DNA of 35,304 bases from Actinomycetota bacterium (GTDB lineage Bacteria; Actinomycetota; UBA4738; HRBIN12): the NCBI GenBank assembly GCA_035640355.1, contig DASQWI010000028.1:1-35304 (forward strand). The letters run 5' to 3'. Below the pieces are notes generated by a model. It saw only the letters and a list, made by a program, of their open reading frames with translations. It was not told the origin of the DNA and did no database searches. Made by a program: the position numbers and the translations under genes. How positions within the stretch are numbered: the stretch's first letter is position 1; each line of letters begins with the position of its first letter. Below, piece after piece: positions 1 to 35,304 of this stretch.

Positions 1-1381
1 TGAAGTCGCACCTCGGCGGCACGGGTTCGATCCCGTAGAGCCGTGCGGCGTTGCGTCCCAGGATCTTCGCCTTGAGCTCCTTCGTGAGCTCGGGGTAGCC
101 GTAGCGCTCCTGGAGCTCGCCGGAGATGTGGAACGCCCGGAGCGCCTGGATCTGCGGCTGCGGCGAGCCGTAAAACAGGCAATCGGTTCCCCACACGACG
201 TTGTCCTCGCCGACGTGCTTCAACAGTTTGCCGAGCACGTGAGCGGCCTGCGTCGGCGAACGCATCAGGTTCCACCACGTCGAGCCGAGCTCCGCATAGA
301 CGTTCTCGTTCGGTCCGATGCCGGCGCGTTCGAGCGACGTGATCAGCCGGTTGACGCCCTGCTCGGCCGTCGTGTTCGTGTACGGACCCTCGAACTCACC
401 CGACTCGTAACCCGAGTGATACACGACGAAGTTCACGTCTTGGTGCTTCCGCGCGGCAGGACCGATGTCGATCGGCGATGAGTACCGGCTGCCGCCGCTG
501 AACCCCTTGTGCACGCAGATCGTTCGGATCCCGAGCTCGACGCTCTTGCGGATGAACGGCTCGCCAACCTGCGGCAGGCCCGCTTCGTGGTCGTCGAGCC
601 ACCACGCGCCGCCGCCCGGATCGAAGAAGTCGGGGAAGTGCGTGAACGTCTTCCACGCGACGATCGGATACCGACGCGCGGTCTGCTCCATCCCGTCGAG
701 CACGGATTCGAGCGAGCCGACGTTCGGCAGCACCTGGCCGTGAAGCATCACGCGCTCGTCGCGGCACAGCCCTTCGACGATCCGTCGCGTCTCGAACATG
801 ATCTCCGGCGACAGCGGTGAACCTTCGGGATAGATCGGGAGCGCGGAGAGCACGACGACGTTGGTGTCGCTGCGAATGAAGAACGCCTCCAGGAAGTGCT
901 CGATCGAGTAGCACACGCGCGGATCGTCCTCGCCGCAGTACTGCTGCGGGAAGTTCGCGTAGAAGCCCTCGCCGTGGAAGACCGGGTTCACGTCGTACTC
1001 GAGCAGGTGGCCCTGCACGTCCATGATGAACTCCTCGCCCCCGAGCGCCTCCTCCGCCGCCTCCGGTTCGGTCGTCGCCTCGGGCGGAATCGTGAAGCCG
1101 CCACCGGGCTCTGCGCTTTCGTACGGCGACCGGCGCGCCCGCTGTTCTTCCCGTGTGCAGGCATCAAGCGAAAGCAGCACGACCGAAGCCGCGCACAACG
1201 AACGAAGGAACCGTCGGCGCGGCATGGCCAGACGATCCGCCGTCGCCAGGCAGTCGATCCGCGCGCGCCGAACGGCCTCGCGCGCGACCTCCGACAGCGG
1301 TCGCGGGTCGTACTCCCCATTGGAGACCGGCCCGAACTCGATCGGCAGGATCGGAGGGTCGCTCAGCGCTTCATCGCTCAC
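1..1381 (-). CDS. Amidohydrolase-family protein with embedded Tat/lipoprotein-like signal (partial, 3' end off the window)
   Basis: A metal-dependent hydrolase of the amidohydrolase type (COG2159-like), read from a GTG at 1381 through the left edge, so its C-terminus is missing (460 codons visible). About 52 residues precede a twin-arginine stretch (PRRRFLRS), a hydrophobic segment and a lipobox-like LSLDAC. This suggests Tat export and possibly lipid anchoring with an unusually long n-region. The catalytic part begins at about residue 95 with DVQGHLLEY, where the usual HxH metal motif reads QxH. Later candidates are the His of ICVHKGF, the His of VVYHSGYE and the Asp of VVWGTDCLF. An in-frame ATG at 1225 just before the twin arginines is the alternative start, but it has no Shine-Dalgarno and the upstream frame reads as a coherent peptide. 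It lies 19 nt after the enoyl-ACP reductase stop, probably in the same transcript. The substrate is unknown. Confidence 0.8.
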   Translation of the reverse strand, partial: MSDEALSDPPILPIEFGPVSNGEYDPRPLSEVAREAVRRARIDCLATADRLAMPRRRFLRSLCAASVVLLSLDACTREEQRARRSPYESAEPGGGFTIPPEATTEPEAAEEALGGEEFIMDVQGHLLEYDVNPVFHGEGFYANFPQQYCGEDDPRVCYSIEHFLEAFFIRSDTNVVVLSALPIYPEGSPLSPEIMFETRRIVEGLCRDERVMLHGQVLPNVGSLESVLDGMEQTARRYPIVAWKTFTHFPDFFDPGGGAWWLDDHEAGLPQVGEPFIRKSVELGIRTICVHKGFSGGSRYSSPIDIGPAARKHQDVNFVVYHSGYESGEFEGPYTNTTAEQGVNRLITSLERAGIGPNENVYAELGSTWWNLMRSPTQAAHVLGKLLKHVGEDNVVWGTDCLFYGSPQPQIQALRAFHISGELQERYGYPELTKELKAKILGRNAARLYGIEPVPPRCDF

Positions 1382-1400
1382 GGGCTTAGATGAACGACTG

Positions 1401-2204
1401 TCACCCCTGTTCGATGGTTCCCGTGACGTCCGGCGACGGAGCGCCGATCGCGTGGTACCCGCCATCCACGTGGACCAGCTCACCGGTGATACCTCGTGAC
1501 AGGTCCGAGAGCAGGAACGCGATCGCGTCTGCGACCGGTGTCGCGTCGTTGACGTCCCAGCCGAGCGGGGCACGAGCGCCCCACCCGTTCGCCAGCGCGT
1601 CGAACCCGGGGATGCCCTTCCCCGCGATCGTTCGCAGCGGTCCCGCCGAGACCGTGTTCACGCGGATCTTGAACGGACCGAGGTCACGCGCCAGGTACCG
1701 CGTGATCGACTCGAGCGACGCCTTGGCCACGCCCATCCAGTCGTAGATGGGCCACGCCACTCGCGCGTCGAAGTCCATCGAGACGATCGCGCCGCCGCGC
1801 TCGCGCATCCTCGGCAGCAGCTCGGTGGCGATCGCCTTCAGCGAGAACGCGCTCGTCCTGATCGCCGTCGCCACGCTCTCCCACTCGGTGTTCAGGAAGT
1901 TGCCGCCCAGCGCGTCCTGCGGCGCGAATGCGATCGCGTGGAGGAACCCATCGACGTGCCCCCATCGCGTTCCCAACTCGTCCGACACGGCGCGGATCTG
2001 CTGCGTGTCGGTCGCGTCCATCTCGAGGACGTCGACGGGGTTCGCCAACCGTTTGGCCGATCGCTCGGTGAGGCTCATGGCGCGACCGAACGACGTCAGG
2101 ACGATCTCCGCGCCCTGCTCCTGGAGGGCATTCGCGGCGGCGAAAGCGATCGACTCCGGTGTGAGGACACCGGTGACGAGGAGCTTCTTGCCTTCGAGCA
2201 ACAT
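1401..2204 (-). CDS. fabI: NADH-dependent enoyl-ACP reductase, InhA/FabI type
   Basis: Catalyses the last reductive step of fatty-acid elongation (trans-2-enoyl-ACP to acyl-ACP) in the cytosol. The 267-residue length fits FabI/InhA. It is an SDR-fold protein: the N-terminal cofactor segment TGVLTPESIA resembles the InhA SGIITDSSIA loop, SMDFDARVAWPIYDWMGVAK carries the family's Tyr-x6-Lys pair (Tyr154, Lys161), and the C-terminal part has INTVSAGPLRTIA-like and DATPVADAIAFLLSD segments typical of the family. The InhA-like YDWM context and overall match favour the actinobacterial branch. The start is ATG with an AAGGGA Shine-Dalgarno-like element about 9 nt upstream. The gene is divergent from adenosine deaminase and is followed by the amidohydrolase in the same direction. 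The assignment to an enoyl reductase is strong; chain-length preference cannot be read from the sequence. Confidence 0.93.
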   Translation of the reverse strand: MLLEGKKLLVTGVLTPESIAFAAANALQEQGAEIVLTSFGRAMSLTERSAKRLANPVDVLEMDATDTQQIRAVSDELGTRWGHVDGFLHAIAFAPQDALGGNFLNTEWESVATAIRTSAFSLKAIATELLPRMRERGGAIVSMDFDARVAWPIYDWMGVAKASLESITRYLARDLGPFKIRVNTVSAGPLRTIAGKGIPGFDALANGWGARAPLGWDVNDATPVADAIAFLLSDLSRGITGELVHVDGGYHAIGAPSPDVTGTIEQG

Positions 2205-2255
2205 CGACGAGTCCCTTCTGGCGCCTCCGGCGTGCGACGCGGCGCTTCGAGCCGC

Positions 2256-2261
2256 ATGCTA
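2256..2261 (-). promoter_or_regulatory. Putative -10 box for the enoyl-ACP reductase gene in a 68-nt divergent promoter region
   Basis: On the minus strand TAGCAT (2261 down to 2256) fits the actinobacterial TANNNT -10 pattern and would give a leader of roughly 45 nt containing the Shine-Dalgarno of the reductase. The same spot holds GCTA-TTGG-TAGC, a short inverted repeat, and lies only a dozen bases from the GTG start of adenosine deaminase, so promoters for both genes must overlap. No convincing -35 hexamer is visible. Confidence 0.35.
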
Positions 2262-2272
2262 TTGGTAGCGCC

Positions 2273-3283
2273 GTGGAACTGAAAACCGCGGCGAAGGTCG
2301 ACCTGCATCGACATCTCGAGGGTTCGATCAGACTCCAAACGCTGATCGAGCTGTACCGCGAGGCGGGCGACCCGCTGCCCGAGACGCGCCCGGAGGAGTT
2401 GGCGCGCCGAGCGCAAGTTCTCAAGCCGATGGCGAGCCTCGAGGCCGTATTGGCAGTGTTCGGCATCGCCCAGGGAGCGTTCTTCGATCCCGCTGCAACC
2501 GAACGGATCGCGTACGAGGCGGTCGAGGACTGCGCCGCCGACGGCGTTCGACTCGTCGAGCTTCGGTTCTCCCCGCACTTCCTATGCGAGCGTCACGGCC
2601 TCGATTGGGACGACGCGATGGAGGCGATCGTCCGCGGCGTCGAGCGAGCGTCGCGCGACCACGACGTCGCGGTCGGGCTGATTGCGATCGTCAGCCGGAA
2701 CTACGGGATGCGGTCGGCCGAACGGACGGTCGAGTTCGCGGTCCGGAACCGCGACCGGCTCGTCGGGTTCGACCTCGCCGGCGACGAAGAGCCGTACCCG
2801 CCGTCCCTGTACGTCGACGTCCTCGAGCCGGTCGTCAAGGCCGGGCTGCCGATCACCGCGCATTACGGCGAGTCTGGCGGGCCGCAGTTCCCGCGCGAGG
2901 CGATCGAGGCACTCGGCGCGGTGCGCCTCGGCCACGGCGTGAGCGTGGCCCACGACCCCGAGGTGACGGCGCTCGCGCGCGACGCAGGCGTGACCCTCGA
3001 GATGTGCCCAACGTCGAACGTTCGGACACACGGCGTCACGCGGCTGGAGGAGCATCCGGCGCGCCGCCTGCTCGACGAGGACGTGCGCGTAACCATCAAC
3101 ACCGACAATCCTGGGTTGTTCGACGTGAATCTGACGCACGAGCTCGAGGCGTGCCGCGACGTCCTGCGCTTCACCGACGAAGACATTAGGCGCATCACGG
3201 CGAACGCACTCGACGCGACGTTCCTGGACGAGAGCGTCACGACGCCCGTTCGCAGCCGTCACTTCGCTTGGCTGGATGCTTGA
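2273..3283 (+). CDS. add: Adenosine deaminase (or closely related aminohydrolase)
   Basis: Hydrolytic deamination of adenosine/deoxyadenosine to inosine in purine salvage. The 336-residue protein has the family landmarks in order: DLHRHLEGS (metal ligands His12, His14), AHYGESGG (His197 and the catalytic Glu200), LGHGVSV (His221), CPTSNVRT, and TINTDNPGLF, whose Asp278 is the remaining metal ligand. The residue after it is Asn279, where many family members have a second Asp; to my recollection TDN also occurs in other actinobacterial members. The start is GTG at 2273, only 68 nt from the divergent enoyl-ACP reductase, with no good Shine-Dalgarno, so a very short or absent leader is likely. 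The 3' end is 12 nt from the convergent HNH gene. Substrate could be another adenine nucleoside such as aminofutalosine; no menaquinone genes are nearby to suggest that. Confidence 0.87.
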   Translation: MELKTAAKVDLHRHLEGSIRLQTLIELYREAGDPLPETRPEELARRAQVLKPMASLEAVLAVFGIAQGAFFDPAATERIAYEAVEDCAADGVRLVELRFSPHFLCERHGLDWDDAMEAIVRGVERASRDHDVAVGLIAIVSRNYGMRSAERTVEFAVRNRDRLVGFDLAGDEEPYPPSLYVDVLEPVVKAGLPITAHYGESGGPQFPREAIEALGAVRLGHGVSVAHDPEVTALARDAGVTLEMCPTSNVRTHGVTRLEEHPARRLLDEDVRVTINTDNPGLFDVNLTHELEACRDVLRFTDEDIRRITANALDATFLDESVTTPVRSRHFAWLDA

Positions 3284-3295
3284 GCTACCGATTGA

Positions 3296-4414
3296 TCAGC
3301 TCGCGAGCTCGATGCGGCCAGGAGACGGACCGGATTCATAAGGAGTTCCGTCCGGACGGCGCCACAGGAGGTCGCCGGTCGCCTCTCGTTTCACCGACCA
3401 CCCGTGCTCGTGCACCAGCCGGTGGTGGAACGAGCAGATGAGGGTCAGGTTGTCAAGATCGGTCCTGCCGCCGTGACGCCACCATCGAATGTGGTGGGCC
3501 TCGGTGAACCGGCGGGCGCCGCACCCGGGGAAGCGGCACTCCTGGTCGCGATGACGGACCTGTCGGAGCAGCCACGCAGGCGGCTCGCGAGAGACTCGGC
3601 CGATGCCGAGGACGTCGCCGTCGCGGTCCTCCACTACGGTCTGGACCCGAGCGTTGCACAACAGACGCCGTACCGACTGGGGGTGGATCACGGGGCCGCC
3701 CTCGATCTCGCACCCGCCCCTGTCTCGCTGCAGGCCGTCCAGTCGGGCGTGGACGACGACGGTGGCACGATCGGGCTCGGGGTCGGTGGCGATCCGGGCC
3801 GAGCACAGGGCTACCAACGCGTCGGCCCGCCGTGCAGAGGCGTACACCTCGTCCTCCTCGCCGGGTAGGGCGGCGATCTTCTCCGCCTCCCGCTCCAGCG
3901 CCTTGATCACGATGGGTCCTGAGGCTGCGGGGAGGTCCGCCTCAAGCCCAAACCGGCGTCCCTCATCGAAGTACCACCAGGTCACCTCGCGGCTCCGCTC
4001 TGTCTCCCGGACGTCGGCGACCGACATCTTTGCCTCAAGGTCTGCCCGACGGCGGATCGCACCGACCGAGACGGTCGTCGCCCACCGGATCAGTCGCGCT
4101 TCGGCGTCGGGCTTCGCGAACCGGGCCAACTCCACCACCTTGTCGATGCCGAGTTCCCCTCGCTCCAGCGCCTCGGCGATCAACGGCAGGTTCTGGAGGG
4201 CGTGGGCCGCGGCGACCCACCGCCTCGCCTTCCACTCGGAGACGCCGTAGCGGATGGCCAGCCAGTGCGCGGTGTCGCGGGCACCGCAATCTCGCCAGAC
4301 CTCGGCCCGATCGGCGTCGGCGATCAGACGCAGCATCCCCCTTTGCGCGCGACCGACGTCTGCGTTCGCACTGTCGAGTGCAGCAGTCAGCGGATGCGTC
4401 GCGACTTCGAACAT
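3296..4414 (-). CDS. DUF222 / 13E12-repeat family protein with C-terminal HNH endonuclease domain
   Basis: A 372-residue protein, or 382 if translation begins at the in-frame GTG at 4444. The N-terminal two thirds are Ala/Arg-rich and helical, of the DUF222 type common in Actinomycetota (13E12 REP family in mycobacteria). The C-terminus contains an HNH nuclease module: RHRDQECRFPGCGARRF (zinc-type Cys pair), then EAHHIRWWRHGG (catalytic His region), then DNLTLICSFHHRLVHE. It is presumably a DNA nuclease; the biological role of the family is not settled, and its members are often multi-copy and variably present. The ATG at 4414 is preferred because the first ten residues from the GTG are unremarkable, but neither start has a clear Shine-Dalgarno. 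Inverted repeats overlap both starts, suggesting direct repression. It converges with adenosine deaminase. Confidence 0.88.
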   Translation of the reverse strand: MFEVATHPLTAALDSANADVGRAQRGMLRLIADADRAEVWRDCGARDTAHWLAIRYGVSEWKARRWVAAAHALQNLPLIAEALERGELGIDKVVELARFAKPDAEARLIRWATTVSVGAIRRRADLEAKMSVADVRETERSREVTWWYFDEGRRFGLEADLPAASGPIVIKALEREAEKIAALPGEEDEVYASARRADALVALCSARIATDPEPDRATVVVHARLDGLQRDRGGCEIEGGPVIHPQSVRRLLCNARVQTVVEDRDGDVLGIGRVSREPPAWLLRQVRHRDQECRFPGCGARRFTEAHHIRWWRHGGRTDLDNLTLICSFHHRLVHEHGWSVKREATGDLLWRRPDGTPYESGPSPGRIELAS

Positions 4415-4422
4415 AAGTGCGA
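4407..4422. promoter_or_regulatory. LexA-box-like near-palindrome over the HNH gene start
   Basis: TCGAACATAAGTGCGA differs at one position of its second half from the perfect palindrome TCGAAC-N4-GTTCGA, the pattern known for actinobacterial LexA (SOS) boxes. It covers the ATG at 4414 of the DUF222-HNH gene. Additional GTTCGA half-sites occur just upstream at about 4455, 4472 and 4488. This is a pattern match only. Confidence 0.3.
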
Positions 4423-4440
4423 CGCTAACACCCGCCACTG

Positions 4441-4456
4441 ACACTCGATTGAGTGT
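4441..4456. repeat. Perfect inverted repeat ACACTC-GATT-GAGTGT upstream of the HNH gene
   Basis: A 6-bp perfect inverted repeat with a 4-nt spacer overlaps the alternative GTG start (4444) of the DUF222-HNH gene. It could be an operator or a small RNA hairpin. The remainder of the 4445-4704 gap is somewhat AT-richer around 4570-4620 and shows no tRNA or recognisable gene other than the doubtful small ORF at 4504. Confidence 0.4.
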
Positions 4457-4503
4457 TCGACACGCGCGGCGACGTTCGAGTTGTCGTGTTCGATCAGTTA
4501 GGG

Positions 4504-4596
4504 ATGACTACGTCTGCGCGCTCATCGCGGGCAAGACGTGCACGAGCGGCAGATGCACGGGTCGCAGCGATTGAACTACTACAAAAACGCTACTGA
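4504..4596 (+). CDS. Doubtful small ORF, 30 residues, basic
   Basis: An ATG-initiated frame of 30 codons (extendable in frame to a GTG at 4453) encodes a basic, Ala/Arg-rich peptide ending IELLQKRY before TGA. There is only a weak purine run before the ATG. The peptide resembles no family I recognise. It may be chance in high-GC sequence, or the tail of a decayed gene; it is listed because it lies in the otherwise empty gap between the HNH and DUF885 genes. Confidence 0.15.
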   Translation: MTTSARSSRARRARAADARVAAIELLQKRY

Positions 4597-4704
4597 TTCC
4601 CTCTGTGGAACAGCTCGTAACCCACTTGCGTCCTCGGACACCCCGGCACGCCTCACGCGCTGGATAGGATGGCTCAACATCGACCGCGAGAGGGACGAGA
4701 CGAC

Positions 4705-6357
4705 ATGACCGAACCGATCAATGCTGCGCGTGACCTGATCGACCGATACTGGGAGAGGCTGCTCGAGCTCGAACCGCTCCTCGGGACCATGGTCGGCGAC
4801 GAGCGGTACGACGATCGGCTCCCCGACCCGAGCGACGCCGGCCGTGCGGCGCGCGAAACGCTTCACCGCTCGGCGCTCGAGGAGCTCGCACTCCTCGATC
4901 GCGACCTCGAGGACGTCGACCTGCGCACCACGCTCGACGTGCTCGAGGCGATCGCTTCCCGCGAGATCGCCGCGCTCGAGCACCGCGTCGACCGCTTGCA
5001 GTCCGTCAGCCACCTGTGGGGTCCCGGCGGGATCATTGGGGAGCTCGCCTCGATGCAGCGCGCCGACACGCCCGAACGCCTCGACCGGTACGTCACTCGA
5101 CTGGGGCACGCGCCCGAGTTCTACGAGGCGGTCATCGGCGTCACGAAGGACGGACTCGGCGCCGGCGTCACTGCGCCGCGCGTCGTCGTCGAACGAGCCG
5201 TGGCGCAGGTCGAGCGCGTCCTGGCGACGCCGGTCGAGGAGTCGCCCGGACTCTTGCCGCTTTCGCAGGACGACGCGGCCGGGCGCGAACGAGTCATCGA
5301 GACGCTCCGCGACCGTTTCATGCCGGCGCTCTCGCGCTACCTCGACGCGCTCCGCGAGTACCTGCCGTCGGCAACCGAGACGATTGGCCTGCACGCCCTG
5401 CCGGGGGGCGACGAGATCTACTCGGCCCAGATCCTGTCGTGGACCACCCTGCCGCTCGAGGCGCAGAAGGTGCACGACCTCGGGCTCGAGGACCTGGCGA
5501 AGATCCAGGAGGAGCGACGTCTGGCGGCGGGGCAGATCGGCGCCGCCGATCCGAAGGCCGCCGTGGCGCTTCTCGACCAGCGTGGGAACCGTGCCCGGAC
5601 GAAGGAGGAGCTTGTCGCTCTCGCCGAGTCACAGGTCGCCAAGGGATGGGACGCGGCTCGCACCTCGTTCGGCCGGATGCCGTCGGAGAACTGCACGGTG
5701 AAGCCGGTGGAGGAGTTCCGCGAAGCCGACATGCCGTTCGCCTTCTACCAGCCGCCGTCCGCCGACGGGTCGCGCAAGGGCATCTACTACGTGAACGGCG
5801 GAGACCTCGAGGGCAAGCCGCTCCACCATCTGGCCACGACGACGTACCACGAGGCGAACCCGGGCCATCACTTCCAGATCGCGATCGAGCAGGAGCTCGG
5901 CGAGCGGCCCGCGCTCCGGCGGTTCGGCGGTCTCATGGCCGGGTCCGCGTTCGCCGAGGGGTGGGGCCTGTACAGCGAGCGACTGGCCGACGAGATGGGT
6001 CTGTTCGAGAACGAGGGCGAACGCCTCGGCATGCTCGACATGCAGGGGATGCGCGCGGCGCGGCTCGTTGTCGACACGGGGATCCACGCGTTCGATTGGA
6101 CGCGCGAGCAGGCCATCGACCTGCTCGAGCAGGCCGGGGTCGCGCACACCGATGCCGTGATCGAGACCGACCGATACATCGCGCTCCCCGGTCAGGCACT
6201 CGCGTACAAGACCGGACAGTTCGAGATCGAACAGCAGCGCGCCGACGCGACCAAGCGCGATGGGGACGCCTTCTCGCTGTCGGCGTTCCACGACCGGCTG
6301 TTGGCGCTCGGCTCGCTCCCACTGTCGGCGCTGCGGCGGGAGCTCTCCCGCACATAG
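4705..6357 (+). CDS. DUF885 family protein, predicted zinc metallopeptidase-like
   Basis: A 550-residue protein typical in length for DUF885 (PF05960), a family grouped with gluzincin-like metallopeptidases. The signature is at about residues 379-392: TYHEANPGHHFQ, an HExxPGHH-type motif. It is followed about 35 residues later by FAEGWGLYSE, the downstream Glu-containing element that would complete the metal site. The N-terminal half is helical and acidic (LIDRYWERLLELEP). No signal peptide is visible, so a cytosolic location is likely. The ATG at 4705 is chosen over an in-frame ATG at 4669 because GAGAGGGACGAG lies just before it. A TAGGAT box at 4665-4670 is a possible -10 with a short leader. 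Members have been described as peptidases for few substrates, so the substrate here is unknown. Convergent with the methyltransferase, 20 nt apart. Confidence 0.88.
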   Translation: MTEPINAARDLIDRYWERLLELEPLLGTMVGDERYDDRLPDPSDAGRAARETLHRSALEELALLDRDLEDVDLRTTLDVLEAIASREIAALEHRVDRLQSVSHLWGPGGIIGELASMQRADTPERLDRYVTRLGHAPEFYEAVIGVTKDGLGAGVTAPRVVVERAVAQVERVLATPVEESPGLLPLSQDDAAGRERVIETLRDRFMPALSRYLDALREYLPSATETIGLHALPGGDEIYSAQILSWTTLPLEAQKVHDLGLEDLAKIQEERRLAAGQIGAADPKAAVALLDQRGNRARTKEELVALAESQVAKGWDAARTSFGRMPSENCTVKPVEEFREADMPFAFYQPPSADGSRKGIYYVNGGDLEGKPLHHLATTTYHEANPGHHFQIAIEQELGERPALRRFGGLMAGSAFAEGWGLYSERLADEMGLFENEGERLGMLDMQGMRAARLVVDTGIHAFDWTREQAIDLLEQAGVAHTDAVIETDRYIALPGQALAYKTGQFEIEQQRADATKRDGDAFSLSAFHDRLLALGSLPLSALRRELSRT

Positions 6358-6377
6358 CGCACGCAGTAGGACGCGGA

Positions 6378-7238
6378 CTAAGCCGGCTTCTCCGCGCGAA
6401 GGATTACGTAGTCGACGAGACCGTTCCGCCACAGCAGCTCCGTGGCCGAAACGAACGTTCGCGCCGCGACCCGCATCGTCAAGGGGGCGCGCGTCGTCTC
6501 GAGTCTGCGGCGAACGAACCGCAACGCCGGCCCGATCGTCCTGTCGCCGACTGGCCTCGCTTCGACCTCGTCGAACCCGGCCGCCCGAGCCAACGCCACG
6601 ATCTGGCCGACGGACGCGGCCGCGCTCGCGCGGAGGCCCCACACGCGCAGTTGCGCTAGGGCCGCCGCGCCCTCGACCGGTCCCCGCGGCATCCGGTTGG
6701 TCGCGATGTCCGACATCGACAGCATGCCGCCGGGGCGCAGCACGCGGAACGCCTCGGCGAGGAACCGGCGCCGAGACGAGAAGTGGAACGCGGCCTCGAC
6801 GCTGATCACGCCGTCGAAACTGTCATCGCGCAGCGGCAGCCGGGCCGCGTCGCCGTTCACCGCCAGCGCGCCGCCCTCCTCGAGCCACGCGCGGCCGGCC
6901 ACCAGCTGCGACCGCGTCACGTTCAGCGCGACGAGCCGGCTCGGCTCCGCTATCTCCGCGATGAGCGGGTCCTGAGCGCCGAGCCCGTTCCCCACGTCGA
7001 GGACCGCACTGCCCTTGGGAAGCTCGGCCGCGAGCGTTTCGACCAGCCGCCGAACGGCGACCGGCGCCTCGTCCGGATCGCTCCCATCGCCGTGCCAGAG
7101 GCCCAGGTTTAACCAGCCGTCGTCGAGCGCCAGGAAGAAGTTCGGACCGATCGAGTCGTAGACGGCGGCAGCGGGATTCCGTCCCTGCTTGAAGAAGGCG
7201 GCGGCGTGCCGCAACCGCTCCCGTGTCCAGACCCTCAT
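6378..7238 (-). CDS. Class I SAM-dependent methyltransferase
   Basis: A 286-residue methyltransferase. After an N-terminal helical segment with FFLALDDGWLNLGLWHG, the Rossmann core begins with motif I VLDVGNGLGAQDP (about residues 79-91), followed by VALNVTRSQL (motif II region), NGDAARLPLRDDSFDGVISVEAAFHF (motifs III-IV, Methyltransf_11 type) and FRVLRPGGMLSMSD. The arrangement resembles the cyclopropane-synthase/sterol or small-molecule C/O/N-methyltransferases that share the YDSIGPNFFLALDDGWLNLGLW-like N-terminus. The substrate cannot be told. The ATG at 7238 is preferred to the in-frame TTG two codons upstream. The gene is divergent from the VOC gene, with 93 nt between the starts. Confidence 0.85.
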   Translation of the reverse strand: MRVWTRERLRHAAAFFKQGRNPAAAVYDSIGPNFFLALDDGWLNLGLWHGDGSDPDEAPVAVRRLVETLAAELPKGSAVLDVGNGLGAQDPLIAEIAEPSRLVALNVTRSQLVAGRAWLEEGGALAVNGDAARLPLRDDSFDGVISVEAAFHFSSRRRFLAEAFRVLRPGGMLSMSDIATNRMPRGPVEGAAALAQLRVWGLRASAAASVGQIVALARAAGFDEVEARPVGDRTIGPALRFVRRRLETTRAPLTMRVAARTFVSATELLWRNGLVDYVILRAEKPA

Positions 7239-7331
7239 GCCCAAAGCGTAGGACCGGTGCGCTGCACCTCTCGGTTTGCCCTATCCACCCGGACGCGTTG
7301 GAATGGAGGTCCCGTCGGAAGGAGGAACGCA

Positions 7332-7718
7332 ATGGACAAGGTCGTGCACTTCGAGATCCCGGCCGACGACACCGCCCGAGCAAAGGAGTTCTACGGCTCG
7401 ATCTTCGAGTGGGAGATCCAGGACATTCCCGAGGTGCAGTACACGATCGCCATGACCGTTCCGGTCGACGAGAAGCAGCTGCCGACGCAACCGGGTGCGA
7501 TCAACGGCGGCATGTACAAGCGATCGCCCCAGAACCCGTCCGCGCCCGTCATCACGATCGAGGTCCACTCGATCGACGAGGCGCTCAAGAAGATCGAGGC
7601 GGGTGGCGGCGAGACGCTCACGCCGAGGACGGAGATCCCCGGCATGGGAGCGTTCGCCTACTTCAAGGACACCGAGGGCAACGCACTCGGCCTGTGGGAG
7701 ACCACGCCCACCGAGTAG
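7332..7718 (+). CDS. VOC (glyoxalase/bleomycin-resistance) family protein
   Basis: A 128-residue single vicinal-oxygen-chelate module, comprising two beta-alpha-beta-beta-beta units. It opens VVHFEIPADDTARAKEFYGSIFEWE, contains the GAINGGMY strand and a second half ITIEVHSIDEALKKIEAGGGE, and ends with FAYFKDTEGNALGLWE. The final Glu of that segment is a usual metal-ligand position, and the initial His could be another. Proteins of this subtype (CFP-32/27-kDa antigen-like) are common in Actinomycetota and mostly uncharacterised. The start is well fixed by a strong Shine-Dalgarno (GGAAGGAGG, ending about 6 nt before ATG). It lies 64 nt before the aminotransferase gene, which has its own possible -10 (TAGGCT at 7745-7750). 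Confidence 0.9.
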   Translation: MDKVVHFEIPADDTARAKEFYGSIFEWEIQDIPEVQYTIAMTVPVDEKQLPTQPGAINGGMYKRSPQNPSAPVITIEVHSIDEALKKIEAGGGETLTPRTEIPGMGAFAYFKDTEGNALGLWETTPTE

Positions 7719-7782
7719 CGACCTCGCGAGGGTTGGGGCGGCGCTAGGCTGGCGCCCGGCCGTCACCCCCGAGAGGAAGACG

Positions 7783-9141
7783 ATGACCACCACCGTCGAT
7801 CGAACGCGCCTGCGCGAGCTCACCGAACGCGAGCTCGCGCGCTTCGAGAGCGACCATCCAACGAGCCGTTCGCTGTTCGAGCGCGGCAATGCGAACCTGC
7901 TCGCGGGCGTGCCGATGCCGTGGATGACCGAGTGGGCAGGCCCGTTTCCGGTGTTCGTCGCGGAGGCCGAGGGCGCGCGGTTCCGAGACGTCGACGGCCG
8001 CGAGTACGTCGACCTCTGCCTCGGCGACACCGGCGCGATGACGGGCCACGCGCCGAAGACCGCGGTCGAAGCGATCGCCTTACAGGCGGCGAAGGGCATC
8101 ACGCTGATGCTCCCCACCGAGGACTCGATCTGGGTGGGAGCGGAGATGCAGCGGCGATTCGGCCTCCGCTTCTGGCAGTTCTGCCTGACCGCGACGGACG
8201 CGAACCGCTTCACGATCCGACTGGCCCGAGCGATCACCGGCCGGCCCAAGATCCTCGTCTACAACTACTGCTACCACGGCTCGGTCGACGAGACGATCAT
8301 CACGATCGAGGACGGCGCCACCGGCTCGCGCCCGGGGAACATCGGTCCGCCCGTCGACCCGAACGAGACGACGCGCGTCGTCGAATTCAACGACGTCGAG
8401 GCGCTCGAGCGCGCGCTCGCGCACGGCGACGTTGCGTGCGTCCTGGCCGAACCGGCGCTCACGAACATCGGCATCGTCCTGCCGGACGACGGCTACCACG
8501 ACGCGTTGAGAGAGCTCACTCGGACACATGGGACGTACCTGGTGATCGACGAGACGCACTGCATCTGCGCGGGGCCCGGCGGGGCCACGAAGGCGTGGGG
8601 TCTCGAACCGGACTTCCTGACGATCGGCAAGCCGCTCGCGAGCGGCGTTCCGGCCGCGTGCTACGGCATGACCACGGAGGTCGCGGTCCGCGCGCAGGCG
8701 TACATGGACTCGCTCCCGACGACCGACGTCGGCGGCATCGGCGGGACACTGTCCGGCAACGCGCTCAGCCTCTCGGCGATGCGCGCGACGCTCGAGACGG
8801 TGCTCACGGACGAAGCGTTCGAACGCATGATCGCGCTCGGCGAGCGATGGGCCGACGGCGTGAAGGACGCGATCGAGCGGTATCGCCTCCCGTGGGAGGT
8901 CCAGCGGCTCGGGTGCCGCGCGGAGTACTGGTTCACGCCCACCCCGCCTCGGAACGGAGGTGAGGCCGCGGCTGCCGACGACCACGAGCTCGCGCGTTTC
9001 ACGCATCTGTACGCGCTGAACCGCGGGATCCTCCTCACGCCGTTCCACAACATGGCGCTGATGTCGCCGGCGACCACGGAGGACGACGTCGACGCCCACT
9101 CACGCGTGTTCGCAGAGATGTGCGCGGAACTCGTGGCGTAA
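7783..9141 (+). CDS. PLP-dependent class III aminotransferase, glutamate-1-semialdehyde-aminomutase-like
   Basis: A 452-residue fold-type I enzyme of the class III/HemL-like group. Visible landmarks: an N-terminal segment ending in RDVDGREYVDLCLGDTGAMTGHA; a PLP-phosphate region LTATDANRFTIRLARAITGRPKI, where GSA aminomutases have SGTEA; CYHGSVDET; the pyridine-binding Asp in LVIDETH; the Schiff-base Lys in LTIGKPLASGVP; and GGTLSGNALSLSAMRATL. HemL itself is unlikely because of the altered TDAN motif and the absence of other haem genes. It is more probably an amino-donor transaminase or racemase-like enzyme of unknown substrate. The ATG at 7783 has a GAGAGGAAG Shine-Dalgarno. A TAGGCT box at 7745-7750 could be a -10. 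The gene converges with the small ABM gene across a hairpin. Confidence 0.85.
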   Translation: MTTTVDRTRLRELTERELARFESDHPTSRSLFERGNANLLAGVPMPWMTEWAGPFPVFVAEAEGARFRDVDGREYVDLCLGDTGAMTGHAPKTAVEAIALQAAKGITLMLPTEDSIWVGAEMQRRFGLRFWQFCLTATDANRFTIRLARAITGRPKILVYNYCYHGSVDETIITIEDGATGSRPGNIGPPVDPNETTRVVEFNDVEALERALAHGDVACVLAEPALTNIGIVLPDDGYHDALRELTRTHGTYLVIDETHCICAGPGGATKAWGLEPDFLTIGKPLASGVPAACYGMTTEVAVRAQAYMDSLPTTDVGGIGGTLSGNALSLSAMRATLETVLTDEAFERMIALGERWADGVKDAIERYRLPWEVQRLGCRAEYWFTPTPPRNGGEAAAADDHELARFTHLYALNRGILLTPFHNMALMSPATTEDDVDAHSRVFAEMCAELVA

Positions 9142-9162
9142 AGGCGCGCGGATGACTCGCTT

Positions 9163-9179
9163 ACCGGCTCAAAGCCGGT
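9163..9179. terminator. Bidirectional hairpin between convergent genes
   Basis: ACCGGCT-CAA-AGCCGGT forms a perfect 7-bp stem with a 3-nt loop. It begins 21 nt after the aminotransferase stop and spans the TGA of the convergent ABM gene. There is no T-run on either side, so it would be a GC-rich, tail-less terminator of the kind often seen in high-GC Gram-positives. Confidence 0.45.
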
Positions 9180-9441
9180 GCCAGATCCTCGTTTCCCACT
9201 CCAGACCCTCGGTGCCTGCCGTCGCGTTGAACTGATCCCCGTACTTCTCTGACGCTTCGTGCATCTGATCGTGCGACTCCCACTCCTCGAGGAGCGTCAC
9301 CTCGTTCGGGTCGCTCTCGGCCTGGTAGACGCCGACGGACTTCCCACCGAAGTCTCCCAACCTCGGCTCCCACTCCGCGTATGCCTTCCTGAAGCGCTCG
9401 ACATCAGGAGCGCGAACCCGCATCTGAACGAGGACCGACAT
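9169..9441 (-). CDS. Small dimeric alpha/beta-barrel (ABM-like) protein
   Basis: A 90-residue protein with the antibiotic-biosynthesis-monooxygenase/dimeric alpha-beta-barrel pattern. It has a first strand SVLVQMRVRAPDVERF, a long helix to YAEWEP, then GVYQAESDPNEVTLLEEWESHDQMHEASEKYG, the edge-strand/helix signature of the fold, and a final strand ending in IWHRL. Such proteins are cofactor-independent monooxygenases, haem-degrading enzymes or simply small-molecule binders; no haem-binding residue can be singled out, so the function is open. AGGAGG sits 7 nt before the ATG and fixes the start. The TGA is inside the hairpin at 9163-9179. It is 67 nt downstream of the NatB-like permease gene in the same direction. 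Confidence 0.8.
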   Translation of the reverse strand: MSVLVQMRVRAPDVERFRKAYAEWEPRLGDFGGKSVGVYQAESDPNEVTLLEEWESHDQMHEASEKYGDQFNATAGTEGLEWETRIWHRL

Positions 9442-9508
9442 GAATCCCTCCTATGGGTGAGGACAGCGGGAGGCAAGCACCGTTCCGACGTGAGCGCAAA
9501 TCGCGTGG

Positions 9509-10693
9509 CTACCCGCGACTCGCCCGCAGCGCCTGGCGGATTCGCACACGGCCGGGCCGGAGCACCGCGGCCGAGTAGATCCTCGTCGCGAGCGGAACGA
9601 GTGCAACCGTTGCGGCGACCGTGATCGCCACCGACAGGAGCGCGCCGAGCAGACTTGTTTCGCCGAGCACGATGCGCGACGGCATGACGAGCGGCGCCGA
9701 TGGCGGCAGAAGCGACGCGACCGTCGCGAGCGTCGACGACGGGTTACCGATGGCGTTCAGGCCGATGAGGAACGAACCCACGATGAGGAGCGTCAGCGGC
9801 GTCATCGTGCTCTGAAGGTCCTCCTGACGTGGAACGATCGAGCCCGCCACCGCGAACAGGCCCGCGTAGAAGAAGAACCCGAAGACGAACCACACCAGGA
9901 CGATCCCGATCGTCGCGATCGCGCCGGAGGGGAAGTCCAGCGATCCGACCGTCTGGGCCGCGATGAGACCGACCACCCCGATCAGGAGCAGCTGCAGCAA
10001 CCCCAGCACGCCGATCCCGAGGATCTTCCCGCGCAACAGCTGCGATGGACGAACCGTCGCCAGGAGCACCTCGACCACGCGGGAGGACTTCTCCTCGACC
10101 ACTCCGGCCGCTACCCAATAACCGTACGCGAACAGCTGCCCGTACAGGGCGAGGACTCCAACGAACGCCACGGCCGAGTTCTCGCGCCTGCGATCGTCGA
10201 CCGGCTCGAGCGCGCGGATCTCCATTGGCGCCTGATCGAGCGCCGCGCGGATCTGCTCATCGCTGAGGCCGGTTCCGCGCAACGCCTCCTCGGTGCGCAT
10301 GCGTTGCGATACCGCCTGCACGATGCCGACGAGCTCGGCGGACGGCTCCGACCGAACGACGATCTCGGCACCGCCGATCACCGCCGCGTCGAGTCGACCG
10401 TCCCGCACCGCCGCCACAGCCGCCGCGTCGTCGGACGCCGTGACGAGCTCGACGTCGACATCCAGCAGTTGCGCGGCCTGGACGCTGCGCTCCGCGACCT
10501 GGCGCGCATCATCCACGGCACCGAGCCTGTACCGCGTCTCGCCGCCGAGCACCGACGTTCCCACGATCACGCCGACGAGGACGATGAGCGTGATCGCCGT
10601 CGAGATCAGGAAGCCGCGGTCCCGGCCACGTTCGACGAACTCCCGACGCGCAACGATCGCCCACACGCGTTTGGTCGCTGTCGGTGCGCTCAC
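9509..10693 (-). CDS. ABC-2 type permease, NatB-like (Na+/drug export)
   Basis: A 394-residue membrane subunit of the NatB type. It has a first transmembrane helix at about residues 22-42 (FLISTAITLIVLVGVIVG). A large extracytoplasmic region of about 140 residues follows, with the weak substrate-binding-like pattern VELVTASDDAAAVAAVRDGRLDAAVI. A membrane domain of five or six helices then begins near ALYGQLFAYGYWVAAGVVEEKSSRVVEVLLATVRPSQLL, the hallmark EEKxxRVxEVLL cytoplasmic loop of this family. The GTG start overlaps the TGA of the ATPase gene (GTGA), indicating translational coupling. With the ATPase it should form a full exporter; substrates of NatAB-like systems include Na+ and antimicrobial compounds, and the substrate here is unknown. 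Confidence 0.88.
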   Translation of the reverse strand: MSAPTATKRVWAIVARREFVERGRDRGFLISTAITLIVLVGVIVGTSVLGGETRYRLGAVDDARQVAERSVQAAQLLDVDVELVTASDDAAAVAAVRDGRLDAAVIGGAEIVVRSEPSAELVGIVQAVSQRMRTEEALRGTGLSDEQIRAALDQAPMEIRALEPVDDRRRENSAVAFVGVLALYGQLFAYGYWVAAGVVEEKSSRVVEVLLATVRPSQLLRGKILGIGVLGLLQLLLIGVVGLIAAQTVGSLDFPSGAIATIGIVLVWFVFGFFFYAGLFAVAGSIVPRQEDLQSTMTPLTLLIVGSFLIGLNAIGNPSSTLATVASLLPPSAPLVMPSRIVLGETSLLGALLSVAITVAATVALVPLATRIYSAAVLRPGRVRIRQALRASRG

Positions 10694-11583
10694 GATCCGA
10701 CCACCTCGCGGAAGATCTCCGATAGCGTCCGGCGAACCACGCTGAAGTGACGGATCTCTCCGGCCGAGCGTGCTCCGTCGAGAACATCGCCCTCGCGAAC
10801 CCCGTCGTCGAGCTCGACCACGCCGCCGTCGGGAACGCGCTCGACGACGCGAACGCCCGGGAGACGATCGAGCCACGACCCGTTCGGTGCGCCCACCTCG
10901 ATGCGTACCAGGCGTCGGGAATCCGACGCACGGAGCTGCTCGATCCCACCCGCGGCGACCACGCGACCGCGATGGATCAGCACGATCGAGTCGCACAAGC
11001 GCTCGACGAGCTCGAGCTGGTGGCTCGAGAAGACCACCGGAACACCGCTCTCCGCCTGCCCCCGAAGCACCCCCGATAGCACGTCGACGCCGACGGGATC
11101 GAGTCCGCCGAACGGCTCGTCGAGCACGAGCGCGTCCGGCCGGTGAACGAGTGCGGCGGCGAGCTGAACGCGCTGCTGGTTCCCCAGCGACAACGTCTCG
11201 GTTCGGTCGCGCGCGCGTTCGGCAACGCCGAGGAGCTCGGCGGTTCGCTCGCCCTGCCGCCGCGCCGTGTCGCGGTCGAGACCATGGAGCCGCGCAAGGT
11301 AGACGAGCTGATCGAGGACCCTCATCTTCGGGTACAGGCCGCGCTCTTCCGGCATATAGCCGAACCGGCGGCGCGTCTGGAAGTCGACGGTTCGTCCGCG
11401 CCATCGCACCTCGCCCCGATCGGGAGAAAGGACTCCGAGGACGATCCGCATCGCGGTGGTCTTGCCGGCACCGTTGGGGCCGACGAAACCGACGATCTCG
11501 CCCTCGGGGACCGAGAACGACACGTCGTCGAGGGCGATGACGTCTCCGAAGCGACGCGACAGACCCACGAGCTCGAGCAGCAC
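10690..11583 (-). CDS. ABC transporter ATP-binding protein, NatA-like
   Basis: A 297-residue ATPase with Walker A GPNGAGKTT (about residues 35-43), a Q-loop region FGYMPEERGLYPKM, the divergent signature LSLGNQQRV (LSGGQ in most relatives), Walker B ALVLDEPFGGLDP and the switch His in VFSSHQLELVE. The PEERGLYPKM stretch after the Q-loop position is characteristic of the NatA/EcsA-like exporters. A C-terminal domain of about 80 residues follows the ATPase core. The GTG at 11583 starts within the TAG of the upstream oxidoreductase gene (TAGTG, 1-nt overlap). Reading further upstream would run into that gene in another frame, so the longer ORF is not real. It is the energising partner of the downstream permease. 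Confidence 0.9.
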   Translation of the reverse strand: MLLELVGLSRRFGDVIALDDVSFSVPEGEIVGFVGPNGAGKTTAMRIVLGVLSPDRGEVRWRGRTVDFQTRRRFGYMPEERGLYPKMRVLDQLVYLARLHGLDRDTARRQGERTAELLGVAERARDRTETLSLGNQQRVQLAAALVHRPDALVLDEPFGGLDPVGVDVLSGVLRGQAESGVPVVFSSHQLELVERLCDSIVLIHRGRVVAAGGIEQLRASDSRRLVRIEVGAPNGSWLDRLPGVRVVERVPDGGVVELDDGVREGDVLDGARSAGEIRHFSVVRRTLSEIFREVVGS

Positions 11584-12506
11584 TACGCTCCGGAGATCAC
11601 GAGGACGGCCTTGCCGTTCACCCGGCGCTGCATCAGGGCATCGATCGCCGACGCCGCGTTGGTCCACGGCACCTCGAGGTCGATCGACGAGACGAGCCGT
11701 CCTTCGGCGACGAGCGCGGAGAGGGCGGCGAGACGTGCCGTTCCGATGCGGCCCCGAAGCAGCTCGTACACGACGAAGTAGCCGAGCATGCGCGCCGACC
11801 CCTTCCGGTAGAAGGTCCGCGGGTCGAAGCGCGCCGGCTCGTTCGAAGAGTTTCCGAACGAGACGATGATGCCGTCGGGGCCCACGCGCGAGACCGCCGC
11901 GGACAGCGAATCTCCCCCCACCGAATCGGCGATCAGGTCGAACTCTGGACCCTCGCTCTCGAGACCCACGACGATCTCATCGGCACCGAGCTCCCGAAGG
12001 CCAACCCCGCGTTCGGGGCGCCCGACGATGGCGGTCACGGTTGCGCCGGCCATCTCGGCCAGCTGCACGGCGAATCGTCCGACGCCCCCCGCGGCACCGG
12101 TGATGGCGACGCGCCGCCCGAGCAAGGATCCGATCGGCGACAGCACACCCACCGCCGTGAGCCCGGCGACCGGCAACGTCGACGCGGTCTGGAACGACAG
12201 GGAGTCCGGGATCTCGGCCAGATGATCGGCACGGACCGCGACGCGTTCGGCCCACGCTCCGCCGTTCGCCCAGCCGACCACGCGCGCTCCTTCGGAAGGA
12301 CCTCTCGCATCCGCGGCCGGCCGGACGACGACGCCGGCAAGGTCCCATCCCGGCCGCCAGCCCTCCTCAGCGCTTCCGAGCGCGACGCACTCGCCCCGGT
12401 TCAGGGAGACCGCTTGCACCTCCACGAGGGCGTGATCCGCTGCCGGTGCAGGTTCGTCGACCTCGCGAATCTGGACGCCGCCGGACGCCGCGACGAGCGC
12501 CCGCAT
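11583..12506 (-). CDS. NAD(P)H:quinone oxidoreductase-like MDR-family protein
   Basis: A 307-residue medium-chain dehydrogenase/reductase. The N-terminal GroES-like domain reads VEVQAVSLNRGECVAL...WDLAGVVV, as in quinone oxidoreductases and crotonyl-type reductases, and lacks the zinc ligands of alcohol dehydrogenases. The cofactor domain contains VAITGAAGGVGRFAVQLA, an AxxGxG-type dinucleotide motif, followed by the basic GRPERG segment that would favour NADPH. It is probably cytosolic and reduces a quinone or an activated alkene; the substrate is unknown. Its ATG shares one base with the TGA of the GH15 gene (TGATG), and its own TAG shares one base with the ATPase start. It is therefore the middle member of a tightly packed minus-strand cluster. 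Confidence 0.87.
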   Translation of the reverse strand: MRALVAASGGVQIREVDEPAPAADHALVEVQAVSLNRGECVALGSAEEGWRPGWDLAGVVVRPAADARGPSEGARVVGWANGGAWAERVAVRADHLAEIPDSLSFQTASTLPVAGLTAVGVLSPIGSLLGRRVAITGAAGGVGRFAVQLAEMAGATVTAIVGRPERGVGLRELGADEIVVGLESEGPEFDLIADSVGGDSLSAAVSRVGPDGIIVSFGNSSNEPARFDPRTFYRKGSARMLGYFVVYELLRGRIGTARLAALSALVAEGRLVSSIDLEVPWTNAASAIDALMQRRVNGKAVLVISGA

Positions 12507-14410
12507 CAGGGCACGATCTGGCGGGGCATGGAGAACCCGGGCGCGGCGTTCTGCTCGGCGTGGATCAGGTGCATGAGCGCGTTCACCTGCGCGAGGTGTG
12601 TGAACGCCTGGGGGAAGTTCCCGAGATGACGCCCCGTACGCGGGTCGATCTCCTCGGCGTACAGCCCGAGCGGGCTCGCGAACGAAAGCAGCTTCTCGCA
12701 GAGCTCTCGAGCGCGGGGGATCTCTCCGATCTCCGCGAGCGCCGAGACCAACCAGAACGAGCAGATCGCGAACGTTCCCTCCTCGCCCGAAAGCCCGTCG
12801 TCGGTCTCCTCCACCCGGTAGCGGAGCACGAGCCCGTCGACGGTCAGCTCATCCGCGATCGCCAAGACCGTCGCGCGGATCCGTTCGTCATCCGCCGGTA
12901 GGAACCTGACGAGGGGCAGCAGCAACAGCGATGCGTCGAGGGCGGTGCCTCCGTAGTGCTGAGTGAACACGCCTCGATCGTCGAGGCCGTGGGCGAGGAC
13001 ATCGGCGTGGATCTCGTCGGCGACCGCCTGCCACTTGTCCGTCAACGCCTCCTCGCCGCGACGACGGGCGAGGCGCGCGCCTCGGTCGAGCGCCACCCAG
13101 CAGTACATCTTCGAGGAAGTGAAGTGCTTCGGCTCTCCCCGCACCTCCCAGATACCGCGGTCCGGTTCACGCCAGTGCACGATCGCGGCGTCGACCTGCG
13201 CCATGACGAGTGGCCAAGCGCGTTCACTGATGCGGTTCCGAGACTTCGTGTGGAGATACACCGAGTCGAGGAATACGCCCCAGACGTCGTTCTGCCTTTG
13301 GTTCCATGCGTCGTTGCCGATCCGCACGGGCGTCGCGCCTTCATATCCCGACAGGTGGTCGAGCGTGTGCTCCGTCAGTTCGCGTTCGCCGCCGACGCCG
13401 TACATCACCTGCAGGTCCTGACCATTGTCGGTCCTGTCGGCGACGAACTCGAAGAACGCATCGGCCTCGGAATCGAATCCGGTCGAGTACAGCCCCCACA
13501 GCGCGAACGCCGAGTCTCGGATCCAGCTGTACCGGTAGTCCCAATTGCGCTCTCCGCCCGGCGTCTCGGGTAACGACGTCGTCGCCGCCGCGACGAGGGC
13601 GCCGGTCGGCGCGTACGTCAGCCCCTTCAGGGTCAACGCGCTGCGCTGGAGGTAGATCCGCAACGGGTGATCGGGGAACTCGCCGTGGTTGAGCCATTCG
13701 CGCCAGAACTCCTGCGTTCGCCACACCCGGTCGGCGGCGTCCTGATAGCTCGTCGGAGGTTGGTGCGCGGACCACGAGAGCGCGACGAAGCGCTCGTCGC
13801 CCTCGCGGAGCGTCGTGCTCGCATACGCGCGGCGTCCCTCGAACCCCATGCGGAGATCCGACGTGAGTCGAAGCATCAGATCGCCGTCAGGTGTGCGCGC
13901 CTCGGCAGCCGAATATCCCTCCCCGAGGTACTCCCACGCGACGGTCGATCGCGCGTAGTCCGGCGCGGGCTCGCAGTCCATCACCAGCTCGACGTGACCG
14001 TTCACGCACCGGATCGTGCGGAGCAGGCAGTGCTCGGCCTCGTAATCGTCGGGCGGACGCTGGTAGTCGACCGCCCGTTGGGTGTCGTCGTACCACGGGC
14101 CGATCAGCAGCGCGTCGCGGACGATGATCCACCCCGAGTGGGTCTGCCACGTCGTCTCGAGCACGAGCGTTCCCGGCACGTACCGCCGGCCTGCCGGAAC
14201 GGTGACGTCGCGCGGGCCGACGCGGAAGTGTCCGGCCGATCGATCGAGCATCGCCGCGAACACCGACGGCGAGTCGGGTCTCGGTAAACAGAGCCATTCG
14301 ACGTTCCCGCTCGGCGCGATGAGCGCCTGGACGTGACGATCCGAGAGGAAGCCGTACTGCGCGATGGGCGGGAACGGACTCGCGTCCGCGTACGGGCCCG
14401 TGCGCTGCAT
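12506..14410 (-). CDS. Glycoside hydrolase family 15 protein (trehalase/glucoamylase-like)
   Basis: A 634-residue GH15 enzyme of the actinobacterial type (relatives include mycobacterial GH15 trehalases). The N-terminal beta-sandwich begins IAQYGFLSDRHVQALIAPSGNVEWLCLPRPDSPS, typical of the family. The (alpha/alpha)6 barrel contains GGERNWDYRYSWIRDSAFAL (about residue 283 on), the general-acid region GIWEVRGEPKHFTSSKMYCW (about 415) and the base region LSGEEGTFAICSFWLV (about 540). It ends with GNFPQAFTHLAQVNALMHL. No signal peptide is seen, so it probably acts on internal trehalose or alpha-glucans. The ATG is 6 nt after a TACCAT box, fitting a leaderless transcript. The downstream oxidoreductase overlaps its stop by 1 nt. 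Trehalase versus alpha-glucosidase activity is not decidable here. Confidence 0.9.
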   Translation of the reverse strand: MQRTGPYADASPFPPIAQYGFLSDRHVQALIAPSGNVEWLCLPRPDSPSVFAAMLDRSAGHFRVGPRDVTVPAGRRYVPGTLVLETTWQTHSGWIIVRDALLIGPWYDDTQRAVDYQRPPDDYEAEHCLLRTIRCVNGHVELVMDCEPAPDYARSTVAWEYLGEGYSAAEARTPDGDLMLRLTSDLRMGFEGRRAYASTTLREGDERFVALSWSAHQPPTSYQDAADRVWRTQEFWREWLNHGEFPDHPLRIYLQRSALTLKGLTYAPTGALVAAATTSLPETPGGERNWDYRYSWIRDSAFALWGLYSTGFDSEADAFFEFVADRTDNGQDLQVMYGVGGERELTEHTLDHLSGYEGATPVRIGNDAWNQRQNDVWGVFLDSVYLHTKSRNRISERAWPLVMAQVDAAIVHWREPDRGIWEVRGEPKHFTSSKMYCWVALDRGARLARRRGEEALTDKWQAVADEIHADVLAHGLDDRGVFTQHYGGTALDASLLLLPLVRFLPADDERIRATVLAIADELTVDGLVLRYRVEETDDGLSGEEGTFAICSFWLVSALAEIGEIPRARELCEKLLSFASPLGLYAEEIDPRTGRHLGNFPQAFTHLAQVNALMHLIHAEQNAAPGFSMPRQIVP

Positions 14411-14416
14411 CCGCGG

Positions 14417-14422
14417 ATGGTA
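14417..14422 (-). promoter_or_regulatory. Putative -10 box for a leaderless GH15 transcript
   Basis: On the minus strand TACCAT is followed by 6 nt and then the ATG of the GH15 gene, the spacing expected when transcription begins at or next to the start codon. There is no Shine-Dalgarno before this ATG. No clear -35 hexamer is seen. Confidence 0.4.
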
Positions 14423-14475
14423 TCGCCGTAACCGGCTGGAGACGCCGACGATCCGCTCTTCGGAGAGTCCCGACG

Positions 14476-16851
14476 CTACGCCGCGACGAACGGTTCGGTC
14501 TCGGGCGGCCTCGGCATGTCGACCTCCGACACCTCCCCGCGTTCGAGCGCGATCGCCAACACCTCGTCGATCGTCTCCACCGGATGGAACGCGATCTCCT
14601 CGCGAACCTGCTCGGGGACGTCGTCCAGGTCGCCCTCGTTCCGCTTGGGGAGGATGACCTCCTTCAGTCCGGCGCGGTGCGCCGCGAGCACCTTCTGCTT
14701 GAGCCCGCCGATCGGCAACACTCGCCCCTGCAGCGTGACCTCACCAGTCATACCGACGGTGCTCTTCACCGACGTCTGCGACAGCAGCGACGCGAGCGCA
14801 GTCACCATTGTCACGCCTGCACTCGGTCCGTCCTTCGGCACGGCGCCCGCCGGCACGTGAACGTGGAATCGCCCCCCGAGCGACGACGCCGGCACGCCGA
14901 GCTCCTCAGCGTGCGATCGCACGTAGCTGAGCGCTATCTGAGCGGACTCCTTCATGACGTCGCCAAGCTGTCCCGTCAGCATCAGCGCGTCGGGGCCTTC
15001 GCCCTCCATGCGCGTTGCCTCGATGAACAGCACGTCGCCGCCGGTGCCGGTTACGGCGAGACCCGTCGCGACGCCCGGTACGCTCGTGCGCTCCGCGGCC
15101 TCGAAGAAGAACCGCGGACGTCCGAGGTAATCTCGGACGTCGATCACGTCGACGTTCACCGGCGCGTGAGCGTCTCCCCGGGCCAGCTTGGTGGCCACCT
15201 TCCTCAGGACCTTGCCGAGCTCGCGCTCCAGGTTGCGCACTCCGGCCTCGCGCGTGTAGTCGCCGACGACCTGACGGATCGCTCCGTCCGTGACCGTGAC
15301 CTCGTCCTCGTTCAGCCCATTGCGTTCGAGCTGTCGGCCGAGCAGGTGGTATCGGGCGATGGCGACCTTCTCGTCCTCCGTGTAGCCGTCGAGCCGGATG
15401 ACCTCCATCCGGTCGAGCAGCGGCCCGGGGATCGTCTCGGCGACGTTCGCCGTGGAGATGAACAGCACCTCCGAAAGGTCGAGATCGACCTCCAGGTAGT
15501 GGTCGCGGAAGGTGTGGTTCTGCGCGGGATCGAGCACCTCGAGCAGCGCGCTCGAGGGATCGCCGCGCCAGTCGGCGCCGACCTTGTCGACCTCGTCCAG
15601 CATCATCACCGGGTTCTTGGTACCGGCTTCCTTCAGCGCGCGCACGATGCGGCCGGGCAGCGCACCGACGTACGTCCGCCGGTGGCCGCGGATCTCCGCC
15701 TCATCGTGGATGCCGCCGAGCGAGATGCGGACGAACTTGCGACCGAGCGCTCGGGCAACCGACTCGCCGAGTGAGGTCTTTCCCACGCCCGGTGGTCCGA
15801 CGAGCGTGAGGATCGCGCCCGAGCCCCGCCCCGACGCCGGGCCGAGCCCGCGCTCCTCACGCAGCTTGCGCACGGCGAGGTACTCGACGATGCGGTCCTT
15901 CACGTCGTCGAGGCCCTTGTGGTCCTCGTCGAGGATGCGTCGGGCATCACCGATGTCGAGGTTGTCCTCGGTTCGCACGCCCCACGGAATCTCGGTCATC
16001 CAATCCAGGTACGTGCGGATCCAGCCGTACTCGGGCGACTGCTCGGAGGTGCGCTCGAGCCGGCCGAGCTCCCGCTCGGCTTCCTTCCGCGCGCCGTCGG
16101 GCATGTTCGCCTCGGCGATCTTCCTGCGGTACTCCTCGGCGACGTTCTCCTCGGAGTCCTCGCCCAGCTCCTTGCGGATCGCGTCCATCTGCTGACGGAG
16201 GATGAACTCCCGCTGGTTCTTCTCGAGGCCCTCGCGGACGTCCGTGCGAATCTTGTCCTTCAGGTCGAGCTCGGCCAGAACGTCCTTCGCCCACTCCAGC
16301 ACCGTCTCCAGGCGCCGCTCGACGTCCAGCGTCTCGAGAACGTCGACCTTCTGCTCGAACGACAGGTCCGGCGAATAGCCGGCGGTGTCGGCGATCTGAC
16401 CGGGATCGGAGATACCCCGAAGGAACTCGGCGACCTGAGGCACGCCGCGCGCCTCCACGATGCTCTCGAGCGTCGCGCGGTACTCACGTGCCAGCTCGTG
16501 CGCTCGGGGCGAGGCGACCTCGTCCGGCCGCGGGTCGACCTCGACCCAGACGGCGTCGCCGGTACCCGGAACCCCACGGCTGATGACGGCCCGATGCATT
16601 CCGCGGATCACGAGCGCTTCCATCCCGTTCTGGAGGCGCCCGACGTCCTCGACCTTGGCCACCGTCCCGACCTGCGCGAAGCGCTGGCCGACCTTGGGGA
16701 CCAGCAGGATCTCGCCGCGGGTCGCGTCGGCGGCCGCGATCGCCCGGCGTGCGTCGTCGGACTCGACGGTGAGGGTGATGACCATGCCGGGCAGCACCAC
16801 GCCGGTGGTGAGCGGCAGGAGGGGCAGGATCTGGGTGTCGAGCTGAGCCAT
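14476..16851 (-). CDS. lon: ATP-dependent protease Lon (LonA type)
   Basis: A 791-residue LonA: ATP-driven cytosolic protease that degrades damaged and short-lived regulatory proteins. The N-terminal substrate domain opens with ILPLLPLTTGVVLPGMVITL. A central helical linker is followed by the AAA+ module with Walker A GPPGVGKTS (about residue 350), the highly conserved RISLGGIHDEAEIRGHRRTY segment, and Walker B VMMLDEVDK. The peptidase domain has the catalytic Ser in PKDGPSAGVTM (about residue 676) and the catalytic Lys about 42 residues later in GGLKQKVLAAHRAG. The ATG at 16851 is preferred to upstream in-frame codons because MAQLDTQILPLLPL matches the usual Lon beginning and AGGAG lies about 14 nt before it. 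An 18-nt inverted repeat 94-111 nt upstream is a candidate operator. Confidence 0.96.
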   Translation of the reverse strand: MAQLDTQILPLLPLTTGVVLPGMVITLTVESDDARRAIAAADATRGEILLVPKVGQRFAQVGTVAKVEDVGRLQNGMEALVIRGMHRAVISRGVPGTGDAVWVEVDPRPDEVASPRAHELAREYRATLESIVEARGVPQVAEFLRGISDPGQIADTAGYSPDLSFEQKVDVLETLDVERRLETVLEWAKDVLAELDLKDKIRTDVREGLEKNQREFILRQQMDAIRKELGEDSEENVAEEYRRKIAEANMPDGARKEAERELGRLERTSEQSPEYGWIRTYLDWMTEIPWGVRTEDNLDIGDARRILDEDHKGLDDVKDRIVEYLAVRKLREERGLGPASGRGSGAILTLVGPPGVGKTSLGESVARALGRKFVRISLGGIHDEAEIRGHRRTYVGALPGRIVRALKEAGTKNPVMMLDEVDKVGADWRGDPSSALLEVLDPAQNHTFRDHYLEVDLDLSEVLFISTANVAETIPGPLLDRMEVIRLDGYTEDEKVAIARYHLLGRQLERNGLNEDEVTVTDGAIRQVVGDYTREAGVRNLERELGKVLRKVATKLARGDAHAPVNVDVIDVRDYLGRPRFFFEAAERTSVPGVATGLAVTGTGGDVLFIEATRMEGEGPDALMLTGQLGDVMKESAQIALSYVRSHAEELGVPASSLGGRFHVHVPAGAVPKDGPSAGVTMVTALASLLSQTSVKSTVGMTGEVTLQGRVLPIGGLKQKVLAAHRAGLKEVILPKRNEGDLDDVPEQVREEIAFHPVETIDEVLAIALERGEVSEVDMPRPPETEPFVAA

Positions 16852-16944
16852 CTCTCGTCTCGCTCCTATCTCGTGGAACCGACAGCCGTCGGCTGCCCGT
16901 TGCATCTGCAGTTCCAAACGGACCGGCCACCGTGCCTATTCCAA

Positions 16945-16962
16945 GTGTAAGCGGCATTACAC
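16945..16962. promoter_or_regulatory. Candidate operator in the lon / hypothetical divergent promoter region
   Basis: GTGTAA-GCGGCA-TTACAC is a perfect 6-bp inverted repeat with a 6-nt spacer, in the 306-nt gap (16852-17157) between divergent genes. It lies 94 nt upstream of the lon start and about 195 nt upstream of the other gene. It does not match the HspR (HAIR), CIRCE or ClgR consensus sequences as I know them. Nothing else gene-like is visible in the gap. Confidence 0.4.
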
Positions 16963-17157
16963 CGATGGTAGGTCGGTTCCTCTGGGACGCACCCAGCCGT
17001 ACCTCGCGCCCGTGTGAGCGGTTCACCGACCGCCTAGCGGCCTCGACGCTCGGGCTCAAGGTCGGAGATGAGAAGACGATGGTGAAAGATGGCCTACTGC
17101 AACCCGTGCGGTACCGCCCTGGGAACCATCCCCTGAACGAAGGGGGCTGATAGCGGG

Positions 17158-18048
17158 ATGCCGAGGTCCAGACAGCGGCTCGTCGCGGCGATCGTCGCCT
17201 TCGTGGTGTTCGGCGGCGCCGGCGCGCTCGTTTGGGCGGCGCTCGGACCCGGGGACGACCCGCCGCCTCCGATCGGCGAGTACGAAACGACGCTCTACGA
17301 AAGCGACGCGGTCGTCCTGCAGAGCTCCGAGCACGGCGCCGAGCTGTGCGTCGGCGCAGTCGCCGACTCCTATCCGCCACAGTGCAGCGGCATCCCCATC
17401 TCCAACTGGAACTGGGGCATGGTCACAGGTGAGGAGTCGGCGTCGGGAACGACGTGGGGTCAGTTCCATGTCGTCGGCCGGTACGACGGCTCGGAGTTCA
17501 TGGTGACGAACGCCGGTCCGTACCGACAGCCACCGCCCGACGACGGAGATCCGTTCGCGGCGCCGTGCCCCGAACCGGAGGGCGGCTGGATCGCGACGAA
17601 CCCCTCACGCGCGACGGAAGAGCATCTCCAGATGGTGATGCGCGCGGCCGAGCGCGAGGGCGACTCGGCGGGTATCTGGGTCGACTACCTGGTCCCGCCG
17701 GAGATGGTGGACGAGGGAGCGGTCGCACCGAACGACGTCCTCCTGGTGGCCGCGTTCACCGGTGACCTCGTACGACACGAATCGGAGCTTCGCCAGATCT
17801 GGGGCGGCCCGCTCTGCGTGACTCGCCACAACCGAACGATGAAGGAGCTCGAACGGATCCAAGCCGAGATCGCGTCCGAGGTCGCCGACCAGCTCGGTAT
17901 CGAGAAGACGTGGTCGTCGATCGACGTAACGGCGAACGAGGTCGAGATCGGCGTCGTCGTTGCGGACGAGGACGTTCGCGAGGCGCTCGACGAGCGGTAC
18001 GGGCCCGGCGCGGTCGAGCTGCATCCGGCCCTTCTGCGCGTCCAGTAG
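17158..18048 (+). CDS. Membrane-anchored hypothetical protein with an SYPPQC motif
   Basis: A 296-residue protein of unknown function. One N-terminal transmembrane segment (about residues 8-30, LVAAIVAFVVFGGAGALVWAA) is followed by a Pro-rich linker and an exported domain. Early in that domain, ELCVGAVADSYPPQCSG places two Cys ten residues apart. I recognise this LC-x-G-x(4)-SxPPQC-x-G pattern as recurrent in exported actinobacterial proteins without a known function. Two further Cys (APCPEPEGG and PLCVTRHN) could make a second disulfide. The C-terminal 80 residues alternate charged helices and strands (MKELERIQAEIASEVADQLG... VEIGVVVADEDVREALDERYG). The ATG at 17158 follows GAAGGGGG by 14 nt, a loose Shine-Dalgarno. 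It precedes the DrrA-like gene by 64 nt, but that gene has its own likely promoter. Confidence 0.75.
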   Translation: MPRSRQRLVAAIVAFVVFGGAGALVWAALGPGDDPPPPIGEYETTLYESDAVVLQSSEHGAELCVGAVADSYPPQCSGIPISNWNWGMVTGEESASGTTWGQFHVVGRYDGSEFMVTNAGPYRQPPPDDGDPFAAPCPEPEGGWIATNPSRATEEHLQMVMRAAEREGDSAGIWVDYLVPPEMVDEGAVAPNDVLLVAAFTGDLVRHESELRQIWGGPLCVTRHNRTMKELERIQAEIASEVADQLGIEKTWSSIDVTANEVEIGVVVADEDVREALDERYGPGAVELHPALLRVQ

Positions 18049-18097
18049 TCGGACCATCCAAAGGTGCGCTGCGGTCGTCCCGTTCACACATGGGCTG

Positions 18098-18103
18098 TAG
18101 GAT
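18098..18103 (+). promoter_or_regulatory. Putative -10 box before the DrrA-like gene
   Basis: TAGGAT ends 9 nt before the GTG at 18113, which lacks a Shine-Dalgarno. The spacing suggests a leaderless or nearly leaderless transcript. No convincing -35 element is seen. Confidence 0.35.
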
Positions 18104-18112
18104 GCGTCGCTC

Positions 18113-19111
18113 GTGGACGCGACCATCCACGTCGAGGGGATCACCAAGCGTTTCGGCAACGTTGAAGCGCTCCGGGGGGTCGACCTGAAGGTTTTCCCCG
18201 GGTCGGTGTTCGGTCTGCTCGGGCCGAACGGCGCCGGCAAGACCACGATGATTCGGATCCTCACGACGTTGCTGCAACCGGACGACGGGCAGGCCACCGT
18301 CGCGGGGTATGACGTCGTTCGAGACGCCGAGCCACTGCGTCACGTCATCGGGCTCGCCGGGCAGTACGCGGCCATCGACGAGAACCTGACCGGTCAAGAG
18401 AACCTGGAGATGGTCGGCCGGCTCTACCACCTCACGGCGGAGGAGGCGACTCGACGCGGCGAGGCCGTGCTCGAGCGATTCGAGCTCACCGACGCCGCTC
18501 ACCGGGTCGCCAAGACGTACTCCGGCGGAATGCGACGGCGCCTGGACCTCGGCGCCAGCCTCGTCGGCCGGCCACAGGTCCTGTTCCTGGACGAACCGAC
18601 GACGGGACTCGATCCGCGGAGCCGGCTCGAGATGTGGGACATCATCCGTGAGCTCGTTCGCGACGGGACGACGCTGCTGTTGACCACGCAGTACATGGAG
18701 GAAGCGGACCGCCTGGCCGACTCGATCGCCGTGATCGACCAAGGGCTCGTGATCGCCGAGGGGACAGCCGACGATCTGAAGACGCGTGTCGGCGGGGAGG
18801 TCCTGGCCATACGTGTCGCCGACCGGACGCAGATCGGAGCCGCCGCTGGGGCCGTCCTCGGACTCGGGCCCGGCGGCGGCAACGCCGACAACGAGCGCGG
18901 CGAGATCACCCTCCCCGTCGGCGACAACGGGACGGGGATCCTGACCGAGGCCATCCGACGGCTGGACGCCGAGAAGATCGCGCTCGCCGACGTCGCGCTT
19001 CGTCGCCCGTCGCTCGACGACGTGTTCCTGTCGTTGACCGGCCACGCGGCCGAGGACGGCGGTGGGACAGGACCGGGCGAGGAACAACAGCGAGGGAGGA
19101 AGGGGCGATGA
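18113..19111 (+). CDS. Daunorubicin-resistance-type ABC transporter ATP-binding protein (DrrA-like)
   Basis: A 332-residue ATPase of the DrrA group. It has Walker A GPNGAGKTT (about residues 37-45), a Q-loop region VIGLAGQYAAIDENLTGQENL that is diagnostic of DrrA-like proteins, the signature YSGGMRRRLDLGASL, Walker B VLFLDEPTTGLDP and the switch region LLTTQYMEEADRLAD. The C-terminal extension of about 100 residues ends in the conserved RRPSLDDVFLSLTG, also typical of DrrA. It energises export with the membrane protein encoded next. The GTG at 18113 is the only start that keeps the usual N-terminus (IHVEGITKRFG). The stop overlaps the permease ATG by 4 nt (ATGA), so the two are translationally coupled. 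The substrate is unknown: drug, glycolipid or another hydrophobic compound. Confidence 0.92.
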   Translation: MDATIHVEGITKRFGNVEALRGVDLKVFPGSVFGLLGPNGAGKTTMIRILTTLLQPDDGQATVAGYDVVRDAEPLRHVIGLAGQYAAIDENLTGQENLEMVGRLYHLTAEEATRRGEAVLERFELTDAAHRVAKTYSGGMRRRLDLGASLVGRPQVLFLDEPTTGLDPRSRLEMWDIIRELVRDGTTLLLTTQYMEEADRLADSIAVIDQGLVIAEGTADDLKTRVGGEVLAIRVADRTQIGAAAGAVLGLGPGGGNADNERGEITLPVGDNGTGILTEAIRRLDAEKIALADVALRRPSLDDVFLSLTGHAAEDGGGTGPGEEQQRGRKGR

Positions 19112-19959
19112 GCGCCGCGACGACAACGACGACGCAGGTCGCACGGAGTCGGACCCGCCTCGCACTGTCGGACTGGTGGGTGCTCACCAAGCGGAACCTG
19201 CTCACCTACATCCGCAAGCCGGACCTGCTGGTGTTCTCGACAATCCAGCCGGTGATGTTCGTGCTGCTGTTCGTCTACGTGTTCGGCGGCGCGTTCGAGA
19301 TGATCCTGCCGCCGAACGTAACGTACGTGGACTTCCTGATTCCGGGGATCATCGTCCAGACGTCGATCTTCGCGGCGCTCCAGACGGGCGTCGGGCTCGC
19401 CGACGACCTGCAGAAGGGGCTCATCGAGCGGTTCAAGTCGCTGCCGATGGCGCGTTCGGCCGTTCTCGCCGGACGCACCGCTGCCGACACCGTGTCGGTC
19501 GTGTTCCAGATCGTGCTCATGGTCATCGTCGGCGTCCTGATCGGGTATCGGCTCCACGAAGGGATCACCGAGGCGGTACTCGCGTTCGTGTTGATCGTGG
19601 CCGTCGGGTACACGTTCACCTGGGTGGCGGCGTTCGCCGGCCTCGCGTTGAAGAGCGTCGAGGCGGTTCAGGCCGCGACGTTCACGATCGTGTTCCCCGT
19701 CATCTTCGTCAGCTCGGCGTTCGTTCCGGTCGACTCGATGCCGGGCTGGATCCAGCCGATCGCGCGCAACAACCCCATGACGATCTGGGTCGACACCGTG
19801 CGGTCCCTGACGCTCGGCGACCCGTTCACCGACAGCCGGAGCCCCCTGTTCCAGAGCATCCCCGATCTCGGCGCGCTCGCTTGGCAGTCGCTCGCCTGGA
19901 TCGCCGTCATCCTGGCCATCGCCGTGCCGGTAGGCGTTCGTATGTACCGCCGCACCTAA
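19108..19959 (+). CDS. ABC-2 type permease, DrrB-like
   Basis: The 283-residue membrane partner of the DrrA-like ATPase. After an N-terminal cytoplasmic segment with the helix SDWWVLTKRNLLTYIRKPDLL, six transmembrane helices follow: VFSTIQPVMFVLLFVYVFGG, then FLIPGIIVQTSIFAAL, the VVFQIVLMVIVGVLIGY and VLAFVLIVAVGYTFTWVAAF helices, FTIVFPVIFVSSAF, and the C-terminal IAVILAIAVPVGV. The loop DLQKGLIERFKSLPMARSAVLAGR is the conserved coupling region of the ABC2_membrane/DrrB family, and the FVSSAFVPVDSMPGWIQPIARNNPMT stretch is also typical. Shine-Dalgarno GGGAGGAAGGGG lies directly before the ATG. Confidence 0.92.
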   Translation: MSAATTTTTQVARSRTRLALSDWWVLTKRNLLTYIRKPDLLVFSTIQPVMFVLLFVYVFGGAFEMILPPNVTYVDFLIPGIIVQTSIFAALQTGVGLADDLQKGLIERFKSLPMARSAVLAGRTAADTVSVVFQIVLMVIVGVLIGYRLHEGITEAVLAFVLIVAVGYTFTWVAAFAGLALKSVEAVQAATFTIVFPVIFVSSAFVPVDSMPGWIQPIARNNPMTIWVDTVRSLTLGDPFTDSRSPLFQSIPDLGALAWQSLAWIAVILAIAVPVGVRMYRRT

Positions 19960-20077
19960 CGGCGCCGAACGGCTCGGTCAAACGCCAGGCCCTCTCTCGA
20001 GCACGCACCTTCGCGCCCATCGCGGCGTTCAGGTGTCCCCAACCGGTGCCGATACGTCCTCGGGAGAAGGAGCGTTC

Positions 20078-20704
20078 ATGCAGGCACCGACGGCACCAGG
20101 CAACGCCCCTGCCGGTCTCCCAGGCGTAGCGCTCCCACGTCCTCCGGATGACGTACCGGCCATCGAGACCTCCGGGTGGAACGCCGGCTCCGTCATCGCC
20201 GTGATCGTGGCCACCGCGCTCCTCGTCGCCGGCGTCACGCTGTTCCTGAACCGGATTCCGGCCGTCGAGCTGCCGGAGGGGTTCGGCGGCCTCCCACAGG
20301 CGCGCGGTCCCGAGATCGACGAAGTGCTCGACGAGTTCCATCGCGAGGTCGAAGGGCTGGGCATCCACGGGGACATGGGGCTGTACGGGACGGACGCGTT
20401 CCCGACCGTCGCGCTCGTATGGGTCGAAGATCCGTCGGTCGATACGGCCGACGAAGCATGGAACGCCTTCGCCGCGGGCTTCAATCAGGGCTTGCCGGCA
20501 GGTTCCCTCGACGAGACGGGGCGGACCTCCGAGCTCGTCGGCGGTGTGGCCTACCTGTGCGCGCAGGTGGATGCGGCCCCGCCGTCGAACGTGTGCCTGT
20601 GGGAGGAAAGCCAGGTGTTCTGGATCCTTGTGGACCTCTCGGGAGCGTCGCAGAACGGCACGCAGGATCTAGCGGTCACCGCGCACGACGCGATCGCCGC
20701 ATAG
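20078..20704 (+). CDS. Hypothetical single-pass membrane protein
   Basis: A 208-residue protein I do not recognise. About 30 Pro/Ala-rich residues lead to one transmembrane helix (about residues 39-57, SVIAVIVATALLVAGVTLFL). Type II or N-in orientation would place the remaining 150 residues outside. The exported part is acidic and holds two Cys (VAYLCAQVDAAPPSNVCLWE) twelve residues apart that could pair. The segment VAYLCAQVDAAPPSNVCLWEE followed by VFWILVDLSG resembles the small anti-sigma-factor-associated or lipoprotein-like domains of Actinomycetota, but only in general pattern. ATG at 20078 has AAGGAG 8 nt upstream and is preferred to an in-frame GTG at 20033. It lies between a DrrAB exporter and an MFS exporter, 118 nt and 88 nt from its neighbours. 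Confidence 0.7.
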   Translation: MQAPTAPGNAPAGLPGVALPRPPDDVPAIETSGWNAGSVIAVIVATALLVAGVTLFLNRIPAVELPEGFGGLPQARGPEIDEVLDEFHREVEGLGIHGDMGLYGTDAFPTVALVWVEDPSVDTADEAWNAFAAGFNQGLPAGSLDETGRTSELVGGVAYLCAQVDAAPPSNVCLWEESQVFWILVDLSGASQNGTQDLAVTAHDAIAA

Positions 20705-20792
20705 CCGCCCAACCTCGCGGAACATCTCCGACGGCCCCGGGGTTGTGACGTTGGGTCGTTAGAGTCCCCGGTGCCGAAGAGGAGCTGGCACG

Positions 20793-22373
20793 ATGTCATT
20801 GCTCGGTTTCGAGGGCGAGAACGCGCGGGAGAAGGTTCTCGTTCTTCTCACCATGTGTTTCGCCCTGGCGATGGCGATGCTCGACAACACCGTCGTCAAC
20901 GTGGCGCTGCCGACGATCAGCCGCGAGCTCGACGCCGGGGTCAGCGAGCTCCAGTGGATCGTCGACGGCTACGTCCTCGCGTTGGCGTCGTTCCTTCTGA
21001 CCGGCGGCATCGTGGGCGACCGCTACGGGCGCAAGAAGACCTTCCTCACCGGGCTGGTGGTGTTCACCGCCGCTTCGCTCGCGTGCGGACTGTCGCAGGA
21101 CACCGCCCAGCTGATCGCCGCCAGGGCGATCCAAGGTGTCGGCGCGGCACTGCTGCTCCCGGGAACGCTGTCGATCATCACGGTCACGTTTCCGCCGCAC
21201 GAGCGCGCCCGCGCGATCGGCCTGTGGGCCGGCGTGTCCGGGCTTGCCCTGGCACTTGGTCCGACCGTGGGGGGTCTGATGGTCGAACGCCTGGGCTGGG
21301 AGTCGGTGTTCTTCCTGAACGTCCCGATCGGTGTGATCGCCTTCCTCGTGGCGACGCGAACCGTGCGCGAGTCCACCTCACCGGAGCTGCGACGCCTCGA
21401 CGCGCCTGGCCTCCTGCTCGGAACCTCGGCCTTGTTCCTCGTGACATACGGGCTCATCGAATCGAACGAGCGCGGCTGGAGCGACCCGTTGATCGTCGGC
21501 TCGCTGGTCGCGTTCGCGATTTTGCTCGTCGCGTTCCTGGCGTGGGAGCGACGAAGCCCTCACCCGATGATGCCGCTTCGTTTGTTCCGCATCCCGGCCT
21601 TCTCCGCCGGAAACACCGTCGCGTTCAGCGTGTCGCTCGGGATGTTCGCGACGTTCTTCTTCATGAGCTTGTACATGCAGACGATCCGGGGGTACACGGC
21701 GTTGGAGGCCGGCGTGCGCTTCCTTCCATTGACGCTGGCGGTCATCGTCACGGCGCCGAACGCCGGGCGCTACGCGCAGAAGCACGGCTCGCGCATCCCG
21801 ATGACGTACGGGCTGACCTTGGCGGGCGGCGGCCTTCTCGTGTTGTCACGTCTGTCGCTCGATACTCCGTACCTGTTGATGCTGCCGGTCTTCGCCGTCA
21901 TGGGTCACGGCATCGGCGCGACCATGGCGCCGATGACGGCCGCGGTGATGAACGCGGTTGGTTCGGAACGCGCCGGGCTCGGCTCGGCCATGACGAACAC
22001 GTCGCGCGAGGTCGGCGGGGTTTTCGGCATCGCCCTGCTCGGCACGGTGCTCACGACGAGGCTGCGGCACGTAATCGAGCCGGCGCTGACGCCGCTGGGC
22101 CTGTCGCCGCAGCAGCAGGCCGCCGTCGCCGACGCCGCCGGTCACGGCAACATCGACCCCGCGCTGCTAGCCACGCTGCCGTCCGATCAACAGGCCCGCG
22201 TGATCGACGCGTTCCGTACCTCGTTCATGAGCGGGTTCCGGATCTCGCTCGTCATCGGTGGACTCGTGCTGTTGACCGCGGCCGTCGTGGCGAATCGCTT
22301 CATTCCGGGGAGAGCCGCGGCGCGCGAGGTGATGGCCGAGCGCGACGGGCTCGCGCCGGCGATGGAGCTGTGA
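20793..22373 (+). CDS. MFS drug exporter, DHA2 (EmrB/QacA) family, 14 TM
   Basis: A 526-residue major facilitator with the length and features of the 14-helix DHA2 family, proton-driven exporters of drugs, dyes or cell-envelope metabolites. Near the N-terminus are MAMLDNTVVNVALPTI, the family's motif D1 with its Asp, and QWIVDGYVLALASFLLTGGIVGDRYGRKKTF, which contains motif A. Motif C-like glycines occur in GLWAGVSGLALALGPTVGGLMVERLGWESVFFLNVPIG, which is almost diagnostic for DHA2. A long loop near residues 430-460 precedes the last helices. The Shine-Dalgarno is GAAGAGGAG before the ATG. A TAGAGT box at 20760-20765 could be its -10. The substrate is unknown and no adjacent regulator is present. 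Confidence 0.92.
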   Translation: MSLLGFEGENAREKVLVLLTMCFALAMAMLDNTVVNVALPTISRELDAGVSELQWIVDGYVLALASFLLTGGIVGDRYGRKKTFLTGLVVFTAASLACGLSQDTAQLIAARAIQGVGAALLLPGTLSIITVTFPPHERARAIGLWAGVSGLALALGPTVGGLMVERLGWESVFFLNVPIGVIAFLVATRTVRESTSPELRRLDAPGLLLGTSALFLVTYGLIESNERGWSDPLIVGSLVAFAILLVAFLAWERRSPHPMMPLRLFRIPAFSAGNTVAFSVSLGMFATFFFMSLYMQTIRGYTALEAGVRFLPLTLAVIVTAPNAGRYAQKHGSRIPMTYGLTLAGGGLLVLSRLSLDTPYLLMLPVFAVMGHGIGATMAPMTAAVMNAVGSERAGLGSAMTNTSREVGGVFGIALLGTVLTTRLRHVIEPALTPLGLSPQQQAAVADAAGHGNIDPALLATLPSDQQARVIDAFRTSFMSGFRISLVIGGLVLLTAAVVANRFIPGRAAAREVMAERDGLAPAMEL

Positions 22374-22398
22374 TCCACTTTCCTCGAGGGGGTTCGAG

Positions 22399-22641
22399 AT
22401 GGAAGACGAGAACGTGATCTCTCGCATCGAGGCGCTCGCGCACGAAGAGCACGAGCTATTCGAGAAGGAAGCCGAAGGCGACGTGTCGACGGCGGACCGG
22501 GAGCGCCTGAAGGGCATCCAGGTCCAGCTAGACCAGTGCTACGACCTGCTCAGGCAGCGTCGAGCGCGGAGAGCAGCCGGCCTCGATCCGAACGATGCGA
22601 ACGTGCGAGACGAGACGACCGTCGAGGGCTATCTTTCGTAG
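22399..22641 (+). CDS. DUF2630 family protein
   Basis: An 80-residue acidic helical protein that matches DUF2630, a small family common in Actinomycetota and of unknown function. It begins ENVISRIEALAHEEHELFEKEAEG, has the hallmark QVQLDQCYDLLRQRRARRAAG and ends with VEGYLS. The Leu-rich helices suggest a coiled coil or helical hairpin, probably cytosolic. It begins 25 nt after the MFS gene with GAGGGGG about 6 nt before the ATG, and the next gene starts 4 nt after its stop. The three genes may therefore share a transcript. Confidence 0.92.
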   Translation: MEDENVISRIEALAHEEHELFEKEAEGDVSTADRERLKGIQVQLDQCYDLLRQRRARRAAGLDPNDANVRDETTVEGYLS

Positions 22642-22645
22642 CTAG

Positions 22646-23464
22646 ATGGACCCCCGCCTGCCGGAACCACCGGGAAGCCCGCGGCTCCTTCGGGCCCGCG
22701 GAGTCGGCGAGATCCTCGTCGACGCGTTCGAGATCTACCGGCGCCACTGGCAGAACCTCATCGCGATCGTCGCCGTGGTCGTCGTCCCCCTCACGATCCT
22801 GCAGGTCGCGCTGGTCGACGCGTTCATCGACGACGTCCAAGTCCAGGAGCTTCCGGACGGAACAGTTCAGGTCACCGGCGAGGTTGGGTCGGCCGTCGCC
22901 GGCGGAATCGTCGTGGCCGTGGTGTTCACGCTCGCCTTCCTGGTCCTGACGGGCGCGGTGACGAGAGCGGCCGCCGGGACGTTTCTCGCCCGGGACCTGA
23001 CGATCGCCGAGACGTACCGCTACGGCTTCGCTCGACTCGGCTCGATCCTACTCGTCGCTGTACTCGTCGTCCTCGCGGTCGCCGCCGGCTTCATCTTGCT
23101 CATCATCCCGGGGTTCATCGTGCTCACGCGGCTGTGGGTGTCGATGCCCGCGGTCGTCATCGAGGACCGGCGGGGACGGGAAGCGCTCAAGCGGTCGTGG
23201 AGTCTGGTAACGGGCTACAGCTGGCCGGTGTTCGGCGCGATCATCGTCTCGGGTCTGCTCACCGGACTCTTCAGCGGCCTTTTGACGGCGGTGTTCCCCG
23301 ACAACCTCGCCGGGCAGGCGATCGGACAGTCGATCGCCACGGTCCTCACGACGCCGTACTCGGTCCTCGTCGGCATCCTGATCTACTTCAGCCTTCGGGT
23401 ACGCAAGGAGGGCTACGGGGTCGAGGATCTCGAACGAGACCTCGCGCGAACCGAGGTGACCTAG
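22646..23464 (+). CDS. Multi-pass membrane protein (YciC / GDPD-membrane-domain-like)
   Basis: A 272-residue integral membrane protein. The N-terminal amphipathic part GVGEILVDAFEIYRRHWQNLIAIVAVVVVPLTIL is typical of the uncharacterised family of glycerophosphodiester-phosphodiesterase membrane domains and YciC-like proteins. Helices continue at AVAGGIVVAVVFTLAFLVLTGAVTRAAAG, LGSILLVAVLVVLAVAAGFILLIIPGFIVLTRLWVSMPAVVIEDR (including the characteristic IPGxxxxxRxxxxxPxxxxE), VFGAIIVSGLLTGLFSGLL and VLTTPYSVLVGILIYFSLRVRKEG. About six transmembrane segments are expected. The function is not known. The ATG is 4 nt after the DUF2630 stop and no Shine-Dalgarno is visible. A TATCTT box 10 nt upstream might alternatively provide its own near-leaderless start. 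Confidence 0.82.
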   Translation: MDPRLPEPPGSPRLLRARGVGEILVDAFEIYRRHWQNLIAIVAVVVVPLTILQVALVDAFIDDVQVQELPDGTVQVTGEVGSAVAGGIVVAVVFTLAFLVLTGAVTRAAAGTFLARDLTIAETYRYGFARLGSILLVAVLVVLAVAAGFILLIIPGFIVLTRLWVSMPAVVIEDRRGREALKRSWSLVTGYSWPVFGAIIVSGLLTGLFSGLLTAVFPDNLAGQAIGQSIATVLTTPYSVLVGILIYFSLRVRKEGYGVEDLERDLARTEVT

Positions 23465-23480
23465 TCCCCTAGGCCCGCCT

Positions 23481-23503
23481 CGCCCGGTGGAGCCCGACGG
23501 GCG
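23481..23503. terminator. Possible hairpin between convergent genes
   Basis: CGCCCG (23481-23486) and CGGGCG (23498-23503) form a perfect 6-bp GC stem with an 11-nt loop, in the 51-nt gap between the converging membrane-protein and iron-sulfur-protein genes. There is no T-run. It could act as a weak bidirectional terminator. Confidence 0.3.
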
Positions 23504-23515
23504 CCGACAACCCCT

Positions 23516-24208
23516 TCAGCTCGGAACGGCTGGATCGATGAACCCGGTACGCTTGTGCCGGCCGTCGCAGAACGGCTTGTTGGCCGAGTTTCCGCACCGG
23601 CAGAGCGTCTGTCGGTTCCGCACCTCGTACGGCGTTCCGTCCTCCGAGACGACTGGGATGCCGCCCCGGAGCCAGTACGACGCGTTCGGCTCCACGCCGA
23701 TCGACGGCTCGAGCTCCGGCTCGACCAGCGTGTCGGGGTCGTCGTCCGTCGCGAACGCGAGCCGTCCCGACGGACACTGATGAACCATCGCCACGAACTC
23801 CCCCCGCGCATCGGGATCGTCCGCCTCGCCGGCGAGCGTCCATACCGTGGTGCGCAGGTTCGTGCAGAACCCCGCGTGCGTGCAGATCGTGCGGTCGTCG
23901 TAGAGCACGACGCCCTTCCCCTGCCACGGCTCGCGGCGTCGCGCGATCGGTCCCCTGTCGGCGACCTCCGTTCCATCGAACCCCAGGCGTTCGCACACGT
24001 GATCGCAGAACGGCTTCGTCTCCGACATGCCGCACCGGCAGAGCTCATACGTGTCCGGAGTATCGAAGTCTGGACCTTCGTCCCACGCGATCGGCTCGCC
24101 GTGCTCGGTCGTCACGATCGCGGTTCTGAGCAGCCGGATGTCGCCCTCGACGCGGTACGGGCCGCCGCGTTCGACGACGACGCGGCGTGCGGCTTGGGGT
24201 TCGGCCAT
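23516..24208 (-). CDS. Iron-sulfur protein with two CDGSH-type motifs flanking a 4Fe-4S-mono-cluster-like module
   Basis: A 230-residue protein with three Cys-rich modules. The first, at residues 57-72, is Cys57-x-Cys59-x8-Cys68-x3-Cys72. The last, at 203-218, is Cys203-x-Cys205-x8-Cys214-x3-His218, the standard three-Cys/one-His CDGSH pattern that binds a 2Fe-2S cluster. In the first module the ligand-His position is Cys72 (CDHVC instead of CDGxH), with a His at 70. Between them, TICTHAGFC (Cys109, Cys115) and HQCPSG (Cys145) resemble the Fer4_19 single-cluster domain that often accompanies CDGSH motifs in bacteria. It is presumably a cytosolic electron carrier or redox sensor. The gene starts 11 nt after the MFS stop and is the last member of an arsR-MFS operon. 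There is no close Shine-Dalgarno, and coupling is likely. Confidence 0.88.
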   Translation of the reverse strand: MAEPQAARRVVVERGGPYRVEGDIRLLRTAIVTTEHGEPIAWDEGPDFDTPDTYELCRCGMSETKPFCDHVCERLGFDGTEVADRGPIARRREPWQGKGVVLYDDRTICTHAGFCTNLRTTVWTLAGEADDPDARGEFVAMVHQCPSGRLAFATDDDPDTLVEPELEPSIGVEPNASYWLRGGIPVVSEDGTPYEVRNRQTLCRCGNSANKPFCDGRHKRTGFIDPAVPS

Positions 24209-24219
24209 GACCGCCGAGT

Positions 24220-25452
24220 CTACGCGGCCTCCGTCGAGACCAGTTCCGGCCGGCGGTCGAGGTCACGGAGGGCGGTGCTGAACCGTGCTCCGACGGTGAT
24301 CGTGAGATATGCGGCGCCGCTGAAAAGGAGGGTCGCGCGAAGACCGATGGCCTCGATCACGGCGCCCGCGACCAGAACCCCGAGTGGGATCGCCACCCAC
24401 GCGGCGGCCTGCGTCACGCCGAACACGCGACCCCGCATCCAGGCCGGCACGCGCTCCATGAACACCGTGTCGATCACCGGGTTCAGCGGCCCAGAAGCGA
24501 GGCCCGAGATCGTCTTCGCGACGAGCAACACCGCCAGCGGCGGGAAGAACGCGGCGACGGGGAACGACAGGGTGACCAAGATGAACCCCCACGTGAACAC
24601 GGCTCGGCGCGACAACCGGTGCCCGACCGCCGCGAACGCCAGCGCGCCGAGCACCGAGCCCGCGCCGCCCGCCGCCGTCATGAGTCCGAGGCTGAGCGCG
24701 CTCTCGTAGATGTCGTGAGCGAGGACCGGGAGCGCGATCATGGCCACGGCGTCGAACAGGTTCGTCAGGCTCACGATGAAGACCAGCACGGCGAGGGTGC
24801 GGTCGGCACGCAGGAACGCGTAGCCCTCGCGGAGCTCTCGGCGGTACGACGTCTTCCTCGGCTCGCGTACGACGGCCGGTCGGGGAACGCCCACCGCGAC
24901 GAGCGCCGCCGACACGAGGAACGAAGCGGCGTCGATCCATAGGACGTTCGTCGCTCCGGTCGCCGCGATGAGAACGCCGGCGAGGGGCGCGCCGGCGAGG
25001 CGAGCGAACCGTTCGACAACCGCGGTCGACCCGGTTGCCCGCTCGAAGCTCCATCCGGCGCTCGCGGCGACGTCGGGCAACAACGCCGCGCGAGCCGTTC
25101 CGCCGGGCGCGTCGAGCAGGCCACCCAGGAACACCAGCACGACGAGCTGCCAGAACTCGAGCCCCACCGTCGAGTGCAGCAGCGGGATTGCGGCCACGGC
25201 CACCGAGCTCGCGAGGTCCGCGACGATGCTCGTCCGGCGGTAGCCGAGACGGTCGACGAGCGCCCCGCCGAACAGACCCGAGAGGACGACCGGGAGCAGT
25301 CCGGCAAACGCCGTGATGCCCGTCTTCGTTGCGCTTCCGGTCGTCTGGAGCACGAACCACGGGATGGCGACCAGCGCGGCGACGTTTCCCGTTAGCGAGA
25401 CGGCGTTGGCCGCGAACAGGGCGAGAAGCGGCGCGCGTCCGCGCGCCTTCAA
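24220..25452 (-). CDS. MFS transporter, DHA3-type exporter
   Basis: A 410-residue, 12-helix major facilitator of the DHA3/MefA-like type, related to macrolide and enterobactin exporters. It opens LLALFAANAVSLTGNVAALVAIPWFVLQTTGSATKTG. GLFGGALVDRLGYRRTSIVADL contains motif A (G-x3-D-R-x-G-x-R-R). The sixth-helix/loop region carries RELREGYAFLRADRTL, characteristic of the family, and the late motif VPAWMRGRVFGVTQAAAW is typical of DHA3. The start is TTG at 25452 and overlaps the TGA of the regulator gene (TTGA), so translation is coupled to it. Control by the ArsR-family protein encoded upstream points to an inducible efflux role. The ligand cannot be inferred. Confidence 0.9.
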   Translation of the reverse strand: MKARGRAPLLALFAANAVSLTGNVAALVAIPWFVLQTTGSATKTGITAFAGLLPVVLSGLFGGALVDRLGYRRTSIVADLASSVAVAAIPLLHSTVGLEFWQLVVLVFLGGLLDAPGGTARAALLPDVAASAGWSFERATGSTAVVERFARLAGAPLAGVLIAATGATNVLWIDAASFLVSAALVAVGVPRPAVVREPRKTSYRRELREGYAFLRADRTLAVLVFIVSLTNLFDAVAMIALPVLAHDIYESALSLGLMTAAGGAGSVLGALAFAAVGHRLSRRAVFTWGFILVTLSFPVAAFFPPLAVLLVAKTISGLASGPLNPVIDTVFMERVPAWMRGRVFGVTQAAAWVAIPLGVLVAGAVIEAIGLRATLLFSGAAYLTITVGARFSTALRDLDRRPELVSTEAA

Positions 25453-26024
25453 TTCGTCCCCCGGCGCCGTGGGTACAGGTGGACGACGGCGGCGACGCGT
25501 TCCGAACCCGGATGGCGCCCGGCGCGGCGGCGCGCGATCACCTCGTGCAGCTCATCGCGAAGCTCGCGCAGCTCCTTGGGCGTGAGCTCGAGGATCCAGT
25601 CGCTCATGTCGGCGGCGTCCACCCATTCGGCGGGCCACGTGTGGGTGCTGGTGACCCACTCCATCGCGTGGTTCGCCTGCGCTCGGACGATCTCGCGGCC
25701 GAAGGCCTGCTCGGCGGCGACGCGCTCCGGGGAGTCGAGGAACTCGACCGTCGACCAGCTCGTCCGCTCGTGGGACGAGCGCCACCACCGTTCCTTGCCG
25801 TCTCGGGCAAGATCGGGGGCCTCTTCGATGAATCCCCGATCGGAGAGCTGACGAAGGTGGTAGCTGGCAAGCGCCGGGGACACGCCGAGTCGTTCAGCCA
25901 GCGCCGTGGCCGTCGCCGGGCCGTCGGCCCGCAGGAGACCCAGCAGGCGCAGGCGCAGCGGATGGGCGAGCGCCCGCATCTGGGCCGGCTCGGTGAGCCG
26001 GAGTGTGCTCGGTTCGGGCGCCAT
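25449..26024 (-). CDS. ArsR-family (HTH_20) transcriptional regulator
   Basis: A 191-residue regulator with an N-terminal winged helix: MRALAHPLRLRLLGLLRADGPATATALAERLGVSPALASYHLRQLSDRGFIEEA, in which the recognition helix is ALASYHLRQL. A 100-residue C-terminal part (WWRSSHERTSWSTVEFLDSPERVAAEQAFGREIV...) is typical of the larger ArsR-like regulators that bind organic ligands rather than metals; the CVC-type metal motif is absent. The ATG at 26024 is preferred to longer readings because it gives the usual short N-terminus. A perfect palindrome begins 2 nt upstream of the A of this ATG and covers its ribosome-binding region, indicating autorepression. The last codons overlap the downstream MFS gene. 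It very probably controls the whole regulator-MFS-CDGSH operon. Confidence 0.9.
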   Translation of the reverse strand: MAPEPSTLRLTEPAQMRALAHPLRLRLLGLLRADGPATATALAERLGVSPALASYHLRQLSDRGFIEEAPDLARDGKERWWRSSHERTSWSTVEFLDSPERVAAEQAFGREIVRAQANHAMEWVTSTHTWPAEWVDAADMSDWILELTPKELRELRDELHEVIARRRAGRHPGSERVAAVVHLYPRRRGTN

Positions 26025-26025
26025 G

Positions 26026-26045
26026 TTCGAAAGGATACTTTCGAA
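26026..26045. promoter_or_regulatory. Perfect palindromic operator at the arsR start
   Basis: TTCGAAAG-GATA-CTTTCGAA is a perfect 8-bp inverted repeat with a 4-nt spacer. It lies directly upstream of the regulator's ATG (26024), over the position of its Shine-Dalgarno. The size and symmetry fit ArsR-family operators, so binding should block both transcription and initiation. It is also 104 nt upstream of the divergent SpoIID-type gene and could affect that promoter. Confidence 0.65.
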
Positions 26046-26135
26046 AGGGTCGTTTCGCAACCGTAACGCGTTTTTCGCGGCCACGAGCCCGTCGGGGGTT
26101 CCAGGGGTTCCAGTCCTGCCCGAGAGCCTCGTTGG

Positions 26136-26141
26136 TAGCGT
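26136..26141 (+). promoter_or_regulatory. Putative -10 box before the SpoIID/LytB lipoprotein gene
   Basis: TAGCGT is followed by exactly 7 nt and then the GTG at 26149, the spacing of a leaderless transcript. There is no Shine-Dalgarno. A -35 hexamer is not evident. Confidence 0.35.
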
Positions 26142-26148
26142 GGGCACC

Positions 26149-27495
26149 GTGGTCGTGCGGAAGCGCCCGCTCGTCGCCGCCACCCTGGCGATCCTCGTGC
26201 TCGCGGCGTGTGGCCAACCCGGTCCGGCGGATCGGACGAGGCGAACACCGGGTTCGACGTCGAGCGCGAGCCAGCCCTCAGCGTCTGTCGACTCGTCGGG
26301 CTCGCCGTCGCCGAACGCGCGCGCCCCGATGGACCCAGATTCCGTTCGAATCGCGGCGCCCGGGGGCGGTTCGCTGCTCCTCCGAGGCGGATACCCCCAC
26401 GTCGCCTCTCCGTGCATCGATCCCGAACCGAGGCGATTGCTCGCTCGCTATCCCGGCACGCTCCTGGTGCGTCGATCCGACGACGGAACGCTGAGGCTGG
26501 TCGTCACGCTGCCGTTCCAGGAGTACCTCCAGGGCATCGCCGAGGTACCGCCGTCCTGGCCGGGCGAGGCACTCAAGGCGCAGGCCATCGCGGCGCGGAG
26601 CTACGCATTGGCGACGACCGGGTGGAGCGGGCAAGAGGGTGAGACGCTCGACACACCGATCTGTGCGACGACCGCCTGTCAGGTGTACCGAGGCATCCCC
26701 GTTCCGTTCGAGCCGAACGTTCGGCGCTGGTACCGAGCCGTTCGCCAGACCGCCGGTCTAGTCCTGCTCTTCGAGGGACGACCGGCCACGACGGTGTACT
26801 TCTCAACCTCGAACGGACAGACGTACGGCAACGAGGACGTGTTCGGCAGCTCGCCGCTCCCCTATCTCCGCCCGGTCGTCGAGAACGACGACGGTGCCTC
26901 GCCGACGTCGAGGTGGCGCGTTCGCCTGCCCTTCGACGATGTCGCGACGTTCCTTGCGGCTGCGGGCGATTGGCCCCGGTCACGTCCGGTCACGGACGTG
27001 CGGTTCCGTGACGGCAGGTTCGTCGTCTCGAGCCACGCCCGGACGCGGTCGATCGAGTCCAGCACGTTCCGCGAGGGGATCAACGCGTGGGCGCCGTGCC
27101 TGGAACCCGCCAACTATCCGCCGCCGAGCAGGTTCGGCTCGCCCCTTCCGACGACGATCCCGTCTCGATGGCTGAGCGCGTCCTCCGAGCGCGGCGCGTT
27201 GATCATCTCGGGGCGCGGCTGGGGCCACGGCGCTGGGATGGTGCAGTGGGGCGCGTACGGCAAGGCGCGGCGGGGCCTGTCGGCCGCCGATATCCTCGCT
27301 TTCTACTACGGAGGGTTGCGCCCCGAGGCCTATCCGCAGCCGGGGCGGATCCACGTCCAGGTCGCCGAGGGCATCACCGAGCTCCGCGCCGTTCCGTCCG
27401 ATGTCGGGGCCACGGTCGACGGCCGTGAGGTCGGCCTGGCCCGGATCTCCGTCGCCGGCGGCGAATCCCTGCAGGTCGAGGTGGAACCGCGATAG
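26149..27495 (+). CDS. SpoIID/LytB-domain lipoprotein
   Basis: A 448-residue exported protein. The N-terminus VVVRKRPLVAATLAILVLAAC is a lipoprotein signal with Cys21 as the lipidation site, followed by a Ser/Pro/Thr-rich linker to about residue 65. The SpoIID domain has its hallmark TLPFQEYLQGIAEVPPSWP then GEALKAQAIAARSYALA, including the Glu of AEVP that corresponds to the proposed catalytic Glu, and the closing GRGWGHGAGMVQWGAYGKA with AADILAFYYGG. The family acts on peptidoglycan glycan strands (lytic transglycosylase or amidase enhancer). Outside sporulation such proteins are common in Actinomycetota and presumably remodel the wall. Start candidates in frame are GTG 26140, 26149 and 26155; 26149 is chosen for the spacing to TAGCGT and the signal-peptide length. 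Divergent from the arsR operon. Confidence 0.9.
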   Translation: MVVRKRPLVAATLAILVLAACGQPGPADRTRRTPGSTSSASQPSASVDSSGSPSPNARAPMDPDSVRIAAPGGGSLLLRGGYPHVASPCIDPEPRRLLARYPGTLLVRRSDDGTLRLVVTLPFQEYLQGIAEVPPSWPGEALKAQAIAARSYALATTGWSGQEGETLDTPICATTACQVYRGIPVPFEPNVRRWYRAVRQTAGLVLLFEGRPATTVYFSTSNGQTYGNEDVFGSSPLPYLRPVVENDDGASPTSRWRVRLPFDDVATFLAAAGDWPRSRPVTDVRFRDGRFVVSSHARTRSIESSTFREGINAWAPCLEPANYPPPSRFGSPLPTTIPSRWLSASSERGALIISGRGWGHGAGMVQWGAYGKARRGLSAADILAFYYGGLRPEAYPQPGRIHVQVAEGITELRAVPSDVGATVDGREVGLARISVAGGESLQVEVEPR

Positions 27496-27546
27496 ACCCC
27501 GAATTCCGACGAGATGAACCCGGCACCGACCGAAAGGAGCCCAGAG

Positions 27547-28296
27547 ATGGCCCATCCGTTCGAGCTCACCAATGAGTTCCAGGTCGATGCCACCCCAGAA
27601 GAGGTGTGGGACGCGATCGCCACCGGTCCAGGCGTCGACGCCTGGTTCATGGGTCGCAACGAGATCGAGCCGCGGGAGGGCGGCACCGTTCGCACGATCA
27701 TGCGAGGCGGAACGGAGGAGGGGACGGTCCAGGCCTGGGAGCCGCCGAATCGGCTCGCCTACCGCACCCCTGAAGGTCCGGACGGCGCGCTCCACGCGTT
27801 CGAGTACATCGTCGAGGGGCGCGGGAAGGGCAGCACCGTCGTCCGCTGGGTGCACAGCGGCTTCCTCGGCGAGAACTGGGAGAGCGAGTACGAGGGCCTT
27901 TCCGAGGGCGACCCGATGTACTTCGACAAGCTCCGCGTGTACCTCACGTACTTCCGCGGCCGCACGGCGACGCCCGTCGAGGCGTTCGGTCCGGCAGTGC
28001 CCGACCGTGACCATGCCTGGACCACCCTCCACCGCGCCCTGGGGCTGCAGAGCACACCCTCGCTCGGCGATCGCGTGCGCCTGACGCCCGAGGGACTCCC
28101 GGTTCTCGACGGCGTCGTCGACTGGCTGTCGCGCGACTTCCTCGGCGTGCGCACCGACGACGGCATCTACCGGTTCATGCACATCGCCGCGTTCGGCGGC
28201 ATCACTGGAGTCGGCCACCACGTCTTCGACGATGCACTCGACCAGAAGGAAGCCGAGGAGGCATGGGGCGTCTGGCTGGAGAAGGTCTTCAGCTAG
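27547..28296 (+). CDS. SRPBCC (AHSA1-like) domain protein
   Basis: A 249-residue protein. Residues 1-140 form a START/AHSA1-type hydrophobic-pocket domain: FELTNEFQVDATPEEVWDAIATGPGVDAWFMG at the N-terminus, the strand pair GGTVRTIMRGGTEEGTVQAWEPPNRLAYRT, and STVVRWVHSGFLGENWESEYEGL with the C-terminal helix. The last 100 residues (LGLQSTPSLGDRVRL...HHVFDDALDQKEAEEAWGVWLEKVFS) are not explained by the usual single-domain length of about 150. They could be a second, degenerate module. It probably binds a small hydrophobic ligand in the cytosol. ATG 27547 is preferred to an upstream in-frame ATG at 27514 because GAAAGGAG precedes it by about 8 nt. The cyclase gene starts 33 nt after its stop. 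Confidence 0.85.
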   Translation: MAHPFELTNEFQVDATPEEVWDAIATGPGVDAWFMGRNEIEPREGGTVRTIMRGGTEEGTVQAWEPPNRLAYRTPEGPDGALHAFEYIVEGRGKGSTVVRWVHSGFLGENWESEYEGLSEGDPMYFDKLRVYLTYFRGRTATPVEAFGPAVPDRDHAWTTLHRALGLQSTPSLGDRVRLTPEGLPVLDGVVDWLSRDFLGVRTDDGIYRFMHIAAFGGITGVGHHVFDDALDQKEAEEAWGVWLEKVFS

Positions 28297-28329
28297 GGTT
28301 CACACCTGCACGAGGAGGACGTTCCGGTT

Positions 28330-29151
28330 TTGAGCGAGGAACCCGTAGCCGAACGCGACCTTGAGCGAGCCGGGATCGGGGAACTCCTTAAGGCGCACGC
28401 GCCCCCCGACTGGGAGAAGCGCTTTCGACGCGACGACCTGCTCGACGCGATCATCGACGGCGAGCCGTTGCAGATGTTCGTCATGGCCGCCGACATCCGA
28501 GAGTCCACCATGCTGATGAAGGAGGCCGTCCGGTTCGAACGCTTCGCGTTCATCATGGACAAGTTCGTAACGGCCGTTCGCCGCGGCATCGGATCTCCAG
28601 GCGGTTGGTTCGACAAGTTCACCGGGGACGGATTCCTCGCCTATTGGATAGTGCAGACGGCGCCCGAGGACGAGTACGACGAGGCGTTCGTCCAGGCGGC
28701 GGGGAACATCGTGCATACCGCTCAGTCTTTGATCGATTTCTTCCACAGGCGCGTGCTCGAGGACTTTCGAAACAACTCGCGAAACCTCTCCGGTGGGGTC
28801 GGGCTGTCGATGGGCCTCGACGCCGGGCCGGGCTACCTCGTGCAGATCGGCGGCGAGCTCACCGTCGTCGGCCCGCCCGTCGTCGGCGCGGTGCGCATGG
28901 TGAACGCCGCGATCCGGCCGCGCGAGATCATGGCCAACATCTTCCTCGGCGAACGCCTTCGAGCGGAGCAGAACGGGGTGTACGCAGGGCTAGGCGTGAC
29001 CGTGACGCGAGAGCACCGCCCGACGAAGGAGTATCCGCGCGGCCAAGAGGTGTACGCGCTCACGTTCGAACACGAGACGCCGGACGAGGCGGTGGAGCCG
29101 GCGGAGGGCGAGCGCGTCGACGCCCGCCCTCGCGAGGGCTCGGAACGCTGA
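28330..29151 (+). CDS. Stand-alone class III adenylate/guanylate cyclase-domain protein
   Basis: A 273-residue protein whose centre matches class III nucleotide cyclases. VMAADIREST (about residue 55) carries the first metal Asp. WFDKFTGDGFLAYW (about 98-111) has the second metal Asp in GDG and a Lys in the purine-specifying region. GVGLSMGLDAGPGYLVQIGG and LTVVGPPVVGAVRMVNAAIRP correspond to the late core, including the Asn and Arg of the VNxAxR-type transition-state element. No transmembrane helix, HAMP or other sensor is attached, and the acidic C-terminal tail of about 30 residues is probably disordered. It would make cAMP or cGMP in the cytosol if active. The start is TTG at 28330, 8 nt after GAGGAGGACG. 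It probably shares a transcript with the SRPBCC gene. Confidence 0.82.
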   Translation: MSEEPVAERDLERAGIGELLKAHAPPDWEKRFRRDDLLDAIIDGEPLQMFVMAADIRESTMLMKEAVRFERFAFIMDKFVTAVRRGIGSPGGWFDKFTGDGFLAYWIVQTAPEDEYDEAFVQAAGNIVHTAQSLIDFFHRRVLEDFRNNSRNLSGGVGLSMGLDAGPGYLVQIGGELTVVGPPVVGAVRMVNAAIRPREIMANIFLGERLRAEQNGVYAGLGVTVTREHRPTKEYPRGQEVYALTFEHETPDEAVEPAEGERVDARPREGSER

Positions 29152-29166
29152 GCCCCGACGGCGGGA

Positions 29167-29520
29167 CTACATCGGCGTGATGAGCTGGAAGTAGTTGTCG
29201 TCCGGGTCGGCGAACGTGGCGATCAACATCTCGGGGGCCTCGCCCGGGCTGTACGGCTCCTGCACGACCGTCGCCCCCGCGTCCCGCAGCTTGTCGAACT
29301 CGCCCTTGACGTCGGTGGTCTCGATGTTCCAGATCACGCGACCGGGTTGCGCGTTCTTCCCCTTCACCTGGTCGTGCGGACCGACGGTGACGGAACCGGT
29401 GCCGATCTGCCACCCCACGAAGTCACCGCCCCCCCACCCGGGGTCGCCGAACAACTTGGTGTAGTAGTCGATCAGACGCCTCGGATCCTCTGATCCGATC
29501 AGGATGCCGTTCAGGTTCAT
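29167..29520 (-). CDS. VOC (glyoxalase/bleomycin-resistance) family protein
   Basis: A 117-residue single VOC module: an opening GILIGSEDPRRLIDYYTKLFGDPGW, a middle GWQIGTGSVTVGPHDQVKG, the second unit VIWNIETTDVKGEFDKLRDAGATVVQEPYSPGE, and a C-terminal ATFADPDDNYFQLITPM. The usual metal-ligand Glu near the end (NxFxLxE) reads Gln in YFQL, so metal binding may be absent or altered. The function is unknown; it is a relative of small-molecule-modifying enzymes or binders. The ATG at 29520 has GAAGGAGG 5 nt upstream, a strong Shine-Dalgarno, so the much longer reading frame extending to 30819 is not real. It converges with the cyclase gene at 15 nt. Confidence 0.9.
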   Translation of the reverse strand: MNLNGILIGSEDPRRLIDYYTKLFGDPGWGGGDFVGWQIGTGSVTVGPHDQVKGKNAQPGRVIWNIETTDVKGEFDKLRDAGATVVQEPYSPGEAPEMLIATFADPDDNYFQLITPM

Positions 29521-29694
29521 CTCGCCTCCTTCAGGTCGTCGCCTATATCTAGACGATCCGATGGCCGGTTTGTCATCTCCGCAGGTCGTCCCCGGGGCAG
29601 ACCGGGACTGCGACACGAGGATTGGGTCGCGGCGAAATGGGTATCGCTCCGCCGAGCGCGTCATGGATTTCGCGCGTCCGCGAGGGGGTTCGTG

Positions 29695-30528
29695 ATGAAC
29701 GTTCGGGCGAAGTTCGTCGCGGCGGTCGTCGGAGCTTCGACCGCTTTCACGCTGTACCTGGCCGGCCCGGCGGCGGCAGACGATCCGCTCGGGGGCGTGG
29801 CCGACCAGACCGGGGATGCCATCGACTCCACGGTGTCGGACACGACACAAGTCGTGAGCGAGACGGTGGACGGAGCGTCCGACGTCGCGTCCGATGCCAC
29901 TACGGTCGCGTCCGAACCCACTACTACCGCGGGTCAGGCCGTCGGGGATGTAGTCGCCGACACCACGGCCGGCGTACGCGATACCGTGACCGCCGCGGGT
30001 GGCGCGGTCGGCGACGCGAGCGCGTCGACGAACACAGCCGTGAGCGGGGCGAGCCGGGTGGGCGACGCTTCGATCGCGACGGACGGCTCGACGGACTCGG
30101 CGTATAGCAGTGGCGGTGGCAGCGGCGATACCACCGCCGGAGGCCTGGACGGCGATCGGCAGCGCGACGAGAAGGGGCGCAACGACCGCTCGCGCGCAAA
30201 CCAGATCGGTGATCAGGAGTGGGTTTGGAGGCCCGCGGACCGGCTGAAGTCCACCTGGGAGAACGTTCCCGTCGGGATGCGCGCCGAGCAGGTCGCCGTG
30301 GGTGACGAGAGCGATCCCTGCCGCGACGACCCGGGGCTCGTCTGCCTGGGCATCCTGTACGAGATGGGCCGATACGCGAAGATCGTGACCTCGGTCCTCG
30401 GCGTCCTCGCGACGACCGGCATCGGCGTCATCGGACTGGTGACCATGGCGGTGGCGCTCGGTATGAGTGGCTCGGCCGCGCTCGTCGCGGCGTGTCGCCG
30501 TTCGCCCGCAGCGGCCACTCGCGGGTGA
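29695..30528 (+). CDS. Secreted acidic repeat protein with C-terminal membrane anchor
   Basis: A 277-residue protein with no family I recognise. A signal peptide (residues 1-28, cut site near AAA-DDP) leads into a low-complexity Thr/Val/Ala/Asp-rich region. From about residue 41 to 128 this can be written as eight consecutive 11-residue units such as DVVADTTAGVR and DTVTAAGGAVG. They are acidic, with hydrophobic residues recurring near positions 2-3 and 9-10. A Ser/Gly linker follows, then a charged segment (DGDRQRDEKGRNDRSR), a conserved-looking patch QEWVWRPADRL with two Cys (Cys209, Cys217), and a transmembrane helix at about 229-257. The ATG follows GAGGGGG by 6 nt. The next gene begins 3 nt after its stop, so the two are probably partners at the cell surface. 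Confidence 0.78.
   Translation: MNVRAKFVAAVVGASTAFTLYLAGPAAADDPLGGVADQTGDAIDSTVSDTTQVVSETVDGASDVASDATTVASEPTTTAGQAVGDVVADTTAGVRDTVTAAGGAVGDASASTNTAVSGASRVGDASIATDGSTDSAYSSGGGSGDTTAGGLDGDRQRDEKGRNDRSRANQIGDQEWVWRPADRLKSTWENVPVGMRAEQVAVGDESDPCRDDPGLVCLGILYEMGRYAKIVTSVLGVLATTGIGVIGLVTMAVALGMSGSAALVAACRRSPAAATRG
29815..30078 (+). repeat. Eight tandem degenerate 11-residue coding units
   Basis: Within the preceding gene, codons 41-128 fall into an 11-residue register with no insertions: acidic or polar residue at position 1, Val/Ala at 2-3, small or hydroxylated residues in the middle and Val/Ala at 9-10. The DNA itself is not repetitive, so the pattern is at the protein level. The 11-residue period resembles LEA-, apolipoprotein- or synuclein-type amphipathic helices, though Lys is absent. 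Confidence 0.5.
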
Positions 30529-30531
30529 GGG

Positions 30532-31200
30532 ATGTTGTCGTTTCGGCGTCGGGCGCGCTTCTCGCAGTTCTCCGACCGGGAACAGGCGTACGCGCTCGCG
30601 CTCATCATGGTGGGGATCGTTCTGGTCACGGCGGCAACGGTGGCTATTCTGATCGAGGACGCCGCACGCCAAGACGCTCGGGAGTCCGCGCGAATGCTCG
30701 GACCGCCGGCTGGAGAGACGCCTGATCGTTCCGGTTCCCGGTCGGGTCTCGGCGTGGCCGAGTACGTTAACGGGACGCACGACTACGGATTCGAGTATCC
30801 GGCGAGCTGGACCGTGCATGAGAACGCACAGATCACCTCACTCGAGAACCCGAACGGTCGCATCCGCGTGCGGTTCGGTATCGGTCCGTCGAGCGATCTT
30901 GAGACGACGGCGGCCCGGTCGATCCATTCCCTTTCGGATGTCACGTCCGATCGTGACGTGAACGGGATGACGCGCGAGAGGATCGATGGGTCCAGCTCGC
31001 TCCTCGTGAGCGGCACGGCGATCGACGATGACGGCCGGCCCGTGCGCTTCCTTTCGATCACCGTCTCAGGACATCCGAAGAACTACTCGATCTCGATCCT
31101 CGTGCCGCGCCGCTCGGATCCCGTCACCGTCCTTCCACAGATCGAGGAGATCGTGTCGTCGTTCGACGTCCTCGCGACGGGAGCCGAAGTCTTCGGGTAG
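30532..31200 (+). CDS. Single-pass membrane protein with PsbP-like extracytoplasmic domain
   Basis: A 222-residue protein. A basic N-terminus (SFRRRARFSQFSDREQ) precedes a transmembrane helix at about residues 19-41 (AYALALIMVGIVLVTAATVAIL), then a 35-residue linker. An exported domain starts near residue 80 with HDYGFEYPASWTVHE, the characteristic beginning of PsbP/DUF1795-like domains (GFxFxYPxxW). It continues with SLENPNGRIRVRFGIGP, FLSITVSGHPKNYSISILVP and a final helix ILPQIEEIVSSFDV, also as in that family. Bacterial PsbP-like domains have no settled function. The ATG lies 3 nt after the stop of the repeat-protein gene, with GGTGAGGG as overlapping Shine-Dalgarno, so the two are translated together. 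Confidence 0.78.
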   Translation: MLSFRRRARFSQFSDREQAYALALIMVGIVLVTAATVAILIEDAARQDARESARMLGPPAGETPDRSGSRSGLGVAEYVNGTHDYGFEYPASWTVHENAQITSLENPNGRIRVRFGIGPSSDLETTAARSIHSLSDVTSDRDVNGMTRERIDGSSSLLVSGTAIDDDGRPVRFLSITVSGHPKNYSISILVPRRSDPVTVLPQIEEIVSSFDVLATGAEVFG

Positions 31201-31209
31201 CCCGTTCGG

Positions 31210-32313
31210 TCAGAGCGAGGGATCGAGAACCGTGCGGACGACCCTGCCCGCGATCATGTCGTCGAACGCGTGCTCCACCTCCTCGAGCGGCCGCCTGGCC
31301 GAGATGAGCTCGTCGACCTTCAGGCGCCCGGACCGATACAGGTCGACGAGGAACGGGAAGTCGAGCGCGGGACGGACGCTGCCGTAGTTGGAGCCGATGA
31401 TGCGCTGTTCGGCCTCGGCGAGCGCACGGGGTTCGAACCGCGCCATCGCGCCGGTCGGCGCAAGGCCGACGATCACCGCGGTCCCGCCCAGGGAGAGCAT
31501 CGCGATGGATTGCTCGGCGGTCGAGACGAGACCGATGCAGTCGAACACGAAGTCCGCTCCCCCATCGGTGATCTCGCGAACGGCCTCGACAGCGTCGGCC
31601 GCGGATACGTCGATCACGTCCGTCGCCCCGAACGTCCTTGCCGCGTCGAGCTTGTGGGACAACAGGTCCACCGCGACGATCCTCGACGCGGCGCCGAGGA
31701 CCGCGCCCTGCACGGCGCACAAGCCGACTGCGCCGCAGCCGATCACCACCGCGGTCGAACCGGGAGGCATCCGAGCCGTCCACAGCACTGCGCCCACGCC
31801 CGTCGGCACGCAGCAGCCCATCAGCGCGGCCGCGTCGAGCGGAACGCTCGCCTCGAGGCGGATCGCGCCGGACTCCGGCACCACCGTCTCCTCGGAGAAC
31901 GACGAGACCCCGATGTAGTGGTGTGCGATGCGATCGCCGATCCGGAATCGGGTCGTGCCGTCGTACAAGACGCCCTTCGGCCAAACGATGTCGGCACAGA
32001 CCTCGCATTGGGACGGCCGGCCGGCCAGGCACGCGCGGCAACGGCCGCAGGCCGGCTCCCAGGACAGGACGACGTGGTCTCCTTCGGAGAGCGACGAAAC
32101 GCCGGGGCCCACCTCCGTCACCACGCCGGAGCCCTCGTGGCCCATCACGAGCGGCAGCGGGACGTCCCATTCGAGCTTGCGGACGTGCAGGTCGCTGTGA
32201 CAGACGCCGGCGGCGCCGACACGGACCCGCACCTCCCCCGCCTTGGGCGGATCGAGGCGGACGTCGGTCACGCGCGGCGGTTCGTCCCCGGACGACAACA
32301 CCACCGCGCGCAT
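31210..32313 (-). CDS. Zinc-dependent alcohol dehydrogenase (MDR superfamily)
   Basis: A 367-residue class-III-like/actinobacterial zinc alcohol dehydrogenase. Catalytic zinc ligands are the Cys in GVCHSDLH, the His of GHEGSGVV and the Cys in GCCVPTG. The structural zinc loop CGRCRACLAGRPSQCE has the complete Cys-x2-Cys-x2-Cys-x7-Cys set. The cofactor site is VVIGCGAVGLCAVQGA, followed by IVAVDLLSHKL, whose Asp favours NAD(H). The overall pattern resembles mycobacterial alcohol dehydrogenases and mycothiol-dependent formaldehyde dehydrogenase relatives; the substrate is uncertain. It is likely cytosolic. ATG at 32313; no strong Shine-Dalgarno is seen. The gene converges with the PsbP-like gene (9 nt) and is divergent from the histidine kinase gene. 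Confidence 0.9.
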   Translation of the reverse strand: MRAVVLSSGDEPPRVTDVRLDPPKAGEVRVRVGAAGVCHSDLHVRKLEWDVPLPLVMGHEGSGVVTEVGPGVSSLSEGDHVVLSWEPACGRCRACLAGRPSQCEVCADIVWPKGVLYDGTTRFRIGDRIAHHYIGVSSFSEETVVPESGAIRLEASVPLDAAALMGCCVPTGVGAVLWTARMPPGSTAVVIGCGAVGLCAVQGAVLGAASRIVAVDLLSHKLDAARTFGATDVIDVSAADAVEAVREITDGGADFVFDCIGLVSTAEQSIAMLSLGGTAVIVGLAPTGAMARFEPRALAEAEQRIIGSNYGSVRPALDFPFLVDLYRSGRLKVDELISARRPLEEVEHAFDDMIAGRVVRTVLDPSL

Positions 32314-32412
32314 GGACGGAGCGTAGTACGCCTACGGAATGCTCCCCTCGTACACCGGAGGGAGTAGCCGCCCTCGCGCCGCGAGGGCGATGACGTGGCG
32401 CCGGCCGGGGCC

Positions 32413-32418
32413 TACGGT
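32413..32418 (+). promoter_or_regulatory. Putative -10 box for a leaderless histidine-kinase transcript
   Basis: TACGGT is followed by 6 nt and the GTG at 32425, which lacks a Shine-Dalgarno. The spacing matches the other putative leaderless starts in this window. Confidence 0.35.
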
Positions 32419-32424
32419 TCCATC

Positions 32425-33582
32425 GTGGGCCCGATCCGAAGGCTGTTCGCCAAGCCGAGGCAGGCAGTGCTTGCGGTGGCGCTGGTTGCGTTTCAGATCG
32501 TCGGCACCTTCGGCGCGGCGCATGAACAGACTGACCGAGCGGATGTCGACGCGTTGGCTATCGCGCTCGTGGTCGCGTCTGCAGTGCCACTCCTGTGGCG
32601 ACGTCGCTACCCCGTCGCGGTCCTCACGGCGACGCACGCGATCGTACTCGGCTACCTCCTATTGGACTACCCGCGAGGACCGATCTTCCTATCGCCGCTC
32701 ATCGCGTTCTTCTCCGCGGTGCTGCAGGGACGCCGCATCTCCGCATGGATCGTGCTCGCGACGGGCTTCGTCGCCGAGACACTCGTACCCGTGATCGTCA
32801 CGGACGAGCCAGCACCCGATGCCGGCGAGCTGTTCTTGTTCGTCGCGTGGCTTCTGGTGATCACCGGCGCCGCGGAGCTCGTCCGGATCCGCCGGGAGCG
32901 ATCGAGCGAGACCGCTCGAACGCGCGAGGAGGAAGCGCTTCGGCGGGCGACGGAGGAACGCTTGCGCATCGCCCGGGAGCTCCACGACGTGCTGGCCCAC
33001 AACATCTCGATGATCAACGTGCAGGCCGGCGTGGCGCTGCACCTGTTGGACGAGCGCCCGGAGCAGGCCCGCCCCGCGCTCACGGCGATCAAGCAGGCGA
33101 GCAAGGACGCGCTCATCGAGCTCCGGTCGGTCCTCGGCGTGCTCCGTCGCGTCGACGACCAGGACGGTTCGCGCGATCCCGCACCCACGCTCGCTCGTGT
33201 CGACGATCTCGTGTCGAGTGCGAGCGCTGCCGGCCTCGAGGTGAGCAAACGCGTCGAAGGACAGGCTCGTCCGCTCCCGGCGCCGGTCGACGTCGCGGCG
33301 TTCCGGATCGTCCAGGAGGCGCTGACGAACGTCGTTCGGCACGCCGCCGCGACGACGGCCACGGTGGTCGTGAGCTACGGCGACGAAGCGGTGACCGTGG
33401 CGGTGGAGGACGACGGGCGAGGCTTGGCGGCCGGCTCGGTCGGTTCGGGCAGCGGCATCGTTGGCATGCGCGAGCGTGCCGATTCGGTCGGCGGATCTGT
33501 GGAGGCGGGACCGCGCGAGGGCGGCGGATTCCGCGTTCGCGCGCGGCTTCCGTACGCGGGGCGACGGGATAGCACGACGTGA
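32425..33582 (+). CDS. NarL-type sensor histidine kinase (HisKA_3)
   Basis: A 385-residue kinase. Six closely spaced transmembrane helices occupy about residues 10-160 with almost no extracytoplasmic domain (from AVLAVALVAFQIVG to LFLFVAWLLVITGAAEL), so the stimulus is probably sensed within the membrane. The dimerisation/phosphoacceptor helix ATEERLRIARELHDVLAHNISM has the phosphorylated His187. The ATPase domain has IVQEALTNVVRHA (N-box), VAVEDDGRGL (G1), and GSGIVGMRERADSVGGSVEAG (G2 region). This architecture is common in Actinomycetota, often controlling ABC exporters or envelope stress. GTG 32425 is preferred to the GTG at 32395 because of the TACGGT spacing and because it starts just before the first helix. 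Its stop overlaps the response-regulator start by 4 nt. Confidence 0.9.
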   Translation: MGPIRRLFAKPRQAVLAVALVAFQIVGTFGAAHEQTDRADVDALAIALVVASAVPLLWRRRYPVAVLTATHAIVLGYLLLDYPRGPIFLSPLIAFFSAVLQGRRISAWIVLATGFVAETLVPVIVTDEPAPDAGELFLFVAWLLVITGAAELVRIRRERSSETARTREEEALRRATEERLRIARELHDVLAHNISMINVQAGVALHLLDERPEQARPALTAIKQASKDALIELRSVLGVLRRVDDQDGSRDPAPTLARVDDLVSSASAAGLEVSKRVEGQARPLPAPVDVAAFRIVQEALTNVVRHAAATTATVVVSYGDEAVTVAVEDDGRGLAAGSVGSGSGIVGMRERADSVGGSVEAGPREGGGFRVRARLPYAGRRDSTT

Positions 33583-34244
33583 TCCGCGTCCTGCTCGTCG
33601 ACGACCAGGCGCTCGTACGCGCCGGGTTTCGCGCACTGCTCGATGCGGAGCCCGACGTCGAGGTCGTGGGCGAGGCGAGCGACGGGCGGGAGGCCATCGA
33701 GCTCACGCGCGCGCTCGTTCCGGACATCGTGCTGATGGACGTTCGGATGCCCGAGCTCGACGGCCTCGCGGCGACGCGGTCGATCGCTGAGGATGAAGCC
33801 CTCTCGAGCGTCCACATCGTCATCCTCACGACGTTCGAGCAGGACGAGTACGTGTTCGAAGCGCTCCGCGCCGGCGCGAGCGGGTTCCTGGTGAAGGACA
33901 CCGAGCCGGCCGACCTGGTGCGGGCGGTTCGAGCCGTCGCGGCCGGCGACGGGCTGCTGTCGCCCGGCGTGACCCGACGGTTGATCGAGGAGTTCGCGTC
34001 CCGCGCGAAAGGTGTCGACGTCGCGCCGGCCTTGGACGAGCTCACCGAGCGCGAGCGCGAGGTGATGGCGCTCGTCGCCGAAGGGCTGTCGAACGAGGAG
34101 ATCGCGCGAAAGCTGTGCGTCAGCCCGGCCACGGCGAAGACGCACGTCAGCAGGGCCATGGTGAAGCTCCGGGCGCGGGACCGGGCGCAGCTCGTGGTGT
34201 TCGCCTACGAGTCCGGCCTCGTACGTCCCGGTTGGGCGGAGTAG
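33579..34244 (+). CDS. NarL/LuxR-family response regulator
   Basis: The 221-residue partner of the upstream kinase. The receiver domain (residues 1-120) has the acidic pair in LLVDDQ, the phosphoacceptor Asp54 in IVLMDVRMPE, the Thr in ILTTFEQDEYV and the Lys of GFLVKDTE. A short linker leads to a LuxR-type DNA-binding domain, LDELTEREREVMALVAEGLSNEEIARKLCVSPATAKTHVSRAMVKLRARDRAQLV, complete with the recognition helix (VSPATAKTHVSRAM). Phosphorylation would promote dimerisation and activation or repression of target promoters. Targets are not evident, though the SHOCT gene 105 nt downstream is a candidate. The GTG start lies within the kinase stop (GTGA), so expression is coupled. Confidence 0.95.
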   Translation: MIRVLLVDDQALVRAGFRALLDAEPDVEVVGEASDGREAIELTRALVPDIVLMDVRMPELDGLAATRSIAEDEALSSVHIVILTTFEQDEYVFEALRAGASGFLVKDTEPADLVRAVRAVAAGDGLLSPGVTRRLIEEFASRAKGVDVAPALDELTEREREVMALVAEGLSNEEIARKLCVSPATAKTHVSRAMVKLRARDRAQLVVFAYESGLVRPGWAE

Positions 34245-34349
34245 GGATCGAATGCTCCACCGGACGTAGCTCAGAAGCCTCCTCTCAGACGACGACGGCG
34301 CGTCGCTCTCCAACGACGATTGGTGACATGAACGGAGGAGGTGTTCGAG

Positions 34350-34592
34350 ATGGTGGAGACGGTTCTGGCCGAAGTGGCGTTCCGAGAGGGCGTCGGCGGT
34401 TGGTGGTTCCTGTTCTTCCCGTGGATCTGGATCGCGCTGATCTTCGGCGCGTACTTCGTGTTCCGCGGACGGCGCTCTCGCTGGCACACCCATTCGGCGG
34501 AGGAGGTCCTCGGCGAGCGCTACGCGAAGGGCGAGATCACGGCCGAGGAGTATCAGCAGCGGCTCGACGTACTGCGTCGAACCGGCAAGTAG
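34350..34592 (+). CDS. Small SHOCT-domain membrane protein
   Basis: An 80-residue protein. One transmembrane helix (about residues 17-38, WWFLFFPWIWIALIFGAYFVF) is followed by a basic stop-transfer segment (RGRRSRWHTH) and a C-terminal SHOCT motif: SAEEVLGERYAKGEITAEEYQQRLDVLR. The motif is a short paired-helix element found at protein ends and thought to mediate oligomerisation or protein contacts. GGAGGAGG ending 9 nt before the ATG at 34350 fixes the start; an in-frame GTG at 34341 abuts the Shine-Dalgarno and is less likely. It follows the two-component genes by 105 nt, and the cupin gene starts 17 nt after its stop, suggesting a shared transcript with the latter. Confidence 0.88.
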   Translation: MVETVLAEVAFREGVGGWWFLFFPWIWIALIFGAYFVFRGRRSRWHTHSAEEVLGERYAKGEITAEEYQQRLDVLRRTGK

Positions 34593-34608
34593 TGAGGGGG
34601 TGACGGTG

Positions 34609-35277
34609 ATGGCGAATCGGGGACTGATCCTGGACAACCCGCTGAGCGGCGAGCGGTTTTTCTTCCGCGAGACCTCCAAGGACACGGACGGCGAGCGGCT
34701 CGTGTTCGAGCTCGAGCTGCCACCCGGCGGGCGCGTCCCCGGAGGGCACGTACACCCCTCGCAGGAGGAGCGGTTCGATGTGCTGAACGGGACGATGCGC
34801 TTTCGTAAGGGAATGCGGCGCGTGACGGCGGAGCCCGGGGACTCCGTCGTCGTGCCGGCAGGGACGTCGCACCGGTTCGCCAACGTCGGCAATGACACGG
34901 CGCGGATCCGGGTGGAGGTCCGTCCTGCGCTCGAGATGGAGCGCCTGTTCGAGACGGTCGCCGCGCTCGCGCGCGAGGGACGCACCTTCGCGAATGGCAT
35001 GCCGAAGCCGTTCGAGCTCGCGCTGTTCATGCGCCGGTTCGACGACGAGGTGCGCGCGCCGATCGCGCCGGGCGTCGTTCGGATCGCGACGTCGCCTCTC
35101 GCGTGGCTCGGCAGGCGGCGTGGTCTCGACCGAAGGTACGGGCTTGCGGACCTGTCCGACCTCCGGATGACTCGGCCCACGCCGGTTCGCCCGCAGGCGG
35201 CGATGAGCGATCGGCGGGTGGGAAGCACGCACCCGTCACCGACGCGTCCGGGCTGGCGAGTGAAGCGCGACGAGTAG
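34609..35277 (+). CDS. Cupin-domain protein
   Basis: A 222-residue protein with an N-terminal cupin barrel. LELPPGGRVPGGHVHPSQEERFDVLNGTMRFR holds the first cupin motif with two His and the Glu, and PGDSVVVPAGTSHRFANVGND holds the second with its His. Together they make the classic three-His/one-Glu metal site. A helical segment with RTFANGMPKPFELALFMRRFDDEVRAP follows, and the last 50 residues are basic and probably disordered. It could be a dioxygenase, isomerase or small-molecule sensor; relatives with this long C-terminal part in Actinomycetota are unassigned. The ATG at 34609 is preferred to two in-frame GTGs (34600, 34606) because GAGGGG lies 8 nt before it. The stop is complete at 35277; the last 27 nt of the window contain nothing recognisable. 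Confidence 0.88.
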   Translation: MANRGLILDNPLSGERFFFRETSKDTDGERLVFELELPPGGRVPGGHVHPSQEERFDVLNGTMRFRKGMRRVTAEPGDSVVVPAGTSHRFANVGNDTARIRVEVRPALEMERLFETVAALAREGRTFANGMPKPFELALFMRRFDDEVRAPIAPGVVRIATSPLAWLGRRRGLDRRYGLADLSDLRMTRPTPVRPQAAMSDRRVGSTHPSPTRPGWRVKRDE

Positions 35278-35304
35278 CTGTTGATGGGCGGCGCGGGCAG
35301 TACC

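Follow-up and report, generated by a model that had tools for sequence, protein, structure and literature searches.

A protein encoded on an actinobacterial contig carries two CDGSH iron-sulfur sites that differ in the residue at the fourth-ligand position: the C-terminal site has the usual histidine, the N-terminal site a cysteine. The gene lies on the minus strand of the window (the whole 35,304-nucleotide stretch of DNA that we analysed) at positions 23516 to 24208, with its ATG at 24208 and its stop at 23516, and is the one CDGSH gene found in that genome. We think it probable that the product belongs to a known class, type 7 subtype CDC, and that its N-terminal [2Fe-2S] site switched from three cysteines and a histidine to four cysteines on the stem of its genus. 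At the level of sequence, the comparisons below establish that the fourth-ligand residue switched, that among sampled CDC proteins the switch is confined to the genus, that purifying selection acts on the gene and that the loop has kept its length.

The 230-residue protein has a CISD - Fer4_19 - CISD layout. A Pfam search gives two zf-CDGSH matches (E 1.5e-31) and, between them, a single Fer4_19 domain (E 2.6e-10), which we take to be the family formerly called DUF1271. The N-terminal CDGSH domain, residues 8-81 (23966 to 24187), retains an intact G16-P17 lid-proline motif. Its cluster loop, residues 57-72 (23993 to 24040), reads CRCGMSETKPFCDHVC and follows the pattern C-x-C-x8-C-x3-Cys, with C57, C59, C68 and C72 as predicted ligand residues. 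The C-terminal loop, residues 203-218 (23555 to 23602), reads CRCGNSANKPFCDGRH, a standard C-x-C-x8-C-x3-His with predicted ligands C203, C205, C214 and H218. The C-terminal site has the 3Cys-1His ligand set; the N-terminal site, with Cys72, is a non-canonical variant. The preliminary description had noted that the two sites align position for position. They do, and all the residues it named, including C109, C115 and C145 of the middle module, are in place. The protein contains ten cysteines, every one at a predicted ligand position, with none to spare.

This layout is not new. Lin et al. (2011, PMC3174974) describe type 7 subtype CDC as two CDGSH domains around DUF1271, then counted in 31 species. 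The window protein, in which two CDGSH domains flank Fer4_19/DUF1271, shares that layout and its type 4-like domains, and our tree places it inside such proteins; it differs in having Cys rather than His at the N-terminal site and Ala-Ser rather than Gly-Pro in the C-terminal domain. One degenerate motif is present, the same paper states, in 17% of type 5 and type 6 proteins; roughly half of these have Cys in place of His, and the Cys may still bind a cluster. Type 7 goes unmentioned in that statement. Proteins of types 5 and 6 with one degenerate site are like the window protein in having a natural His-to-Cys change in one of two sites. Type 6 is unlike it in that the tandem motifs lie about 20 residues apart, without DUF1271 (PMC3174974). 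Has a Cys fourth ligand been described in type 7? We found no statement of one among the papers matched on CDGSH together with DUF1271, Fer4_19 or bacterial four-cysteine sites, and neither 'CDHVC' nor 'CDGSC' occurs in the main text of PMC5859297.

How widely is Cys72 distributed? We retrieved 80 relatives of the window locus, added further ones from searches of class and phylum genomes, and retained those whose protein has two CDGSH motifs in a single frame, separated by 130-165 residues. Eighty-two passed, the window protein included; split, truncated or oddly spaced proteins were left out. At position 72 of the N-terminal site, 79 of the 82 have His, two (from one genus) have Glu, and the window protein alone has Cys, while position 218 is His in all 82. 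Cys72 is present too in G001, the sole other species of the genus sampled. Its protein (locus L082) is outside the 82 because a contig end cuts it at residue 179; over residues 1-179 it is 97% identical to the window protein. In a tree of 83 proteins, for which the bootstrap was not fully settled, the two proteins with Cys group together (100/100), and their sister (99/89) is L083, a His-bearing protein of the sister genus (CDDTH; 63% identical). The two Glu proteins form another clade, and the Cys clade is nested inside His-bearing proteins. This topology is best explained by one gain of Cys72 on the stem of the genus; the residue is lineage-restricted, since homologues outside the genus have His or Glu.

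The preliminary description had drawn attention to Cys at the ligand-His position, which both species sampled from the genus have. It had also pointed to a His at position 70; G001 has Arg there, and we rejected His70 as a conserved alternative or extra ligand. It would have counted against itself an isolated change to Cys among His-bearing homologues. One half of that picture is what we find, since homologues outside the genus have His or Glu at 72, but the other half is not: with G001, the Cys is no single-sequence oddity. In genus g19, of the same order, the orthologues L086 (G023) and L087 (G025) read CDGSE at the N-terminal site, with Glu at the ligand position.

The fold around Cys72 appears unaltered. 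An AlphaFold2 model built with a 45-row alignment (mean pLDDT 95.1, pTM 0.90) keeps the type 4 CDGSH fold there. The type 4 structure 3tbm aligns to residues 8-81 with an rmsd of 1.2 Å over 60 of 61 residues and a Z of 7.1, middling by the VIA-align scale, and the type 3 structure 3tbo aligns to residues 168-228 with 1.2 Å over 44 residues (Z 4.0). By sequence, Foldseek and VIA-align alike, 3tbm is the top PDB match, as expected of a type 4-like fold. Foldseek alone gives it an E of 2.5e-3, the next match being no better than 1.7. We did not read a family's absence from the VIA list as its exclusion.

What would a cysteine at this position do? All known NEET proteins use 3Cys-1His, according to a 2018 review (PMC6006223), and the consequences of replacing the histidine have been worked out by mutagenesis. 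In mitoNEET, NAF-1 and At-NEET the His-to-Cys change keeps the cluster and stabilises it, also at acid pH, and shifts the potential from about 0 to +30 mV towards -300 mV (PMC6006223). Transfer to apo-anamorsin slows more than 10-fold (PMC4598119), and the cluster lability of the H87C variant is unaffected by raised temperature (PMC8463382). These variants (mitoNEET H87C, NAF-1 H114C and At-NEET H89C) match Cys72 in both the position and the nature of the ligand change. They differ in being engineered, and in being homodimers with identical sites; the window's change is natural and sits beside a standard site in one chain. Cys72 looks like the natural counterpart of a well-studied laboratory mutation.

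A second natural instance occurs in family f13, whose proteins have a Fer4_19-like sequence followed by one CDGSH domain (a DC layout) with Cys as the fourth ligand. Its loci L106/L130 (G049), L131 (G074) and L133 (G085) read CDG[AT]C, with almost no sequence beyond the motif: the C-terminal ends are ...NPFCDGACGIDHSA in G049 and ...APFCDGTCGCSP in G074, and G085, where the gene is interrupted, reads ...APFCDGACGCSP. G063, of the same family, has CDGTH, that is, His. Judged by layout, family and this His-bearing neighbour, the f13 Cys clade appears separate from the window's genus. G049 and G074 are 51% identical over the matched region, and the Cys is kept across two genera. Having outlasted far more divergence than is found within the window's genus, the f13 cysteine is the better evidence that a four-Cys site can be functional and kept. 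Among the genomes sampled here, natural sites of this kind were seen in no more than a pair of related species and, apart from them, one further small group.

Pattern searches of whole genomes suggest how rare such sites are. Two of 396 genomes, G000 and G001, contained a match to a DNA pattern encoding C-x-C-G-x-(Ser-like)-xx-K-P-x-C-D-xx-Cys. With the last position opened to His, Cys, Asp, Glu, Gln, Arg, Gly, Tyr or Trp, the same search gave 115 sites in 86 of the 396 genomes, 113 with His and two with Cys as counted by eye; sites that differ from the pattern at other motif positions escape such counts, for example those of the Glu proteins, which have QP rather than KP. A looser pattern, with Phe or Tyr after Pro and Lys not required, matched the three f13 genomes G049, G074 and G085 among 197 genomes around G049. 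Among 395 genomes around G398 (Candidatus Nanopelagicales, L034) it gave four matches: those three and G001. The identity of the matches returned indicates that this last sample is from the same phylum as the window's samples, Actinomycetota; the phylum samples overlap under different handles and their counts are not additive. In 299 genomes of Pseudomonadota, the phylum of Dyella, a relaxed four-Cys pattern gave five matches that we take as chance: L125, the one translated, comes from a frame of 51 residues, and the remaining four, judged by eye, lack the KP[FY]CDG context; the pattern does not cover all type 5 and 6 motifs and therefore says little about the known Cys variants there.

Could Cys72 be a sequencing or assembly error? 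The window does come from a 29-contig assembly. But codon 72 is TGC both there and in G001, a separate assembly with other differences nearby, and TGC lies two base changes from CAC, the His codon in the sister L083. For these reasons Cys72 is not a base-calling error; G001 refutes an artefact of any such kind, and we give the idea practically no credence. A more serious rival is relaxed constraint: the N-terminal site may have lost its specific role in this class, Cys72 being one of several tolerated residues with no selected new property, in a site that may or may not bind a cluster. The site is the less constrained of the two in this class, as drift would predict, with CDDTH, CDASH, Glu at 72 in genus g19 and many residues other than Gly or Ser at 70-71; in most pairs within the class the C-terminal CDGSH domain shows the higher conservation; and the gene was matched in just 14 of 27 class genomes at E <= 1e-20, being absent or not detected in many members. 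Against this, the other three cysteines of the N-terminal site do not vary across the 45 rows of the alignment. Conservation between the window protein and L083 is 0.66 for the N-terminal domain, 0.43 for Fer4 and 0.78 for the C-terminal domain, and the N-terminal domain of the window pair is at least as well conserved as that of other pairs. The window and G001 genes differ by 12 synonymous and 6 nonsynonymous changes over 179 codons (dN/dS 0.15); on these counts the gene is under purifying selection, and because the comparison spans a dS of only about 0.1, the persistence of one codon within the genus says little. Engineered His-to-Cys proteins, moreover, keep their cluster, and f13 keeps its Cys across genera. 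We regard relaxed constraint as somewhat unlikely.

The site might instead bind zinc or another metal in a structural role. The Pfam domain is still named a zinc finger, and a loop offering four cysteines would be suitable for Zn. Yet in fold and loop the domain matches [2Fe-2S] CDGSH domains, and the engineered four-Cys versions hold [2Fe-2S]; we consider a zinc site very improbable. We return, then, to a ligand switch in a site that would still bind [2Fe-2S], now through four cysteines. Such a cluster would be stable, ferredoxin-like and of low potential, would show no coupling of electron to proton, and would not be readily given up. By analogy with the mutants, the N-terminal site should hold an electron-carrying, non-donating cluster. 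The preliminary description had proposed clusters of different potential in one protein, and this is plausible because the same change in mitoNEET and NAF-1 gives a stable cluster of much lower potential.

The middle module, approximately residues 93-160 (23729 to 23932), looks like a [3Fe-4S] site by motif and by model. Its C109-x2-A112-x2-C115...C145-P146 fits CXX?XXC(X)nCP with a non-Cys residue, Ala112, at '?'. Across the 78 of 82 proteins that could be parsed, this residue is Ala in 65, Ser in 11, Val in one, Ile in one and Cys in none. Ala or Gly is common there in [3Fe-4S] ferredoxins and Cys in [4Fe-4S] ferredoxins (Child et al. 2018, PMC6237146). The modelled module aligns with 8AMP, the [3Fe-4S] ferredoxin Fdx of Mycobacterium tuberculosis (PMC9868604), at 2.1 Å over 54 residues (Z 4.3). 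It thus shares motif and fold with the [3Fe-4S] ferredoxins (Child 2018, PMC6237146; 8AMP), and differs in being fused between two CDGSH domains. Given this motif and alignment, the '4Fe-4S' of the Pfam label is probably wrong here, and the module would hold a [3Fe-4S] cluster.

The C-terminal domain has changed as well. The lid-proline or P motif of CDGSH domains is Gly-Pro (Lin et al. 2011, PMC3174974), and among aligned relatives Gly176 is found in 81 of 81 and Pro177 in 79 of 81, the other two having Gly. The window protein reads Ala176-Ser177 (23678 to 23683). G001 also has Ala-Ser and L083 has Gly-Pro, so both CDGSH sites changed on the same branch: loss of the lid-proline appears to accompany Cys72, with the N-terminal site altered in its ligand and the C-terminal site in its lid. 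Lin et al. (2011, PMC3174974) describe certain type 4 proteins that have Ser where the proline belongs, so the lid change has a precedent. The C-terminal site would hold a normal His-ligated cluster under a more open lid, and the protein as a whole would most likely be a small soluble multi-cluster electron carrier.

Were the two sites of one chain retuned differently on one branch, giving, with the [3Fe-4S]-like module, three chemically distinct clusters? We raise this tentatively and consider it rather unlikely. If true, the N-terminal site would be a four-Cys, ferredoxin-like store of low potential, the C-terminal site would keep its His without the lid-proline, and three distinct clusters in 230 residues would amount to a built-in redox ladder; the parallel f13 clade would then show actinobacteria repeatedly evolving NEET-type folds into ordinary ferredoxins. 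Natural His-to-Cys changes in types 5 and 6 (2011) and laboratory ones in mitoNEET and NAF-1 were already known, and the window protein is a real variant, conserved in its genus, of a known layout, with likely chemistry that is well precedented. The f13 clade and the lid-proline change, both of which, like the [3Fe-4S]-like motif, the preliminary description had overlooked, add slightly to its interest. Four-Cys versions kept by evolution would allow a direct test of what the histidine is for, by comparing Cys and His orthologues in lability, potential and transfer, and the window protein carries an internal control in its own His-bearing C-terminal site.

Gene context was set aside as a clue to function. 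An MFS efflux-type transporter gene (MFS_1, MFS_3; 24220 to 25452, minus strand) lies upstream, 11 bases before the CDGSH start codon, preceded by an ORF with an ArsR-type HTH domain in its C-terminal half (25449 to 26417, minus strand); from 24220 to 26417 the two lead into the CDGSH gene, all three being on the minus strand. The HTH-MFS-CDGSH arrangement is kept in G001 only. The window neighbours that were tested had no match in nine other family or order regions, a weak null because each region is either short or truncated at a contig end. A Ferritin-like partner was likewise set aside: two distant relatives from Pseudomonadota that were tested (L009 and L070) have the CDC module fused behind a Ferritin-like PF12902 domain, and PF12902 had no match in the window genome. 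A second two-CDGSH protein was also observed (L088:1779-2612, L085:2058-2615, L103 and L110), without a Fer4_19 match in the two scanned. Its first motif is degenerate in all four (CDREA, CDRDE, CDREP, CDRPA) and its second keeps His; in G006 and G014 it adjoins the CDC gene.
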